A stretch of DNA of 64,000 bases from Pseudomonas sp. MYb327. Its GTDB lineage: Bacteria > Pseudomonadota > Gammaproteobacteria > Pseudomonadales > Pseudomonadaceae. The DNA is taken from the NCBI RefSeq assembly GCF_040438925.1, contig NZ_CP159258.1, positions 2,928,001-2,992,000 of the forward strand, given 5' to 3'. Shown here piece after piece: positions 1 to 64,000 of the stretch; within the stretch, counting starts at the first letter, position 1, and each line of letters starts with the position of its first letter. Position numbers and translations under genes: made by a program. The notes beneath the pieces were generated by a model. That model was not told the DNA's origin and searched no databases. It was given only the letters and a program-made list of their open reading frames with translations.

Positions 1-238
1 CCACGTCGGTGCAGTGCTGCCGAACCCACTCATATAGCGCGGCAGGTTCGCCCGGGAGGTCATTCGGCAGGTCTTCGGCTTGTTGCAGCTGCGCACGCAG
101 AAAGCTTTCGGCGAGCGAGCGCCGTTGGCCGGCATCGTCGTCGAGCAACAGTTGCTCGTAGATCTGGCGGACGCTGCCGGCTTGCGACATCGAATGTTCG
201 TGGGCAGGTTTGGATGCAAGTTTGGTCAGGGCAGTCAT
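1..238 (-). CDS. N-terminal part of a possible iron-containing redox enzyme family protein (cut by window edge)
   Basis: The first 79 codons of a minus-strand gene are visible, and the rest lies beyond position 1. The start is the ATG at 236-238, and the frame stays open to the window edge with Pseudomonas-like codon use. The N-terminus (MTALTKLASKPAHEHSMSQAG) is hydrophilic, without signal peptide or membrane segment. A second ATG sixteen codons downstream is an alternative start. The sequence resembles, from memory, Pseudomonas proteins annotated as iron-containing redox enzymes (haem-oxygenase-like fold). The metal-binding residues would lie outside the window, so the assignment is tentative. 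Confidence 0.45.
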   Translation of the reverse strand, partial: MTALTKLASKPAHEHSMSQAGSVRQIYEQLLLDDDAGQRRSLAESFLRAQLQQAEDLPNDLPGEPAALYEWVRQHCTDV

Positions 239-386
239 TGGCGGATATCTCGCTCGGAGGCCAGTGGCAGGACGCGCAATCAACACGTCCTTCCCTCAGC
301 AGAGCGAGTCGCCGGGACAAAAATTCCATCGGCGTTGAAATTGCCCGGACAGACGGAGCGCCCGACGGCACATAGCCTGCACTCAT

Positions 387-560
387 GCCTACAAGAACAT
401 CAGCCCCACGGCGAAAATCATCGGCGAAGTCTCCGACCCGCGCGGCGGGCAGTTCTTCGCGGCCATGGACCAGTTCAAAGTGCCAGAGGATCTACCGCGC
501 ATTCATGAAGTGGCCGCGCGGTTTGGTGTGACGTTTTTGGCGCCCAAGTCGACCGTCTGA
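387..560 (+). pseudogene. Remnant: C-terminal end of a cupin-type protein
   Basis: An open frame from about 387 to the TGA at 558-560 reads AYKNISPTAKIIGEVSDPRG and ends in RFGVTFLAPKSTV. This is the pattern of the last strand and C-terminal tail of small cupin_2 proteins: a His-Ala-Tyr/Phe-x-Asn turn, a Gly-Gln-Phe-Phe segment, then 'ia.r.Gv.fl.P'. No start codon, ribosome binding site or upstream cupin half with the metal-binding histidines is present. I read it as the 3' stub of a deleted gene. A REP pair follows directly. Family assignment is from pattern memory. Confidence 0.45.
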
Positions 561-573
561 CCGCGTCATCGTT

Positions 574-643
574 CATCGCGAGCAGGCTCGCTCACAGAGA
601 TCCAACGAAGATCCAACTGTGGGAGCGAGCCTGCTCGCGATGG
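574..643. repeat. REP inverted pair (GCGAGCAGGCTCGC type)
   Basis: Two oppositely oriented copies of the core ATCGCGAGCAGGCTCGCTC are separated by about 20 bp. They can fold into hairpins individually or pair with each other as a REPIN. The element sits between the cupin remnant and the 3' end of the DUF533 gene. Confidence 0.85.
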
Positions 644-666
644 CGTCTTGATAGCCAACCCTAACT

Positions 667-1419
667 TCAGGCAGCCGTGCCATTAGCCTGCTGCTCCAGA
701 TGCACCTGCAATTGCGGTTCAATGCCCAATGCCGCCGCCAGTTCATCCAGATAATTACGCTCGGCCTCCTGCTGATCGTCCACCAGCATCACGCTGGCCA
801 GGTACATTTCCGCCGCCATGGCGGTGTCCGTAGCCGATTGCGCCACTTCAGCAGGATTCAGTGGCTTGGCTACTTCGTCATCGAGCCATTGTTGAAGCTC
901 CGGGTCGCCGGTGTGACGGCCGATTTCCTTGCCAATCATCTGCTTCTCGGCGTCATCGATCCGCCCGTCCGCCTTGGCCGCCGCTATTAATGCGCAGAGG
1001 ATCGCATGGCTGTGCTCCTCGACGTCCGGGCCTTCCAGCATATCCACCATGTTCAGTGCCTGCTGTGGCGCCTGTTGCTGTTGCGCAGCCTGGCTGCGTT
1101 GCCAGGCTTGATAGGCCTGGAATGCCATCATTCCCAGTGACGCGAGCGCAGCATAGTTGGTGCCGCCAGCGGAACGGCTCTGCGGCGCACCGCCCATCGG
1201 CGAGCCACCGCCGCCCAGCAGGCCGCCGAGCAAACCACCCAACCCGCCCAGGCCACCGGCCCCGGCGCTGGAGCCACCGCCGCCGCCACCGCCCAACAAG
1301 CCACCGAGCAACCCGCCCAGGTCGCCTAGGTCACCTTGAGCCGGCGCCCCGGCGCCCTGTCGCGGCATGGAGCCTTGGCCTCCCCGCAGTAATTGTTCGA
1401 GCAAATCGCTGGTGTTCAT
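667..1419 (-). CDS. DUF533 / YebE-like inner-membrane-associated protein (TerB-like fold)
   Basis: 250 aa. The start chosen is the ATG at 1417-1419 (MNTSDLLEQLLRGGQG), which has GAGGAC just upstream; an in-frame extension of 14 codons to 1461 is less likely. The first ~85 residues are a low-complexity Gly-rich linker with repeated LGGLLGGLLGGGG. A hydrophobic segment follows, and then a C-terminal helical domain (about residues 140-245) with the acidic TerB-like signature AAKADGRIDDAEKQMI. This is the architecture of the DUF533 family (E. coli YebE), whose function is unknown; yebE responds to envelope stress in enterobacteria. It is a single-gene unit. Confidence 0.85.
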   Translation of the reverse strand: MNTSDLLEQLLRGGQGSMPRQGAGAPAQGDLGDLGGLLGGLLGGGGGGGSSAGAGGLGGLGGLLGGLLGGGGSPMGGAPQSRSAGGTNYAALASLGMMAFQAYQAWQRSQAAQQQQAPQQALNMVDMLEGPDVEEHSHAILCALIAAAKADGRIDDAEKQMIGKEIGRHTGDPELQQWLDDEVAKPLNPAEVAQSATDTAMAAEMYLASVMLVDDQQEAERNYLDELAAALGIEPQLQVHLEQQANGTAA

Positions 1420-1667
1420 GACGACGTCCTCATCTAAGGGAATGATCCAGTCAGCCAACAATAGTCCTCGCCCGTAAATGTGCCACCACCGTTTGGCTGA
1501 CGTGCCCGCCAGTTTTATCCAGTGTATTTTTTTGCACCCCGGCTAAGATTCATGGGTGGTGAACCTTATTCCCGGATACCCGGTCGATACCTGCAACCCC
1601 ACCCGGTTTGCCGCCGCCCGCCAGATGAGGGCGTTGACTGGCTTGCTGCACTTTCTGGAGACCCCCC

Positions 1668-2390
1668 GTGATTACGACTCTACACATCGCCAGGCTCAAA
1701 GCGTGGGGTGCCCATGGCTTTACCGCCACCGGCGTGGTCACCGCTTTCCTCGCGACCCTCGCCCTGCTCGACAATCAGCCGACCACCTGCCTGCTGTGGC
1801 TGGGCGTCGCCCTGATCGTCGATGGACTGGACGGCGCACTGGCGCGCAAGGTCAACGTGCAGTCGGTGTTGCCGAGTTTCGACGGCTCGATCCTCGACCT
1901 GGTCATCGACTACCTGACCTATGTGTTCATTCCCGCACTGTTCATCTATCGCTACATCCCGTTGCCGGACTACACGCTTCTGCTGACCGTATCGCTGATT
2001 CTGGTGTCGTCACTGTTCTGCTTCTGCAACGTCAACATGAAAAGCAAAGACAACTACTTCCAGGGTTTCCCCGCTGCATGGAACGTGGTTGCCCTGTGCC
2101 TGTACATCATTGGTCCGTCGCCCTGGATCACCTTCCTGACCGTCATCGGCCTGGCCTTGCTGACCCTCACCCGAATGAAATTCCTCCACCCGTTTCGCGT
2201 GCGCCGTTTTATGCCGATCAACATTGCCGTGACCGCTATCTGGCTGCTATGCAGTCTGTCGCTGGTCATCAACCACCCGGTGATCAACCCGATGGTGATG
2301 GGCCTTTGGCTGCTGATGTCGGCGTATTTCCTGGGGATCTGCCTCTGGCGCACGGCGCTGGAGTGGTTCGACGGATCGCGGCTCAAGTAA
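1668..2390 (+). CDS. pcs: Phosphatidylcholine synthase (CDP-alcohol phosphatidyltransferase)
   Basis: 240 aa integral membrane enzyme. It condenses CDP-diacylglycerol with choline to give phosphatidylcholine and CMP at the inner membrane. The Pcs-specific form of the CDP-alcohol motif is complete: D55-G56-x2-A59-R60-x12-G73-x3-D77-x3-D81. The 12-residue spacer distinguishes Pcs from other CDP-alcohol transferases, which have 8. Six to eight hydrophobic segments surround it, and the length matches the family. It is monocistronic; a DUF488 remnant follows 4 bp after the stop. A bacterium with Pcs needs external choline, which fits a plant- or eukaryote-associated Pseudomonas. Confidence 0.93.
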   Translation: MITTLHIARLKAWGAHGFTATGVVTAFLATLALLDNQPTTCLLWLGVALIVDGLDGALARKVNVQSVLPSFDGSILDLVIDYLTYVFIPALFIYRYIPLPDYTLLLTVSLILVSSLFCFCNVNMKSKDNYFQGFPAAWNVVALCLYIIGPSPWITFLTVIGLALLTLTRMKFLHPFRVRRFMPINIAVTAIWLLCSLSLVINHPVINPMVMGLWLLMSAYFLGICLWRTALEWFDGSRLK

Positions 2391-2394
2391 CGCC

Positions 2395-2487
2395 ATGCCT
2401 ATGCATATCGTGCGCCTTGGCTCCCCGCGCCTGCCTCGCTCGGTACTGCGCGAGTTGCTGGAGGCACGGGGGGCGAACGTGGTTTAA
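2395..2487 (+). pseudogene. Internal-deletion remnant of a DUF488 protein (30-codon residual frame)
   Basis: The frame ATG 2395 to TAA 2485-2487 encodes 30 residues. The first twelve (MPMHIVRLGSPR) match the conserved N-terminus of Pseudomonas DUF488 proteins. The last ~16 (RSVLRELLEARGANVV) match the typical DUF488 C-terminus that follows its Cys-x-His segment. About 90 central codons are missing. The simplest reading is an in-frame internal deletion that left the ends fused. The recognition rests on memory of family consensus sequences. A REP pair follows at once. Confidence 0.5.
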
Positions 2488-2510
2488 CCCTTTGAAAAAA
2501 ACACATCCCG

Positions 2511-2595
2511 TTGTAGGAGCGAGCCTGCTCGCGAATGCGAAATGTCAGTCACATCATCTTTGATTGAAAGAACGCCATCGCGAGCAGGCTCGCCG
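2511..2595. repeat. REP inverted pair (GCGAGCAGGCTCGC type)
   Basis: TGTAGGAGCGAGCCTGCTCGC at the left and CCATCGCGAGCAGGCTCGCC at the right form a REPIN. It lies between the DUF488 remnant and the convergent methyltransferase gene. Confidence 0.85.
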
Positions 2596-2618
2596 CCGCT
2601 GGGGTGATGCGTGTCGTG

Positions 2619-3431
2619 TCAGCGCCGTGTGATCACCACCTCCAGGTATTCACTCGGCACCACCAACGATTTATCGCCCGCCCGGTTCGACCGGTTTATC
2701 AGTTCAGTCAGGTCGGCTTCCAGGGCTTGTGCGCCGTCCGGTGGCAATGCCGCGAAGGCCTTGTGAACGGGGCCGTACCAGGTACGGAACGTCTCGATAA
2801 AGTGCGCCGCCGAGCGATAGCGGAAGTTGAAGGTGCGGCGCGTCACCTGAACGAGGAAGCTGCGTTCGTCGAAGTGCGTGTGCAGCCAGGCTTCAGTGCC
2901 CCACTGCGACGGCGGTTGCGCGCCGGGCGGTGGCGGCAGGTGCCGGCCGAGGGTCTTGAACATCTGGCCGACGAAGCCTTCCGGCGTCCAGTTCGCCAGG
3001 CCGATGCGGCCTCCAGGCCGGCAAACCCGTGCCAATTCCGATGCGGCTTTGGACTGGTCCGGTGCAAACATCACGCCGAAGGTCGACAGCACGGCATCAA
3101 AGCTGGCGTCTTCAAAGGGCAACGCTTCGGCGTCGGCCACTTGGAAGGTAACGTTCAAGCGCTCAGCCCTGGCCCGGTCCTCGCCTCGTTCAAGCAATGC
3201 AGCGACGTAATCGGTTGAGCGCACGATACAACCACGGCGAGCCGCGGCCAGTGTGGCGTTACCGTTGCCGGCGGCCACGTCGAGCACCAGTTCATCGCAG
3301 AGCAGGTCGCAGGCTTCGGCCAGTTGCTCGCCGACAATCTGCAAGGTGGTGCCGATCACGGCGTAGTCGCCGCTGGCCCAGGCGGCCATCTGGCGGTTTT
3401 TCAGGGCAGTCAGATCAATGGGTGTACTCAT
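2619..3431 (-). CDS. Class I SAM-dependent methyltransferase (Methyltransf_11/25 type)
   Basis: 270 aa soluble protein. Motif I for SAM binding is LVLDVAAGNGNATLA (about residues 48-62), an acidic motif follows (STDY), then motif II/III ADAEALPFEDASFDAVLS and motif IV RVCRPGGRIGLANW. This is the order of small-molecule methyltransferases of the UbiE/Methyltransf_11 superfamily. The substrate cannot be inferred. The C-terminal ~110 residues, where these enzymes recognise substrate, carry no motif I know. A 44-bp gap separates its start from the 3' end of the DUF4242 gene on the same strand, so the two may be co-transcribed. Confidence 0.85.
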   Translation of the reverse strand: MSTPIDLTALKNRQMAAWASGDYAVIGTTLQIVGEQLAEACDLLCDELVLDVAAGNGNATLAAARRGCIVRSTDYVAALLERGEDRARAERLNVTFQVADAEALPFEDASFDAVLSTFGVMFAPDQSKAASELARVCRPGGRIGLANWTPEGFVGQMFKTLGRHLPPPPGAQPPSQWGTEAWLHTHFDERSFLVQVTRRTFNFRYRSAAHFIETFRTWYGPVHKAFAALPPDGAQALEADLTELINRSNRAGDKSLVVPSEYLEVVITRR

Positions 3432-3475
3432 GGAGACAATCTCTGGGTTGGAACACGGATCCCGCTAGCGACGAC

Positions 3476-3745
3476 TTACTCCGCCGTAGTCGGATCGATG
3501 ATGTTCATTACCTGGGAAATGCGATTGGCCGGGAAACCGCTCTGCCTGGCGTGTTCCCTGATCTGCTCTTCGCTCGGCGAGATGTACACGCAGTACAGCT
3601 TGTCTCCAGTGACATAACTTTGAAGCCACTGCACCTCTGGCAACTCGCGCAACGCCCGGCAGGACTTTTGCGATGCTGCCTTCAAATCCCTTTCTGACAG
3701 TGTTCCAGCACCTGGTATTTCCCGTTCTATGACGAACTTAGGCAT
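3476..3745 (-). CDS. DUF4242 domain-containing protein (SCO4226-like ferredoxin-fold protein)
   Basis: 89 aa. It starts MPKFVIEREIPGAG and contains the DUF4242 signature WLQSYVTGDKLYCVYISPSE followed by a conserved His-Ala-x3-Gly-Phe-Pro segment. The whole protein is one domain. The family has a ferredoxin-like alpha/beta fold; the Streptomyces member SCO4226 was crystallised as a nickel-binding protein. Function here is unknown. The gene lies upstream of the methyltransferase on the same strand and is divergent from an AraC regulator, so that regulator could act on this pair. That link is inference. Confidence 0.8.
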   Translation of the reverse strand: MPKFVIEREIPGAGTLSERDLKAASQKSCRALRELPEVQWLQSYVTGDKLYCVYISPSEEQIREHARQSGFPANRISQVMNIIDPTTAE

Positions 3746-3933
3746 GGCAACCTCTCATTCTTGTTATGGATGACAGGGCCGGTAGACCCTGTGGGCCCAC
3801 TATCGCGCCGGGCAACGCTGGCGTCCTGTCCGATCGTCGGCCAACACTGCCCGATCGTCCGGAGCTTTCATGCTTCGCGCCGACAGGCTCACAATCAACG
3901 CTTGGCCCACAATCCCCGCACGGGAAAACGCCC

Positions 3934-4920
3934 ATGGACGCCTTGTCACAGACCCTGCGCGTCGTCCGCCTGGTCGGCGCAATTTTCATCAATGCCCGGT
4001 TCACCGCGCCCTGGTGCTACCAGTCACCGAGTGCGGATACCGCAGCACCCTTCCTCGAGCCCAACGCCGAACGGGTGGTGATCTTTCACTTGATCACCGA
4101 GGGCGAGTGTTACGTCGAACTGGGGGACGATCCGCCGCTGCGGCTGAACGCCGGCGACGTGGTAATTTTTCCCCAAGGTGACGCCCATCGAATGAGTTCC
4201 CAGCCAGGCTTGCCTCCCGCCAAAGGTGCGCGACTGGATGAAGTCCTGGCTCGGCGGCCGCGGCAGTTGAGCTATGGCGGTGGCGGCGCGGTGACGCGTC
4301 TGGTCTGCGGTTATCTGGCGTGCGATACGCGATTGGCGGGGATGTTGCTGACCGGATTGCCGGCGGTGGTGCGGGTCAATGTGCGCGGCTCGAACGCCGG
4401 CATCTGGCTGGAATCATCGGTGCGTTATGCCTTGGCCGAAGCGCGCTCGCCAAGGCCGGGTGGCGAAGGCGTGCTGGCGAAACTGGCCGAAGTGTTGTTC
4501 ATCGAAGTGCTGCGCTTGTACATGCACGAACAGGGCAAGGGTCGAACCGGCTGGCTGGCGGGCGTGAGCGACCGAATCGTCGGCGCCGCCCTCAATGCGC
4601 TGCACAAGAAACCCTGTCACGCCTGGACGCTGGATGAACTGGCGCGCACGGCCGGCACTTCAAGATCGGTCCTGGCGGAACGCTTTCAGCAACTGGTGGG
4701 GATTTCGCCGATGCAGTACCTGACGCAATGGCGCATGTTGCTGGCGGCCAACCTGTTACGCAGCAGTAACAGCTCCTTGCTGCGCATTGCCGAAGAGGTC
4801 GGTTACCAGACCGACACGGCGTTCAGCCGGGCATTTCGGCGGGAGTACGGTGCGCCGCCAGCGGCGTGGCGGCGCAGTCAGGAAAAACGAACAATGGCCC
4901 ACGGTGAAGTGAGCCATTGA
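3934..4920 (+). CDS. AraC-family regulator with N-terminal cupin domain
   Basis: 328 aa from the ATG at 3934; a longer in-frame opening to 3766 has no family similarity. The N-terminal ~190 residues form an AraC_binding_2-type cupin (VIFHLITEGECYVELGDD, LNAGDVVIFPQGDAHRM). The C-terminal ~100 residues hold two helix-turn-helix motifs (LDELARTAGTSRSVLAERFQ and RIAEEVGYQTDTAFSRAFRR). This arrangement is typical of Pseudomonas regulators of short-chain dehydrogenase or detoxification genes. It is transcribed divergently from the DUF4242-methyltransferase pair, which may be its target. Confidence 0.88.
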   Translation: MDALSQTLRVVRLVGAIFINARFTAPWCYQSPSADTAAPFLEPNAERVVIFHLITEGECYVELGDDPPLRLNAGDVVIFPQGDAHRMSSQPGLPPAKGARLDEVLARRPRQLSYGGGGAVTRLVCGYLACDTRLAGMLLTGLPAVVRVNVRGSNAGIWLESSVRYALAEARSPRPGGEGVLAKLAEVLFIEVLRLYMHEQGKGRTGWLAGVSDRIVGAALNALHKKPCHAWTLDELARTAGTSRSVLAERFQQLVGISPMQYLTQWRMLLAANLLRSSNSSLLRIAEEVGYQTDTAFSRAFRREYGAPPAAWRRSQEKRTMAHGEVSH

Positions 4921-4930
4921 TACTTCAAAA

Positions 4931-4956
4931 GTTCGCTGCCTGCGGCAGCTCCTACA
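4931..4956. repeat. Single REP-like palindrome (CTGCC-TGC-GGCAG class)
   Basis: GTTCGCTGCCTGCGGCAGCTCCTACA has a five-base inverted repeat around TGC. It is a different REP sequence class from the GCTGGCAAGCCAGC type elsewhere in the window. It overlaps the last bases of the dipZ-like gene and may help to end transcription from either side. Confidence 0.6.
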
Positions 4957-6166
4957 CCGCCGGAGCGGCCGCTTTGGCCTCTTGCAACAACTGCTGGATC
5001 ACCTTCTCCTGCGTCTCATAACTGCCTTCGCCAAAGTGGGTGTATCGCACCTGCCCTTTCGCATCGATGATGTAGTGCGCCGGCCAGTACTGGTTGTCGA
5101 AGTTGCGCCAGATCGCGTAATTGTTGTCGATCGCTACCGGGTAGGTGATGCCGTATTCCTTCACCTTGTCCTTGACGTTGTCGATGATGCGTTCGAACCC
5201 GTACTCAGGGGTGTGCACGCCGATGACCACGAGGCCATCCTTCTCGTATTTCTTCGCCCAGTCTTTAACGTATGGCAGGGTGTGCTTGCAGTTGATGCAG
5301 TCGAACGTCCAGAAGTCCACCAGCACCACTTTGCCTTTGAGCGATTCGTTGGTCAGCGCTGGCGAGTTGATCCACTCCACCGCGCCGGTCAGCGACGGCA
5401 TGGCGCCCTGGGCGTTGTCCATGGACTCGGCTTTGACCTTGCTCACCAGGTAATCGACGACTTTCGGCACGGTTTCCAGCAAGCCTTTCTCAACACTGCT
5501 GACACCTTCCGACGAAGTGTTGGCCAGCAACACATCATTGGCGCCGGTAGAAATCACCGCCGCACCGGCCAACACCGCGACACCGGCACCGCGACGCAAC
5601 CAGCCAGTGACCGGGATCGACGGTTTCAAGCGGTTGACCAGGCCACGACCGGCGAAGATCAGGGTACCCAGGGACAGCGCGCTGCCCAGTCCGTAGGCCA
5701 CCAGCAACAGACTGGTTCCGGCGTTCGCGCCTTGCAGCATGGCGCTGGTGAGGATCACGCCGAGGATCGGCCCGGCGCAGGGTGCCCAGAGCAGGCCGGT
5801 GGCAACGCCGATCATGATCGAACTCAGAGGGCCGGACATTTTGCGGCTGTTCGGGTCGATGCGATTACCCAGCGCCACGAACGGACGCGCCAACCAGTCG
5901 CCAACCCGTGCGGAAATCAGCGACAGGGCGAACAGCACCATCACGATCAGCGCCACATGGCGGCCGGTGTTGCTGGCTTCGATCACCCACTCGCTGCTGA
6001 CCACCGCCAGGCTGGAGATCAGGGCAAACGTCAGGACCATGCCGCCGAGGGTCAGCATGATCGACGAGCGCGTACGGTCGGCTCCGGCGAACAGGAACGG
6101 GACGACCGGCAGGATGCAAGGGCTGAGGACGGTCAATATGCCGCCCAGGAAAGCGATGAGTAACAT
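4952..6166 (-). CDS. CcdA-type membrane reductant carrier fused to a TlpA-like thioredoxin domain (DipZ type)
   Basis: 404 aa. The start is the ATG at 6164-6166, with AAAGGTGA upstream. Residues 1-210 are a six-helix CcdA/DsbD-beta domain with the two membrane cysteines in SPCILP (C17) and APCAGP (C130). They move electrons from cytoplasmic thioredoxin across the membrane. Residues ~250-400 are a periplasmic TlpA/AhpC-TSA domain with redox centre FDCINCKHTLP (C290-x2-C293). The fused layout is that of mycobacterial DipZ and related proteobacterial proteins. A REPIN and two small exported-protein genes lie upstream on the same strand. The divergent two-component system probably controls the group. 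Confidence 0.9.
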   Translation of the reverse strand: MLLIAFLGGILTVLSPCILPVVPFLFAGADRTRSSIMLTLGGMVLTFALISSLAVVSSEWVIEASNTGRHVALIVMVLFALSLISARVGDWLARPFVALGNRIDPNSRKMSGPLSSIMIGVATGLLWAPCAGPILGVILTSAMLQGANAGTSLLLVAYGLGSALSLGTLIFAGRGLVNRLKPSIPVTGWLRRGAGVAVLAGAAVISTGANDVLLANTSSEGVSSVEKGLLETVPKVVDYLVSKVKAESMDNAQGAMPSLTGAVEWINSPALTNESLKGKVVLVDFWTFDCINCKHTLPYVKDWAKKYEKDGLVVIGVHTPEYGFERIIDNVKDKVKEYGITYPVAIDNNYAIWRNFDNQYWPAHYIIDAKGQVRYTHFGEGSYETQEKVIQQLLQEAKAAAPAV

Positions 6167-6207
6167 GGGATCACCTTTGAAGTGTTGGGAGGCATCCACC
6201 ACCCTCC

Positions 6208-6296
6208 TGTAGGAGCTGGCTTGCCAGCGATAGCGGTCAACAGGTCACATCCGTGTTGGATGTGCCGCCGTCATCGCTGGCAAGCCAGCTCCTACA
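6208..6296. repeat. REPIN (GCTGGCTTGCCAGC type)
   Basis: TGTAGGAGCTGGCTTGCCAGCG and its inverse CGCTGGCAAGCCAGCTCCTACA flank a 46-bp spacer. It sits between dipZ and the small secreted-protein gene upstream of it, where it could weaken or process the shared transcript. Confidence 0.9.
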
Positions 6297-6319
6297 AAGT
6301 ACGGTGGTGTTTTCGGGTT

Positions 6320-6532
6320 TCAGGCGCTCTGGCTATCCAGCAGCTTTCCCTGCGGCGTTCGGCTGGAACCGTCCTGGGCGAGAAAGTCACTACCGCCCTT
6401 CTCCGCCACCGGCGTCAGTTGAAAGCAGGTGCTGCTGCCGCAGGCGTTTTGTTCGACAGCGGCGTTGGCATGGGCGGCGGCGCCGGCAAAGGAGAACGCC
6501 GCAGCGGTCAAAAAGCGGGTGACGTTGTTCAT
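6320..6532 (-). CDS. Small exported protein with a CGSSTC motif
   Basis: 70 aa. The N-terminal ~24 residues are a signal peptide (MNNVTRFLTAAAFSFAGAAAHA, cleavage after an AxA). The mature part is about 46 residues, with one cysteine pair in ACGSSTCFQL and no known domain. It follows the DUF2790 gene and precedes dipZ on the same strand, so it probably belongs to that unit. The nearby membrane thiol-reductant carrier could act on its cysteine pair. A copper-binding or peptide-precursor role is possible but unproven (see findings). I do not recognise the family. Confidence 0.65.
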   Translation of the reverse strand: MNNVTRFLTAAAFSFAGAAAHANAAVEQNACGSSTCFQLTPVAEKGGSDFLAQDGSSRTPQGKLLDSQSA

Positions 6533-6580
6533 GATGTTCTTCCTGGATTCGTTGGGTTGCGCTAAAGGTGATCGCTGAAC

Positions 6581-6844
6581 TTAGTTGTCCGAGTTGCAGT
6601 TATCAGCAAGCTTGCGGTAGTCCAGGACCTGGGTTTTGCTCTGGGAATCAAGGTAGGTCAGCTGGGCATTCACCACGCCGCAGGAAGGCGAGGCATCCTG
6701 TTTCAGCGACACGACTTTCTTGATGTCCAGTTGCGTGCCGTAGTTGTAGTTCTTGGGCGTAACATCGGCTTCGGCGCGGGCCGACAAGGTGCAGATGTTC
6801 AGAGCGGCAAACAGGCAAGCGGCGTAGATGGCTTTAGTATTCAT
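6581..6844 (-). CDS. DUF2790 small periplasmic protein
   Basis: 87 aa. It has a signal peptide (MNTKAIYAACLFAALNICTLSARA) and then a DUF2790 domain with PKNYNYGTQLDIKKVV, PSCGVVNAQLTYLDS and DYRKLADNC. The two mature-part cysteines could form a disulphide. DUF2790 proteins are nearly confined to Pseudomonas, usually as several small periplasmic paralogues of unknown function. It is the first gene of the leftward unit DUF2790 - small exported protein - dipZ. Its start lies 307 bp from the divergent response regulator, and the space between holds the half-site repeats described separately. Confidence 0.85.
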   Translation of the reverse strand: MNTKAIYAACLFAALNICTLSARAEADVTPKNYNYGTQLDIKKVVSLKQDASPSCGVVNAQLTYLDSQSKTQVLDYRKLADNCNSDN

Positions 6845-6994
6845 GGCGGTTTCCTCAAGGTTCGATAGGTAGTTCGTTTGTTTGCGTGGAGGCGGTATAA
6901 CTTGCCTCGTTGGAACCTATTAGAAGCCCTCGAGGTATCCCGTATGTGTCGGGAACAGGCGCGTGTAAATCGGTACGTATCAGAGCCGGGCCGG

Positions 6995-7078
6995 GATACA
7001 GAGGGATACAAAACCCTCGAAAATGGGCGTTTTTGCGTCTGTGTGTATCCACCGACAAGCCAGATACACTGCAATACA
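6995..7078. promoter_or_regulatory. Tandem GATACA/TGTATC half-sites in the divergent control region
   Basis: Direct repeats GATACA-N4-GATACA occur at 6995-7010 and GATACA-N4-AATACA at 7063-7078. A TGTATC lies at 7044-7049. The 10-bp period puts half-sites on one face of the helix, as expected for head-to-tail binding by OmpR/PhoB-type response regulators. The site lies between DUF2790 and the OmpR-type regulator, and the same words recur upstream of hvfB and of the formamidase gene. Binding is inferred. Confidence 0.55.
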
Positions 7079-7151
7079 AAGGGCTGCGGGCGAGCAGGCA
7101 AAGGCTCGATAGACTGTGCGACATCCCCCACTGATTAGAGGCAAGGCCCCC

Positions 7152-7892
7152 ATGGAACACGTCGATCACATCCTCATCGTTGACGATGACCGCGAGATCC
7201 GAGAACTGGTGGGCAACTACCTGAAGAAGAACGGCCTGCGTACGACGGTTGTGGCGGATGGGCGACAGATGCGCACCTTCCTCGAATCCACGCCGGTGGA
7301 CCTCATCGTGCTGGACATCATGATGCCGGGCGACGATGGGCTGATGCTCTGTCGCGAACTGCGCGCCGGCAAACACAAGGCCACCCCGGTGTTGATGCTG
7401 ACCGCCCGCAACGATGAAACCGACCGCATCATCGGCCTGGAAATGGGCGCCGACGATTACCTGGTCAAGCCCTTCGCCGCCCGTGAACTGCTGGCGCGGA
7501 TCAACGCGGTGCTGCGCCGTACGCGGATGCTGCCGCCGAATCTGGTGGTCACCGAAAGCAGCCGCCTATTGGCCTTCGGTCGTTGGCAGCTGGACACCTC
7601 GGCCCGGCACCTGCTGGATGACGACGGCACCATGGTCGCACTCAGCGGCGCGGAATATCGCTTGCTGCGGGTATTCCTCGATCATCCGCAACGGGTGCTC
7701 AACCGCGACCAATTACTTAACCTGACCCAGGGCCGCGACGCTGATCTGTTCGATCGCTCCATCGACTTGCTGGTGAGTCGCTTGCGCCAGCGCCTGCTGG
7801 ACGATGCCCGCGAACCGGCCTACATCAAGACCGTGCGCAGCGAGGGCTATGTGTTTTCCCTGCCGGTGGAAATCGTCGGGGCGCCAGCATGA
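7152..7892 (+). CDS. OmpR-family response regulator
   Basis: 246 aa from the ATG at 7152; the frame opens 12 codons earlier without support. The receiver domain (1-120) has acidic pocket D11/D12, phosphoacceptor D55 in LIVLDIMMPG, and K106 in LVKPF. The C-terminal winged helix (about 145-240) has LSGAEYRLLRVFLDHPQRVLNRDQL and the recognition region DLFDRSIDLLVSRLRQRL ending VRSEGYVF. It overlaps the kinase start by four bases (ATGA), so the two are translationally coupled. It probably controls the divergent DUF2790-dipZ unit and, by shared sites, hvfBC and the formamidase. The signal is unknown; copper or redox stress is my guess from the neighbours. Confidence 0.92.
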   Translation: MEHVDHILIVDDDREIRELVGNYLKKNGLRTTVVADGRQMRTFLESTPVDLIVLDIMMPGDDGLMLCRELRAGKHKATPVLMLTARNDETDRIIGLEMGADDYLVKPFAARELLARINAVLRRTRMLPPNLVVTESSRLLAFGRWQLDTSARHLLDDDGTMVALSGAEYRLLRVFLDHPQRVLNRDQLLNLTQGRDADLFDRSIDLLVSRLRQRLLDDAREPAYIKTVRSEGYVFSLPVEIVGAPA

Positions 7893-9202
7893 ATCTTTCG
7901 ATGCGTTGGCCTCGCACCCTGGCTTCGCGCCTGTCGCTGATTTTTCTGATCTGCTTGATCCTCGCCCAGGCACTGTCTTTCGGTGCGCAGTATTACGAGC
8001 GTTACGAAAGCGCAAAAAACACCATGCTCGGCAATCTGGAAACCGACGTCTCGACGTCCATTGCCATCCTCGATCGCCTGCCGGCCAACGAACGGGCAAG
8101 CTGGCTGAAACAACTGGATCGGCGCAATTACCGCTATCTGTTGGATGAAGGCTCGCCCGGCACCTCCATGGACGTGGACATGCCCGAGGCGCCCATCGCG
8201 GTGACCTCGATCAAGGACGCCATCGGTATGGATTACCCGATGACCGTCACCGACATTCCCGGCGCGCAGAAACGCTTTCAGGTCCACCTGAAACTGTCGG
8301 ACGGCAGCCCGGTGACCATCGACGTGCGCCCTTCGATGGTGCCGCTGTCACCCTGGTTGCCAATGGTGTTGCTGGGGCAACTGGCCCTGATGCTCGCCTG
8401 CACCTGGCTGGCGGTGCGCATCGCCATCCGCCCGCTCACCCGCCTCGCCGAAGCCGTGGACACCCTCGACCCCAACACGCACCCGGTGCTGCTGGACGAA
8501 AAAGGCCCGACCGAAGTTGCCCACGCGGCCAAGGCGTTCAACGCCATGCAGGCGCGCATCGCCGCATACCTGAAAGAACGCATGCAGTTGTTGGCAGCGA
8601 TTTCCCACGACCTGCAAACACCGATTACCCGGATGAAACTGCGCGCCGAGTTCATGGATGATTGCGTGGAGAAAGACAAACTCTGGAACGACCTCGGTGA
8701 GATGGAACATCTGGTGCGCGAAGGCGTGGCCTATGCGCGCAGTGTCCACGGTGCCACCGAAGAAAGCCGCCGCACCGACCTGGATTCATTCCTCGACAGC
8801 CTGGTGTTCGACTATCAGGACGTGGGCAAGGAAGTTCAGTTGAGCGGTAAAAGCGCCACCGTCATCGACACCCGCCCCCACGCCCTGCGCCGGGTGCTGG
8901 TAAACCTGACGGACAACGCCCTGAAATTCGCCGGCGCCGCCGAGCTGCTGGTCGAGAAGAAAGCCGATGGCAGCGTCTCGGTAAAAGTCATGGACCGTGG
9001 TCCAGGCATTGCCGAAGAGGAACTGGCCCAGGTCATGGAGCCGTTTTACCGCGTGGAAAACTCGCGCAACCGCAGTACGGGCGGCACCGGTTTGGGCCTG
9101 GCAATCGCGCAGCAACTGGCGTTGGCGATCGGGGGATCGTTGACGTTGAGTAATCGCGAGGGTGGTGGTTTGTGTGCCGAACTCAAGTTAAAGCCCCTGT
9201 AG
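7889..9202 (+). CDS. Membrane sensor histidine kinase partnered with the OmpR-type regulator
   Basis: 437 aa. TM1 is at about residues 13-35 and TM2 at about 156-180; a ~120-residue periplasmic sensor lies between them. A HAMP follows (IRPLTRLAEAVDTL), then the HisKA motif AAISHDLQTPITRMKLRAE with phospho-accepting H240. The HATPase has N-box NLTDNALKFA, G1 DRGPGIAEEE and G2 GGTGLGLAIAQQL. The periplasmic domain has no recognisable ligand motif. The start overlaps the regulator stop. A perfect short palindrome overlaps its stop and may serve as terminator. Confidence 0.92.
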   Translation: MNLSMRWPRTLASRLSLIFLICLILAQALSFGAQYYERYESAKNTMLGNLETDVSTSIAILDRLPANERASWLKQLDRRNYRYLLDEGSPGTSMDVDMPEAPIAVTSIKDAIGMDYPMTVTDIPGAQKRFQVHLKLSDGSPVTIDVRPSMVPLSPWLPMVLLGQLALMLACTWLAVRIAIRPLTRLAEAVDTLDPNTHPVLLDEKGPTEVAHAAKAFNAMQARIAAYLKERMQLLAAISHDLQTPITRMKLRAEFMDDCVEKDKLWNDLGEMEHLVREGVAYARSVHGATEESRRTDLDSFLDSLVFDYQDVGKEVQLSGKSATVIDTRPHALRRVLVNLTDNALKFAGAAELLVEKKADGSVSVKVMDRGPGIAEEELAQVMEPFYRVENSRNRSTGGTGLGLAIAQQLALAIGGSLTLSNREGGGLCAELKLKPL

Positions 9203-9222
9203 GAGCAAGCTTGCTCCTACAG
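9197..9222. repeat. Perfect 26-bp palindrome (short REP-like) at the kinase 3' end
   Basis: Two 13-base arms (CTGTAGGAGCAAG and its complement) meet at a HindIII-type centre with no loop. It carries the REP flank CTGTAGGAGC on both sides, so it is probably a fused REP pair. It could act as a bidirectional RNA hairpin. Confidence 0.7.
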
Positions 9223-9260
9223 ATACCGGGACCGCAGGAAAAACAGTAACGCCGCTGAAT

Positions 9261-9407
9261 GCATATACGCTTAGAAAACCCCCAGAGAGGGGTGTATGGG
9301 GAACCATGATCGAGGGTCACGGCGGCATGCTCGACCGCATGGACTCGATCTGTTTCGCGGCGCCGATCTACTTTCACCTGACGCGGTATTTTTTCTCCGC
9401 GCCATAA
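9261..9407 (+). pseudogene. Remnant of the 3' end of a CdsA-like phosphatidate cytidylyltransferase gene
   Basis: The frame ending at TAA 9405-9407 reads ERGVWGTMIEGHGGMLDRMD and then SICFAAPIYFHLTRYFFSAP. CdsA proteins end with the signature 'R-x-x-K-D-x-G...I-x-G-H-G-G-x-L-D-R-x-D-S', so this is the catalytic C-terminal signature. The expected Lys-Asp before Trp-Gly is missing, consistent with a 6-base deletion. No upstream membrane domain remains; the rest is missing between the kinase gene and here. An ATG at 9306 is inside the remnant and has no good ribosome site. Confidence 0.7.
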
Positions 9408-9420
9408 AGCCCATCTCATC

Positions 9421-9510
9421 TGTAGGAGCTGGCTTGCCAGCGATCGCGGTCGAACCATCAACATAGATGTTGACTATGCCGCCGCCTTCGCTGGCAAGCC
9501 AGCTCCTACA
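9421..9510. repeat. REPIN (GCTGGCTTGCCAGC type)
   Basis: A complete inverted pair with a variable 46-bp centre, directly after the cdsA remnant and abutting the 45-bp tandem repeat. Confidence 0.9.
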
Positions 9511-9617
9511 GGATTTGTGTGTATCTGATCCATCTCTGTGCAAACGATCATTGCAGGATTTGTGTGTATCTGATCCATCTCTGTGCAAACGATCATTGCA
9601 GGATTTGTGTGTATCTG
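9511..9617. repeat. 45-bp tandem repeat, 2.4 copies
   Basis: Copies begin at 9511, 9556 and 9601. The first two are identical and the third breaks off after GGATTTGTGTGTATCTGGTC. Each carries TGTGTGTATCTGATCC, which resembles the TGTATC half-sites of the neighbouring control regions. The array lies just beyond the 3' end of hvfC and does not encode a credible protein. Confidence 0.9.
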
Positions 9618-9618
9618 G

Positions 9619-10374
9619 TCACGCCAAACCCAAAACCCTTTCCTCATGCATCTGCTGCAACAACGCCAACCCGCCATCAAAAAATTCCTGCACCCCATCC
9701 TTCGCCGCTTCCACCGCCAACCCTTGCAACTGAGCACCTCCCGTCAATTCGGGAAACTCGTCAATGCGTTGCAACAACCGCCACGCCAAGGGGCTCAACT
9801 CAGAAAACTTCACACTGAAATCAACATCCCGACGCACCAACAATAACGTCGGCTCGGCCGGTGCCGAGTCCGGCTGATATTCCGGGCCGACCCTTTGCAC
9901 GGGCCAGGCATACGCCAACGGCCAGGCCAGGGGCGACACTTGCAACGGACGATCCAGCAACAATTCGGCATTGCCAGAGGACAACGGCTCGGCCTCTGAT
10001 TGTTGCAGGGCCATTTCCACCCATTCGTAGTGCGCCAGTTCCACCATGAATGGCGGCCACGTTCCCTCAGCCAACGCCTGCGGATCAGACGCGAGAAACT
10101 CGACAAACTCCTCGGCGATCTCACCGAATTTCGGCGTGTGGGCACGGTAATCGCGCAGGAAAATCCGCACCAGTTCACGCCACTGTTGATCACCCAGAAT
10201 CTTCACCAGCACCGGAAAGGTGCCGCTGATCAATGACGACAGGTTGGCAAACACCAGATCGCGGTAAACCTGTGCCCGCGCCGGGTCCATCTCGGGCGGT
10301 GGCGCGCAGTGATCAGGGTCGCGCAGGTACAGGCCCATGCTGTTTTGCTGTTCATGCAGCGAGCGCTTAACCAC
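9619..10374 (-). CDS. HvfC/BufC-like DUF2063 protein (partner of the DUF692 enzyme)
   Basis: 251 aa. The N-terminal ~95 residues match DUF2063 ([30 protein letters not shown] ... [19 protein letters not shown]); the C-terminal part is a second, less conserved helical domain. DUF2063 proteins pair with DUF692 enzymes and are thought to present the precursor peptide during modification of cysteines in copper-chelating ribosomal peptides (bufferins, Haemophilus HvfA). Its start overlaps the 3' end of hvfB by eight bases, so the two are co-translated. No DUF2282 precursor and no DoxX gene are adjacent, unlike the usual operon. Confidence 0.85.
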
Positions 10375-11206
10375 GGTTCACCTCCTTGGACTGCAAGCGG
10401 CGAATGGTCTGCAATTCGGCGACCAGTTCGGAAAACGCCGGGAAGTTGAAATCGCGCTCCAGCAGGGTCGGTTGCGCACCGAACCGGGCGTACGCTTCTG
10501 CCAGCAACGACCACACCGCCGGTTTCACCGAAGCACCGTGGGTGTCGATTTTCAAAGTGTCGGATTCATCGAAATGCCCGGCGATGTGCATCGCCACCAC
10601 GCGGTTCGAATCAATGTCCGCGAGGAATGTCTGCGGATCAAAACCGTGATTGATCGAATTGACATACACGTTATTGACGTCCAGCAACAGGTCGCAATCG
10701 GCTTCGCGCAGCACGGCGTTGGTGAACGTCACCTCGTCCATGTCCTGCTGCGGCGCGGCATAGTAGGAGACGTTTTCTACCGCCAGGCGTCGACCGAGAA
10801 TGTCCTGGGCCTGCCGGATACGCCCCGCGACGTGATGCACCGCTTCTTCGGTGAAGGGCAACGGCAACAGGTCGTAGAGATGACCGTCATCGCTGCAGTA
10901 ACTGAGGTGCTCGCTGTACAGCGGCACGTTGTAGTGATCGAGGAAAACCCGAACCTCTTGCAGAAACCCGACGTCCAGCGGCGACGGCCCGCCCAGTGAC
11001 AGGGACAAGCCGTGACAGGACAACGGATAGCGCTCGGCCAGGTCCCGCAGCGCAGCGCCATGGGCGCCGCCGATGCCGATCCAGTTCTCCGGTGCGACTT
11101 CCAGGAAATCGAAATGGCCGGCGGGAGCCGCCAGGAGGTCCTTCATTAAACCGCGACGCAAGCCGAGCCCGGCGCTGGACCTGGCGGATGTGATGGGGGT
11201 TTGCAT
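10367..11206 (-). CDS. HvfB/BufB-like DUF692 enzyme (iron-dependent RiPP oxidase family)
   Basis: 279 aa from the ATG at 11204-11206. A 43-codon upstream extension would run through the control repeats and is unlikely. DUF692 is a TIM barrel with two or three irons; MbnB of methanobactin synthesis belongs to it, as do the bufferin enzymes. Conserved segments are [79 protein letters not shown] and HIAGHFD; these supply the metal His/Asp/Glu ligands. It heads an hvfB-hvfC pair whose substrate peptide is not adjacent. TGTATC half-sites lie 50-130 bp upstream. Confidence 0.9.
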
Positions 11207-11256
11207 GATGTCGGTCTCAAGGGTTGTCAGTACGGAATCACAGTTAAGCGAAGCGG

Positions 11257-11334
11257 TGTATCGGGCCTGTGTTCCGCACTGACCGAAAACGGCAGTGCTT
11301 GTATCGGCGGCGGGTCTGTACACACTCACATACA
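11257..11334. promoter_or_regulatory. TGTATC half-sites upstream of hvfB
   Basis: TGTATC-N5-TGTGTT lies at 11257-11273, another TGTATC at 11300-11305, TGTACA at 11317-11322 and ATACA at 11330-11334. The first pair is nearly identical to the pair upstream of the formamidase gene (TGTATC-(G/T)GG(C/T)C-TGTGTTC). The stretch fills most of the 144-bp gap between the formamidase and hvfB genes. I infer a binding region for the local OmpR-type regulator. Confidence 0.5.
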
Positions 11335-11350
11335 AACCCGCCGGTCAGGG

Positions 11351-12685
11351 TTACGCCAGGTTGTACTTCTCGCGCACTAGATGGCCGATGCCGATGCGAT
11401 CCAGCACGTCCATCGGGCACAGGAACGTCACGCGCACAGTGCCCGGCAGGCGGCTGATGTCGATGGAACCGGTGATGGTCGCGCGGTTGAGCACTTCGTC
11501 GTACGGCAGGCCGGTGACGGAAGCGGCGCGTTGCAGGCCGTTCTCCACTGCCAAATTGAGGTTTTCGCCGCTGCCGATGAAGGTGATCGGGCCACTGTGC
11601 TCGATCTCGTGCTGACCCCAACGGGCGCCGAGTTCGCGGACCTTGGCCCGTTGCTCGGCGGTCATTGGCCGCGCCATCGGCGGCAAGTCATCTAAGTTTT
11701 GCAGGAGGATCGGACCTTCCAGCGTCAGGTTTTTCACCACCTCGACCACCACTTCGGTTTCCCCGGAGCAATCGGTGGCGTGCCCGGCGATTTCGCCGTT
11801 GCCTTGCTGGGCGTGCATGTCACCCATGTACACCCCGGCACCTGGCACTTTCACCGGGCAGATCAATACGCAGCCTTCGCGGATCGAGTTGGTGTCCATG
11901 TGGCCGTCGGTCTTCGCCGCGTGCAGCTCTTCGCGGCTCATGCCGAAACGGTGCGGGGCGTTGATCAGGTACTGGCCGAAGTCGGCGCAGTTGTGCGAGT
12001 CGGGGATATCACGGGACGGCATGGTGCCGATGTTGCCGAGGAACGGCCGCATATGCGCGGCGACGCCGGGAATATCGGCGCGGGCCAGGGACAGGATCGA
12101 GTGCTGCGCGGCGAACTCCGGCAGTGCCGACATTTGCGAGGCGTTGCCGGCCAGTTGATTGGCGATGTCCTGATTGACCGTCAGGCTGACCTGGTTCTGC
12201 GCATCGAACACGATCACGTAGCCATGGCTGAAGCGAAACGCGCTGACTTCGGCGCCACAGTTGTTACAGCGAATCGAATCTTCGCCAATGCCATCGACGT
12301 GGCTGGCCGGATGCTCGGTGCCGCACTTGGAACAGAATTTGGAGACGAACGGGTCGCCGTTGTAGCGCCCTTCAACAAACTTCATCACGCCGGAGGATGT
12401 CGCCAGCGAAGTCACGCGCATGCTTTTGATCTTGATCGCCACGGCATCACCGATTTCCGCACCGACAATGGCCACCGGTTGCGTCACTTCATGGCCGCCT
12501 TCGAAGGCTGGCGTGATCATCGGCCCCCAGCAGCCCGGCGGTGTGCCGGTGATCAGCGTGCCGCCATCGACCAGCGGTCCAAGCATCGGCTGGCTCGGGC
12601 CGATGATGCCATTGGTGTAGTGATCGACCCGCAGGCGATCCACCGGCGTGGCGTTGAGGTTGGATTGAGGCACAAGCGTTGTCAT
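11351..12685 (-). CDS. Acetamidase/formamidase with an embedded zinc-ribbon-like segment
   Basis: 444 aa cytosolic hydrolase of the FmdA/AmdA family, which releases ammonia from formamide or short amides. Family blocks include GPMLGPLVDGGTLITGTPPG, DIPDSHNCADFGQYLI, GAGVYMGDMHAQQGNGEIAGHATDC and a C-terminal TVRVTFLCPMDVL. Between residues ~115 and 150 there is a Cys-x2-Cys ... Cys-x2-Cys module (FCSKCGTEH ... IRCNNCGAEV) that looks like a small zinc ribbon. It is transcribed toward hvfB, with 144 bp between them, and its own upstream region has matching half-sites. The start has GGGGATATCC upstream. Confidence 0.88.
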   Translation of the reverse strand: MTTLVPQSNLNATPVDRLRVDHYTNGIIGPSQPMLGPLVDGGTLITGTPPGCWGPMITPAFEGGHEVTQPVAIVGAEIGDAVAIKIKSMRVTSLATSSGVMKFVEGRYNGDPFVSKFCSKCGTEHPASHVDGIGEDSIRCNNCGAEVSAFRFSHGYVIVFDAQNQVSLTVNQDIANQLAGNASQMSALPEFAAQHSILSLARADIPGVAAHMRPFLGNIGTMPSRDIPDSHNCADFGQYLINAPHRFGMSREELHAAKTDGHMDTNSIREGCVLICPVKVPGAGVYMGDMHAQQGNGEIAGHATDCSGETEVVVEVVKNLTLEGPILLQNLDDLPPMARPMTAEQRAKVRELGARWGQHEIEHSGPITFIGSGENLNLAVENGLQRAASVTGLPYDEVLNRATITGSIDISRLPGTVRVTFLCPMDVLDRIGIGHLVREKYNLA

Positions 12686-12795
12686 GGATATCCCCTACGG
12701 TGTCAGGAGCGAACGGTCGCCTGATGCGACGACCTGGAAGTAGCGTTAACGCGCGTTTACAGGCGTCAGACGGTGTTCACAGTTCAGCGCAGGTT

Positions 12796-12874
12796 TGTAT
12801 CTGGTCTGTGTTCGCGGGTGGCCTTGAATTGAGGGGGACTGTATCGAGAGACCGGTTAGATACAGTGGGATACA
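12796..12874. promoter_or_regulatory. TGTATC/GATACA half-sites upstream of the formamidase gene
   Basis: TGTATC-N5-TGTGTT is at 12796-12812. CTGTATC at 12839-12845 pairs as an inverted repeat with GATACAG at 12859-12865. GATACA-N4-GATACA is at 12859-12874; its sequence GATACAGTGGGATACA differs by one base from the copy at 6995-7010. This gap lies between the formamidase gene (leftward) and a methyltransferase gene (rightward, start 13150), so either could be the target. Confidence 0.5.
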
Positions 12875-12927
12875 TGCGCAGGTCCGATAGCGGTGTCAGA
12901 CAACAAATGTGCTGGATCTGCCGGCCT

Positions 12928-12953
12928 CATCGCGGGCAAGCCCGCTCCTACAG
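12928..12953. repeat. Single REP (GCGGGCAAGCCCGC type)
   Basis: CATCGCGGGCAAGCCCGCTCCTACAG is an unpaired REP in the intergenic region. No gene was found in the remainder of 12875-13149. Confidence 0.75.
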
Positions 12954-13149
12954 AGTTCAGTGTTGAACCAGGACATCCAGTCACAGGGCACCTTCGTCGC
13001 CTGGAAACGCGGCATTCGACCAGCGAACTAAACTTAATCCACACAGGACATCCCGATGTCCTGTCCATTCCCCACGACCACCGCCCAGCGGCACATGCCC
13101 AGGCAAACAAAGCCTCTGGACCGTGATCCTTTCTGAAGGAGCACACGTG

Positions 13150-14196
13150 ATGGACGAGGCCAGACTCAACGATTTCATGGGCAAACTGGTGAATGACATG
13201 GGCGGCGCGGCGATGCTCGCCAACGTCATCCTCGGCGAAGAGCTCGGGCTGTATCGGGCCATGGCCGACAGTCAACCCGTCAGCCCCGAAACACTCGCCG
13301 AAAAAACCGGCTGCAACCCCCGCCTGGTGCGCGAATGGCTCAGTGCTCACGCCGCTTCCGGCTACATGGAACACACCGACGGCCAGTTCCGCCTGCCCGA
13401 AGAACAAGCGCTGGCCCTGGCCATCGAAGACTCTCCGGTCTACATCGCGGGAGGCGTCGGGGTCGTTGCATCATTTTTCCATGACAAGGACAAACTGGTC
13501 AAAGCCATGCGCGGCGACGGCGCCCTTCCCTGGGGCGATCACCATCCGTGCATGTTCAGCGGCACGGAGCGATTCTTCCGCCCCGGCTACAAAGCGCACC
13601 TGATCGCCGAATGGCTACCGGCCCTCGACGGCGTGGTGGCGAAACTGGAAGCCGGGGCCAAAGTGGCGGACATCGGCTGTGGGCACGGGGCTTCGACGGT
13701 GATCATGGCCCAGGCGTTTCCGGACTCGCGCTTCGTCGGATTCGACTACCACGCGCCCTCGGTCACCGTCGCCACCCAACGCGCCGAAGAAGGCGGCGTG
13801 GGCGGCCGGGCCCGGTTCTTCCAGGGCACGGCGAAAAGCTACCCCGGCAACGACTATGACCTGGTCTGCTATTTCGACTGCCTGCACGACATGGGCGACC
13901 CGGTGGGCGCGGCCAAACATGCCTACGAATCGTTGAAGCCGGACGGCACGGTGCTGCTGGTGGAACCGTTCGCCAACGACTCACTGGACGACAACATCAC
14001 CCCGGTGGGCCGGTTGTTCTACGCGGCTTCAACGTTTATCTGCACGCCCAACTCGCTGTCCCAGGAAGTCGGCCTCGGCCTCGGCGCCCAGGCGGGCGAG
14101 GCACGGTTGCGCAAGGTGTTTACCGAGGCCGGTTTCTCGAGTTTCCGCCGGGCCACGGAAACGCCGTTCAACCTGATTCTTGAAGCACGCAAGTAA
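13150..14196 (+). CDS. Class I SAM-dependent methyltransferase with N-terminal winged helix
   Basis: 348 aa from the ATG at 13150, preceded by GAAGGAGCACACGTG; the adjacent GTG at 13147 is an alternative. Residues ~1-110 are a winged-helix dimerisation/DNA-like domain (LAEKTGCNPRLVREWLSAHAASGYMEHTDGQFRL). Residues ~170-345 are a Rossmann methyltransferase (AKVADIGCGHGASTVIMAQAFP, GFDYH, YDLVCYFDCLHDMGDPVGAAK, LLVEPFAND). This layout is common in O-methyltransferase-like proteins of unknown substrate. It is a single gene, followed by a REPIN. Confidence 0.87.
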   Translation: MDEARLNDFMGKLVNDMGGAAMLANVILGEELGLYRAMADSQPVSPETLAEKTGCNPRLVREWLSAHAASGYMEHTDGQFRLPEEQALALAIEDSPVYIAGGVGVVASFFHDKDKLVKAMRGDGALPWGDHHPCMFSGTERFFRPGYKAHLIAEWLPALDGVVAKLEAGAKVADIGCGHGASTVIMAQAFPDSRFVGFDYHAPSVTVATQRAEEGGVGGRARFFQGTAKSYPGNDYDLVCYFDCLHDMGDPVGAAKHAYESLKPDGTVLLVEPFANDSLDDNITPVGRLFYAASTFICTPNSLSQEVGLGLGAQAGEARLRKVFTEAGFSSFRRATETPFNLILEARK

Positions 14197-14210
14197 ACTC
14201 AGTTGCCTTT

Positions 14211-14293
14211 TGTAGGAGCTGGCTTGCCAGCGAAGGTGGGTCAGCTACATTGATGTCGACTGACACGCCTTCGCTGGCAAGCCAGCTCCTACA
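14211..14293. repeat. REPIN (GCTGGCTTGCCAGC type)
   Basis: A complete inverted pair ending 11 bp before the sirtuin ATG, so it must lie in the sirtuin 5' leader or promoter. Confidence 0.9.
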
Positions 14294-14304
14294 GGTCTCC
14301 CGAC

Positions 14305-15147
14305 ATGCTCAATAGCCTTATCCACGAACAACTCGACCGGCTCCAGCAGCTCATGGCCGACGAACCGTTCGTGGTCCTGACCGGTGCCGGGATCAGCACC
14401 CCGTCGGGCATTCCGGACTATCGCGACAATCAAGGCGTGCGGCGTGGCCGGCAGCCGATGATGTATCAGGAATTTCTCTCGGCGCCCGAATCCCGGCGGC
14501 GCTATTGGGCGCGGGCGATGCTCGGCTGGCCGCGGGTTCGCCAGGCACAGCCGAATGTGGCCCACGACACCCTCGCCCGTCTGCAAAGCACCCGGCAGAT
14601 CAGCGGTTTGATCACCCAGAACGTCGACACCTTGCACGACCAGGCCGGCAGCCATGACGTGATCGAACTGCACGGCAGCCTGCACCGGGTGTTGTGCCTT
14701 GATTGCGGCCGGCGCAGCGAGCGCGATTCGATCCAGCAACTGATGGAAGCGCAGAACCCTTATCTGGCGGGCGTGGACGCGGTGCAAGCGCCGGATGGCG
14801 ACACCCTGCTTGATCCAGCGTTCGAAGCGCGCTTTCAGGTACCACATTGCCCGCATTGCGCTGGCGAGCGGATGAAACCGGACGTAGTGTTCTTTGGCGA
14901 GAACGTCGCCCAGGCCACGGCAGCCAAAGCAATGGCAGCGGTCGAACATGCCGCAGGCCTGTTGGTGGTTGGCTCTTCGCTCATGGCTTATTCCGCGTTC
15001 CGCCTGTGCCGGGCGGTGGTGGATCAGGGCAAGCCGTTGCTGGCGATCAACCTGGGCAAGACCCGGGCGGATGACATTCTGGATATGAAGATCGAGGGGT
15101 CCTGCGAAAAGCTTTTACCCCTGTTGGCACAACGCCTGAACACCTGA
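14305..15147 (+). CDS. NAD-dependent protein deacylase (Sir2 family, class II-like)
   Basis: 280 aa sirtuin that removes acyl groups from lysine using NAD+. Motifs: GAGIS (27-31), IPDYR (36-40), TQNVD (104-108), catalytic H123 in ELHGS, zinc cysteines C131-x2-C134 and C182-x2-C185, KPDVVFFGE, and GSSL near 225. The spacing and long insert between zinc pairs fit the SIRT4-like class II group rather than CobB. Bacterial members often act on metabolic enzymes. The ATG follows a REPIN by 11 bp and has no strong Shine-Dalgarno. It is monocistronic. Confidence 0.92.
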   Translation: MLNSLIHEQLDRLQQLMADEPFVVLTGAGISTPSGIPDYRDNQGVRRGRQPMMYQEFLSAPESRRRYWARAMLGWPRVRQAQPNVAHDTLARLQSTRQISGLITQNVDTLHDQAGSHDVIELHGSLHRVLCLDCGRRSERDSIQQLMEAQNPYLAGVDAVQAPDGDTLLDPAFEARFQVPHCPHCAGERMKPDVVFFGENVAQATAAKAMAAVEHAAGLLVVGSSLMAYSAFRLCRAVVDQGKPLLAINLGKTRADDILDMKIEGSCEKLLPLLAQRLNT

Positions 15148-15160
15148 CAACACCGGAAAC

Positions 15161-15242
15161 TGTAGGAGCTGGCTTGCCAGCGATGGCGATAGTTGAATCG
15201 CCGCACATCCGAGAATCGATCGCCGGCAAGCCGGCTCCTACA
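15161..15242. repeat. REPIN (GCTGGCTTGCCAGC type)
   Basis: An inverted pair between the convergent sirtuin and LysR genes. The right half has the variant GCCGGCAAGCCGGC. Confidence 0.9.
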
Positions 15243-15250
15243 GGATCGGG

Positions 15251-16153
15251 CTAAACGATGATCAAGCGCTGACCAAGGTTCTCCTCCTTGAGCACATCAA
15301 ACAACGCCTGCGCCGCCGCCGACAGCTCTCCCCCCGGCAACGTCAGCACGCCAATCGCCCTCTCGACCACCGGGTCGCGCAAGGTAATGCAACGGGCGCC
15401 CAGTTCACGCATTTGCCCGGCGCACAACGCTGGCACCGCGCTCACCCCCAGACCGCTGGCGACCATCCGCCCGACCGTCGCCAGTTGATGGCTTTCAAAT
15501 TCCACCGGCAACTTCATGCCCCGCGTTTGCAAGTGTTCTTCCAGCATGACCCGCAGCGTCGAAGGTCGCTGCAAGGTGATGAACGGCTCCTCGAGCAGGG
15601 TCTGCCAGTCGATGTCATCCAGCACGGCCAGCGGCGAATCATGGGGCACCACCGCGACAAAGCGGTCGATGTACAGCGGCGTAAATTGCAGCGACGAACT
15701 CTGGGTCGGTTCGAACGCCACGCCCAGTTCCACCTGGCGGTCGCGGACCATTTCCAGCACTTGCTCGTTGATCACGTCGTTGACCGTGACGTTGACTTTC
15801 GGGTACCGGGCGCGGAAGGTCTTGAGGATGGGCGGCAGCAAATTGCCGGCGAATGACGGCATGGCCGCCAGGGTCACACGCCCGCGTTGCAGGGTGAAGC
15901 GCTGACGCAGTTCGTCTTCGGCGTTGTCCCAGTCGGCGATCAGGCGACGTGCCAGCGGCACCAGGGACTCGCCCTCGGCGGTCAGTGCCACGTTGCGGGT
16001 GTTGCGGGTAAACAGCCGCCCGCCAAGGCCCTCTTCCAACGCCTTGATGGTCAGGCTCAAGGCCGATTGCGACAGGTGCAGGCGCTCGCACGCCACAGCG
16101 AAACTCAGACTCTGGGCCACGGCCAGGAAGGCGCGGATCTGCTTGACGGTCAT
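15251..16153 (-). CDS. dhcR: LysR-family regulator, probably DhcR
   Basis: 300 aa from the ATG at 16151-16153. The N-terminal helix-turn-helix is KQIRAFLAVAQSLSFAVACERLHLSQSALSLTIKALEEGLGGRLF and the rest is a LysR effector domain. It is divergent from dhcA-dhcB-atoB, the same arrangement as P. aeruginosa PA1998-PA2001, where the LysR protein controls dehydrocarnitine CoA-transferase genes. The name rests on this synteny. The inducer is expected to be a carnitine breakdown product or short beta-keto acid. A REPIN lies between regulator and target operon. Confidence 0.8.
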   Translation of the reverse strand: MTVKQIRAFLAVAQSLSFAVACERLHLSQSALSLTIKALEEGLGGRLFTRNTRNVALTAEGESLVPLARRLIADWDNAEDELRQRFTLQRGRVTLAAMPSFAGNLLPPILKTFRARYPKVNVTVNDVINEQVLEMVRDRQVELGVAFEPTQSSSLQFTPLYIDRFVAVVPHDSPLAVLDDIDWQTLLEEPFITLQRPSTLRVMLEEHLQTRGMKLPVEFESHQLATVGRMVASGLGVSAVPALCAGQMRELGARCITLRDPVVERAIGVLTLPGGELSAAAQALFDVLKEENLGQRLIIV

Positions 16154-16221
16154 AGGTCGCTTCGCTCCGTTTGTAAGCAGCAAATTTCGAGCTGCAAGAT
16201 AAAATCAACAGCCAGGGAACC

Positions 16222-16313
16222 GGTAGAAGCTGGCTTGCCAGCGATAGCAATATGGCGGTCGACATTAATGTTGGCGTTATCCGACGCCATCGCCAGCAAG
16301 CCGGCTCCTAAAG
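16222..16313. repeat. REPIN with decayed ends
   Basis: GGTAGAAGCTGGCTTGCCAGCG and its partner CGCCAGCAAGCCGGCTCCTA form a degenerate inverted pair. It sits in the divergent dhcR-dhcA control region. Confidence 0.85.
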
Positions 16314-16449
16314 GTTTACGCGCATCAGGCATTTAATGAGCTTTATCAATCAATCAAGCCAAAAAAACAACTTAACAAATCAATCTTGCGGCGCGACACT
16401 CAACTTCATTCGGCTAGCCAGCCGCCCACAAAGAATAAAAGAGGTGCAT

Positions 16450-17148
16450 ATGGCAGGTTTCGACAAGCGCGTGAGTTCCTATGAGGAAGCTCTGGCAGGT
16501 CTTGAAGACGGCATGACCGTGATCGCTGGCGGCTTCGGCCTGTGCGGCATTCCGGAAAACCTGATCAACGAGATCAAACGCAAAGGCACACGCGACCTCA
16601 CTGTGGTTTCCAATAACTGCGGCGTCGACGGTTTCGGCCTCGGCGTTCTGCTGACCGACCGCCAGATCAGCAAAGTGGTCGCGTCCTACGTCGGCGAAAA
16701 CAAGCTGTTCGAAGAGCAACTGCTCAAGGGCGAAATCGAAGTCACCCTGACCCCGCAAGGCACCCTCGCCGAAAAAATGCGCGCAGGCGGTGCCGGCATC
16801 CCGGCGTTCTTCACCGCCACCGGCGTCGGCACTCCGGTTGCCGAAGGCAAGGAAGTGCGCGAATTCCATGGCCGCAAGTACCTGATGGAAGAATCCATCA
16901 CCGGCGACTTCGCCATCGTCAAAGGCTGGAAAGCCGACCACTTCGGTAACGTGATCTATCGCCACACTGCCCAGAACTTCAACCCGCTGGCCGCCACCGC
17001 CGGCAAGATCACCGTGGTCGAAGTCGAAGAAATCGTCGAACCGGGCGAGCTGGACCCGGCGCAGATCCACACCCCAGGTATCTACGTCGACCGGATCATC
17101 TGCGGCACGTTCGAGAAGCGCATCGAACAGCGCACCGTGCGTAAGTGA
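16450..17148 (+). CDS. dhcA: 3-oxoacid/dehydrocarnitine CoA-transferase subunit A
   Basis: 232 aa from the ATG at 16450 with GAGGTGC just upstream. The CoA-transferase family I alpha signature is present ([35 protein letters not shown]). With the B subunit it moves CoA from a donor thioester to a beta-keto acid. In P. aeruginosa the orthologous pair is needed to use 3-dehydrocarnitine. Acetoacetate:succinyl-CoA transferase (atoD/scoA) is the near alternative by sequence. The dhcR-dhcA-dhcB-atoB order favours dhcA. dhcB starts 36 bp downstream. Confidence 0.85.
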
Positions 17149-17184
17149 TCCCCTGCCCCCGGACCGAATGAAGGAATAACAACA

Positions 17185-17850
17185 ATGGCACTTTCCCGCG
17201 AACAAATGGCTCAACGCGTCGCCCGCGAAATGCAGGACGGCTTCTACGTGAACCTGGGCATCGGCATTCCGACCCTCGTCGCCAACTACATCCCTGAAGG
17301 CATGGAAGTCATGCTGCAGTCGGAAAACGGCCTGCTCGGCATGGGTCCTTTTCCTACTGAAGAAACCATCGATGCCGACATGATCAACGCCGGCAAGCAA
17401 ACCGTGACCGCGCGTACCGGTGCGTCGATCTTTTCCTCGGCCGAATCCTTCGCGATGATCCGTGGTGGCCATGTCGACCTGACCGTGCTGGGCGCCTTTG
17501 AAGTCGACGTACAAGGCAACATCGCCTCGTGGATGATCCCGGGCAAACTGGTCAAGGGCATGGGCGGCGCCATGGATCTGGTGGCCGGCGCGGACAACAT
17601 CATCGTCATCATGACCCACGCGTCCAAGGACGGTGAGTCCAAGCTGCTGGACCACTGTAGCCTGCCGCTGACCGGTGCCGGTTGCATCAAGCGCGTGCTG
17701 ACCGATCTGGCCTACCTGGAAATCGAAAATGGCGCATTTGTCCTCAAGGAACGCGCACCAGGCGTCAGCGTCGAGGAAATCGTCGCCAAAACCGCTGGTA
17801 AACTGATCGTGCCGGACCACGTTCCGGAAATGCAGTTTGCTGACCAGTGA
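17185..17850 (+). CDS. dhcB: 3-oxoacid/dehydrocarnitine CoA-transferase subunit B
   Basis: 221 aa. It carries the family I beta-subunit catalytic glutamate E47 in [10 protein letters not shown], which forms the glutamyl-CoA intermediate. It also has the conserved [11 protein letters not shown] and [15 protein letters not shown] segments. It forms a heteromer with DhcA. The start has AAGGAATAACAACA upstream. atoB begins 11 bp after its stop, so the three genes form one operon. Confidence 0.86.
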
Positions 17851-17861
17851 GGAATCATTCC

Positions 17862-19043
17862 ATGCAAGAAGTCGTCATTGTTGCCGCCACACGTACCGCC
17901 ATCGGCAGTTTCCAGGGTTCCCTGGCAAACGTCTCCGCCGTTGACCTGGGCGCGGCGGTGATCCGTCAGTTGCTGGCGCAAACCGGCCTGGACCCTGCTG
18001 AAGTCGATGAAGTGATCATGGGGCAGGTGTTGACCGCAGGCGCCGGGCAAAACCCCGCGCGCCAGGCGTCGATCAAGGCTGGCCTGCCGTTCGCCGTACC
18101 GGCCATGACCCTGAATAAGGTCTGCGGCTCGGGCCTCAAGGCTCTGCACCTGGGCGCTCAGGCGATCCGTTGCGGCGACGCCGAGGTGATCATTGCCGGT
18201 GGCCAGGAAAACATGAGCCTGTCCAACTACGTCATGCCGGGCGCCCGCACTGGCCTGCGCATGGGCAACGCGCAGATCATCGACACCATGATCAGCGACG
18301 GCCTGTGGGATGCGTTCAACGATTACCACATGGGCATCACTGCCGAAAACCTCGCCGAGAAGTACAGCCTGACCCGAGAGCAGCAGGATGCATTTGCCGC
18401 CGCGTCTCAACAGAAAGCCACCGCCGCGATTGAGGGCGGGCGTTTTGTCGATGAGATCACGCCGATCCTGATTCCCCAGCGCAAGGGCGATCCGCTGTCC
18501 TTCGCCACCGACGAGCAACCACGGGCCGGCACCACCGCCGAGTCCCTGGGCAAGCTCAAACCGGCCTTCAAGAAGGACGGTTCGGTCACTGCCGGTAACG
18601 CTTCGTCGCTTAACGACGGTGCTGCGGCCGTGATCCTGATGAGCGCCGAAAAAGCCAAGGCACTGGGTTTGCCGGTACTGGCAAAAATCGCCGCTTACGC
18701 CAACGCGGGCGTAGACCCGGCGATCATGGGCATCGGCCCGGTTTCGGCCACTCGCCGCTGCCTGGACAAGGCCGGTTGGTCCATCGACCAGCTTGAGCTG
18801 GTTGAGGCCAACGAAGCCTTTGCCGCGCAATCCCTGGCCGTGGCCAAGGACCTGGAATGGGACTTGAACAAGGTCAACGTCAACGGCGGCGCCATCGCCC
18901 TCGGCCACCCGATCGGTGCCTCGGGTTGCCGCGTGCTGGTGACCCTGCTGCATGAAATGATCAAGCGTGACGCCAAGAAAGGCCTCGCTACCCTGTGCAT
19001 CGGTGGTGGTCAAGGCGTGGCACTGGCGCTCGAACGGGCTTAA
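17862..19043 (+). CDS. atoB: Acetyl-CoA acetyltransferase (thiolase)
   Basis: 393 aa biosynthetic/degradative thiolase; it cleaves acetoacetyl-CoA with CoA to two acetyl-CoA. The acyl-accepting cysteine is C88 in [11 protein letters not shown]. The C-terminal catalytic His and Cys lie in [15 protein letters not shown] and LCIGGGQG, and NEAFA is intact. Its place after dhcAB lets the operon carry a beta-keto acid to acetyl-CoA. The start at 17862 is supported by GAGGAATC upstream. Confidence 0.93.
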
Positions 19044-19127
19044 AGCGTTCAACAGGCTGCGCGGGGACCCACGAAGACCCGTCGCAGTCTGGTAACACCC
19101 CCCGGTTCTGTGGCGAGATGGCAGCTT

Positions 19128-19217
19128 TGTAGGCGCCGGCTTGCTGGCGATCGCGGCGTGTCAGTCGACTACATTGTTGACTGGTGCACCGCGATCGCCA
19201 GCAAGCCGGCTCCTACG
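19128..19217. repeat. REPIN (GCCGGCTTGCTGGC type)
   Basis: An inverted pair with variant cores, between convergent atoB and mntH. Confidence 0.85.
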
Positions 19218-19289
19218 GGATTGTCCCTCTCGCAACAAACCGGGTTCTTTTTGCCTGGCGTTCGCGCGCTCGCTATGAGGCTGGAACTG

Positions 19290-20609
19290 TCACCCCAAAA
19301 ACTGAAGGATCAACCAGCTATTGGCCCCACTGATCACCACAAACAACCCCCAGGCCAACACCCGGGTCGGAAGTCGATTCACCAACGGCCCCATCAGCTT
19401 CTGATCATTGGTCATGCGAATCAGCGGATACAACGCAAACGGCAGCTGCAAACTCAACACCACCTGACTCAACACCAACAACTTGCCAATCGCATCGTCG
19501 CCCATCAGCCACACGCCGATGAACGCCGGGATCAGCGCCAGCCCGCGGGTAATCAAACGCCGTTGCCAGCAAGGCAGACGCAGGTTCAGGAAGCCTTCCA
19601 TGATCACCTGGCCGGCGATGGTGCCGGTGAACGTCGAACTCTGCCCCGAAGCGAGCAACGCGACGCCGAACAGCACACTCGCCAGCGCCCCGCCCACCAA
19701 TGGATCAAGCAAGTGATAGGCGTCCTGGATGTCGACCACATCGGTGTGTCCGCTCTGGTGAAACGCCGCGGCGGCGAGGATCAGGATCGCCGCGTTGACC
19801 AGCAGCGCCAGGGCCAGGGAGCCGATGGTGTCGATGCGCGCCAGTTTCACCGCGTCCTGCTTGCTGGCCAGGTCCTTGCCGATCAGCCGGGTCTGCACGA
19901 TTGACGTGTGCAGGTACAAGTTATGTGGCATCACCGTGGCGCCGAGAATGCCAATCGCCAGGTACAGCGGCGCGGCATCGGCTAGGGCTGACAGTGACGG
20001 TTTGAAACCCTGGGCAACGTCCGGCCAGTACGGTTTGATCAATAGCAGTTCGACAAAGAAACACACGCCGATGGTGGCCACCAGCACCAACATGATCGCT
20101 TCCAGACGTCGGAAGCCGCGGTTTTGCAAGGCCAGCACCAGCAACGTGTCGAATGCCGTGAGGGCGATGCCGACGGTCAGCGAACAGCCCAGCAGCAAGT
20201 GAAACGCCAAGGCACAGCCGAGGACTTCGGCGAGGTCGGTGGCGATGATCGAGATTTCCGCCAGCACCCACTGCGTGCGCGTGGTCCGCGTGCTATAGCG
20301 CTGACGGCACAGCTGCGCCAGATCACGCCCGGTGGCGATGCCCAGGCGTGAACATAGACACTGCACCACCATCCCCGCCAGGCTTGCCAGCAGCACCACG
20401 AACAACAGGCTGTAGCCAAACCGCGACCCTGCCTCGATGGCGGTCGCCCAGTTGCCTGGGTCCATGTAGCCGATGGACACCAACAGGCCGGGACCGGCAA
20501 AACGCAGGACACGCTTAAAAAAAGACGCGCCGGGATCGACGGCAACACTGCCCGCCACTTCTGGCGGACAAAACGGCGCGGTGCCGACTTTGGGCAAACT
20601 GAATTTCAC
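19290..20609 (-). CDS. mntH: Nramp-family divalent metal transporter MntH
   Basis: 439 aa with about 11 membrane helices. It imports Mn2+ (and Fe2+) with protons. The metal-site motifs are present: DPGN in TM1 (SIGYMDPGNWATAIEAG) and MPHN in TM6 (ILGATVMPHNLYLHTSI). The conserved transport loop GQSSTFTGTIAGQVIMEGFL is also intact. No MntR or Fur box could be identified with confidence upstream. An Mn importer in a genome with a putative Mn oxidase 30 kb away is worth noting but is not evidence of a link. Confidence 0.93.
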   Translation of the reverse strand: MKFSLPKVGTAPFCPPEVAGSVAVDPGASFFKRVLRFAGPGLLVSIGYMDPGNWATAIEAGSRFGYSLLFVVLLASLAGMVVQCLCSRLGIATGRDLAQLCRQRYSTRTTRTQWVLAEISIIATDLAEVLGCALAFHLLLGCSLTVGIALTAFDTLLVLALQNRGFRRLEAIMLVLVATIGVCFFVELLLIKPYWPDVAQGFKPSLSALADAAPLYLAIGILGATVMPHNLYLHTSIVQTRLIGKDLASKQDAVKLARIDTIGSLALALLVNAAILILAAAAFHQSGHTDVVDIQDAYHLLDPLVGGALASVLFGVALLASGQSSTFTGTIAGQVIMEGFLNLRLPCWQRRLITRGLALIPAFIGVWLMGDDAIGKLLVLSQVVLSLQLPFALYPLIRMTNDQKLMGPLVNRLPTRVLAWGLFVVISGANSWLILQFLG

Positions 20610-20687
20610 TCAACGATCCATCAACAGGTGGAAAGCGCCCAGCTTAGACGTTTCGCCAGCGCGGGTGTATCTGCAAAACCGTAGGAA

Positions 20688-20977
20688 CTGGCCTGCCAGC
20701 TCCTACAATTGACCACGGTGCATACGAAAGCTATGGACCACCACAAATCCCCTGTAGGAGCTGGCTTGCCAGCGATGGCGGAGTGTCAGTCACCGAAGAT
20801 GTTGGCTGTGCCGGCCTCATCGCTGGCAAGCCAGCTCCTACAATTGACCACGGTGCACACGAAAGCCATGGACAACCACAAATCCCCTGTAGGAGCTGGC
20901 TTGCCAGCGATGGCGGAGTGTCAGCCACCGGTGATGTTGGATGTGCCGGCCTCATCGCTGGCAAGCCAGTTCCTACA
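20688..20977. repeat. Tandem REPIN block, 135-bp period
   Basis: A half element at 20688-20707 is followed by complete REPINs at 20753-20842 and 20888-20977. Each full REPIN is preceded by the same 45-bp spacer (ATTGACCACGGTGCAYACGA...). The two copies differ at a few positions. The rest of 20610-21072 holds no recognisable gene. Confidence 0.9.
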
Positions 20978-21072
20978 GGGATTGTTTTTGTATACAAAAT
21001 ATCGGTATCTATAGAGCAATCTGGTACCCGCGATGCTAACGTTGCGGTCAGAAATGGATCGGAGATGTGCGC

Positions 21073-21864
21073 GTGCTGATGCTCAAATTGCTGGTGATTC
21101 CAGGGTTCCTGCTGCTGATTTCCCTGGCTGGTAAACGCTGGGGGCCGAGTGTGGCCGGTTGGCTGTCGGGGTTGCCAGTGGTGGTCGGGCCGATTCTGTT
21201 TTTCCTCGCCATCGAACAGGGTGAACTGTTCGCCGCCCAATCGGCCATGGCCGCACTGTCGGCGATGTTCGCGATGATTGCCTTTTGCGTGACCTACGCG
21301 CAGGTCGCCCAACGTGCCGGATGGCCACTGGCGCTGACGGTTTCGCTGTCGGTGTGGGCCTTGGCTGCGGTGGCCTTGTCGTTGGCGCCGCCGTCGCTGC
21401 TGTTCTCGGTGATCGCCGCCGCGACAGCGCTGCTGGCCGCGCCCTACTTGTTCCCAGCGGTGCAGCCGATCGTTTCCGGCCCCGCGCCGAAGTCCGACAA
21501 GTTACTGCTGCGCATGATTGCCGGCGCCCTGCTGACCCTCGCGGTCACCTTGCTCGCCAGCACCGTGGGTGATCGCTGGAGCGGCCTGCTTGCGGTGTTC
21601 CCGGTGCTCGGTAGCGTGATGGCAGTATTCTCCCAGCAAACCCGTGGCCCGGCGTTTACCGCAGCCCTGCTGCGAGCGACGGCCACCGGCATGTACTCGT
21701 TCTCGGCGTTTTGCCTGGTCCTGTCGCTGGCGTTGCCAAGTCTGGGAATGAATGCGTTTGCCCTCGGCGTCGCGGTGTCCGTGGCGATGTTGGGCGTGAC
21801 CAAACGCCTGTTGGCACGGCCGGTAAAAACCCCCGCAAAACCTACGATTATTTCGCACGAGTAG
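21073..21864 (+). CDS. Integral membrane protein of unknown function
   Basis: 263 aa from the GTG at 21073, which lies 8 nt after GGAG; GTG 21067 and ATG 21079 are alternatives. About eight hydrophobic segments cover the length, e.g. LKLLVIPGFLLLISLAG, LPVVVGPILFFLAIEQ, LLAVFPVLGSVMAVFSQ. The two halves look alike, each with a GxLP/FPVxxGx segment, which suggests an internal repeat as in GlpM-like or LysE-like small permeases. I do not recognise the family. It is a single gene and no neighbour hints at its substrate. Confidence 0.7.
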   Translation: MLMLKLLVIPGFLLLISLAGKRWGPSVAGWLSGLPVVVGPILFFLAIEQGELFAAQSAMAALSAMFAMIAFCVTYAQVAQRAGWPLALTVSLSVWALAAVALSLAPPSLLFSVIAAATALLAAPYLFPAVQPIVSGPAPKSDKLLLRMIAGALLTLAVTLLASTVGDRWSGLLAVFPVLGSVMAVFSQQTRGPAFTAALLRATATGMYSFSAFCLVLSLALPSLGMNAFALGVAVSVAMLGVTKRLLARPVKTPAKPTIISHE

Positions 21865-21948
21865 AGCAATAAACTCGTGCGTCATTCGAACAGGTTTGGC
21901 CCACCATCAGCCTCAGTTCCTAACCAATCAACGACTGAGGCCTACACC

Positions 21949-22623
21949 ATGAAATTCTTTTTCCACCCTTCGCCGAACCCAATGAAAGTCGCCCTGCTGC
22001 TCGAAGAGCTGCAAACCCCTTATGAACTGATCGGCGTCGACACCTTCAAGGGCGAGCAACACCAGCCAGCCTTTTTGGCGATCAACCCGAACGCCAAGGT
22101 CCCGGCCCTGGTCGATGGTGATGCCACAGTCTTCGACTCCCAGGCCATCCTGTTACACCTGGCGCAAAAACATCAGCGTTTCTTGCCGACTTCCGCTGCC
22201 GGCAATGCCGAATTGCTTTCGTGGCTGATGTTCATCGCCACCGGCCTGTCGCCGTTCTCCGGCCAGGCCGTGCACTTCCTGCATCACGCTCCGGAAGACC
22301 TGCCTTACGCGAAAAACCGTTACCTCAAGGAAGTCGAGCGTCATTACCGCGTGCTTGATCAACGCCTGGCCGAGCATCAATACCTGGCCGGCGACAGCTA
22401 CAGCATCGCCGACATGGCGCTCTGGGGTTGGGGCAATTACGCGCCGTACATCCTCGGTGAAAACGGTTTGTCGGCCTATCCGAACGTCAAGCGCCTGTTC
22501 GAGCAAATCAGCGCTCGCCCGGCAGCCCAGCGTGCGCTCGGTTTGAAGGAAAAACTGGTATTGAAGGCCGAGTTCGACGAAGAAACCCGCCGCAATCTGT
22601 TCCCGCAACATCAGGCGCAGTGA
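21949..22623 (+). CDS. Glutathione S-transferase family protein
   Basis: 224 aa. N-terminal thioredoxin-fold domain (MKFFFHPSPNPMKVALLLEE; NPNAKVPALVDGDATVFDSQAILLHLA) with the cis-proline and Glu/Asp-Ser glutathione-binding motif. The C-terminal all-helical domain has YLAGDSYSIADMALWGWGNY, the GST N-capping box. The sequence is closest in pattern to the YfcG/YghU nu-class disulphide-bond reductases. The ATG at 21949 matches the family N-terminus. Confidence 0.9.
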   Translation: MKFFFHPSPNPMKVALLLEELQTPYELIGVDTFKGEQHQPAFLAINPNAKVPALVDGDATVFDSQAILLHLAQKHQRFLPTSAAGNAELLSWLMFIATGLSPFSGQAVHFLHHAPEDLPYAKNRYLKEVERHYRVLDQRLAEHQYLAGDSYSIADMALWGWGNYAPYILGENGLSAYPNVKRLFEQISARPAAQRALGLKEKLVLKAEFDEETRRNLFPQHQAQ

Positions 22624-22759
22624 TCCGTCTCCTGACATTCGCCACAAATATTTGCACAAGGTCCGGAGAACGTGACCGTCCGTTAGCCCGCGCTGGAACC
22701 CGCCACAACCTCCATGGGATGATCGCGCCCCACCGCGCGACCATCCCTGGAGATTCCGA

Positions 22760-23332
22760 ATGTCACTGTTGAGTAAAAAAGCCGTTGTCCTGTTGCTGGC
22801 AGCGGTTGCCAGCCTGGGGGCTTTGAATGCGCAGGCTGCCAAGGCCACCGCCAAGGAGACCGCGCAGGCTCAGAAAGTCTCGCTGCTTGGCGGCAAGTTC
22901 ACCTTCACCCTGCCCAAAGGTTTCATCGCCAACCCGCTGCCAGCCAGTCCTACCGGCGCGAGCGGCACGCTGTACAGCAACGAGACCACCAAAACCGTAG
23001 TCATCACTGCCGAAAACAATCTGCCGGAAGGCACTCAGGTCAAGGATAACGACGGCGAGTTTCTCGACGGCACCGCGGCCGATTTCGACGCGTCACAACG
23101 CAAGGCACTGCCGGATTACAACAAGCTCAGCGAAAAAAGCCTGACCCTGAAAAGCACTGGGCTGGGTGTGCGCCAGGTCGACAGCACCGCCACCCAGGGC
23201 GGCGGCGTGACCCTCAACACCACGCTGATGGCAGCGTCCGGAAACCGCATGACCGTGATTCAGGTCATTTCCCGTCCAGGCGACATGGCGGCCCACGAGA
23301 CGCTGATCAAACAGATCGTCAGCGGCAAATAG
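22760..23332 (+). CDS. Exported protein of unknown function
   Basis: 190 aa. It has a signal peptide (SKKAVVLLLAAVASLGALNAQA) and a mature domain of about 165 residues with GGKFTFTLPKGFIANPLP, TVVITAENNLPEGTQ and a C-terminal RMTVIQVISRPGDMAAHETLIKQI. The fold resembles small periplasmic beta-rich proteins common in Pseudomonas, but I do not recognise a named domain. No cysteine or lipobox is present. The start has CTGGAGATTCCG upstream. It converges on the esterase gene with 3 bp between the stops. Confidence 0.7.
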   Translation: MSLLSKKAVVLLLAAVASLGALNAQAAKATAKETAQAQKVSLLGGKFTFTLPKGFIANPLPASPTGASGTLYSNETTKTVVITAENNLPEGTQVKDNDGEFLDGTAADFDASQRKALPDYNKLSEKSLTLKSTGLGVRQVDSTATQGGGVTLNTTLMAASGNRMTVIQVISRPGDMAAHETLIKQIVSGK

Positions 23333-23335
23333 GCG

Positions 23336-24052
23336 TCAAGGATTGAGGCGTTGCAACCAGGCACTCAAGTCCTGAATCTCGTCGGCACTGATGCTGTGCC
23401 CGACGCCTTGATAGGCGTGAAACTCGGGCTCGAGTGAAACGCTCTGCAACAGACTGTTGGCCTCGCTGCCATCGCTGTACGGAAGTCTTGTGTCCGCGGT
23501 GCCATGACCGATGAAAATCGCCAGCGACTGGCGTTTTTCATCCGGTTTCAGCTCGGATTTGAGCACCGGCAAAATCCGCCCGCTCAACGCAGCGATCCCG
23601 CCCACTGCTTCGGGGTGTCGCAGGGCGACCTCGTAGGACATGATCGCCCCCTGGCTGAACCCCACCAGATACACCTTGCCCGGTTCGGTGTGATACTTCT
23701 TCGCCGCCTGGTCGACGAACTCCAGCAACACCTTGCCGCTGGCTTTCAGATCATCGGTCTCACCGTTGTAGGCACCTTCCCCCTTCTTGCGAAACCACTG
23801 ATAGCTGCCCTCTTGCATTACCATTGGCGCGCGCACGGACAGGTAGTTGTACTGCGTGGGCAACTCATCCTTAATACCGAACAGATCCTGCTCGTTACTG
23901 CCGTAACCGTGGAGAAAAATCACCAGGGGCTGGTCGCGGGAATCGGGGTTGGCCTGCTCCAGGTACTTGAGCGGCAGATCGGTTTGCAGCGGGGTTTGAG
24001 CATGGACAGCAGCGGACGCGAGCAGCGTGAGCAGAGCGAGAAACTTCAACAT
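23336..24052 (-). CDS. Exported alpha/beta-hydrolase carboxylesterase (phospholipase/carboxylesterase family)
   Basis: 238 aa from the ATG at 24050-24052. A signal peptide (MLKFLALLTLLASAAVHA) places it in the periplasm or outside. The fold is the Abhydrolase_2 type: oxyanion loop HGYGSNEQDL, nucleophile elbow GFSQG (S133), acid D187 in GHGTADTRLP and His219 in GVGHSI. Enzymes of this group hydrolyse short-chain carboxyl esters. It is alone on its strand. Confidence 0.88.
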   Translation of the reverse strand: MLKFLALLTLLASAAVHAQTPLQTDLPLKYLEQANPDSRDQPLVIFLHGYGSNEQDLFGIKDELPTQYNYLSVRAPMVMQEGSYQWFRKKGEGAYNGETDDLKASGKVLLEFVDQAAKKYHTEPGKVYLVGFSQGAIMSYEVALRHPEAVGGIAALSGRILPVLKSELKPDEKRQSLAIFIGHGTADTRLPYSDGSEANSLLQSVSLEPEFHAYQGVGHSISADEIQDLSAWLQRLNP

Positions 24053-24122
24053 AGACCTTCCTTCACAGTGCGCAGAATTCGGTTCAGAGCCTAACATCTC
24101 TTCCCGGCTACGCACTCCCCTC

Positions 24123-24188
24123 TGTAGGAGCTGGCTTGCCAGCGATAAAGGTCTCGAGGGTCCCATCGCTGGCAAGCCAGCTCCTACA
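24123..24188. repeat. REPIN (GCTGGCTTGCCAGC type), short spacer
   Basis: An inverted pair with a spacer of only about 20 bp, between the esterase and the M14 hydrolase genes on the same strand. Confidence 0.88.
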
Positions 24189-24199
24189 GAAGAATCGGG

Positions 24200-25312
24200 T
24201 TAGTCGTTGATCAACTTGCCCACCCGAATCGGCTCGCGCCCCGCCACCTTCGCTTGCCAGGTACCCGGTTGCGTATAGCGCCCGCGATCTATCGCAAACA
24301 GCACGCCACTGGTACCGGCGCACACCGTGGTGACCTTGTCGTTCAACGGGTCAACCACTTCAAACACTGCATCGCCCTTCTCCACCCATTCACCGGCCTC
24401 GCGCAGAAAACTCACCACCCCGTGATGCGGCGCGAACAGGTATTCGGTGCCTTCGAACGGCATGCCCTCACAACATTCAGCCGGTGCCGCCGGCCAAGTA
24501 CCATTGATGAAACCCTGCTCGGCGAGAAAACCAAGAATCGCCTCGCAATTGGCTTGCGCCTGGTCAACGCGGGTGTCACCCATGCTGCCCAGTTCCAGGG
24601 TCGTCGCCAGGTTGGCCGGTGGAATGGCAGCTTCGGGGAACGCCCTGGCCAGACGCAACCACGGCGAGGAGCAAGATTCGTCGAACGAGCTGCCACCCGA
24701 ATCCTCGCACAGCAACGCGACACCGGCCTTCAGGCGTGCGGCCAGGGATTGCCACTGGGGCCAGTGTTGCGGCAGCGCGTAAATGTGAATCGCCGCGTCG
24801 AAGTCGCAATGCAAATCGAGGGTGATGTCCGCCTCGCAAGCGTGACGCAGCAACAGCCGATGCATCGCTTCCAGTTGCGAAGCCGGGGCCGGCAGGTCGT
24901 CGAGCACCTGGCCCATGGCCTGGCGAATCAGCGCGACGTTGGCCTCGGCATCGCTGCCCAGACGATCACCAATCAATTGCGCCACCGGCGCGCTGAGTTC
25001 GACAAACGCACGGTTGAAGTTCTTGCCGCTGCCCAATTCAAAACGGCCCATGTGGCTGCCTTGCAAATGCTGATCGAGACCGATGGGGTTGGCCACCGGC
25101 ACCAGTTCGATCACGCCTTGCAACTGCCCCTGATTTTCGAGTTCGGTCAGGCGCTTTTTCAGTTCCCAGGCAGTACGCATTCCCGGCAATTCGTCGGCAT
25201 GCAGGCTGGCCTGGATATAGACCTTGCGGGTGCCGGCACCAAAACGAAACACGCTAAGTGTGCGTTCGGTACCGAGATGGCTCCAGGGCAGAGAATGGTC
25301 GATGCGTTGCAT
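24200..25312 (-). CDS. Succinylglutamate desuccinylase/aspartoacylase (M14) family protein
   Basis: 370 aa. Zinc ligands of the M14 AstE/AspA group are visible: H38-x2-E41 in QASLHADELPG and the third His in ITLDLHCD. The C-terminal region (GTEYLFAPHHGVVSFLREAGEWVEKGDAVFEV) looks like a biotinyl/lipoyl-type beta-barrel extension found in the long members. True AstE is about 330 aa and sits in the aru operon, so this is a paralogue with unknown N-acyl substrate. It is a single gene flanked by two REPINs. Confidence 0.85.
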   Translation of the reverse strand: MQRIDHSLPWSHLGTERTLSVFRFGAGTRKVYIQASLHADELPGMRTAWELKKRLTELENQGQLQGVIELVPVANPIGLDQHLQGSHMGRFELGSGKNFNRAFVELSAPVAQLIGDRLGSDAEANVALIRQAMGQVLDDLPAPASQLEAMHRLLLRHACEADITLDLHCDFDAAIHIYALPQHWPQWQSLAARLKAGVALLCEDSGGSSFDESCSSPWLRLARAFPEAAIPPANLATTLELGSMGDTRVDQAQANCEAILGFLAEQGFINGTWPAAPAECCEGMPFEGTEYLFAPHHGVVSFLREAGEWVEKGDAVFEVVDPLNDKVTTVCAGTSGVLFAIDRGRYTQPGTWQAKVAGREPIRVGKLIND

Positions 25313-25332
25313 AGGGAAACTCCTACAAAACT

Positions 25333-25421
25333 TGTAGAAGCTGGCTTGCCAGCGATGAAATCAGCACATTCAGCAAACGTGTGACTGTCGGATCGCCTTC
25401 GCTGGCAAGCCAGCTCCTACA
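25333..25421. repeat. REPIN (GCTGGCTTGCCAGC type)
   Basis: A full inverted pair upstream of the M14 gene. Confidence 0.9.
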
Positions 25422-25456
25422 ATTGGGAAATGTGACGGGCAGGATAAATCATGAAC

Positions 25457-25495
25457 ATAAAAAAAGTGGCAGCCGCGTCAACGGCTGCCACTTTC
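25457..25495 (-). terminator. Rho-independent terminator of the amino-acid binding protein gene
   Basis: A 13-bp perfect stem (AAAGTGGCAGCCG with its complement) and a 6-base loop end in a T-run when read on the minus strand. It starts 14 bp beyond the stop codon of the gene. Confidence 0.9.
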
Positions 25496-25508
25496 TGAAA
25501 CGGCTCGG

Positions 25509-26291
25509 TTATTCCTCGCCGTAAACGTCAAACTTGAAGTACTTGTCCTGCACTTGCTTGTACTTGCCGTTGGCGCGGATTTCGGTAATGGCTTTGTTGA
25601 ACTGCTCGGCCAGCGCGGTATCGCCCTTGCGCACAGCAATGCCGGCGCCGCCGCCGAAGTATTTCGGATCGTTGTACTCAGGGCCTACGAACGCGAAGCC
25701 CTTGCCGGCGTCGGTCTTCAGGAAACCGTCGTCCAGGTTGACCGAGTCGGCCAGCAGCGCGTCAACGCGGCCAGAAACCATGTCCAGGTTGGCTTCCTGC
25801 TGGGAGCCGTAGCGAACCAGGTTGATCCCGGCCGGCACCAGCACTTCAGTGGCGAAACGGTCGTGAGTACTGGCGCGCAGAACACCGACTTTCTTGCCTT
25901 TGAGCTCGGTCAGAGGGTCCTTCACGTCGGTGCCTTCCTTCATCACGAAGCGCGCCGGTGTGTGGTAGTACTTGATGGTGAAATCGACGTTTTTCTTTCG
26001 ATCATCAGTGATGGTCATGGACGACAGGATGGCGTCGATTTTCTTGACCTTCAGTGCCGGGATCAGGCCATCGAACTCTTGCTCGACCCAAGTGCACTTC
26101 ACTTTCATCTGCTCGCACAGTGCGTCGCCGATATCCACGTCGAAACCGGTGAGCTTGCCGTCAGGGGTTTTCATCGAGAATGGCGGGTAACCGGCTTCGA
26201 TACCGATGCGGATCGGCTTGGCGTCTTCGGCCACGGCGGTCAGGGACAACATCGACAGTGCCAAGGCACCAAACATCACTAGCTTCTTCAT
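25509..26291 (-). CDS. Periplasmic binding protein for basic amino acids (ArgT/AotJ/HisJ type)
   Basis: 260 aa. Signal peptide [21 protein letters not shown], then the SBP_bac_3 fold with [60 protein letters not shown] and [16 protein letters not shown]. The pattern fits lysine/arginine/ornithine binding proteins. The permease and ATPase genes are not adjacent, so it is an orphan binding protein serving another transporter. It has a good AGGAG 6 nt before the ATG and its own strong terminator. Confidence 0.9.
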
Positions 26292-26595
26292 TTATAACTC
26301 CTGTGTGCGGAGGCTTTTATTGGCAGCTTTCGATTGTCAGCGTTCGGTCTGTAGCTTGTGGCTGGTAAAGACCGAAGTGGCCGGCAGTCTAGAGGGGCAA
26401 CAGGAGGGTAAATTGTGTTGAAGCGACAATTACTTATAAAAAAGTGGCCAGGGGAGTGATGACGTTTGTGGTGTGCGCCATGGCGGTGCAAGGACTGTCG
26501 GACAATTCCTGATTTCAGAAAAAAACTACTCGATTTCCGGTGTTTTCTGAGGAAGAGTCGTACACGCCCGGGTGGCGATCAGCAGTGAATTGAGG
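26292..26595. other. Intergenic region without a recognised gene
   Basis: This gap must contain the leftward promoter of the amino-acid binding protein gene and the 3' end of the rhodanese transcript. The AT-rich part near 26410-26450 is the likely promoter position. I saw no credible reading frame, REP or hairpin. Confidence 0.5.
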
Positions 26596-27024
26596 TCAGC
26601 ATTCGCAACCAACAACGGCTCGGTGCTGCGCCGGCACGCTCAACTCAAATCCTTCATCCAGCCACCCGGTCACGCCACCGATCATTTCCTTGACCGGATA
26701 ACCCAATGCAGCCAGTTTCACCGCGGCCTTGTTTGCGCCGTTGCAATGGGGGCCAGCGCAATAGACCACGAACAAGCTGTTTTTCGGATATTCCGCCAAG
26801 GCTTCTGCGTTGATTAATCGTCCTGGAATATTGATCGCTCCCGGTACATGTCCGCGCTCGAATGCCAGGGGACCGCGCACGTCCACCAGAATGAAATCAA
26901 CTTCGCCGGCAGCCTGGCTTCCCTGAACGTCGGAACAATCGGTTTCGAATGTCAGACGGTTGCTGAAGTGCATCAAGGCAATGGCCGATGGGGCGGCGGG
27001 AATTTCGCGGACAAGGCTGGTCAT
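26596..27024 (-). CDS. Rhodanese-like sulfurtransferase
   Basis: 142 aa single rhodanese domain. VDFILVDVRGPLAFERGHVPGAINIP is the CDC25/rhodanese N-motif, and the active-site loop is YCAGPHCNGANKAA with the catalytic Cys in CAGPHC. It is divergent from ftrA, with about 100 bp between starts. FtrA-type activators are often beside a rhodanese gene, so this is the likely target. The acceptor of the sulfane sulphur is unknown. Confidence 0.9.
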   Translation of the reverse strand: MTSLVREIPAAPSAIALMHFSNRLTFETDCSDVQGSQAAGEVDFILVDVRGPLAFERGHVPGAINIPGRLINAEALAEYPKNSLFVVYCAGPHCNGANKAAVKLAALGYPVKEMIGGVTGWLDEGFELSVPAQHRAVVGCEC

Positions 27025-27125
27025 GGGCAGTACTCCTAAGTGTCAGTGGGTGTGAGCAGACTTTATCTGCCTGCCACTTGCGGCTACAGTGGCGCACAAG
27101 ACACTCACCGGGAACTTTCCGCCAA

Positions 27126-28100
27126 ATGCAGCCCACCCCTGGATTGGTCGCGATCCTGGCCTACGACGGCCTCTGCACTTTCGAATTCGGCATCGCCGTG
27201 GAGATCTTTGGCCTGGCGCGGCCGGAGTTCGACTTCCCCTGGTACACCCATCAAATCGCCGCCGTCGATCAAGGACCGATGCGCGCCATGGGCGGTATCC
27301 AGGTGCTGGCCGACGGCGGTCTGGAACTACTGGAACAGGCACGGACCATAATTGTTCCCGGTTGGCGCAACCGCAACGCGGCAGTCCCCGAGGCGTTGCT
27401 GACTGCCCTGCGCCAGGCCCATGCCCGGGGTACGCGATTGCTTTCTATCTGTTCCGGCGTCTTCGTGCTGGCTGCCACAGGTTTGCTCGACGGTCGCAGT
27501 GCGACCACGCATTGGCGCTACACCACGGAACTGGCCGAAAAATTTCCGAACATCCTGGTAGACCCTGACGTGCTGTATGTCGATTCAGGCCAATTGATCA
27601 CATCGGCCGGCAGCGCGGCTGGCATTGATGCGTGTCTGCATCTGGTAGCCCGGGATTTCGGTACGCAAGTGGCGAATTCAGTAGCGCGGCGACTGGTGAT
27701 GTCGCCGCAACGCACCGGCGGGCAGGCGCAGTTCATACCCACGCCGGTCAGTCCTACACCGCGCAGCGATCTTTCCCGCGTCATGCAATGGGCACGCGAA
27801 CGTCTGCATGAACCACTGGAGGTGCGCGACCTGGCGAGCGAAGCAGCCATGAGTGAGCGTACGTTCTTGCGGCGTTTCACCGAAGCCAGTGGCCAATCTC
27901 CCAAGACGTGGCTGCAACACGAGCGCCTGGGCCGTGCCCGCGAACTGCTGGAAAGTACCCATCACAACACCGAGCAGATTGCCCTGCGCTGTGGTTACCG
28001 TTCGGTGGAAAGCTTTCGGGTGGCGTTTCGAAGCGTGGTCGGCGTGCCGCCGTCGGTGTATCGGGAGCGGTTTGGGCGGGAGGTCAAAGCCGTTTTGTAA
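27126..28100 (+). CDS. ftrA: GlxA-type transcriptional regulator FtrA
   Basis: 324 aa from the ATG at 27126. The N-terminal ~180 residues are a DJ-1/PfpI-like domain (VAILAYDGLCTFEFGIAVEIFGL; LLSICSGVFVLAATGLLDGRSATTHW). The C-terminal AraC domain has two helix-turn-helix motifs (VRDLASEAAMSERTFLRRF; IALRCGYRSVESFRVAFRS). This is the FtrA/GlxA layout. The divergent rhodanese gene is its probable target. The Cys of the nucleophile elbow is kept (ICSG), though these domains usually sense rather than catalyse. Confidence 0.9.
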   Translation: MQPTPGLVAILAYDGLCTFEFGIAVEIFGLARPEFDFPWYTHQIAAVDQGPMRAMGGIQVLADGGLELLEQARTIIVPGWRNRNAAVPEALLTALRQAHARGTRLLSICSGVFVLAATGLLDGRSATTHWRYTTELAEKFPNILVDPDVLYVDSGQLITSAGSAAGIDACLHLVARDFGTQVANSVARRLVMSPQRTGGQAQFIPTPVSPTPRSDLSRVMQWARERLHEPLEVRDLASEAAMSERTFLRRFTEASGQSPKTWLQHERLGRARELLESTHHNTEQIALRCGYRSVESFRVAFRSVVGVPPSVYRERFGREVKAVL

Positions 28101-28151
28101 GGTGGCCTTCAAGGCCCCATGGCGAGCAGGCCCGATCAGACAATCAACCCC

Positions 28152-28907
28152 TCAAGGCTTGCGCAACAGATAAGTATCCATGATCCAGCCATTGGCCAAC
28201 CGCGCCGCCTTACGCACCCGCTCGATCTCGTCCGCCACATCCTTGAGCTTACCGCTGATGAGGATTTCATCCGGCGTCCCCAGATAGGCGCCCCAGAAAA
28301 TCTCTGTCTCCTGATCCGCCACCTGATGGTACGCATCCTGTGCATCCAGCATCACCACCAGACTGTCGGCGTCGCCCACCTCCCCGGCCGCCAGCCGCCG
28401 TCCGGTGGTAATTTCAACCGAGCGGCCGATCTGGTTCAGCGGGACTTTATGTTGCGCTGCCAGCGCCTGGACGCTGGTGATGCCCGGGATCACTTCGAAT
28501 TCGAACGCACAGGCGCCTGACGCCAGAATCGCCTGGAGGATGCGAATGGTGCTGTCGTACAACGCCGGGTCACCCCACACCAGGAATCCGCCGCACTGGT
28601 CGTCGGACATTTCCTCGATGATCAACCGCTCGAACGTCTGCTGTTTGGCCAGGTTGAGATCATCGACACTGGTCTTGTAGTCCACATCCCCGCGATCGCG
28701 CTCAGGACTTTGGGCTTCGACCAAACGGTAATCGCGGTCGGTGATATGGCGCTCGCAGATCTCGCGCCGAAGGTCGATCAGCTTGTCCTTGCTCTGGCCC
28801 TTGTCCATCAGGAAAAACACGTCGACCTTGTTCAGCGCCTTCACCGCCTGAAGGGTGATGTAGTCAGGGTTGCCGGCACCGATGCCGATGACCAGAAGTT
28901 TTTTCAT
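28152..28907 (-). CDS. cobF: Precorrin-6A synthase (deacetylating)
   Basis: 251 aa tetrapyrrole methyltransferase. CobF methylates C-1 of precorrin-5 and releases acetate in aerobic cobalamin synthesis. The N-terminus MKKLLVIGIGAGNPDYITLQAVKAL and the blocks VWGDPALYDSTIRI, VIPGITSVQALAAQHKVPLN and the C-terminal NGWIMDTYLLRKP are CobF features. It shares one base with the upstream phosphatase stop (TGATG), so translation is coupled. No other cob genes are in the window and no cobalamin riboswitch was found upstream. Confidence 0.93.
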   Translation of the reverse strand: MKKLLVIGIGAGNPDYITLQAVKALNKVDVFFLMDKGQSKDKLIDLRREICERHITDRDYRLVEAQSPERDRGDVDYKTSVDDLNLAKQQTFERLIIEEMSDDQCGGFLVWGDPALYDSTIRILQAILASGACAFEFEVIPGITSVQALAAQHKVPLNQIGRSVEITTGRRLAAGEVGDADSLVVMLDAQDAYHQVADQETEIFWGAYLGTPDEILISGKLKDVADEIERVRKAARLANGWIMDTYLLRKP

Positions 28908-29479
28908 CAGAGCGCTCCCTCTGTATCAGTGCCTGGCAACCGAAGTCGCCAGCAACCATTGAAGATCAATTCGATGGCCGAAAGCGGCTCTACATCAATC
29001 AGGTTGAAGGACGGGCTTTGCAGGACATGGGTCAGCGCGGCGCGGATGACAAATGGATGGGTCACGGCAACCACATGGCCCGGCGCCGCCTGCAGTGATT
29101 TCAACCACGCGACCACCCTTTCAACGACCTGCGCCACCGACTCGCCGCCGTGGGGCACCAACTTCGGGTCGGCGAGCCAGGCCTGAAGACTTTCGGGTTC
29201 AGAGTGTTGCAGATTCTTGATCCGCACGCCGTTCCAGCGGCCGAAGTCGCAATCCCTGAGTGCATCAACCATTTCAGCTGAGTTGCTGAACAACTCCGCG
29301 GTCTGGCGGGTGCGCAGTTCCGGCCCGCACAGAAACCGAGACGTCCCTTTGTATCGAGAACTGCATGAGCCCTTCGCCGACTGCCAATCCCTCTCGAGAG
29401 GCTCGTCCGTAGGAAAACGCGCCATTTTTTGTGCGACGGTGCGGGCGTGGCATATCAAGGTCAAACGGGTTGCCTGCAC
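28907..29479 (-). CDS. Histidine phosphatase superfamily protein with an altered RHG motif
   Basis: 190 aa, upstream of and coupled to cobF. The family opens with an R-H-G-x-T catalytic motif; here it is C-H-A-R-T (LTLICHARTVAQK). The phospho-accepting His is kept, but the Arg before it and the Gly after it are lost. Other family positions persist: LCGPELRTRQTAEL, CDFGRWNGV and the second His in VTHPFVIRAA. Its pairing with cobF suggests a role beside CobC (alpha-ribazole phosphatase) or an uncharacterised step. Reduced phosphatase activity is possible. Confidence 0.82.
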   Translation of the reverse strand: MQATRLTLICHARTVAQKMARFPTDEPLERDWQSAKGSCSSRYKGTSRFLCGPELRTRQTAELFSNSAEMVDALRDCDFGRWNGVRIKNLQHSEPESLQAWLADPKLVPHGGESVAQVVERVVAWLKSLQAAPGHVVAVTHPFVIRAALTHVLQSPSFNLIDVEPLSAIELIFNGCWRLRLPGTDTEGAL

Positions 29480-29813
29480 GAGAGATCACTCTGTAGATAA
29501 AAAGGAAAACCGGCATCTCGCCGTAAGCCACCGCGCAATTGTGCCGTAAGAAAGAGGATCGGGGGGTGTTTCGTTTCAGTCGGTGCGCCCGGGGTCGGGT
29601 CGTGTTTCATCTCACAACCGGGACCATCTCCGACCTGTTTATAGGCGATGGCCTACAAACTTTATCGACATCCACGTAGCCCCGTACGTACGGGCATTTC
29701 ACCTCGGGTTCGTGTGTTGAAAAACCTACGAAAATTAACTAGACAGGGAGTGCGCCTTAAATAAATACTGACTTCAACGGACTATCGAAACCGTACATCC
29801 AGCAGGAGCCCGG
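29480..29813. other. Non-coding stretch with a 14-bp palindrome
   Basis: No gene is evident. The perfect palindrome CCCGTACGTACGGG lies at 29681-29694. AT-rich sequence around 29715-29770 is a plausible promoter area for the small frame and the aruF-like gene downstream. No ArgR-like box could be assigned. Confidence 0.4.
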
Positions 29814-29951
29814 ATGCCTGAATTCAAATACCCGATCGTCGATCCCGGCCTGGACACCGTCCCGTCCAAACACCTCTCCATAAACCCCCTTGATCAAACC
29901 GGACACGGTTATGGTTCACGCCTGAGATTGTGCGCGACCAAACCCGAATAG
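29814..29951 (+). CDS. Possible small protein, 45 aa
   Basis: The ATG at 29814 has AGCAGGAG at a good distance, and the frame runs 45 codons to TAG 29949-29951. The first half has Pseudomonas-like codon use (PIVDPGLDTVPSKHL); the second half less so. The peptide (MPEFKYPIVDPGL...) has no signal or membrane segment and no family I know. It precedes the aruF-like gene by 123 bp on the same strand. It could be a leader peptide, a small protein, or chance. Confidence 0.35.
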   Translation: MPEFKYPIVDPGLDTVPSKHLSINPLDQTGHGYGSRLRLCATKPE

Positions 29952-30030
29952 CAGACTGACTAAGAAAAAGAGCGGCGCCTGAAAATTGTTCAAGCGACCG
30001 CCCATGCGTGGAAACCGACAGTGATTGTCA

Positions 30031-30053
30031 GGTTCGGTGCAAACCGCCGAACC
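30031..30053 (+). promoter_or_regulatory. Leader hairpin before the aruF-like gene
   Basis: GGTTCGG (30031-30037) pairs perfectly with CCGAACC (30047-30053) across a 9-base loop. The stem ends 21 nt before the ATG, close to the CAGGAG ribosome site at 30062-30067. A shorter GACA/TGTC stem lies just upstream. It may affect translation; no known riboswitch class was recognised. Confidence 0.35.
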
Positions 30054-30074
30054 CTTTGATACAGGAGTACATCC

Positions 30075-31091
30075 ATGCTGGTATTGCGCCCAGTGGAGTT
30101 AACCGACCTGCCCGAATTGCAGCGACTGGCTCGCGAAAGCCTGGTGGGCGTCACGTCCTTGCCGGACGACGGTGAGTGCTTGCGCGATAAAATTCTCGAC
30201 TCCGTCAGGTCATTCGAGCAAGACGTCCGGCGTCCCGGCCCGGAGAACTACTTCTTCGTGCTGGAAGATCAGGCAACCCAACGTCTGCTGGGCTGTTCGG
30301 AAATCCTCGCCATCGCCGGCTTCAACGAACCGTTCTACAGCCTGCGCAACCGCCACTTCACCAGCGCCTCGCGAGAGCTGAACATTGAGCATGGTGTACC
30401 GACGCTCTCGTTGTGTCACGACCTCAGCGGCCACACTTTGCTGCGGGGCTTTCATATCGATGCAGCATGGGTGTGCAGCGCGTTTTCCGAACTGTTGTCA
30501 CGGGCGCGGCTGTTGTTCATTGCGGCGCATGCCCGACGTTTTGCCGACGCGGTAATCACCGAGATTGTCGGTTTCAGCAGCGAGGACGGACACTCGCCCT
30601 TCTGGGATGCGGTCGGCAAACATTTCTTCGATTTGCCCTACGTCGAGGCCGAGCGCCTTTGCGGTCTGGAGAGCCGGACGTTTCTCGCTGAATTGATGCC
30701 GCAATACCCGATTTACGTACCGATGTTGCCCCAGGCAGCGCAGGACTGCATCGGCCGTATTCATCCCGACGGGCAGGAAGCCTTCGATATCCTTGAGCGC
30801 GAGGGATTCGAAACCAACAGTTACGTGGATCTGTTCGACGGCGGCCCGACGCTATACGCACGCAACGGCAGCATTCGCTCCATCGCCCATAGCCAGACCG
30901 CTCTGGTAAAAACCGGCGCGGCCATCGATGCCCGTGGCCGCTACCTGGTGAGCAACGATTCACTGATCGACTATCGCGCCATCGTCGCTGAGCTGGACTA
31001 CAACGTCGGTCAACCTGTGGTTCTGGACGCCTGGATGTGCGCAGCCTTGAACGTCAGCGAAGGCAGCCCGATCCGGCTGATCGCGCTGTGA
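30075..31091 (+). CDS. Arginine/ornithine N-succinyltransferase alpha-subunit-like protein (AruF paralogue)
   Basis: 338 aa, full length for the AstA/AruF family. These are tandem GNAT-fold enzymes that succinylate arginine or ornithine with succinyl-CoA in the AST pathway. Family segments include MLVLRPVELTDLPELQRLA, ESLVGVTSLPDD, YFFVLEDQATQRLLGCSEI, SPFWDAVGKHFFDLPYVEAERL and FLAELMPQYPIYVPMLP. The other aru genes (aruC, D, B, E) are absent and the sequence departs from the canonical AruF, so this looks like a second copy with a possibly different amine substrate. The beta-like gene starts 61 bp downstream. Confidence 0.85.
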   Translation: MLVLRPVELTDLPELQRLARESLVGVTSLPDDGECLRDKILDSVRSFEQDVRRPGPENYFFVLEDQATQRLLGCSEILAIAGFNEPFYSLRNRHFTSASRELNIEHGVPTLSLCHDLSGHTLLRGFHIDAAWVCSAFSELLSRARLLFIAAHARRFADAVITEIVGFSSEDGHSPFWDAVGKHFFDLPYVEAERLCGLESRTFLAELMPQYPIYVPMLPQAAQDCIGRIHPDGQEAFDILEREGFETNSYVDLFDGGPTLYARNGSIRSIAHSQTALVKTGAAIDARGRYLVSNDSLIDYRAIVAELDYNVGQPVVLDAWMCAALNVSEGSPIRLIAL

Positions 31092-31152
31092 GGCTCTTCC
31101 GCCGCCGTTCCCAATCACCGCGCTGGAGCAGGCGCATCCAAGGAACCGCCCG

Positions 31153-32187
31153 ATGATTGTCCGACCGGTTCAGGTCACCGACCTGCCAGCCTTGCTTGCG
31201 CTGGTGCAGCAGGCGGGTCGCGGATTGTCCAGCCTGCCTGCCAGCGAAGAACGCTTGAGCCACCGCTTGCGTTGGGCCAAGAGAACGTTCGCCGAACAAG
31301 TCGAACGCGCCGATGCCGATTACCTGTTCGTGCTCGAAGACGACGATCAGCAGGTGGTGGGTGTCAGCGCCCTGACGGGGGCCGTTGGCCTGCGCGAGCC
31401 CTGGTACAACTATCGCGTGGGGCTGACAGTCAGTTCTTCGCCGGACCTGGGTATCCAGCGCCACATCCCGACCTTGTTTCTGAACAATGAAATGACCGGC
31501 CAATCGGAACTCTGCTCGTTGTTTTTGCGCCGTGATCACCGCCAGGGCAGTCACGGTCGATTGCTCTCCCTGGGACGCTTGCTGTTTGTCGCGGAGTTTC
31601 CCCACCTGTTTGGTGACAAGCTGATCGCCGAGCTGCGCGGCACCGCCGACGAACAAGGCTGCTCGCCCTTCTGGGATAGCGTGGGCCGGCATTTTTTCAA
31701 GATGGACTTCAGCCATGCCGATCACTTGTCGGGGCTGGGCAACAAATCGTTCATTGCCGAACTGATGCCACGCCAGCCGCTCTACACCTGCCTGCTCACC
31801 GAACAGGCCCAGGCCGTCATCGGCCAGCCTCATCCGGATACCGGGCCGGCCCTGAAAATACTCACTGCCGAGGGTTTTTCCCACAAGGGATACGTTGACA
31901 TCTTCGACGCGGGACCGGTGATCGAGGCGCAGATCCCGAGCATCCGCACTGTGCGTGAGAGTCAAAGACTGGAGTTGGCCATTGGCACCCCGGATGACCA
32001 GGCCCCGATTTGGCTGATTCACAACCGCCGCCTGGAAAACTGCCGCATCACTGCTGCCCCGGCACGACAACTCAGCAACAGCCTGATCGTCGACCGCCTC
32101 ACCGCAAAACGTCTGCAACTGCAACCCGGTGACTCCGTGCGTGCCGTGCCGCTGGTCAATAAACTGCAAAAAGTCGTGGCGGCGTGA
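31153..32187 (+). CDS. Arginine/ornithine N-succinyltransferase beta-subunit-like protein (AruG paralogue)
   Basis: 344 aa. The AstA fold again: MIVRPVQVTDLPALLALVQQAG, DYLFVLEDDDQQVVGVSALTGAVGLREPWYNYRVGL, ELCSLFLRRDHRQGSHGRLLS, SPFWDSVGRHFFKMDFSHAD, NKSFIAELMPRQPLY and the C-terminal NRRLENCRITAAPAR. It forms the expected heteromer with the preceding subunit. As with that gene, the rest of the AST pathway is not here, so the pair may feed the canonical pathway encoded elsewhere or act on another diamino compound. Confidence 0.85.
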   Translation: MIVRPVQVTDLPALLALVQQAGRGLSSLPASEERLSHRLRWAKRTFAEQVERADADYLFVLEDDDQQVVGVSALTGAVGLREPWYNYRVGLTVSSSPDLGIQRHIPTLFLNNEMTGQSELCSLFLRRDHRQGSHGRLLSLGRLLFVAEFPHLFGDKLIAELRGTADEQGCSPFWDSVGRHFFKMDFSHADHLSGLGNKSFIAELMPRQPLYTCLLTEQAQAVIGQPHPDTGPALKILTAEGFSHKGYVDIFDAGPVIEAQIPSIRTVRESQRLELAIGTPDDQAPIWLIHNRRLENCRITAAPARQLSNSLIVDRLTAKRLQLQPGDSVRAVPLVNKLQKVVAA

Positions 32188-32355
32188 TCGGTCAGCCGTT
32201 CGATTAATAAACAGCGTCCTCATCACAGAATTGGCAACAGGCAGCAATCACCTGCAAATTCGTCATCATTCTCAACCCGCCCCCGTGATAGCCTTTTACA
32301 TCTTCGGCGTTGACACTTTTGCTCAAGCCCTTCCATTTCCATTGGTGGAACTCAT

Positions 32356-33225
32356 ATGTCCAGGCTTTCTCATCAAGATTTGCGCCGCAATTTCCGTCAA
32401 CTGTTCGCTTCCAATACTTGCTATCACACGGCGTCGGTCTTCGACCCGATGTCGGCACGCATTGCCGCCGACCTGGGGTTTGAGGTGGGGATTCTCGGTG
32501 GCTCGGTTGCCTCCTTGCAGGTTCTGGGCGCCCCTGACTTTGCCTTGATCACCCTCAGCGAGTTCGCCGAGCAGGCCACCCGCATTGGCCGTGTCGCCCA
32601 ACTGCCGGTGATCGCCGACGCCGACCACGGCTATGGCAACGCACTCAATGTCATGCGCACCATCGTCGAACTGGAGCGCGCCGGCGTCGCCGCGCTGACC
32701 ATCGAAGACACCCTGCTGCCTGCACAATTCGGCCGCAAATCCACCGACCTCATCACTGTCGCAGAAGGTGTCGGCAAGATCCGCGCAGCACTGGAAGCCC
32801 GGTGTGACAAGGAAATGGCAATCATCGCCCGCACCCACGCAGGCATTCTGCCGGTCCAGGAGATTATCAGCCGTACCAAGCAATACCAGGCCGCTGGTGC
32901 TGACGGAATCTGCATGGTGGGCGTGAAGGATTTCGACCACCTGGAACAAATCGCCGAGCACTTGAGTGTGCCGCTGATGCTGGTGACCTACGGCAATCCG
33001 TTGTTGCGTGATGACAAACGCCTGGCCGAACTGGGCGTGCGTGTCGTCATCGACGGCCACGGCGCCTACTTTGCCGCGATCAAGGCAACGTACGACAGCC
33101 TGCGTGAACAGCGTCAGATATTTACTCAGGCGTCGGATCTGAGCGCGACTGAACTGACGCATACCTATACGCAGCCAGCGGAATACATCCGTTGGGCGGA
33201 AGAGTTTATGCATGTTAAGGAGTAA
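32356..33225 (+). CDS. Oxaloacetate decarboxylase of the isocitrate lyase/PEP mutase superfamily
   Basis: 289 aa, the size of P. aeruginosa PA4872, a characterised Mg-dependent oxaloacetate decarboxylase (EC 4.1.1.112). Superfamily features are [18 protein letters not shown], the metal loop [35 protein letters not shown] and [16 protein letters not shown]. The substitutions around the gating loop favour the decarboxylase over methylisocitrate lyase (PrpB). It lies 168 bp after the aruG-like gene, probably with its own promoter. Confidence 0.88.
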
Positions 33226-33301
33226 GGGGTAACGAGGGAAAAGATCGCAGCCTGCGGCAGACCGGATACATTCGCGGGTGATGGGTTGGCTGAAAGGTTG
33301 C

Positions 33302-33327
33302 TATCGCTGGCAAGCCAGCTCCTACAG
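33302..33327. repeat. Single REP (GCTGGCAAGCCAGC type)
   Basis: An unpaired right-half REP between convergent oxaloacetate decarboxylase and diguanylate cyclase genes. A short GATCGCAGCCTGCGGCAG palindrome of the other REP class lies just to its left near 33243. Confidence 0.8.
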
Positions 33328-33343
33328 GAGCAATGCAGGTTTG

Positions 33344-34417
33344 TCAGACTGAAACGAACAACTCATGTTGCTGCAGGCTATTGCTGGAGCAGATGACACG
33401 ATTACGGCCGGTGCTCTTGGCTTCGTACAGTGCCTGGTCAGCATCGTTGAGCCATAAAGTTGCGTCATTGTGGTTGGTGTTGAAAGCGGCCAGCCCAATG
33501 CTCAGACTGACTTTCAGCGCCGGGCTTTGTTCATAGCCGAGGGTAGCGAAACGGTCACGCAAGGCGTCCATCGCCGCAGCGGCGTTGTTCAGTGGCATGT
33601 CCGGAAGAATCACGCAAAACTCGTCGCCGCCATAACGTCCGGCAACGTCGGTGGCGCGCAGGTTCTGCTTGAGCGTCTTGCTCAATTGCCGCAAGACCAT
33701 GTCCCCGGCGACATGGCCGTAGGTGTCGTTGATGCTTTTGAAATGGTCGATGTCGATCAGCGCAATCGCCCCGCCCTGATGCTGGCGTTGGCAACGCTGA
33801 AATTCGATTTCCAGTTGATCCTTCCAGGCACCGTGATTGAGCAGGCCAGTCAGGCTGTCGGTGCGGCTCAGGGCTAGCAATTCACGCTTTTGCTGGCCCA
33901 GGGTATGGGCCTGGCGGAAGCAGATCCAGCCCAGCGCCAACGGGTAGAAACACATCAAGGGCAGGCAGGCGTAGAGCTGAAGCTGGCTGGTTTCGGGAAT
34001 GAACAGCGGGCGGAAAATCAGCCATCCGACGCCGATACCGAGGATCTGCGCGACGCTGCCCACCAGCACAAAACGCAAACCGCCGATGGCCACGTTGTTC
34101 ATCGCCATCATGGAAATGGTGGTCGCGCTGGGCAGCGGATTGAATTGCATGGCTGCGACCCAGAAGCCGCCGAGGAAGGCGTCTACCACCAGATTGCGGT
34201 GTTCGGCGAAATAAGGCGCCTTTGCCCGGCGTGCCCATTGGTAGGCCAGGTGTGGCCAGAGCAAGCCGTTGAACAGCATGAAGCCCCAGACCCACGGCGC
34301 GGGGTTCAGCGGGTACATCGCCACACTCACGCAGATCAGACCCAGCAACAGACCGAGCGTGCGCGATGTGTAAAGCCTCCTGGCCAGTGAAAGTCCTTTT
34401 CCTCCCATCTTTCCCAT
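33344..34417 (-). CDS. MASE2-GGDEF diguanylate cyclase
   Basis: 357 aa. Residues ~15-170 are a membrane sensor with about four or five helices and the MASE2 pattern (TSRTLGLLLGLICVSVAMYPL ... PHLAYQWARRAKAPYFAEHRNLVVDAFLGGFW). Residues ~190-350 are a GGDEF domain with the intact active loop RYGGDEFCVILP and the inhibitory RxxD site (RATD) five residues before it. It should make c-di-GMP and be feedback-inhibited. MASE2 cyclases include E. coli DgcC (AdrA), which links to curli and cellulose control. This genome also has curli genes 20 kb away, but no direct link is shown. Confidence 0.92.
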   Translation of the reverse strand: MGKMGGKGLSLARRLYTSRTLGLLLGLICVSVAMYPLNPAPWVWGFMLFNGLLWPHLAYQWARRAKAPYFAEHRNLVVDAFLGGFWVAAMQFNPLPSATTISMMAMNNVAIGGLRFVLVGSVAQILGIGVGWLIFRPLFIPETSQLQLYACLPLMCFYPLALGWICFRQAHTLGQQKRELLALSRTDSLTGLLNHGAWKDQLEIEFQRCQRQHQGGAIALIDIDHFKSINDTYGHVAGDMVLRQLSKTLKQNLRATDVAGRYGGDEFCVILPDMPLNNAAAAMDALRDRFATLGYEQSPALKVSLSIGLAAFNTNHNDATLWLNDADQALYEAKSTGRNRVICSSNSLQQHELFVSV

Positions 34418-34536
34418 TGGGACCTCTGCACCACAGAACGGAACCTGCTGACACCGGGGTTACGGGTGTGCCCGAAGTCTAACAGGGCAACGTTAAATAG
34501 CCATCACCGGCCGGCGGGCTGAATACCGTGGTATCT

Positions 34537-34626
34537 GTATGAGCAAGCTTGCTCGCGAAGAACGATAACTCGGTTAGCCTGATGCACTGCGGCGCCCTAA
34601 TCGTCGCGCGCAAGCTTGCTCCTACA
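34537..34626. repeat. REPIN (GAGCAAGCTTGCTC type)
   Basis: GAGCAAGCTTGCTCGCG and GCGCGCAAGCTTGCTCCTACA form an inverted pair upstream of the Baeyer-Villiger monooxygenase gene. Confidence 0.85.
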
Positions 34627-34702
34627 AAAGCGAAAGCAATGCTTCGCGATTTGGCTATACATGAAGGTAAGGCTGGATCAATAACGATAAAAAAGGAGGC
34701 CC

Positions 34703-36157
34703 ATGCAGACCTTTCAAGTGCTAATCATCGGCAGCGGTTTCGGTGGCCAGTGTGCGGCGGTCAATTTGCTCAAGGCAGGAATCACCGACTTCCGTCTGTT
34801 GGAACGGCGGGACTTCTTCGGTGGCACCTGGTGCCAGAACACTTATCCCGGCGCGGCGGTTGACGTGCCCTCGCCGCTGTACTCGTTGTCTTTCGCCCCT
34901 TATCGATGGACGCAGATGTTCGCCGAACAGGCCGAACTGCATCGCTACACCGGCTACGTGGTGGAGCACTTCGGTCTGCGCGACCGGGTGGAACTGGAGG
35001 CCAATGTCGAACGGATCGAATGGGACGCCGAAGGCAAACGCTGGGCTGTTCACACCGCCGGCAAAGGCACGTTTCATGCGCAATTCCTGATCAACGCCAC
35101 AGGACCACTGAGCCAACCGGTGACCCCACACTTCAAAGGCCAGGAACGCTTCCAGGGCAAGAGCTTTCATACCAACAATTGGGATCACTCCTACGATTAC
35201 CGGAAAAAACGCGTGGCCATCGTCGGCAGCGGCGCCAGTGCAGCCCAGGTGATTCCGGCGATTGCCCCGGTCGTCGAGCACCTGCATGTGTTCCAGCGCA
35301 CGCCGCATTGGGTGTTGCCCCGGGCCGACCGTACGTTCGGCCGCTTCCAACGCTGGTTGCTGGGATTGAAACCGGCCTACACGCTGCTGCGCTGGATGAT
35401 TTACTGGCAATTCGAAACCCGGGTGATTGCTTTCAAATATTCGAAACCGGCTGTGCGCATGGTCCAGCATCAGGCGCTGCGGTTTATCAAGCGCCAAGTT
35501 CCGGACGCCGAACTGCGGCGAAAACTGACGCCGGACTACACCATCGGCTGCAAGCGGGTGATTCTGTCGAGCACGCTGTATCCGGCACTGGGTCGCAGCA
35601 ACGTGACATTGCACAGCCGCGAACAGGGCATCGGCGAAATCGATGAAACCGGGCTCGTCATGCAGGACGGCCAGCATGTCGATCTCGACCTGATTGTGTG
35701 GTCCACCGGTTACGACGCCACCGACGGGGTAATTTCCTACCCGGTCACCGGCAAAAACGGCACACAATTGCGAAATGTCTGGGCCGAGTATCCGCGGGCG
35801 TACCTCGGCACGAGCCTGCCGGACTTCCCCAATCTCTTTATCGTCACCGGCCCGAACACCGGAATCGGCCACACATCGGCGCTGTTCATCATCGAATCGC
35901 AGATGAATTACATCCTCGACTGTATTCGCACGTTAAAAACACAAGGTTTGCGCAGCATCGAAGTTCGCCCCGAGGCAGAACGTACCTACACTGAAATGAT
36001 CCATAGAGAAATGGAACGTACCGTGTGGAAGTCTGGAGGCTGCCACAGTTGGTATCAAAGCAAGAGCGGTCATGTGATTGCCATGTTTCCGGGGTTCAGT
36101 TTCAGCTTTCATCGCTTGACCCGAGCCCTGAAACCCGCCGATCACATTTTGTCTTGA
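34703..36157 (+). CDS. Flavin-containing Baeyer-Villiger monooxygenase
   Basis: 484 aa. The FAD Rossmann motif is IIGSGFGGQCAAVNL (residues ~8-22) and the NADPH motif is VAIVGSGASAAQVIPAI (171-187). Between them the type I BVMO fingerprint F-x-G-x3-H-x3-W-[P/D] is exact: F150, G152, H156, W160, D161. BVMOs insert oxygen beside a ketone to form esters or lactones. The alpha/beta hydrolase gene begins 22 bp downstream, so the ester product could be hydrolysed by its partner. The ribosome site AAGGAGGCCC precedes the ATG. Confidence 0.92.
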   Translation: MQTFQVLIIGSGFGGQCAAVNLLKAGITDFRLLERRDFFGGTWCQNTYPGAAVDVPSPLYSLSFAPYRWTQMFAEQAELHRYTGYVVEHFGLRDRVELEANVERIEWDAEGKRWAVHTAGKGTFHAQFLINATGPLSQPVTPHFKGQERFQGKSFHTNNWDHSYDYRKKRVAIVGSGASAAQVIPAIAPVVEHLHVFQRTPHWVLPRADRTFGRFQRWLLGLKPAYTLLRWMIYWQFETRVIAFKYSKPAVRMVQHQALRFIKRQVPDAELRRKLTPDYTIGCKRVILSSTLYPALGRSNVTLHSREQGIGEIDETGLVMQDGQHVDLDLIVWSTGYDATDGVISYPVTGKNGTQLRNVWAEYPRAYLGTSLPDFPNLFIVTGPNTGIGHTSALFIIESQMNYILDCIRTLKTQGLRSIEVRPEAERTYTEMIHREMERTVWKSGGCHSWYQSKSGHVIAMFPGFSFSFHRLTRALKPADHILS

Positions 36158-36179
36158 ACCGTTAGAAGGAAGACGCCTG

Positions 36180-37136
36180 ATGCTCCTATTGGTTGTCGCA
36201 ATCGCGGTTTTCGCAGCCTGGAGCTGGTTAAGCTATCCAGCGATCGGGTACTGGATCTATGACTTGAGCGTGGCCACCGAAGCCAAGCTGTACAAACTGC
36301 ACAAAATTGTCGTGCCCATTTCGGAAATGACGGTTTCAACCTGGCAAGGCGGGCCGTATGAAGCGTCGAGCAACGTCTTGATGCTGCACGGCTTCAGCGC
36401 CGACAAAAACCTCTGGCTGCGCTTTGCCCGGCATTTTGTCGGCAACTATCGGGTAATCATTCCCGACATCGCCGGCCATGGTGAAACCGGCTTCAAGGCT
36501 GGCGGCGGCTATGACATTGCGTTGCAGGCCAAGCGAATGATTCAGCTGCTCGACGTCTGTGGTGTCGACAAAGTGCACGTGATTGGCAACTCGATGGGCG
36601 GCTACATCGCCGCCTGGCTCGCGGCCAACTATCCGGAGCGGATCGTCTCGGTCGCCCTGTTCGACCCGGCGGGCGTCGCCTCGCCGGAGCCCAGTGATCT
36701 GGAGCGACATTTGGCCAAGGGCCACAACCCGTTCCTGATCAATTCACGGGAGGAATTCAAATATTTCTACGCCATGACCATGGCCGAGCCACCGTGGATG
36801 CCCCGCGTGGTGCTGGACGCCATTGCCCATCGCTATGAACAGTCACGGGACGAACTGGAAGAAATCTTCCGGGATTTTCGCGCCAGCCCCCCCATGGAAT
36901 CGAAACTTCCGGAGATCAAGGCGCCGGCGCTGTTGCTGTGGGGGCGCAAGGATCGCTTGATCGATGTCAGCAGCGTGGCCATCTGGAGCAAAGGCATCGC
37001 CGATCTGCGTGTGGAAATATGGGAAGGCATCGGCCATATGCCGATGCTTGAAGCGCCTGCCGGTTCGGCGCGCCTGTATCGGGAGTTTTTGGCATCCCTG
37101 CGCTCGGAGAGCCCACAGGATCAACGACTGCATTGA
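36180..37136 (+). CDS. Membrane-anchored alpha/beta hydrolase paired with the BVMO
   Basis: 318 aa. An N-terminal hydrophobic segment (LLLVVAIAVFAAWSWL) anchors or exports it. The hydrolase core has oxyanion motif MLHGFSADKNLWL, nucleophile elbow IGNSMGGYIAAW (S138), acid near LLLWGRKDRLIDV and His in GIGHMPMLE. The close coupling to the BVMO gene suggests that the two enzymes oxidise a ketone and then hydrolyse the ester. Stand-alone lipase activity is the alternative. Confidence 0.88.
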   Translation: MLLLVVAIAVFAAWSWLSYPAIGYWIYDLSVATEAKLYKLHKIVVPISEMTVSTWQGGPYEASSNVLMLHGFSADKNLWLRFARHFVGNYRVIIPDIAGHGETGFKAGGGYDIALQAKRMIQLLDVCGVDKVHVIGNSMGGYIAAWLAANYPERIVSVALFDPAGVASPEPSDLERHLAKGHNPFLINSREEFKYFYAMTMAEPPWMPRVVLDAIAHRYEQSRDELEEIFRDFRASPPMESKLPEIKAPALLLWGRKDRLIDVSSVAIWSKGIADLRVEIWEGIGHMPMLEAPAGSARLYREFLASLRSESPQDQRLH

Positions 37137-37240
37137 GGATGCAGTCGTTTGCAGAATGAAGTTCGTCAGAAACTTCGTTTGTCGGCAACGTTGAAGGCTG
37201 CGATCTTTTGCTCAACGTCACCGCGCCAGGAATTGTGTTC

Positions 37241-38617
37241 ATGAACCACCCGAACTTCGTCAGCCCCGACCTGATCCGTCAACGCTTCTCCAAAGCGATG
37301 TCCGACATGTACCGCGAAGAGGTGCCGCTGTACGGCGCGCTGATGGAGTTGGTGGAACAGACCAACCGTCACGTGCTGGAAAGCGATCCGCAAGTCGCCC
37401 GGCAGTTGAACAGCACCGGCGAAATCGAGCGTCTAGACCTCGAGCGTCACGGCGCGATCCGGGTCGGCACGGCCGCTGAACTGGCGACCCTCGCCCGCCT
37501 GTTCGCCGTGATGGGCATGCAGCCGGTGGGTTATTACGACCTGACGCCGGCCGGAGTGCCGGTGCACTCAACAGCATTTCGTGCCGTGCATGAATCGGCG
37601 TTGCAGATCAGCCCATTCCGGGTGTTCACCTCACTGCTGCGCCTGGAGCTGATCGAAGACCTGGAACTGCGCGCCTTTGCCCAGTCGGCATTGGACCAGC
37701 GTTCGATCTTCACCCCCGACGCGCTCACGCTCATCGACCGCGCTGAAACCAATGGCGGGCTTACCGAGCAAGAGGCTGAAGCGTTCGTCAAACAGGCACT
37801 GGAAACCTTCCGCTGGCATCACAGCGCCACGGTCACCGCCGAGCAATACCAGCAACTCAGCGCCCAACATCGGCTGATTGCCGATGTCGTGGCGTTCAAA
37901 GGCCCGCACATCAATCACCTGACGCCGCGCACCCTGGACATCGACATTGTCCAGGCGCAAATGCCTGTCCACGGCATCACGCCCAAAGCGGTGATCGAAG
38001 GCCCGCCGCGCCGTCAATGCCCGATCCTGCTGCGCCAGACCAGTTTCAAGGCGCTCGACGAACCGATTGCGTTCACTGACCAGGCCGACACTCGTGGCAG
38101 CCACAGCGCCCGTTTCGGTGAAATCGAACAACGCGGCGCCGCCCTTACACCCAAAGGCCGAGCGCTTTACGACCGATTGCTCAATGCCGCACGAGATGAA
38201 CTCAAGGACTTCCCCAACGAAGCCAACGCCGCACGCTACAACGCTCTGATGACACAGCACTTCAGCGAATTTCCCGACACCTACGAAGGCATGCGCCAGC
38301 AGGAACTGGCGTACTTTCGCTATTTCGTGACGGAAAAAGGATTGGCGGCCCATGAACTGAAAACCGCGACGCTGGAAGATCTGCTCAGCGGCGGTTATCT
38401 GCGGGTTGAACCGTTGGTGTACGAAGATTTTCTGCCCGTCAGTGCTGCGGGGATTTTTCAGTCAAACCTGGGGGATGCCGCACAAACCCACTATGGCGTG
38501 CATTCCAACCAGCAAGCGTTTGAAAAGGCCTTGGGGCGTTCGACGATTGATGAGTTGGAGTTGTATGCAGAGACCCAGCGACGTTCGATCGAGCAGTGCT
38601 TCGCCGCACTACGTTAG
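37241..38617 (+). CDS. hglS: 2-oxoadipate dioxygenase/decarboxylase HglS (DUF1338, YdcJ type)
   Basis: 458 aa from the ATG at 37241. HglS converts 2-oxoadipate to D-2-hydroxyglutarate in D-lysine catabolism with Fe(II) and O2. With this start, the residues reported for the P. putida enzyme fall at the same numbers: H70 and R74 in LERHGAIR, H226 in GPHINHLTPR, E294 in RFGEIEQRG. That supports both function and start. The rest matches DUF1338 (PVGYYDLTPAGVPVHSTAFR; YVEDFLPVSAAGIF-like end). It is monocistronic and no other lysine genes are near. Confidence 0.93.
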   Translation: MNHPNFVSPDLIRQRFSKAMSDMYREEVPLYGALMELVEQTNRHVLESDPQVARQLNSTGEIERLDLERHGAIRVGTAAELATLARLFAVMGMQPVGYYDLTPAGVPVHSTAFRAVHESALQISPFRVFTSLLRLELIEDLELRAFAQSALDQRSIFTPDALTLIDRAETNGGLTEQEAEAFVKQALETFRWHHSATVTAEQYQQLSAQHRLIADVVAFKGPHINHLTPRTLDIDIVQAQMPVHGITPKAVIEGPPRRQCPILLRQTSFKALDEPIAFTDQADTRGSHSARFGEIEQRGAALTPKGRALYDRLLNAARDELKDFPNEANAARYNALMTQHFSEFPDTYEGMRQQELAYFRYFVTEKGLAAHELKTATLEDLLSGGYLRVEPLVYEDFLPVSAAGIFQSNLGDAAQTHYGVHSNQQAFEKALGRSTIDELELYAETQRRSIEQCFAALR

Positions 38618-38630
38618 TCCGCCACAGAAC

Positions 38631-38699
38631 TGTAGGAGCCTCGCTCGCCAGCGATAGCGATTTCACGTCCGCCATCGCCGGCAAGCCGGGCTCCTACAG
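38631..38699. repeat. REPIN with variant cores
   Basis: TGTAGGAGCCTCGCTCGCCAGCG and CGCCGGCAAGCCGGGCTCCTACAG form an imperfect inverted pair between convergent hglS and the DJ-1/PfpI gene. Confidence 0.82.
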
Positions 38700-38707
38700 G
38701 ATTGCGT

Positions 38708-39385
38708 CTACTTCAATTTCGCCAATAACGCTTCAGCCGCAGCTTGCGACGAAGCCGGATTCTGCCCGGTCAGCAACAGGCCGTCGGTGAGCACGTAGCT
38801 CGCCCAATCAGGCCCCTTTGAAAAAATCCCGCCCTTGGCCTTGAGCTCGTCTTCCACCAGAAACGGCACGACCTTGGTCAATTGCACTGCTTCTTCTTCG
38901 CTGTTGGTGAAACCCGTGACCTTCTTGCCTTTGACCAACGGCTGGCCGTCCGCACCCTTGGCATGACGCAGCACACCCGGTGCGTGGCAAACGGCGGCGA
39001 CCGGCTTGCCCGCGTTGTAAAACGCTTCGATGAGTGCAATGGACTGCTTGTCTTCGGCCAGGTCCCAAAGCGGGCCATGTCCGCCGGGATAGAACACTGC
39101 GTCGTAATCCCCGGCTTTCACCGTGCCCAACTGGACGGTCGACGCCAATGCGGATTGTGCCGCCGGGTCCTTGCGGAAGCGCTCGGTGGCTTCGGTTTGC
39201 GCATCCGGCTCGTCGCTTTTCGGGTCCAGCGGTGGCTGACCGCCCTTGGGCGAGGCAAGGGTCAACTGAGCGCCAGCGTCCTTGAAGGCGAAATACGGCG
39301 CTGCGAATTCTTCCAGCCAGAATCCGGTTTTCTTACCGGTGTTACCCAATTGATCGTGGGACGTTAAAACCATCAGGATTTTCAT
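38708..39385 (-). CDS. DJ-1/PfpI family protein (type 1 glutamine amidotransferase-like)
   Basis: 225 aa from the ATG at 39383-39385; a 53-codon upstream extension has no support. The nucleophile Cys is in PVAAVCHAPGVLRHA with the conserved Glu near the N-terminus (GFWLEEFAAPYFAF). Other family blocks are AVFYPGGHGPLWDL and KVTGFTNSEEEAVQLTKVVPFLVEDEL. Members of this size are Hsp31-like glyoxalase III or deglycase-type proteins against methylglyoxal. The gene is divergent from hcp across 328 bp. Confidence 0.88.
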   Translation of the reverse strand: MKILMVLTSHDQLGNTGKKTGFWLEEFAAPYFAFKDAGAQLTLASPKGGQPPLDPKSDEPDAQTEATERFRKDPAAQSALASTVQLGTVKAGDYDAVFYPGGHGPLWDLAEDKQSIALIEAFYNAGKPVAAVCHAPGVLRHAKGADGQPLVKGKKVTGFTNSEEEAVQLTKVVPFLVEDELKAKGGIFSKGPDWASYVLTDGLLLTGQNPASSQAAAEALLAKLK

Positions 39386-39433
39386 GTCGTCTTCACTCCG
39401 TCTCGGGACTGCGTTGGTGGCTTGTGGCCGTGA

Positions 39434-39555
39434 TGCGCAAAAACCTGCGCGATAATACTGGCGTAAGACCTTGGCACCGGGTTGATCGTTCGGCCTGCAA
39501 GGCCTTTCGACAAGGTGCGCAAAAGCCTGTCCTTGGTTGCGCAACTTTCTGCGCA
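39434..39555. promoter_or_regulatory. Paired TGCGCA boxes upstream of hcp
   Basis: TGCGCA-N6-TGCGCG lies at 39434-39451 and TGCGCA-N6-TGCGCA at 39538-39555, with a single TGCGCA at 39516-39521. Within each pair the half-sites are 12 bp apart. They sit about 75-195 bp upstream of the sigma-54-like promoter, the usual distance for an enhancer-binding protein. The activator is not in the window as far as I can tell. Confidence 0.5.
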
Positions 39556-39628
39556 GATACAGATGGATTTTGGCGGTGAAACCTATGAAAAATCAGCCAA
39601 TTGCCTGATCGCTATAGCTTTCAGGCTT

Positions 39629-39645
39629 TTGGCACGGACCTTGTT
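39629..39645 (+). promoter_or_regulatory. Sigma-54-like promoter of hcp
   Basis: TTGGCACGGACCTTGTT matches the consensus TTGGCACG-N4-TTGCW except that the -12 GC is GT. The -24 GG (39631-39632) and the -12 G are correctly spaced. Transcription would begin near 39656, about 58 nt before the hcp ATG. Sigma-54 control of orphan hcp genes is known in other pseudomonads. Confidence 0.6.
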
Positions 39646-39713
39646 AACAGTCAGGCCCCCGCTGAGCGATATGGCCCTCGGGCGCATCATTTACTTTAGC
39701 AAGGAGAGCATCC

Positions 39714-40229
39714 ATGGCTACACCCGCGTACATGTCCGTCACTGGTGAAATACAAGGTTTGATCACTAAAGACGCATTCACTCAAGACTCGGTTGGCAAC
39801 ATCTATCAAGAGGGTCATAAGGACGAAGTCCTGGTACAGGCGTTCAGCCATGAGGTGACCATTCCCCGAGACCCGCAGTCCGGCCAACCCACGGGGCAGC
39901 GCGTTCACAAACCCATGGTCGTTACCAAAGTGCTCGACAAGGCCTCGCCTTTGCTGCTGCGCGCCCTGACTGCCGGGGAATTGATTACCAATGTCGAAAT
40001 CAAGTGGTATCGCACCAAGTCCGGCGCTCAGGAACACTACTACACCACCACCCTTGAAGATGCCGTTATCGTTCATATCAAGGACTACATGCACAACTGT
40101 CAGGACCCTGCCAATGGACACTTCACCCACTTGGAAGATGTGCACTTCAGCTATCGGAAGATAACCTGGACTCACGTTGCTTCCGGTACTTCGGGTTCCG
40201 ATGATTGGCGCTCTCCAATCGCAGGATAA
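39714..40229 (+). CDS. hcp: Hcp family type VI secretion tube/effector protein
   Basis: 171 aa. Hcp forms the hexameric rings of the T6SS tube and carries small effectors in its lumen. The family pattern is complete: AYMSVTGEIQGLITKDAF at the N-terminus, a basic-hydrophobic middle (VVTKVLDKASPLLLRALTAGE), YYTTTLEDAVIVHI and HLEDVHFSYRKITWTH at the end. No VgrG, PAAR or T6SS core genes are adjacent, so it is an orphan hcp, likely serving a system elsewhere. The ATG has AAGGAGAG 6 nt upstream. A 40-codon frame follows 76 bp downstream. Confidence 0.93.
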   Translation: MATPAYMSVTGEIQGLITKDAFTQDSVGNIYQEGHKDEVLVQAFSHEVTIPRDPQSGQPTGQRVHKPMVVTKVLDKASPLLLRALTAGELITNVEIKWYRTKSGAQEHYYTTTLEDAVIVHIKDYMHNCQDPANGHFTHLEDVHFSYRKITWTHVASGTSGSDDWRSPIAG

Positions 40230-40305
40230 TTCTGCGCGAACGACAATAGATATCGGCCAGCTCTGCTGGTCGATTTAGTTTGTGAGGTTTAAAAAAGGAA
40301 AAGGC

Positions 40306-40428
40306 ATGCTGAATAACGAGAGTTCGCCCAGTGCAAAGACCTCGGCATTCCATGCACTGGTAAAGAGCCCTGACACTGGACGAACGGGGCGCATTTTAAA
40401 TGAAGTCGCTGAAGAAGTCCGCGTCTGA
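40306..40428 (+). CDS. Possible small protein downstream of hcp, 40 aa
   Basis: The ATG at 40306 is preceded by AAAAAAGGAAAAGG, a strong purine-rich ribosome site, and the frame runs 40 codons to TGA 40426-40428. The peptide (MLNNESSPSAKTSAFHALVK...) is soluble and lacks cysteines or signal. Genes just after hcp are often Hcp-dependent effectors or immunity proteins. It could be a small cargo, the surviving 5' end of a lost effector gene, or chance. Its base composition is lower in GC than its neighbours, which suggests acquisition. Confidence 0.4.
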   Translation: MLNNESSPSAKTSAFHALVKSPDTGRTGRILNEVAEEVRV

Positions 40429-40517
40429 AACATGAAATTTGCAGATACATCCTCTGTCGATTGCCGCTTGATAACTCTTCAGATCGAGCGAAAAAAACCA
40501 CCAGCGAAAACAAGGAA

Positions 40518-40558
40518 ATTGATTAACCCAATACAAAAACTGTACAGGGTTAATCAAT
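40518..40558. terminator. Bidirectional hairpin between hcp unit and the convergent gene
   Basis: ATTGATTAACCC (40518-40529) pairs perfectly with GGGTTAATCAAT (40547-40558) across a 17-base loop. AT-rich flanks on both sides make it a plausible terminator for the converging transcripts, although no long T-run follows. Confidence 0.55.
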
Positions 40559-40574
40559 AACCAAAACTAAAAAA

Positions 40575-41156
40575 TCAACTTCCGGATTTGCTGGTCACCT
40601 GCAGGAAATCGGTATACGTCACGTAGACGCTTTGCCCAACTTTCAGGTCCTTAAGCTTCGCTTGAATTTCCGGTTTATCGACAGTGATGGTTTTGCTCTC
40701 CCCCTTCGGATTCTCAAAGGTGACCTGGTTTTTCTTCACATCGATTGCGGTGATTTTCAGCTGGACTTGTATCTGACGATACGCTTCGCCGCCAGGGGCG
40801 CTACCCGGTGCGTTGCGAGCTTCACCGACGCCTTCCGTAGTGCCTGGCAAGCCTTTGTCGACATCGGTGTCGAGGTAGGCCGCGACAGAGCGGGCGACTT
40901 TGATGTCGACCTGATCGCCCGTTTTCAGGTTGCCGAGGTTTTTCGCCTTATCGGTCAATTGAAAATGGACCTCGCGACCGTCCGGCCCCTTAAGAACAAC
41001 TTGGTGCTTGGCGGCATCGACTGAAACGACAGTGGCAGTGATCTGATCAGCTTCCACGACGGCGGACAACGGAATGTCTGCTGCAACGGCGCTAAAACTG
41101 GCGGCGGACAGCAAGGTGGCGAGTGTGACGGCTTTGGTCAGTGCGTGAAGTTTCAT
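40575..41156 (-). CDS. Exported protein of unknown function
   Basis: 193 aa from the ATG at 41154-41156. A signal peptide (MKLHALTKAVTLATLLSAASFSAVAA) is followed by two similar beta-rich segments: ITATVVSVDAAKHQVVLKGPDG ... LGNLKTGDQVDIKV and IQVQLKITAIDVKKNQVTFENPKG ... LKDLKVGQSVYVTYTD. Each looks like an OB-type or DUF5666-like barrel, and together they form an internal duplication. It is probably periplasmic. Function is unknown. It is the last gene of a leftward group that begins with the ABC exporter. Confidence 0.75.
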   Translation of the reverse strand: MKLHALTKAVTLATLLSAASFSAVAADIPLSAVVEADQITATVVSVDAAKHQVVLKGPDGREVHFQLTDKAKNLGNLKTGDQVDIKVARSVAAYLDTDVDKGLPGTTEGVGEARNAPGSAPGGEAYRQIQVQLKITAIDVKKNQVTFENPKGESKTITVDKPEIQAKLKDLKVGQSVYVTYTDFLQVTSKSGS

Positions 41157-41242
41157 AGGCAGAACATTCCCTGTGATAAATGATGACAAACGGCGCTGAA
41201 ATGCGGGTTCAACACCGTGTGTCGAATGAGCATAGACGCTGA

Positions 41243-41410
41243 TCAGGGAGTGTTCGCAGTTTCTTGCGCGGTCGATTCGCCGCTCGCGGTGCCTTTGCCG
41301 CTTTCCTTGCGTCGGGTCGGGTCGGTGGGGCGCAGGGCGTCGTTGTCGCGCTCGGTTTCTCCGGGTGGCCGTGGCTCGTCGGGGTGTTCGGTATCGGGGG
41401 TGGGTTTCAT
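41243..41410 (-). CDS. Small hydrophilic protein, 55 aa
   Basis: ATG 41408-41410 to TGA 41243-41245, with GAGGAGAATGCTC directly upstream as ribosome site. The peptide (MKPTPDTEHPDEPRPPGETE...) is rich in Pro, Glu, Thr, Asp and Arg, and likely disordered. Similar short acidic/proline-rich proteins are widespread in Pseudomonas without known function. It starts 12 bp after the stop of the 80-aa gene, so the two are co-transcribed. Confidence 0.65.
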   Translation of the reverse strand: MKPTPDTEHPDEPRPPGETERDNDALRPTDPTRRKESGKGTASGESTAQETANTP

Positions 41411-41421
41411 GAGCATTCTCC

Positions 41422-41664
41422 TCAGGCTTCAGGATCATCGAGTTCCCGGGCAACGTTGATCGCCGGTGAATCTTTGTGGGACTGCTCCGCCTTGGCTTTG
41501 AGTCCCTGCCATTGTTCGAGGTCAATGGCGCCCTGCCCCAACAGATCGTCAGCCAGACGCTGCAAATCCATGAAGTAAGAGTCCGGGGACTGTTGCCAGT
41601 AGGCTTCGTCCTCAAACAGGCGCTGCCATGCGTCAAGGTCGGGCGGTGTGAGGTCTTCGCTCAT
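41422..41664 (-). CDS. Small soluble protein of unknown function, 80 aa
   Basis: 80 aa (MSEDLTPPDLDAWQRLFEDEAY...). It is acidic and helical (YFMDLQRLADDLLGQGAIDLEQWQGLKAKAEQ), with no signal peptide or cysteine. The start has CAGGAGCCCGCC upstream. It is followed after 11 bp by the 55-aa gene. No domain is recognised. Confidence 0.7.
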   Translation of the reverse strand: MSEDLTPPDLDAWQRLFEDEAYWQQSPDSYFMDLQRLADDLLGQGAIDLEQWQGLKAKAEQSHKDSPAINVARELDDPEA

Positions 41665-41726
41665 GGCGGGCTCCTGTCGCAGGGCTAATAGACTTAGGAG
41701 GACAGCGCTTTGCCGAGAGTTCCGAA

Positions 41727-42800
41727 TCAATACCCAGTCATTTCCAGATACCCCTGCCCGCCATGGCTGCCGCTCAAACGCACCGGCCCTTCCCAATAGG
41801 GAATGCGCAAATCCATCCAGGCATTGGGATTGAGGGCGTTGATGACGATATCGAGGTGTTTTCCGGGTATCTGGATCGACCAACGCACCGGCATCGAACG
41901 CCCGGCCACCTTCGCGGTGTCCTGGGGAGTGAGGCGGATATCGCCGGCCTTCAGCAGTTGCGTCTGGCCCTGGGCGTCGATCCACGTTCCCGTCAGGTAG
42001 GGTGCGCCGTCCTTTTGCCGCATGCGATAGAGCATCACCTGTTCGCCGCTGTCCAGGTGCAGGGAAAACCAGTCCCAACCGCTCTGGTTTGCGGTCAGCG
42101 GTTGACTGCTCCATTCACGGTCAAGCCACGCGGGGCCACTGACTTGAAACCGCTTGCCGTCAATTTCAAGCGTGCCACTGGCCTGAAAAAAAGGCTGGCT
42201 GTAGTAGTACGACGCCTGGCCTTGTTCGGATTTCTGACTGAAACCCTTGTCCCCTTGCAGCACCAGCGGCCGATTCGACGTCAGCCGCAATTGGTAGCTG
42301 AACGCCTTGTCGCGGGCACTGAGTTGCAGGTCGGCGAGAGGATCAGCTCCCGTGGCCTGACTACTGAAACGCCAGTCGTCGATCCACGCATTGAACGGCG
42401 TCAGGTTCACGCCGGCCTGTCCGACACCGCCTCGGGAATAACGCTCAGCACCGTGATGCACCGCATCCGACGTCACCGCCGCGTGGCCCAGCCAGATCGT
42501 CTGATTGCTCCAGCCTGCCTCCTCCGGTGTTGCTTTCAAGGCACTGCGAAACAACGTCCACTGTGCGCCGAACTCGCGGCCATGCTCATCCTTGAGGTTG
42601 GCGGTGACGTACCACCATTCGATGCGAAAGCCGTCATGAGCGCCGTGGTCCGCCGGAAAATCAAATACGCGCCCCGCCACCACCGGCGTAAACGCGGCAG
42701 CTTGATTGCCCAGGCCGGCGAAGCCCTTTTCATCCGGGGTCGATTGCTCACAACCGCCGAGCAACGCCAGCACCAGACAGACCCCGAGCTTAATCCTCAT
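41727..42800 (-). CDS. Lipocalin-like lipoprotein (AttH/CrtC family) of an ABC exporter operon
   Basis: 357 aa from the ATG at 42798-42800. The lipobox LALLGGC is at residues ~14-20, so it is a lipoprotein. The family signature is HDGFRIEWWYVTANLKDEHGREFGAQWTLFR and WLDREWSSQPL, typical of the AttH/CrtC hydroxyneurosporene synthase-like fold. Its start overlaps the permease 3' end by 11 bp. In many proteobacteria the same trio (MacB/LolCDE-like ATPase, FtsX permease, AttH-like lipoprotein) forms a conserved operon of unclear substrate, perhaps a lipid or hydrophobic compound. Confidence 0.88.
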   Translation of the reverse strand: MRIKLGVCLVLALLGGCEQSTPDEKGFAGLGNQAAAFTPVVAGRVFDFPADHGAHDGFRIEWWYVTANLKDEHGREFGAQWTLFRSALKATPEEAGWSNQTIWLGHAAVTSDAVHHGAERYSRGGVGQAGVNLTPFNAWIDDWRFSSQATGADPLADLQLSARDKAFSYQLRLTSNRPLVLQGDKGFSQKSEQGQASYYYSQPFFQASGTLEIDGKRFQVSGPAWLDREWSSQPLTANQSGWDWFSLHLDSGEQVMLYRMRQKDGAPYLTGTWIDAQGQTQLLKAGDIRLTPQDTAKVAGRSMPVRWSIQIPGKHLDIVINALNPNAWMDLRIPYWEGPVRLSGSHGGQGYLEMTGY

Positions 42801-45261
42801 GGGCAAACGTCCTCAGCAGGTCTGCCGGTTGCGTGCGATACAGCGAATACAACGGCCACGCCGACGCCAGCAACGTCGCCAGCAACGCCAACCCCATCAA
42901 CTGCAGCAATTGCAGCGCAAACACCCGCAACGGCAGGCGCCAGCCGAACGCCTGGACGTTGATCACCGAGTCCAGGCACCACGCCAGCGCGATACCCAGC
43001 GGCAACGCCAGCACCAGCGTCAACACCGCCAGCAGCCAGGTTTGCCCCAGGTTGAGCAGCATCAGTTGCCGACGCGTCACGCCCAGCGCCCACAACGGCG
43101 CCAGTTGCCCGAGCCGACTCTGGCTTTGCGTCAGCAGGCTGATGAACAACGCCACGCCCGCCACACACAGGGTCAGGCTATTGAGCGCGGCAGTGGCGGC
43201 GAAGGTGCGTTCGAACACTTGCGTCGACCAACCCTTGAGCCGGGCCTGATCGACGATGCGACTGTCTTCCAGCGCGAAGCGTGCCTGCAACTCGCTCACG
43301 AACGGGGCGATCAGGACCGGCTCGATGCGCAGGTTGAAGCGGTTGGGCGTCAGTTGCGGCCAGCCGCGCAGCAAGTGATTGACGTTGACCAGCAGGTGGC
43401 CCTTCGGATTGCCGTAGTCGGCGTAAATCCCGACGATGCGCGGCGACCATGGGCCATTGGGCGTGGCAATCGTCAGGTGATCGTCGAGCTTCACTTTCAA
43501 GCGCCGCGCCAGTTGTTCGCTGAGCATCACCGCGTCGTCCGTGGCCAGGCGATCCCAGGGCTTATCACCCAGCGCTTCGAGCAACGGCCAATGCTGGCGA
43601 TAGGTCGGGTGATCGATCACGCCAAAGACATCCGCCGGCCAGCCTTGCAACTGAATGGCGACCTGCCAGTTGGGCAACACCGCCGTGGGCTGCGGTTGTT
43701 GTTTAAGCCAGTCGTACATCTCCCGAGCCTGAGCCGGGTTTTGTGGGTTGAGGTAAAGCTCGGCGGTCAGCCGCTGTTCAAGCCAGTTGCTGAACGTCTG
43801 GCGGAAACCGGCGGTCATGCTACCGGCGCCGATGTTGGCCGCCAATGCCAACAACAGCGCCATGAGTGCCAGGCTCAGGGCCGGAAGTTGTTGGCGACAA
43901 TCCGCGAGAAACCATTGGCCGAGCACCGAATGATTGCGACTCGGCAGCACGTTGAGCACGGCATCGAGCACCACCGGCAACGCCAGCGCGCTACCCAGCA
44001 ACAGCGCGGCCATCAGCACGAAACCACTGGCCAGGCTGTCACCGCGCAGCAACGCCAGCAACGCAATGCCCAAGGCAAATGCAGCCACCCAACCCTGGCG
44101 CCGTAGCCAGCGCGCATGAGCCTGATGCCAGGCTTGGGGATCAGCCAAGGCCAGCAAAGGCAAACGCGCCGCCCGCCACAAACTGTTGGCGCCCGCGAGC
44201 AAGGCGCCGAGCAGGCTCAGGCCGACGCCGCTGAGCCACCACAGCGGGCTCAGGCTCAACCGCCCCGCCACTTCGGCGCCGTATAAGCCGCGCAGGCTGG
44301 CGGCGACATCCGGCAGCAACACGCTGGCGAGTAGATACCCGCTGACAACACCGGCCACTCCACCGATCAAGGCCAGCGCCCCCAGTTCGACGGCGAGACA
44401 GGTAATCAGCATCCGCGCACTGACGCCACAGGCGCGCAGGGTTCGGAGCAAGCCTCGACGCTGTTCCAGCGCCAACCCAATCGCGGCATGAACGATGAAC
44501 AGGCCGACCACGAACGACAAAAATCCCAAGGCATCAAGGTTCAGGTGAAAGCTCTCGGTCAGGCGCGACAGATTGTTTTCTTCACCACTGCTCTTGAGCT
44601 GGAGTTGTCCCTTGAACGTATCGGGCAATGTTGCGGCGAAATCCTTGGGCAATAACAGACGCGACAACTGATCCGGCAGGCCGAGAATCGGTTGGGCGAA
44701 ACCGATGTCCACCAATAACACGCCCGGTGCCATGTCCGCTTGGACGCGCAGCGGTGGCAATGCCTGACCGTTCAATGCCTGTGGTCGGTCACCCTCCTTT
44801 AGCTCCAGCATCTGCAAAGTCTGCGGCGAAATCCAGGTGCTGCCCGGCGGGGTGAAAAACTCGACGACCTGCTCGATTTCCAACGCCCGCCCGGCCACTT
44901 CGGCACCGGTCGGCAACGACACCGGCTCGATGCCCATCAGTTGCAACCGCTGGTCTTCATGCCCCTTGAGCGTGACCCGCCCCTGCAACACCGGCGACAC
45001 CGGCCAGCCTAAGCGGCGCAGGTCGACAAACCATTGTTGTGGAAAGGTCCCGCCATTGGCTGCACTGAGGCTGGCTTGGGGTTCACCGCCGATCAACTGG
45101 CTGGCCCGGGCATAACTGTCCCGCGCCTGACTGTTCAGCGCTTGCACGCCGGTCAGCAGACTGGTGGCCAGCCACAACCCGGTCAGCACGCTGAAAAACT
45201 GCACCGGGTGCTGCCGCCAATGGCTGAGCAGCGCACGCAATGTCTCGCGAAAAATGCGCAT
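42790..45261 (-). CDS. FtsX-type ABC transporter permease, large form
   Basis: 823 aa from the ATG at 45259-45261; the extra 23 upstream codons overlap the ATPase and are rejected. There are two FtsX domains: TM1 and a periplasmic MacB-like domain, then helix bundles around 270-500, a second periplasmic part (about 500-690) and three C-terminal helices ([66 protein letters not shown]). This is the layout of YbbP-like permeases. It starts one base after the ATPase stop, and the lipoprotein gene overlaps its end, so the three are tightly coupled. Confidence 0.9.
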
Positions 45262-45262
45262 C

Positions 45263-45931
45263 TCAGTGCGCGTCCACATCAGCCAGACGCCCACCGTGCA
45301 GCACCACTTTTTCCGCCAGGCGTGCCGCAACGCCGGGGCTGTGGGTGACCATCAACAGGGTGGTGGCGCTGTCGTCCAGAAGCTCTAGCAGCAACTTCAG
45401 CACTTCGTCGCTGGTGGCTTCATCGAGGCTGCCGGTGGGCTCGTCGGCCAGTAGCAGCTTAGGTTGCGACGCAAGGGCCCGGCCCAACGCGACCCGTTGT
45501 TGCTGACCGCCGGAAAGTTGTTCGGGATAGCGCCGCAGCAAATCAGCCAATCCCAAGCGCTGCACCAAATGCGCCTGCCAACGCGGATCATGGCGCCCGG
45601 CCAGGCGTGCCTGAAACGCCAGGTTGTCCTCCACCCGCAAGCTGCCGATCAGGTTGAACTGCTGGAACACCAGGCCGATCTCGGTACGCCGCCAACTCGC
45701 CAGTTGCCCCTCGTTCATCTGCTCCAGCCGATGTAAACCGCTGCGGATGCTGCCGCGATCGACCTTGTCCAGCCCGGCGATCAGATGCAACAAGGTGCTC
45801 TTGCCGCTGCCAGATTCACCCATCAACGCCAGGCTGCTGCCGGGTTTGAGGGTCAGGTCGACACCTTGCAGGACCGGCAATGGGCCTTGCGGGGTGGCGT
45901 AGCTTTTGAAGACACCCTGGACTTCAAGCAT
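45263..45931 (-). CDS. ABC transporter ATP-binding protein (LolD/MacB/YbbA type)
   Basis: 222 aa from the ATG at 45929-45931. Walker A is GESGSGKST (about 38-46), the Q-loop is [10 protein letters not shown], the ABC signature [15 protein letters not shown], Walker [13 protein letters not shown] and the H-loop VTHSP. The signature and size place it in the LolD/MacB group that energises FtsX-type permeases without moving substrate through the membrane pore. It is the first gene of the exporter operon. Confidence 0.93.
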
Positions 45932-46355
45932 GGGAGAACCCGTTTGATGAGCGTGGGCCAAGGATAGCGGGCTGGTATGTTTTTTGTCCGTTGTGTGCAA
46001 CGGGGCGTGCCGGACCCAGTGGGAACGACCGCCAGCAGTCTTGACCCTACATGACGCGAAAACCGTCAAAAATAAATCGTCTTGTTTCTGACACTCAGTG
46101 CTTCTGAACACCTTGTATTTCAAGGCTTTTTGACCGTTTATCGGTTTATTGAATGTCTTTATACAGCCGCAAAATCAGCGCAAAACCAGACGCGACGAGA
46201 GCTTGATGGCAACCTGCCCCTATTTCATATCGAAATGCCAGCTCTCGGCACAGACCCGGTTTCCTGACGCTGGTCTATACCCTTCTGACAGTCTCATTTC
46301 TGATCCATCCCACTGCACAGCGACGGCGACCATCCAACACTCATGGGGGACGAAT
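45932..46355. other. Divergent intergenic region without a recognised gene
   Basis: It must carry the leftward promoter of the ABC operon and the rightward promoter of the deacetylase gene. The AT-rich part at about 46060-46160 is the likely promoter area. No REP, hairpin or credible small frame was seen. Confidence 0.5.
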
Positions 46356-47150
46356 ATGCCTCACAAAGTCATAGTCAACGCTGACGATTTTGGCCTCAGC
46401 GCCGGTGAAAACGCGGTGATTCTGGGAGCATTCCAGGCCGGGATCATCAGTTCCGCTACCATCATGGCCAACATGCCGGCCTTCGACGCGGCGTGTTCAC
46501 TGGCACTGCATCCGTTGCTGGAGGGGCGCATCGGCCTGCACTTCAACCTCAGCAGTGGCCGCCCGTTGAGCCGGCGCATTCTCACGCGCCGGACCTTCTG
46601 CGACGTTGCCGGCGCATTCGACTTTAACTTGTCCCGCCGGCGCTTCTGGTTAAGTCACGAGGATCGTCAAGCAGTCACGGAAGAACTCGAAGCCCAATGG
46701 CAACGCTGCCTGGACAACGGCCTGCGCCCCAGCCACCTGGACTCCCATCAACAGGTGCACAACATCTGGCCCATCGGTGAAATCGTCGCGCGCTTCGCCG
46801 CCCGCCAAGGCATTCCAGTGCGGCTGGCGCGCAATCTGGGGCAAAACCTGAGCCTGCCAAAACGCGCCCTCAAGGAGTTGCTCAATCGTCGATTGAACAG
46901 CCTGGCGGGCGCCACCGCCGACTACGTCTGCACCCCGCAAGACCTGCGCCACGCCGCGCCACCCTGCGACGGCATTCTGGAAATCGTCGCCCACCCCAAT
47001 CAACTCGGCGCTGATTTTGGCGATGCTTATCTGGATCAGGGAGAGTCTTTGAGCGCGTTGCTGGAACAGCGATTGCCAGGGGTGCCGAGGGTTGCGTGTG
47101 GAGTGGCGGGTAATGTTGTCAGTCGTAGTACGGCGACCGCTTTGGAGTAA
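46356..47150 (+). CDS. ChbG/HpnK-type (YdjC) carbohydrate deacetylase
   Basis: 264 aa from the ATG at 46356. The metal site of the YdjC family is present: VIVNADDFGLSAGEN (Asp-Asp), the His in GRIGLHFNLSSGRPL, and HLDSHQQVHNIWPI. Late blocks are DGILEIVAHPN. These enzymes remove acetyl groups from diacetylchitobiose or related glycans and from hopanoid intermediates (HpnK). No chitin or hopanoid genes are nearby, so the substrate is open. Confidence 0.88.
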   Translation: MPHKVIVNADDFGLSAGENAVILGAFQAGIISSATIMANMPAFDAACSLALHPLLEGRIGLHFNLSSGRPLSRRILTRRTFCDVAGAFDFNLSRRRFWLSHEDRQAVTEELEAQWQRCLDNGLRPSHLDSHQQVHNIWPIGEIVARFAARQGIPVRLARNLGQNLSLPKRALKELLNRRLNSLAGATADYVCTPQDLRHAAPPCDGILEIVAHPNQLGADFGDAYLDQGESLSALLEQRLPGVPRVACGVAGNVVSRSTATALE

Positions 47151-47167
47151 AGCCTCAGGGACGCCGC

Positions 47168-47240
47168 CATCGCGAGCAGGCTCGCTCCTACAGTTGATCC
47201 CTATCGAAGATCCCTTGTGGAAGCGAGCCTGCTCGCGATG
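47168..47240. repeat. REP inverted pair (GCGAGCAGGCTCGC type)
   Basis: CATCGCGAGCAGGCTCGCTCCTACA and GTGGAAGCGAGCCTGCTCGCGATGG form a REPIN after the deacetylase gene. Confidence 0.88.
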
Positions 47241-47388
47241 GCGTCAGTCGGCGCAACACATCACACAGCGCTCCTTTTCGGGGGCTGTTGCGATCTTGTA
47301 ATCCGCACCCAACCAACGCTCGCCCACCGGAGCGCTATAGTTAATCACCTTGGGGAAATGCGCGAAAACCGACGTCGCAGGTGTTGCC

Positions 47389-47769
47389 ATGAACAAAGCC
47401 GTACAGACGCTATTGCTTGCCCTCAGCCTGTGCGCCGCCTGCGCCCAGGCGGACGACAGCCCGATGCAAACCGATCAATCAAACACCGAGTTCCATTACT
47501 ACGGGGCAGACCAACCCTTCGCTCACCCCTCGCCGCCCTCGATCAACACCGTGCCGCCAGGGGCGTATATCCCGACGTCGCCCGGGGACTTCATTCCGGT
47601 TTCAAGCGAGCACGTGTTCTCTGACTCCCAGTTGCCGACGGTGGCAGATGCCACCATTCGCGTGTTCATCCGCTTCTACGACCCGGAACGCGGGGTCTAC
47701 GTGAACCAGGAGGTCGTCGACCCTACCTGCATGCAGGCCTGTCGCAGCGCTCCCGACCCGGCCTTGTAA
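47389..47769 (+). CDS. Exported protein of unknown function
   Basis: 126 aa from the ATG at 47389; an upstream in-frame start at 47350 would hide the signal peptide. The signal peptide is MNKAVQTLLLALSLCAACAQA. The mature part is Pro/Ser-rich (FAHPSPPSINTVPPGAYIPTSP) and ends with two cysteines in DPTCMQACRSAP. No known domain. It converges on the NtrC-type regulator gene with 25 bp between the stops. Confidence 0.65.
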   Translation: MNKAVQTLLLALSLCAACAQADDSPMQTDQSNTEFHYYGADQPFAHPSPPSINTVPPGAYIPTSPGDFIPVSSEHVFSDSQLPTVADATIRVFIRFYDPERGVYVNQEVVDPTCMQACRSAPDPAL

Positions 47770-47794
47770 CAACGTCGTGCTGGCTGGCGGCCCA

Positions 47795-49225
47795 CTACCA
47801 CTGTCGTTTGTCCGGCCGTGCGAGGCCGAGTTTTTCGATCCGGTAGCGCAGCATGTCGCGGCTCAGACCCAGCAGTCGTGCGGACTTGGTAACGTTCCAG
47901 TCGGTTTTGTCGAGCATCTTGCGCACCATGTCGCGTTCGACTTCCGGCAGATTCATCGACTCGTTGCCGTTGTAGGTCGGGCGCGGCTCGCTGGGGGCTG
48001 GCTCGTGCTGAAACAGCGGCGGCTCATCCACCAGACTCATGCAGACGTTCAACTGATGGGCGGCGATGGTGTCGGTTTGCGCCAACAGCACGGTTTGTTC
48101 CAGCATGTTGCGCAGCTCACGCACATTGCCCGGCCAGCTGTAGCTGAGCAGCAATTCTTCAGCCTGATCGCTGAAATGCAGGTTCGGCTTGCCATAACGT
48201 TTGCCATGGGTCGCCAGGAAGTGTCGGGCCAGCAGCAGCACATCGTCGCCCCGGGCATACAGGCGCGGCACCTTGATCGAAATGATGCGCAGGCGGAAAA
48301 ACAGATCGCGGCGGAACTTGCCCTGCTGGACCATTTGCTCGAGGTTGCAGTTGGTGGCACTGATCACCCGCAAATTGACCTTGCGCTCCTTCACCGAGCC
48401 GACCCGGCGAATGGTCCGGTCTTCCAGCAGCTTCAGCAGTTTGGCTTGCAGCAGCAGGTCCATTTCACCCACTTCATCGAGAAACAACGTGCCGCCATCG
48501 GCCGCTTCCACCAGACCGGTGCGGCGATCCTTGGCGTCGGTGAAGGCGCCCTTCTCGTGACCGAACAGCTCTGACTCCACCAGATTCGACGGAATCGACG
48601 CGCAGTTGAATTCAATGAACGGGCCTTTGGCACGCGGACCATCGAAGTGCAGCGCCCGGGCCACCAGTTCCTTGCCGGTGCCGGTTTCGCCTTCCACCAG
48701 CACCGGCGGCAGGTCGGTGTTGGCCATGCGCCGCTCGGCATCGAGCAACTGGGCGATGGTGCCTTTGAGGTAAAGCATTGGTGCTGATTCGCCGATCAAT
48801 GCCTGCACTCCCGATTTCTGCGCTTCGCGTTCCTGATAGAACGACAGCGTGCGTTCCATCCGGTCGGTGGCCAGGGCCTTGTCCAGGAGCAGCTTGAGCT
48901 CCGGCAAGGCCACCGGTTTGGTCACGTAATGGAATGCGCCTTCCTTCATCGCCACCACGGCGTCTTCGACGTTGCCGTAGCCGGTCATCATGATCACTTT
49001 CAGATCCGGCGCGCTGATGCGCAGCTTCTGGATCAGGTCGTGGCCACTCATGCCCGGCAACGAGTTGTCGGTCAGCACCACGTCAGGAACGAAAGTCACC
49101 AATTGCTCCAGTGCGTCTTCAGCCGAGTGGCAGACCGTCACCTCGAAGTCTTTGCGCTCCAGGTAGGTCTGAATATTCTCGGCGAGGAGTTCATCATCCT
49201 CGACCAGTAGAATGCTGTATTCCAT
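47795..49225 (-). CDS. mnxR: NtrC-family sigma-54 activator, MnxR-like
   Basis: 476 aa. The receiver domain has D53 in VVLTDNSLPG and K103 in YVTKPVALPE. The AAA+ domain has Walker A VEGETGTGKELVA (~177-189), the sigma-54 contact loop GAFTDA (226-231), Walker B GGTLFLDEVGE (244-254) and the WPGNVRELRN sensor II. The C-terminal helix-turn-helix is NVTKSARLLGLSRDMLRYRIEKLGL. The upstream kinase gene overlaps it by 32 bp. The setting (two kinases, multicopper oxidase) matches mnxS1/mnxR/mnxS2 of Mn-oxidising P. putida, so I use mnxR on context. Predicted targets are the two sigma-54 promoters near 54756 and 56556. Confidence 0.8.
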   Translation of the reverse strand: MEYSILLVEDDELLAENIQTYLERKDFEVTVCHSAEDALEQLVTFVPDVVLTDNSLPGMSGHDLIQKLRISAPDLKVIMMTGYGNVEDAVVAMKEGAFHYVTKPVALPELKLLLDKALATDRMERTLSFYQEREAQKSGVQALIGESAPMLYLKGTIAQLLDAERRMANTDLPPVLVEGETGTGKELVARALHFDGPRAKGPFIEFNCASIPSNLVESELFGHEKGAFTDAKDRRTGLVEAADGGTLFLDEVGEMDLLLQAKLLKLLEDRTIRRVGSVKERKVNLRVISATNCNLEQMVQQGKFRRDLFFRLRIISIKVPRLYARGDDVLLLARHFLATHGKRYGKPNLHFSDQAEELLLSYSWPGNVRELRNMLEQTVLLAQTDTIAAHQLNVCMSLVDEPPLFQHEPAPSEPRPTYNGNESMNLPEVERDMVRKMLDKTDWNVTKSARLLGLSRDMLRYRIEKLGLARPDKRQW

Positions 49226-50687
49226 ATTCCCCTCCCGTTGCCACTTTAAAATTGAGACTGACGCGGGTTCCTTCCTGCTCTTGGCTGGTCAGTTCAACCG
49301 AACCTTCGAAACGCTCCATTATTCTTTTGACCAGGGCCAGGCCGACGCCCAACCCTCCTTGTTTGGTGGTGAAAAACGGCTTGAAGACCATCTGTTGCTG
49401 CTGCTTGGTCATGCCCTTGCCGGTGTCATTGAGAATCATGCAAACCTGGCCTGGCGTCGGCGATTCGAGATCGATACTCAACACGCCGCCCTTGGGCATG
49501 GCTTCCAGGGCATTGGCAAACAGGCTATTGAGAATTTGCGTGAGCAGCACCTGTTGGCTGACGACCGGCGGTACGCTTTTGGGAGTGAATCGCACTTCGA
49601 CGTTCGAACGCTTGATCAGCGGCTCGAAGGCACTCAGGGTGTCGTCGATGGCCAATACCAGTTCCACCGTTTCAGAGTCGTCATTCACCGGCCGCAACGA
49701 CACCAGCAATTCGCGAACCCACCGCGACATGCGGTCGACCTGACTGATGATGTCGCCGATGTTCTTCTGCGCGGTCTGGCTGGCGATCTCCTGGGCCAGC
49801 TCGGCACTGGAACGGATATTCGCCAATGGATTGCGCAGGCTGTGGGCGACCGCCGAGGACATTTCCCCGAGGGCCACGAACGTCTCGTTGGCGATCAGTT
49901 GTTTCTGCTGACTCTGCAACAACATCGCTGCGCGTCGCACAATCCAGAACAGCCCCAGGTAAATCGCCGCGCCGCCGAGCAGGGTTGCCAGCCAGATCGC
50001 CTTGAAGCCGCGCTGGATGCGTTCCACCAGATCCGCCGGCTCCTTGTAGATTTCCACCATGGCAATCACTTTGCTTTTGTCGGCGTTGAACATCGGGATG
50101 TAGTTCTCGATGAACAGGTATTGCGGTTCGCGCAGCAGCCGTTGCTCGGGGCGTTCCTCATCGATTTCGTGATAGCTGGTGGACACCGCTTCTTTCATTT
50201 CGAAGGACTCGTCCAGCTCGTCGTCATCCTTGATGCGCACGCCGATCAATTCGGGGTTGGTTGACCAGACCACGGTGCGATCAAGGGCGTACACCGTGGC
50301 CAGGAGAATGTCCGGCAGGTGCTCGACATGGTCGAGAAACTCGATACGTGAAGCGGCTCGGGCCGCTGGATCGACATCTGGATAAGCGTTGTCTTCGCGC
50401 GGGTCGAGCATTTCACCCATGGTTCTTTTCGGGCTAATCGAAGCATGGCGAATTTCCGCATCGCCGATGGCTTGAACAAATTGTGCGGTCAGCATCGAGT
50501 CGCGCTCGATACTTTCTTCCACCACGAAACGCGTGGAGATGTAGCCCAGCCCCAATGCCACACCGGCGATGATGAAAAAACTCGCCAGGGAAAACCAGCG
50601 CACAAGATTGAACGGCGGACGCCACCCCTTGCTCTCTGCTGCCGTTGTCGTCGGCGCAGGTATTTTTTGTTGTTCCAGTGTCTGCAT
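49194..50687 (-). CDS. Membrane histidine kinase, MnxS-like (copy adjacent to the regulator)
   Basis: 497 aa. TM1 is FSLASFFIIAGVALGLGYIS. A ~190-residue periplasmic sensor follows (conserved TMGEMLDPRED, VVWSTNPELIGVRI, YLFIENYIPMFN), then TM2 and the HisKA box GEMSSAVAHSLRNPLANIRSSAELA. The HATPase has NSLFANALEAM, NDTGKGM and GGLGVGLALVKRIMERF. It is a close paralogue of the kinase at 54882-56330, with the same landmarks at the same places. Its 3' end overlaps the regulator start by 32 bp. The signal may be oxidised or free metal, by analogy to MnxS. Confidence 0.88.
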   Translation of the reverse strand: MQTLEQQKIPAPTTTAAESKGWRPPFNLVRWFSLASFFIIAGVALGLGYISTRFVVEESIERDSMLTAQFVQAIGDAEIRHASISPKRTMGEMLDPREDNAYPDVDPAARAASRIEFLDHVEHLPDILLATVYALDRTVVWSTNPELIGVRIKDDDELDESFEMKEAVSTSYHEIDEERPEQRLLREPQYLFIENYIPMFNADKSKVIAMVEIYKEPADLVERIQRGFKAIWLATLLGGAAIYLGLFWIVRRAAMLLQSQQKQLIANETFVALGEMSSAVAHSLRNPLANIRSSAELAQEIASQTAQKNIGDIISQVDRMSRWVRELLVSLRPVNDDSETVELVLAIDDTLSAFEPLIKRSNVEVRFTPKSVPPVVSQQVLLTQILNSLFANALEAMPKGGVLSIDLESPTPGQVCMILNDTGKGMTKQQQQMVFKPFFTTKQGGLGVGLALVKRIMERFEGSVELTSQEQEGTRVSLNFKVATGGEYGIQHSTGRG

Positions 50688-50789
50688 GACATTGTCCTGG
50701 ATGCTGGTGATCTAGCCTTTTCAGCCGTGTTTCCGATCAGTGTAGGTGGCATTGTTCGCGACGGACGGACCAATGAAAGTATTTCGCCA

Positions 50790-51881
50790 CTATTGCACCT
50801 GAGTCGTGTTCGGCGCCGCGATTGCGTGATGGTGTTCAGGTTCTTCGGTGCCGTCGGCCAACGGCGCTACCGGTGGATGCTGGCGGTCAGTTTCGGCCTG
50901 CAAGTAGTCGATGATCGACTGCGCGGAGTGCTCATCCATGCGCAGGTTGGGCATCGGTATCTTGTTGAAACGCTCGAACATCTCCATGGCAATCGGGTCT
51001 TTTTCCGCGAGCATGCGATCCGGCTCCTGAATCCAGCGGCTGAGCCAGGCCGGATCACGCTGGCGGGTCACGCCAATCAGGTCCGGGCCGATGCTGCGCA
51101 TGCCGATGCCCTGCCCGTCCTGCGGACCGAGGCTGTGGCACGACGCGCAACGGGTGCGAAACAATTCTTCGCCATTGCTCGGTGGGCGAATTTCCGGAGC
51201 ATTGGCATAGCTTTCGCCAATGCTCGGTTGTTTCCAGTTATGCAAGGTGTTTGCCAATTGATCAGCGAGTATCCAGGGGTTCTCGAAAGGCGAGGCTTTC
51301 ATCCAGCGCCCCGTTTGCTGGTTGCCGACGATCAGGCTCAGGTTGTGGTCCTTGCTGCGGCCGTTGTCGACGCCTTCGATGAACAGCCCGAGTTTTTGTC
51401 GCAACTCGGTGACATCGGCGAATTCCCCGGTAAGAAATTGCCAGCCCGGCCCGACCTGGAAACGTTGCGCATAGGCCTTGAGCACTTCGGGCGTATCGCT
51501 CAAGGGATCGATGCTGATGGAGTAGAAAAAGATGTCCTTGCCGACCCGATCGCCGAGCAACTTCTGCACCTGGCGCAGGCGCGCGGTTTCCAGCGGGCAG
51601 GAGTCGCTGCAGGACGTGAAGATGAAATTGATCACCACCACTTTGCCCTTGATCAGGTCATCGAAAAAACGCACCTGCCGGCCGTTTTGATCGGTCAGCA
51701 ACGTGTTGGGGAAATAGTCGCCACCCCACGGGGTGGCAGACTCTGAAACAGGAGCCGATACCGGAGCGGGTGTCGATGGCACCTGATTGGCAACCAGCAG
51801 CCGGCTGGCCAATACGCTGGTCACCAATATCAGTACCAGGTGCATGCCCAGAGCGCGTGAGCGTGGTGTATGCAACTTCAT
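50790..51881 (-). CDS. Sco1/SenC-cytochrome c fusion protein
   Basis: 363 aa from the ATG at 51879-51881, which has GGGAGGGT 8 nt upstream. An ATG 7 codons earlier overlaps the oxidase stop (ATGA) and is the alternative. An N-terminal anchor is followed by a Sco domain with copper ligands C91-x3-C95 in FTSCSDSCP and H179 in SKDHNLSLIV. A C-terminal c-type cytochrome has haem motif C245-A-S-C-H249 and Met ligand near IPMPNLRMDEH. Sco proteins deliver copper or reduce thiols during copper-site assembly. Here it probably loads copper into the adjacent oxidase or passes electrons from it. Confidence 0.9.
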   Translation of the reverse strand: MKLHTPRSRALGMHLVLILVTSVLASRLLVANQVPSTPAPVSAPVSESATPWGGDYFPNTLLTDQNGRQVRFFDDLIKGKVVVINFIFTSCSDSCPLETARLRQVQKLLGDRVGKDIFFYSISIDPLSDTPEVLKAYAQRFQVGPGWQFLTGEFADVTELRQKLGLFIEGVDNGRSKDHNLSLIVGNQQTGRWMKASPFENPWILADQLANTLHNWKQPSIGESYANAPEIRPPSNGEELFRTRCASCHSLGPQDGQGIGMRSIGPDLIGVTRQRDPAWLSRWIQEPDRMLAEKDPIAMEMFERFNKIPMPNLRMDEHSAQSIIDYLQAETDRQHPPVAPLADGTEEPEHHHAIAAPNTTQVQ

Positions 51882-51898
51882 GTCGACACCCTCCCGGT

Positions 51899-54706
<2,808 letters not shown>

Positions 54707-54747
54707 CACCAGCCGCCTCGTATGCGTGAAGGGGGTGATGGGGGTTT

Positions 54748-54764
54748 TGCAATTACCTCGCCAA
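54748..54764 (-). promoter_or_regulatory. Sigma-54 promoter of the multicopper oxidase gene
   Basis: Read on the minus strand the site is TTGGCGAGGTAATTGCA. It has the invariant GG-N10-GC and the flanking TT and A of the consensus. Transcription would begin near 54737, about 30 nt before the ATG. Paired CTGGGGAA boxes lie 65-84 nt upstream. Confidence 0.75.
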
Positions 54765-54826
54765 AATTGTAACTAGATGTTAATACCCGCTGAAACAATG
54801 GCTTATCAACATCAATGTGCCATGAC

Positions 54827-54846
54827 CTGGGGAAACGACTGGGGAA
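54827..54846. promoter_or_regulatory. Paired CTGGGGAA boxes upstream of the oxidase promoter
   Basis: Two identical CTGGGGAA words at 54827-54834 and 54839-54846 are exactly 12 bp apart. The same word occurs twice upstream of the second sigma-54 promoter in this locus. I infer upstream activating sites for the MnxR-like protein. A perfect palindrome CCCGCTAGCGGG lies just beyond at 54852-54863. Confidence 0.55.
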
Positions 54847-54881
54847 TGACACCCGCTAGCGGGGGAAGTTCATACCCATTG

Positions 54882-56330
54882 TCAGGGAATCAGCCTGAAC
54901 GACAAACGGACACGCGTGCCCTCGCCTTCCCGGCTATCGAGCTTCACCGAGCCGCCAAAACGCTCCATGATCCGCTTGACCAGTACCAGTCCGACGCCAA
55001 GTCCGCCCTGCTTGGTGGTGAAAAACGGCCTGAACGCCATGGAACGCTGTTCCTCAGTCATGCCTTTGCCGGTATCGCCCACGATCAGGCAAATGCCGTG
55101 GGAATTTATCGGCTCCAGGGCAATGGTCAGCGTACCGCCGTCATCCATGGCCTCGAGAGCATTGGCCAGCAAACTGTTGAGGATTTGCGTCAGCTGCACG
55201 TGTTGGCTCAACACCATCGGCGTGTCCTTGGGTTCGAACACCAGCGTGACCTTTGCCTTGGCGATCTGATGTTCGTAGGACATCAAGCTGTCATGCAGCG
55301 CGGCCACCAGGTTCACCGGCTCGGCCTCGTCACTCAGTGGGCGCAAGGACATCAGCAACTCACGCACCCACTTCGACATGCGGTCGACCTGGCCGATGAT
55401 GTCATTGATGTTCTTGTGCGCCGGACCGCTGTCGAACTCCAGCGCCAGTTCGGCACTTGAACGAATGGTTGCCAAGGGATTGCGCAGGCTGTGGGCGACC
55501 GCCGATGACATCTCGCCTAGGGCGACAAAGGTTTCGTTGGTGATCAGCTGCTTTTGTTGCTGCGCCAACAGGATCGCCGCACGGCGCACGATCCAGTAAA
55601 GACCCAGGTAAATCAGGCCGCCGCCCAGCGCCGTGGCCAGCCAGATCAGCACCAGGCCACGCTCCATGCGATTGATCAGGTCCTGCGGCTCCTTGTAGAT
55701 CTCGACCATCGCCGTGACGTTCTTGCCATCGGCATCGAACAACGGAATGTAGTTCTCGATAAAGATGTATTCCGGCGGGGTGACGAACTTCTGCTCCATG
55801 CGGCTCTTGTCGACATCGTGATAGCTGGCCGACACAGGCTTCTTCTGAGCGAAAGCCTGATCCAGGTCGCCATCGGAATGAATCGTGGTGCCCATCAGTG
55901 CCGGATTGGTCGACCAGATCACCATGCGGTCGGGGGCGTAGATGTTGGCCAGGATCACGTCCGGCAAATGTTCGATGTGGTCGAGGAATTCGCCACGGGC
56001 ATTGGCGCGGGCCATGGGGTCGACGTCGGGAAAGTCCCGGTCTTTGCGCGGGTCGAGCAACTCGCCCATGGTTCGCACATTGGGAATTGAAACGTGGCGT
56101 ACTTCGGCCGAGGCAATCGCCTGGATGAATTGCGAGGTCAGCAAGGCATCGCGTTGCACGCTTTCGGTGATGACGAACCTGGTGGACACCGAGCCCAATG
56201 CCACCGCCACTGTGCCGATCACCGCCATGCTGATCAGCGAAAACCAACGCAGCAAATTGAACGGCTGTTTGCGCGTGCTCAAGCGAATATCACCCTTGTC
56301 GGCTGCGAGTGTTTTGGCCGGCGTAGTCAT
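54882..56330 (-). CDS. Membrane histidine kinase, MnxS-like (copy upstream of the oxidase)
   Basis: 482 aa. Same layout as the kinase at 49194: TM1 FSLISMAVIGTVAVALGSVS, periplasmic sensor with TMGELLDPRKDRDFPDVDP, VIWSTNPALMGTTI and YIFIENYIPLFDADG, then TM2, HisKA box GEMSSAVAHSLRNPLATIRSS and HATPase (NSLLANALEAM, GDTGKGM, GGLGVGLVLVKRIM). Two such kinases for one regulator is the MnxS1/MnxS2 situation. No sigma-54 promoter is visible before it, so it may be expressed constitutively. It is divergent from the exported-protein/curlin operon. Confidence 0.88.
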   Translation of the reverse strand: MTTPAKTLAADKGDIRLSTRKQPFNLLRWFSLISMAVIGTVAVALGSVSTRFVITESVQRDALLTSQFIQAIASAEVRHVSIPNVRTMGELLDPRKDRDFPDVDPMARANARGEFLDHIEHLPDVILANIYAPDRMVIWSTNPALMGTTIHSDGDLDQAFAQKKPVSASYHDVDKSRMEQKFVTPPEYIFIENYIPLFDADGKNVTAMVEIYKEPQDLINRMERGLVLIWLATALGGGLIYLGLYWIVRRAAILLAQQQKQLITNETFVALGEMSSAVAHSLRNPLATIRSSAELALEFDSGPAHKNINDIIGQVDRMSKWVRELLMSLRPLSDEAEPVNLVAALHDSLMSYEHQIAKAKVTLVFEPKDTPMVLSQHVQLTQILNSLLANALEAMDDGGTLTIALEPINSHGICLIVGDTGKGMTEEQRSMAFRPFFTTKQGGLGVGLVLVKRIMERFGGSVKLDSREGEGTRVRLSFRLIP

Positions 56331-56452
56331 CGACGTTGTTCCCCGGAATGCCCTTTAGGTTTATAGCCCACTGCTGGCAATTTGCCCGACATTGGGTCTT
56401 TTTTGCCCCTATCAATTTCCCACCCGCTCGTTAACCCCATCCACCCCCAATG

Positions 56453-56486
56453 CTGGGGAAAGAGGCCCGGTCCCACAACTGGGGAA
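56453..56486. promoter_or_regulatory. Paired CTGGGGAA boxes upstream of the exported-protein/curlin operon
   Basis: Identical CTGGGGAA words lie at 56453-56460 and 56479-56486, 26 bp apart. The nearer edge is 64 nt from the -24 GG of the promoter; at the oxidase promoter the value is 65. Shared word and shared distance point to one activator for both operons. Confidence 0.55.
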
Positions 56487-56548
56487 TAGGCGGCCCTTGA
56501 GTCAAAAACACCTTTGATTCCGGGCGCTTGCCGGCGTTTTTTGCAGGT

Positions 56549-56563
56549 TGGTATGGAAGTTGC
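56549..56563 (+). promoter_or_regulatory. Sigma-54 promoter of the exported-protein/curlin operon
   Basis: TGGTATGGAAGTTGC, preceded by T, has the invariant GG-N10-GC (56550-56551 and 56562-56563) and a TTGC -12 box. Start of transcription would be near 56575, about 48 nt before the first ATG. Confidence 0.75.
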
Positions 56564-56622
56564 CGAAGCCCTCTCAACTGACCCATACCCAAGGGGCAGG
56601 TACTCTGATAGAGGGAATACTC

Positions 56623-57978
56623 ATGCACCCTTTACTGTCCAAAACCACGATCGCCCTGGTCGTGAGCGCTCTGGCCCAAGGTGTTGCCCAGGCAGCACTG
56701 TTTGCCGTCGACCCTGGCCCTTACTTGCCAGAGAACGGCGGATTCGCTTCCTGGTATCAGGACTCCCATGGACGGACGCTCGATTTATGTCTGTCCAAGG
56801 CTGTCAGTTCCAGGGTTCCGAGCGCCCCTGGCGCGCCAAGCTACATGTGCCTTTTGAATCCGGCTCCCGGTATTTTCGACGACACGCAGCCCATCGTTTT
56901 CCCGACCAATTTTCCTGATGAAGCGTTCTGGTTCACCGGCGACGGCTCAATCGTCGACGCAGCACGAGGCATCGACCTGACCTATGTCACTGCCGTGGAA
57001 GCAGCCTTCTCCGCTGAAGACCCGGTAGAAGGCGATCAGGTCAGTTTCGGTCGTATCCGTATTCGGGTGGATGTGCCCACCGCTGGCGTTTACACCATCA
57101 CCCACCCTTACGGCGTCGACATATTTGACGTTCCCGCCGGTGGACGCCGGGCAATCAACATGACTCGGGACATCGGCATCGGCTCACCGAAAACCTACGA
57201 CGGCGCGCTCAAAAGTGACATCGGCCCTTTCCTGCGCAGTGTCAACGGCCCCTACACCGAAACCAATCCGGTCACCGGTCAGGCCGAACAATTCGTTGGC
57301 GATCCGAACCTGTCAGAAGCCTTCACCGGCAGCCCTTTCAACACCAATTTCATTCGCATCGAAGGGCCTAACGGCCTGGACTTGCGCACGACGGTGATGG
57401 CCCTCTCCGGCAAGTTGTCGACCGTGGTACGGCCGACCCCGATGATCCGCGAACGCAGCACTTACTCACGCAAGGCCGGGGACAGTGCACCGGTGGCCCA
57501 GCAAGACGTTTTCGTGATGGCCCCACCGCCACCCGCCACGGTGACCCTGGACAGCAACAGTCCGGTGTTGAACCTGACCGAAGCCGACACCACCGGCCAC
57601 TGGTACGCGCAATCGTCCACCAACCCGACGTTGCCGAGCAACGTAGTAGTGACGGCTGACAACCACCTGGCCATTCCCAGCAGCACGCCAACCAGCCTGT
57701 CCATGGAGCTGACCGACCTGGTGGTGATCTCACGGGCCGAGTACAGCCTCAATAGCGGACTACTCACGATCGTGGCTTCAACCAGCGATGAAACGTCGCC
57801 ACCTGTCCTCACCGCCACCGCGGGCACCTCCAAAACCGGTCCCGTTATCGGCGCCCTCAGTGGCGATGGTGCGGTGAAATCCCTGTCGACCGGCATTTCG
57901 CCGATTCCACCGGCCAAGGTGCACGTGGAGTCAGCCAATGGCGGCGGCGACACCGAAGAAGTGGTCATCGTGCAATGA
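56623..57978 (+). CDS. Large exported protein of unknown function, paralogue 1
   Basis: 451 aa from the ATG at 56623 with GAGGGAATACTC upstream. The signal peptide is HPLLSKTTIALVVSALAQGVAQA. The mature region aligns along its length with residues ~30-450 of the next protein: AVDPGPY at the start, WYQD, CLLNPAPGIFDDTQPIVFP, FWFT, GRIRIRVDVPTAGVYTITHPYG, RRAINMTRDIGIG, GPFLRSVNGPYTETNP and VGDPNLSEAFTGSPFNTNF. Two conserved cysteines may form a disulphide. No catalytic motif is seen; the fold looks beta-rich. It is the first gene of a four-gene operon ending in curlins, so a cell-surface or matrix role is likely. Confidence 0.75.
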   Translation: MHPLLSKTTIALVVSALAQGVAQAALFAVDPGPYLPENGGFASWYQDSHGRTLDLCLSKAVSSRVPSAPGAPSYMCLLNPAPGIFDDTQPIVFPTNFPDEAFWFTGDGSIVDAARGIDLTYVTAVEAAFSAEDPVEGDQVSFGRIRIRVDVPTAGVYTITHPYGVDIFDVPAGGRRAINMTRDIGIGSPKTYDGALKSDIGPFLRSVNGPYTETNPVTGQAEQFVGDPNLSEAFTGSPFNTNFIRIEGPNGLDLRTTVMALSGKLSTVVRPTPMIRERSTYSRKAGDSAPVAQQDVFVMAPPPPATVTLDSNSPVLNLTEADTTGHWYAQSSTNPTLPSNVVVTADNHLAIPSSTPTSLSMELTDLVVISRAEYSLNSGLLTIVASTSDETSPPVLTATAGTSKTGPVIGALSGDGAVKSLSTGISPIPPAKVHVESANGGGDTEEVVIVQ

Positions 57979-58013
57979 ACGCTCTCATGCCCAGATCTGC
58001 ATCAGGAGGCATC

Positions 58014-60263
58014 ATGAACAAGTGGCCACGCTTCGCGCTCAACGCGCTCGGGCTGACTCTCTCGCTGTCCGGCAGCGCATTCGCGCAACTCGCTGCCGTC
58101 GACCCCGGCCCTTACACCTTTGCCACGGGGAAATTCCCCATGTGGTATCAGGACAACAACTTGCTGAAGCTGGAACTGTGCCAGTCGCGGGCTATCAGTT
58201 CACGGGCACCGGGTGCTCCTGGCGCGCTCGGCTACATGTGCATCCTGAACCCGGAGCCAGGGATTTTCGATGACACCCAGCCGATGGTGTTCCCCGATAA
58301 CTGGCCGCCGGAAGCTTTCTGGTACCTCGCCGAGACCAACATCGCCGATGTCGGCGGCTATGGCGTCGACGCCTACGTGGCCGGGATCGAGGCGGCCTTC
58401 GCGGCGGAAAACCCTGTCGACGGCGATCAGGCAAGCTTCGCGCGGATTCGTATCCGGGTGAACGTGCCCACCGCCGGGACTTACACCATCACTCACCCGT
58501 ACGGGGTTGAGGTGGTCAACGTCACTGCTCCGGGTCGTCGGGCGATCAACATTACCCGTGACATCGGCATCGGCGCACCCGGCAACTTCGCGGGTGCCCT
58601 CACCGGGCAGGTCGGCCCCTTCCTGCGCAGCGTCAACGGGCCGTACACCGAAGTGAACCCGGACACCGGCTCGATCGAAACTTACGTGGGCGACCCGAAC
58701 CTCTCCGAAGCGGTCACCGGCAGCCCCAACAACACCAACTTCCTGCGTGTCCAGGGCCCGCCCGGGACCATCACTACCACCCTCTTTACCGTGTCGGGCA
58801 AAGTCCTCGACAGCCGTGCGCAAACCCCTGTGGAAATCGGCCGTGCCACTTACCGCCGCACCTCTTCAGGGCCGGGCACCAGCAGCACCCGAGTGGAAGT
58901 GTTTGGTAAATCGGCCAACGGTTCTAGCCTGTGCTTCCGCGAAACCGTGGCACTGGTTGCCGGACCACCGAAGTCGCCGTGCCTGATCAGCATGCTCGGC
59001 GACAACACCGGGCAGTTCTTCGGTCATCGTCTGACGGGTTCCACCGTGCCTCCGTTGGTGGTGCTCACCGCGACCGACCCGAGCGACACCACACGGCCGA
59101 CGGCGGTTTCGAGCAAAGTCACCGACGTGGTGAAAGTGCAGACCGCTCGTTACAACTGGAGCAACCACAGCCTGCTGATTGAAGCCACCTCGTCTGACGA
59201 AGTGGTGGTGCCGGACATGGTCGCCCAGGGCTACGGACGCTTGACGAAATCCGGCACCCTGCAACGCCTGACTGTGGCCGATCTGGCACAACCACCGGCC
59301 ACCGTCACCATCAAATCCGCGGCCGGCGGCAGTGACACTGAGGCCGTTGTGGTCGTCGGTACGGCACCGGATACCGGAGAGAATCAGGCACCGGTTGGCG
59401 TCGCCGACAGCGGCAGCACCACTTTCGGCGTACCGATCACCCTCAACCTGCTGACCAACGACGAAGACCCGGACGGCGACACCCCACTGACCATCACCGC
59501 GCTCACTCAACCGGCCGCCAACCAGGGCAGCGTGGTGTTGAACGGCACCACAGCCGTCGTCTACACCCCGCCAGCGGTGGTCAATGCTCCACTGACGACG
59601 ACCTTCACCTACAAGGCTCAAGACGCCAAAGGCCTGGCCGCAACCGCTGCGACGACCGTGACCATCACCGTGGCGCCTAACCAGCCTCCGGTGGCCGTCG
59701 CCGACAGCATTGCGACCCTGGGTGTATCGATCCCGATCACCGTGCTGGCCAACGACACCGATCCGGAAAACAACGTGCCCCTCTCGATTGGCAGCTTCAC
59801 ACAACCACCGGCCAATCGCGGCTCGGTGACCAGCAACGGCACGGTCCTGACCTACAACCCACCGGCAACGGTCACCACAGCCTTCACCACGACCTTCACC
59901 TACTTCCCTCGGGACAGCTTCGGCGCCCAGGCAACGACACCGGCGACGGTCACGGTGCAAGTCTCGCCACGACCAGCGGCGGAAACCTTCGCAGTCACGG
60001 CAGCCACGGTGACGGCCCGTTCCAACAACCGCTTCAACTGGGACGTCAGCGGTACTTCTTCGGTGACCACCGGCAACACCATCACCGTTCAGGTGACCAC
60101 GCCGACCGGGCTGGTAACGCTGGGTAGCACCACGGTGCCGCTGACCGGACGCTGGAGGCTGACCGTGAGCAACAGCACAACGGTGATTCCGTCGGCGAAC
60201 CCGACAGCCACCATCACCTCGTCCCAAGGCACCGTGCGCACGGTGCAGGTAATCGCGAACTGA
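58014..60263 (+). CDS. Large exported protein of unknown function with tandem Ig-like domains, paralogue 2
   Basis: 749 aa from the ATG at 58014 (CAGGAGGC upstream). It has a signal peptide (FALNALGLTLSLSGSAFA) and then the same ~420-residue domain as paralogue 1 (AVDPGPY, CILNPEPGIFDDTQPMVFP, ITRDIGIGAP, FLRSVNGPYTEVNP). Residues ~460-670 add two Ig/cadherin-like repeats of the Big_9 type, each starting with NQ(A/P)PV-VADS and containing (N)DxDP-(D/E)(G/N). A Thr-rich beta domain ends the protein. This is an adhesin-like build. It begins 36 bp after paralogue 1 and is followed by the curlin genes. Confidence 0.78.
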   Translation: MNKWPRFALNALGLTLSLSGSAFAQLAAVDPGPYTFATGKFPMWYQDNNLLKLELCQSRAISSRAPGAPGALGYMCILNPEPGIFDDTQPMVFPDNWPPEAFWYLAETNIADVGGYGVDAYVAGIEAAFAAENPVDGDQASFARIRIRVNVPTAGTYTITHPYGVEVVNVTAPGRRAINITRDIGIGAPGNFAGALTGQVGPFLRSVNGPYTEVNPDTGSIETYVGDPNLSEAVTGSPNNTNFLRVQGPPGTITTTLFTVSGKVLDSRAQTPVEIGRATYRRTSSGPGTSSTRVEVFGKSANGSSLCFRETVALVAGPPKSPCLISMLGDNTGQFFGHRLTGSTVPPLVVLTATDPSDTTRPTAVSSKVTDVVKVQTARYNWSNHSLLIEATSSDEVVVPDMVAQGYGRLTKSGTLQRLTVADLAQPPATVTIKSAAGGSDTEAVVVVGTAPDTGENQAPVGVADSGSTTFGVPITLNLLTNDEDPDGDTPLTITALTQPAANQGSVVLNGTTAVVYTPPAVVNAPLTTTFTYKAQDAKGLAATAATTVTITVAPNQPPVAVADSIATLGVSIPITVLANDTDPENNVPLSIGSFTQPPANRGSVTSNGTVLTYNPPATVTTAFTTTFTYFPRDSFGAQATTPATVTVQVSPRPAAETFAVTAATVTARSNNRFNWDVSGTSSVTTGNTITVQVTTPTGLVTLGSTTVPLTGRWRLTVSNSTTVIPSANPTATITSSQGTVRTVQVIAN

Positions 60264-60323
60264 GCCCTCGCCCCATTCGCCACGTTGGCTGATGGGGCAA
60301 GCCTCTAACTCAAGGACAACGCC

Positions 60324-60785
60324 ATGAACACGCCGACCGCCGCCCTGCTTTGCCTGCTTCTGCTCTGCAGCAGCGCCGGCGTGCGCGCCGACGACTTGAT
60401 GGAGAACGATGACATTGCACCCAGTGTCGACCTCGGCGAGCTGCCACCTCCGGTGGGCCAGCAGGCCCTGATCGACCAGAACGGCCAGGCCAACGTTGCG
60501 CTGTTGCAACAGAACGGCCAATCGCTGCTCGGCCAGATCGTGCAGTCGGGCAGTAATCAGGAAGCCTGGATCCTGCAACAGGGCAGCGACCTGATGGCAT
60601 TGATCAACCAGCAAGGTTCCGGCAACGCCGCTTCGATCAATCAAACCGGCAGCCATAACCGCGCGCAGATTTCCCAAAACGGCAACAACAACGACGCCAG
60701 CATCGTCCAGGCCGGCACGGGTCAGCAAAGCGCTGTCACCCAGGCTGGCAATGGCATGAGCGTTTCGGTCACCCAATATCGCTAA
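60324..60785 (+). CDS. csgB: Curlin-repeat protein, CsgB-like minor subunit
   Basis: 153 aa, the size of CsgB/CsgA of enterics. Signal peptide MNTPTAALLCLLLLCSSAGVRA, then about five curlin repeats of the pattern (Q/N)-x-G-x4-N-x5-Q, e.g. IDQNGQANVALLQQ, VQSGSNQEAWILQQ, NQQGSGNAASINQ, SQNGNNNDASIVQ. CsgB nucleates CsgA polymerisation on the outer membrane. The name is by size and order (before the large subunit); function as nucleator is inferred. The large curlin gene starts 27 bp downstream. Confidence 0.85.
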   Translation: MNTPTAALLCLLLLCSSAGVRADDLMENDDIAPSVDLGELPPPVGQQALIDQNGQANVALLQQNGQSLLGQIVQSGSNQEAWILQQGSDLMALINQQGSGNAASINQTGSHNRAQISQNGNNNDASIVQAGTGQQSAVTQAGNGMSVSVTQYR

Positions 60786-60812
60786 AGCACTGCACCACTT
60801 GGAGGTTTCATC

Positions 60813-62261
60813 ATGTTCAAACTGACGCCCCTCACCGCCGCCATTCTGGTCATTGTCAGTGCCCAGGCAATGGCTGCCGACAGCGTGTCCAACCAGGACC
60901 AGGACGGTACGGCCAACATCGCTAATGTGAAGCAGATCGCGGCGCCGTTCAGTACCGCCACCCAGACACAAACCGGCCAGGGCAACGATGCGGCCGCCGT
61001 GCAAGACACGGCCACCAGCACCATTACCCAGACCCAGTCCGGTGACTACAACGCCGGTTACGCCGAGCAACTGTTCGAAGACAACAGCACCATCACCCAG
61101 ACCCAGAGCGGCAGCTTCAACATCAGCCATGCCAGCCAGTCGATCGGCGCCGGCAATGGCGAGGCGTTGCAGCAACAGGAAGGCAACGGCAACTTCTCGT
61201 TTATCTATCAGGACAGCCAGGATGGCACCTCCGGCAGAACCTACCAGTACGGTGACGGCAACGAAGCCAATATCGAACAGATCCAGTTGGGTGCGGCCAA
61301 CAATGCCGTGATCATCCAGTACGGCACCACCAACTACGCCACCGCTGAACAGATCAGCCACATGGGCGGCCAGATCGGCATCAACCAGTCCGGCAGCACC
61401 AACTACGCCTATGGCGACCAGCGCTACGGTAATGGCGGCAACCTGACCATCAACCAGTACGGCGACAACAACGGCACCGAAGTCTGGCAAGACACCCAAC
61501 TCGCCAGCCAGGCCACCGTCAACCAATACGGGGAGACCAACGAAACCGTGGTCGACCAGAGCTTCGGCGAAAACAACGTCGCCACCGTGCTGCAAGTCGG
61601 TGACCTCAACGCGATCTACGCCGACCAGTTCGAGTCCCTCGGTTCGACCGTCGCGCTCTACCAACAGGGCACGAACAACGTGCACTTCACTTACCAGAAC
61701 GGCGACAGCCATGTGCTCAACGCCAACTCGGTGGGTAGCGACAACAAGGTCTACGCCAGCAACTGGAAAGGCCCGCAACTGGGTGGCCAGTTCGGCAGCA
61801 ACCAGCGCGCCACCGTCAACCAGAACGGCACAGGCAACGTCGCCAGTTTCCAACAGGACGGCATTGGCCACATCATGACGACCAGTCAGACCGGCAGCGG
61901 CAACAAAACCACCGTCAGCCAGGCCAATAGCTACAACGAGCTGTACTTCGACCAGAACGGCAGCGACAACATCCTGATTTCCGACCAGCGCGGCACCACT
62001 AACCTGGCCCAGGGCAGCAGCAACGGCACTGGCAACAGCACCGAGTTCAACCAGGATGGCACCGGCAACCAGGCCTTCACCACTCAGCTTTACGGCGAAG
62101 ACAACATGATCACCATCAAACAGGCTGACACCATGAACGTGGCCTACGTCACCCAGGGCGGTACTGGCAACGTTGCCAGTGTTGATCAAAGCGGCACGAC
62201 TCAATTGGCCAACGTGCAGCAAATTGGTACGGCTAACTCGGCGACTGTTTTGCAGAAATAA
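60813..62261 (+). CDS. csgA: Giant curlin-repeat protein, CsgA-like major subunit
   Basis: 482 aa, about three times enteric CsgA (151 aa, five repeats). Signal peptide MFKLTPLTAAILVIVSAQAMA. Nearly all the rest is curlin repeats, about 20 by eye, such as TQTQSGDYNAGYAEQ, NQYGDNNGTEVWQ, NQNGTGNVASFQQ, TQGGTGNVASVDQ. Several middle repeats are degenerate, with acidic or Tyr residues (DQFESLGSTVALYQ). The protein should form an amyloid beta-solenoid exported through CsgG. A rho-independent terminator follows the stop by about 15 bp. Confidence 0.88.
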   Translation: MFKLTPLTAAILVIVSAQAMAADSVSNQDQDGTANIANVKQIAAPFSTATQTQTGQGNDAAAVQDTATSTITQTQSGDYNAGYAEQLFEDNSTITQTQSGSFNISHASQSIGAGNGEALQQQEGNGNFSFIYQDSQDGTSGRTYQYGDGNEANIEQIQLGAANNAVIIQYGTTNYATAEQISHMGGQIGINQSGSTNYAYGDQRYGNGGNLTINQYGDNNGTEVWQDTQLASQATVNQYGETNETVVDQSFGENNVATVLQVGDLNAIYADQFESLGSTVALYQQGTNNVHFTYQNGDSHVLNANSVGSDNKVYASNWKGPQLGGQFGSNQRATVNQNGTGNVASFQQDGIGHIMTTSQTGSGNKTTVSQANSYNELYFDQNGSDNILISDQRGTTNLAQGSSNGTGNSTEFNQDGTGNQAFTTQLYGEDNMITIKQADTMNVAYVTQGGTGNVASVDQSGTTQLANVQQIGTANSATVLQK

Positions 62262-62274
62262 TTGCGTGGGATGT

Positions 62275-62311
62275 AAACCGCGGCTCTTGAGGGAGGGTCG
62301 CGGTTTTTTTT
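62275..62311 (+). terminator. Rho-independent terminator of the curlin operon
   Basis: AACCGCG (62276-62282) pairs with CGCGGTT (62299-62305) and is followed by eight T residues in total from 62304. It ends the transcript before the REPIN array. Confidence 0.85.
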
Positions 62312-62327
62312 GCGCGGTTGAAAGGCC

Positions 62328-63490
62328 GTCATCGCTGGCAGGCCAACTCCCACGGTGATTGGTGGTGTTACCGTAATGCAAGTCCCCTGTAGGAGCTGGC
62401 TTGCCAGCGATGACGGACTGACAGATACCCTTGAAGTGACTGACAGGCCGCTATCGCTGGCAAGCCAGCTCCTACAGTTTATCGGGGACATCTGCGGGGG
62501 AATGGTTGGCTGGAAGACTGCCATCGCTGGCAGGCCAGCTCCCACGGTGATTGGTGGTGTTGCCGTATGCAAACCCCCTGTAGGAGCTGGCTTGCCAGCG
62601 ATGACGGACTGACAGACAACCTTGAAGTGACTGGCAGGCCTCTATCGCTGGCAAGCCAGCTCCTACAGTTTATCGGGGACCTCTGCGGGGGAATGGTTGG
62701 CTGGAAGGCTGCCATCGCTGGCAGGCCAGCTCCCACGGTGATTAATGGTGTTGCCGTATGCAAGTCCCCTGTAGGAGCTGGCTTGCCAGCGATGACGGAC
62801 TGACAGATACCCTTGAAGTGACTGGCAGGCCGCTATCGCTGGCAAGCCAGCTTCTACAGATTATCGGGGATCTCTGCGGGGGAATGGTTGGCTGGAAGAC
62901 TGCCATCGCTGGCAGGCCAGCTCCCACGGTGATTGGTGGTGTTGCCGTATGCAAGTCCCCTGTAGGAGCTGGCTTGCCAGCGATGACGGACTGACAGATA
63001 CCCTTGAAGTGACTGACAGGCCGCTATCGCTGGCAAGCCAGCTTCTACAGATTATCGGGGATCTCTGCGGGGGAATGGTTGGCTGGAAGACTGCCATCGC
63101 TGCCAGGCCAGCTCCCACGGTGATTGGTGGTGTTGCCGTATGCAAGTCCCCTGTAGGAGCTGGCTTGCCAGCGATGACGGACTGACAGATACCCTTGAAG
63201 TGACTGGCAGGCCGCTATCGCTGGCAAGCCAGCTCCTACAGTTTATCGGGGACATCTGCGGGGGAATGGTTGGCTGGAAGACTGCTATCGCTGGCAGGCC
63301 AACTCCCACGGTGACTGGTGGTGTTGCCGTATGCAAGTCCCCTGTAGGAGCTGGCTTGCCAGCGATGACGGACTGACAGACAACCTTGAAGTGACTGACA
63401 GGCCGCTATCGCTGGCAAGCCAGCTCCTACAGTTTAACGGGGACATCTGCGGGGGAATGGTTGGCTGGAAGGCCGTCATCGCTGGCAGGC
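62328..63490. repeat. Six-copy REPIN tandem array, 191-bp period
   Basis: The left REP (TGTAGGAGCTGGCTTGCCAGCG) begins at 62388, 62579, 62770, 62961, 63152 and 63343, exactly 191 bp apart each time. Each unit contains the inverted REP pair plus a third REP-like arm (CCATCGCTGGCAGGCCAGCTCCCACG). Copies differ at only a few bases. The array fills the space between convergent csgA and csgG. The many short frames inside it on both strands are by-products of the repeat. Confidence 0.95.
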
Positions 63491-63499
63491 CGCCCAGGC

Positions 63500-64000
63500 T
63501 CATTCACCCTCACCTTCCGCCTCGCCTTCAGGCATAACCTTGTTCTGCGTCAGGTACCGATCCAGCGTCGCATTGGTCGGCGAATTATCCCCCGCCACCT
63601 GCCACAAATGCCGCTCGATTCCCTGCGCCAGCATATGCCCCACCGCCGCCTCGATCGCCGACAACACACACAACTGCGCCGGTTCGTTGGTGGTGTAGCC
63701 GACTTCGGCCTCAAGCAACTTCTTGAACTCGATAAACTTGAACACCCCGGCACTGCGGGCCACGGAGTAGATCGTCTTGCTGGTCATGACGTTGGCCAGC
63801 ACCTGGCCGCTGCGCACGTCGACCGCCCGCAGGTTGACCGTGACCTGGTCCACGCGATATTCGCGGGAAATATCGATGCCCAGGTAGCGTGCCCCTTCCC
63901 CGCCGCTACGGACGTTGGTGTCGTAGGCGATGATCCCGCCTTCGAGCATCATGTTCGCGGCTTGCAACGGTGGCAGCTCACCCTGGATGTTCACCGGGGT
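63500..64000 (-). CDS. csgG: CsgG curli secretion channel, C-terminal part (cut by window edge)
   Basis: The last ~166 codons are visible and the frame is open to 64000. The sequence TPVNIQGELPPLQAANMMLEGG, ARYLGIDISREYRVDQVTVNLRAVD, SGQVLANVMTSKTIYSV and FKFIEFKKLLEAEVGYTTNEP matches CsgG, the nonameric outer-membrane lipoprotein that exports curlin subunits. The N-terminal lipobox is outside the window. After the conserved domain it ends in an acidic Glu/Gly tail. csgE and csgF probably precede it beyond 64000. Its presence shows that the curlin genes belong to a real nucleation-precipitation pathway. Confidence 0.93.
   Translation of the reverse strand, partial: TPVNIQGELPPLQAANMMLEGGIIAYDTNVRSGGEGARYLGIDISREYRVDQVTVNLRAVDVRSGQVLANVMTSKTIYSVARSAGVFKFIEFKKLLEAEVGYTTNEPAQLCVLSAIEAAVGHMLAQGIERHLWQVAGDNSPTNATLDRYLTQNKVMPEGEAEGEGE

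Follow-up and report, generated by a model that had tools for sequence, protein, structure and literature searches.

The system described so far that is closest to the locus analysed here is the Mnx system of Pseudomonas putida GB-1 and of strains MS-1 and DSV-1. Judged by domains and gene order, its gene set is shared with the window, i.e. the whole stretch of 64,000 nt of Pseudomonas sp. MYb327 DNA under study. According to PMC11409713, the system depends on sigma-54, an rpoN insertion in MS-1 abolished Mn oxidation, and MnxS1, MnxS2 and MnxR are required in GB-1. PMC11930936 reports Mn(II) oxidase activity for McoA of GB-1, predicted IHF and sigma-54 sites in PmnxG and PmcoA of this strain, and activity of both promoters in stationary phase with a requirement for Mn(II). 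The question of why manganese is oxidised by bacteria has been open for a long time.

The second related system is curli formation (type VIII secretion) under CsgD, which resembles the window in its CsgB- and CsgA-like curlin repeats and in the CsgG/CsgF exporter nearby. In contrast to CsgD-type curli operons, the operon in the window starts with a sigma-54 promoter and the genes of two exported proteins that belong to no known family. Due to the fact that csgD is missing near Pseudomonas csg operons save in P. stutzeri, the regulator of Pseudomonas curli was left open in PMC3521004, and other regulators may be suspected; MnxR is here proposed as one answer. The word curli is absent from the main text of PMC11409713 and PMC11930936, and no published work on curlin under MnxR was found in a search that covered these two papers, PMC8218464, PMC3056050, PMC9634551, PMC9765421, PMC6048274 and PMC3521004 and lay outside the founding MnxR papers (AEM 2010, 2013). 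Compared with the published Mnx system, a dyad operator, expA-expB-csgBA as a target and feedback on mnxS2-mnxR are proposals of the present analysis. It appears from sequence comparison that the switch required for Mn oxidation also activates genes for exported proteins and for subunits of amyloid fibres; this suggests joint production of the enzymes and of the material that surrounds the cell. The analysis thereby names a predicted operator, a candidate regulon with three promoters and possibly a fourth, and a pair of exported proteins found only together with MnxR.

Gene content of the window

The genes on the minus strand are the known mnxS1-mcoA-SCO-mnxS2-mnxR cluster, in the order published for the Mn oxidisers MS-1 and DSV-1 (PMC11409713). 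The sensor histidine kinase gene mnxS1 (54882..56330; PF00512, PF02518; 79 related loci) is followed by mcoA (51899..54709; PF07731) for a multicopper oxidase and putative Mn oxidase, a gene for a SCO1/SenC and cytochrome c protein (50790..51902; PF02630, PF00034), a second sensor histidine kinase gene, mnxS2 (49194..50687; PF00512, PF02518), and mnxR (47795..49225). The latter was assigned by gene order and Pfam as an NtrC-type response regulator with receiver, sigma-54 AAA+ and Fis-type helix-turn-helix domains (PF00072, PF00158, PF02954). From mcoA to mnxR, neighbouring genes overlap or follow closely on each other, a spacing compatible with a single operon but no proof of one. Among solved structures, bilirubin oxidase and CotA are distant relatives of McoA, and the McoA translation contains HCHNTQHEDNSMLL, which we take to be a copper-ligand motif.

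Divergently from mnxS1 runs expA-expB-csgB-csgA (56623..62261, plus strand), the names ExpA and ExpB being coined in this analysis. ExpA (56623..57978, plus strand, 451 aa) is an exported protein of no known family with a start that looks like a signal peptide. In Pfam at a threshold of 0.5 no match to ExpA of the window was obtained, and three families matched one or two of 23 alignment rows with a best E-value of 0.023; the best match among solved structures had an E-value of 0.52, and the AlphaFold model was poor (pLDDT 54.7). The N-terminal part of ExpB (58011..60263, plus strand, in a frame open from 57975) is 48% identical to ExpA and is followed by two Big_9 Ig-like domains and a predicted third. 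The model of its C-terminal part was good (88.5) and all-beta, as would fit three Ig-like domains, and comparison with the PDB returned Ig, cadherin and other unrelated multi-domain chains, all with TM-scores below 0.4. A CsgB-like curlin (60324..60785, plus strand) and a long CsgA-like curlin of 482 aa (60813..62261, plus strand) both match PF07012, with NF007506 and NF007470, respectively, below their cut-offs. Beyond them and pointing toward the operon are the 3′ part of csgG (63500..64000, minus strand; PF03783) and, past the window edge, the adjoining csgF (PF10614 in L150). The operon leader folded no better than shuffles.

A protein search with ExpA yielded 1882 relatives, and all names given among the 120 matches listed were Pseudomonas or metagenome. 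In 229 genomes of the class ExpA was found in the own genome only; the ExpA-ExpB family was thus seen nowhere outside Pseudomonas among the named matches and the genome samples examined.

Sigma-54 promoters and a conserved dyad

Promoters recognised by sigma-54 carry TGGC-N8-TTGC-like -24/-12 boxes with the core GG-N10-GC. Such boxes were read from the sequence before mcoA (TGGCGAG-GTAA-TTGC, TGGCGAGGTAATTGC; 54749..54763, minus strand) and before the exported-protein/curlin operon (TGGTATG-GAAG-TTGC, TGGTATGGAAGTTGC; 56549..56563, plus strand), and both show the -24/-12 pattern; they probably drive the oxidase operon and the exported-protein/curlin operon. Their positions agree with the initial annotation, as does the arrangement of mnxS1 as the single kinase gene between the two promoters with the oxidase and curlin genes lying outward. 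Among 70 distinct curlin promoter rows, 20 carry GT instead of GC in the -12 element.

The initial annotation had combined two proposals, one switch for both operons and a pair of CTGGGGAA words upstream of each box as its operator. The first was supported, while the second gave way to a different conserved element. The words themselves are present as described, with the nearer edge 65 and 64 nt from the box. All four lie on the plus strand, at 54827..54834 (region identity 0.46, not conserved) and 54839..54846 (0.72, partly conserved) on the mcoA side, and at 56453..56460 and 56479..56486 (0.34, not conserved) on the curlin side. CTGGGGAA occurs 7 times in the window with 2.3 expected (at least 7 in 1 of 100 shuffles), and the pattern CTGGGGAA-N1-30-CTGGGGAA has two matches in the 6,148,998-base genome, exactly at these two promoters, and none for the reversed control. 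After alignment of the promoters in relatives, however, just two promoters of each set (71 curlin, 63 mcoA; the window counted in both) were found to contain two exact words, so that conservation extends to the closest relative only. Moreover, identity to the window across 70 promoter rows is 34% around the second curlin word, as against 92% for the dyad described below. The pair was therefore rejected as operator, and the 65/64-nt spacing is regarded as strain-specific.

Conservation is instead seen in a 14-bp dyad, CCCCR-N4-YGGGK, which in the window precedes each -24 box by about 90 bp. As predicted MnxR operators, CCCCG-CTAG-CGGGT (54851..54864, minus strand) is located 87 bp upstream of the -24 TGG of mcoA, and CCCCA-ATGC-TGGGG (56445..56458, plus strand) 90 bp upstream of that of the curlin operon; the dyad is found nowhere else in the 64 kb. 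At the curlin promoter its right arm is overlapped by the distal CTGGGGAA word (56453..56460), and at mcoA it is just outside both words. For the comparison, 79 Pseudomonas loci with a MnxS1 relative were used, the best 80 of 189 stretches having been kept. The curlin promoter set comprised the window and 70 loci with expA (9 loci had no expA match), of which 69 also have csgB and csgA; the mcoA promoter set comprised the window and 62 loci with an mcoA start beside mnxS1. When one arm was allowed to lose an end base, the dyad was present in 71/71 curlin and 62/63 mcoA promoters, compared with 5.9% and 1.9% of the respective dinucleotide-shuffled copies. Between dyad and -24 box, 70 of the 71 curlin promoters have 89 or 90 bp, and the mcoA promoters from 75 to 99 bp. 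In sliding 14-mers, conservation of the curlin promoter peaks at the sigma-54 box and the dyad (0.92 versus a mean of 0.66), and at mcoA the dyad and its neighbour GTGTCATTCCCC rank highest (0.86-0.89, mean 0.69). The alignment on the mcoA side contains another conserved block, CACATTGATGTTGATAAGCCATTG (54796..54819, minus strand), which presumably is an IHF-like site.

MnxR is the candidate for binding the dyad. In eight other rows its helix-turn-helix is 73-100% identical to that of the window, the preceding linker being 12-66% identical. The dyads of the two promoters differ in their prevailing form, CCCCG..CGGGT in 39 of 63 mcoA promoters and CCCCA..TGGGG in 60 of 71 curlin promoters. In a blind test, a matrix built from 44 distinct curlin dyads was scored against 300 shuffles per promoter, and the outcome was mixed. 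No shuffle scored as well as the mnxG promoter of the own genome, expA of G057 or mcoA of L083; one did for mcoA of L071, three for expA of G266, four for mcoA of L044, and nine each for a di-haem CCP gene of the own genome and the second mnxG of G264. Of the two negative controls, one (upstream of the second mcoA) gave 4/300 and the other 51/300. For mcoA of the window 131 of 300 shuffles scored as well, so that the matrix supports mnxG (0/300) and not this promoter; over all 63 mcoA promoters, a quarter of the shuffles exceed the median.

This failure is one of two points for the view that a different enhancer-binding protein drives the curlin sigma-54 promoter and that the CCCC-N6-GGGG dyads are alike because short GC-rich palindromes are cheap. 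The other is the supply of candidates, since a first look gave 121 MnxR candidates in the genome, presumably many of them other NtrC-like proteins. We consider this explanation improbable, because form and position of the dyad are common to mnxG and mcoA, because CCCCA..TGGG[GT] does occur at the mcoA position in some lineages, and because ExpA is missing from all 195 MnxR-negative genomes of the survey below, although the 20 listed of these have 63-139 first-look candidates each.

Candidate regulon in the own genome

A search pattern of the dyad, 72-102 bases and a sigma-54 box had four matches in the own genome and none when reversed. Besides the two promoters of the window, the third match is the mnxG promoter (L086, L148), which is about 30 kb away, promoter to promoter. 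The gene for this 1947-aa oxidase is followed by beta-propeller, SCO, cytochrome c/periplasmic-binding and SurA-like genes (L148), i.e. five of the six published genes of the operon were seen. The proposal of one sigma-54/NtrC-type switch (MnxS/MnxR) for oxidase and curlin gains from the conservation of dyad and box at both promoters and their recurrence at mnxG.

Co-occurrence with MnxR across Pseudomonas genomes

Of 298 Pseudomonas genomes, 103 have MnxR (E≤1e-150) and 102 have ExpA (E≤1e-60); the two occur together in 102, and 195 have neither. None of the 195 MnxR-negative genomes has ExpA, and the single genome with MnxR and no ExpA match, G223, is 73% complete. Fisher's test gives p = 1.5e-80, a value that takes no account of shared ancestry and should not be read literally. 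At E≤1e-200, MnxG (in 96) and the McoA family (in 89) were likewise found in MnxR-positive genomes exclusively. The pattern of dyad and sigma-54 box had 281 matches in the 103 MnxR-positive genomes (2.73 each, at least one in 100) and 61 in the 195 others (0.31 each, at least one in 53), compared with 22 matches of the reversed control over all 298 genomes.

The curlin operon adjoins mnxS1, and the two might simply be co-inherited with no shared control, all the more as 66 of 102 genomes have expA no further than 15 kb from mnxR. However, in 22 genomes expA and mnxR share a contig but are separated by more than 15 kb (up to 1.3 Mb), and expA was yet never found without mnxR; in another 14 genomes, some of them drafts, it is on a different contig. 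From these 36 loci 20 were taken for promoter comparison. A dyad precedes expA in 19/20 and a sigma-54-like box in 20/20, and 7/20 promoters match all scored positions of TGGCACGNNNNTTGC. The order expA-expB-csgB-csgA is kept in 18/20, the exceptions being G163, which has no curlins, and G271. The expA found without dyad in G271 is a copy adjacent to a second mnxG; csgBA of this genome follow an expB remnant at the mnx locus, with dyad and sigma-54 box upstream. Since dyad and box travel with the operon away from mnxR, mere co-inheritance is largely refuted and very improbable, and the case for one switch is strengthened both by this and by the restriction of expA to genomes with MnxR.

The promoter on the other side was followed in loci that have lost mcoA. 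A full mcoA match is missing in 20 of the 79 loci; L015, L036 and L080 were left out because they end at a contig edge, and L009 because the second half of mcoA still aligns. In the remaining loci dyad and sigma-54 box after mnxS1 are kept in 16/16 and face SCO in 11 (L016 and L021 with a partial match) or mnxS2-mnxR in 5. This suggests positive feedback, in which the mcoA promoter likely also feeds mnxS2-mnxR.

Promoters, dyads, dyad conservation and the co-occurrence with MnxR are established by these sequence data. As a whole they are best explained, in all likelihood, by one MnxR regulon that includes both the mcoA and the curlin promoter.

Conserved and accessory outputs of the proposed switch

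To judge from gene content, the steadiest predicted MnxR target is the exported pair ExpA-ExpB and not the curlins. The most distant MnxR (68%) is that of G266, which has one kinase gene, mnxR, expA and expB behind a dyad-like site and a sigma-54 box. No curlins or csgG/csgF were found in 19 kb around this locus, and the genome gave no MnxG match at E≤1e-10 and no McoA match at 1e-200. In total, expAB is kept in 6 of 7 MnxR-positive genomes lacking MnxG, the seventh being the 73% complete G223.

Curlins and the CsgG exporter seem to accompany MnxG. For csgG a 268-genome sample was surveyed, which was taken as the first part of the 298 (all genome numbers fit). Up to G267 there are 93 MnxR-positive genomes, and CsgG of the close type was found in 86 of them; it was listed for none of the MnxR-negative genomes, seven of which have a 50-52% type. 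Among the MnxR-positive genomes with MnxG that were covered, csgG is missing in 1 of 87. A direct search (E≤1e-10) of eight genomes, with the own genome as positive control, confirmed the absence of CsgG in 7/7 MnxG-less MnxR-positive genomes (G021, G163, G223, G232, G246, G266, G277) and in G137, a genome with MnxG in which the curlins are reduced to short remnants. Behind expB, csgBA are missing in G021, G277, G163 and G266, and in G232 and G246 the contig ends too early to show them. Single deletions may explain part of the joint absence, because csgG and mnxG are about 15 kb apart in the own genome, and several csgG-less genomes may be close relatives of each other.

Second copies were additionally inspected at six places. 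In three genomes (G264, G167, G271) a second expA-expB pair is found next to a second mnxG in divergent orientation; dyads lie in the interval, and this mnxG is preceded by a sigma-54 box. A second pair also occurs in G002, with no mnxG in the 16 kb examined, and G087 and G151 have a second mnxG and no expA-expB pair. The own genome encodes a second McoA of 1171 aa, whose C-terminal module shares 45% identity with the ExpB end (E 5e-36).

These data bear on the purpose of the switch. It could be real and yet serve stationary-phase remodelling of the surface or biofilm, with ExpA-ExpB and curlin having no physical link to Mn oxide; this is a serious possibility, if on balance short of probable. 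It would suit G266, in which mnxR, one kinase gene and expAB persist with no match to MnxG or McoA at the above thresholds, and the retention of expAB in six of the seven MnxG-less genomes. On the other hand, expA2-expB2 stand beside a second mnxG in three genomes, the second McoA carries the C-terminal module of ExpB, and the absence of csgG follows that of MnxG (7/7 versus 1/87). As an equally tentative reading, Mn(II) oxidation may take place in a dedicated extracellular assembly, for which MnxR, whenever the oxidases are activated, would co-build an ExpA-ExpB surface scaffold, joined by curlin amyloid where MnxG is present; Mn oxide would be templated on the cell's own matrix, with ExpAB as obligate partner.

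Proposed mechanism

In the regulon proposed here, MnxS1 and MnxS2 would sense a signal and phosphorylate MnxR. MnxR would bind the CCCCR-N4-YGGGK dyad about 75-99 bp upstream of the -24/-12 promoters and from there open sigma-54 RNA polymerase at the target promoters. The first predicted target is mcoA-SCO-mnxS2-mnxR, which would close a positive feedback loop, the second is expA-expB-csgB-csgA and the third mnxG. ExpA-ExpB would be the constant output, and the curlins and the CsgG exporter would go with MnxG. We infer the effect on expression and a physical role of ExpAB and curlin around the oxidases, and curlin may hold the Mn oxide. If true, Mn oxide would be built on a purpose-made matrix, and a direct way would be opened to ask why Mn is oxidised.

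A possible fourth target

The fourth match of the regulon pattern in the own genome is the promoter of the di-haem CCP/MauG-like gene (L087, L149), which may be another MnxR target. It is the weakest of the four, with an imperfect dyad and 9/300 shuffles scoring as well. The gene downstream of sites of this type was examined in the own genome only. The sequence TTATTGATTCAAAATGTT is located between dyad and sigma-54 box in at least eight other genomes, and the CCP/MauG-like site of the own genome differs from it by one base.

Additional mnxG genes and candidate MnxR targets

In three of the compared Pseudomonas genomes (G264, G167 and G271; loci L181, L182 and L183, respectively), a second mnxG, an oxidase gene, and a second exported-protein gene pair, expA2-expB2, form a second cassette with divergent transcription. 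Dyads (CCCCR-N4-YGGGK, the predicted MnxR operator) are located between expA2-expB2 and this mnxG, with a sigma-54 box ahead of mnxG. A second mnxG was also found near a different curli cluster (CsgG identity 45-50%) in G087 (L185, C4:270000-288000), where it is likewise preceded by a dyad and a sigma-54 box. Curli and Mn oxidase genes were possibly joined independently there. Some copies may be broken, because in-frame stop codons were read inside the matches: one TAG each in mnxG of G274 and of G129, and three TGA in expA of G049.

In the genome of strain MYb327 itself (G000), a di-haem CCP/MauG-like gene (C1:5679283; L087/L149) carries a site resembling the dyad, together with a sigma-54 box, and is a candidate fourth MnxR target. 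The same genome encodes a second McoA-like oxidase of 1171 aa (C1:1462672-1465413, locus L004; minus strand of L151, 3552-7067) with an identity of 77-78%, whose terminal Ig-like module shares 45% identity with the C-terminal part of ExpB. The search of the 5.7-kb locus L004 revealed no dyad. Judging from its translation, a putative sigma-factor-like gene adjoins this oxidase gene in divergent orientation.

Leader and repeats of the curlin locus

The expA operon has an untranslated leader (window 56572-56622) with a conservation of 0.91 (14-mers), almost equal to that of the promoter; the predicted folding of this leader was no better than that of shuffled sequence. The csgA-csgG interval (window 62260-63400 and stretch L150, 1-800) contains repeats with a period of ~191 bp, whose near-identical 16-mers lie at L150 positions 8, 199, 390, 581 and 772, and short frames resembling one another on the minus strand.
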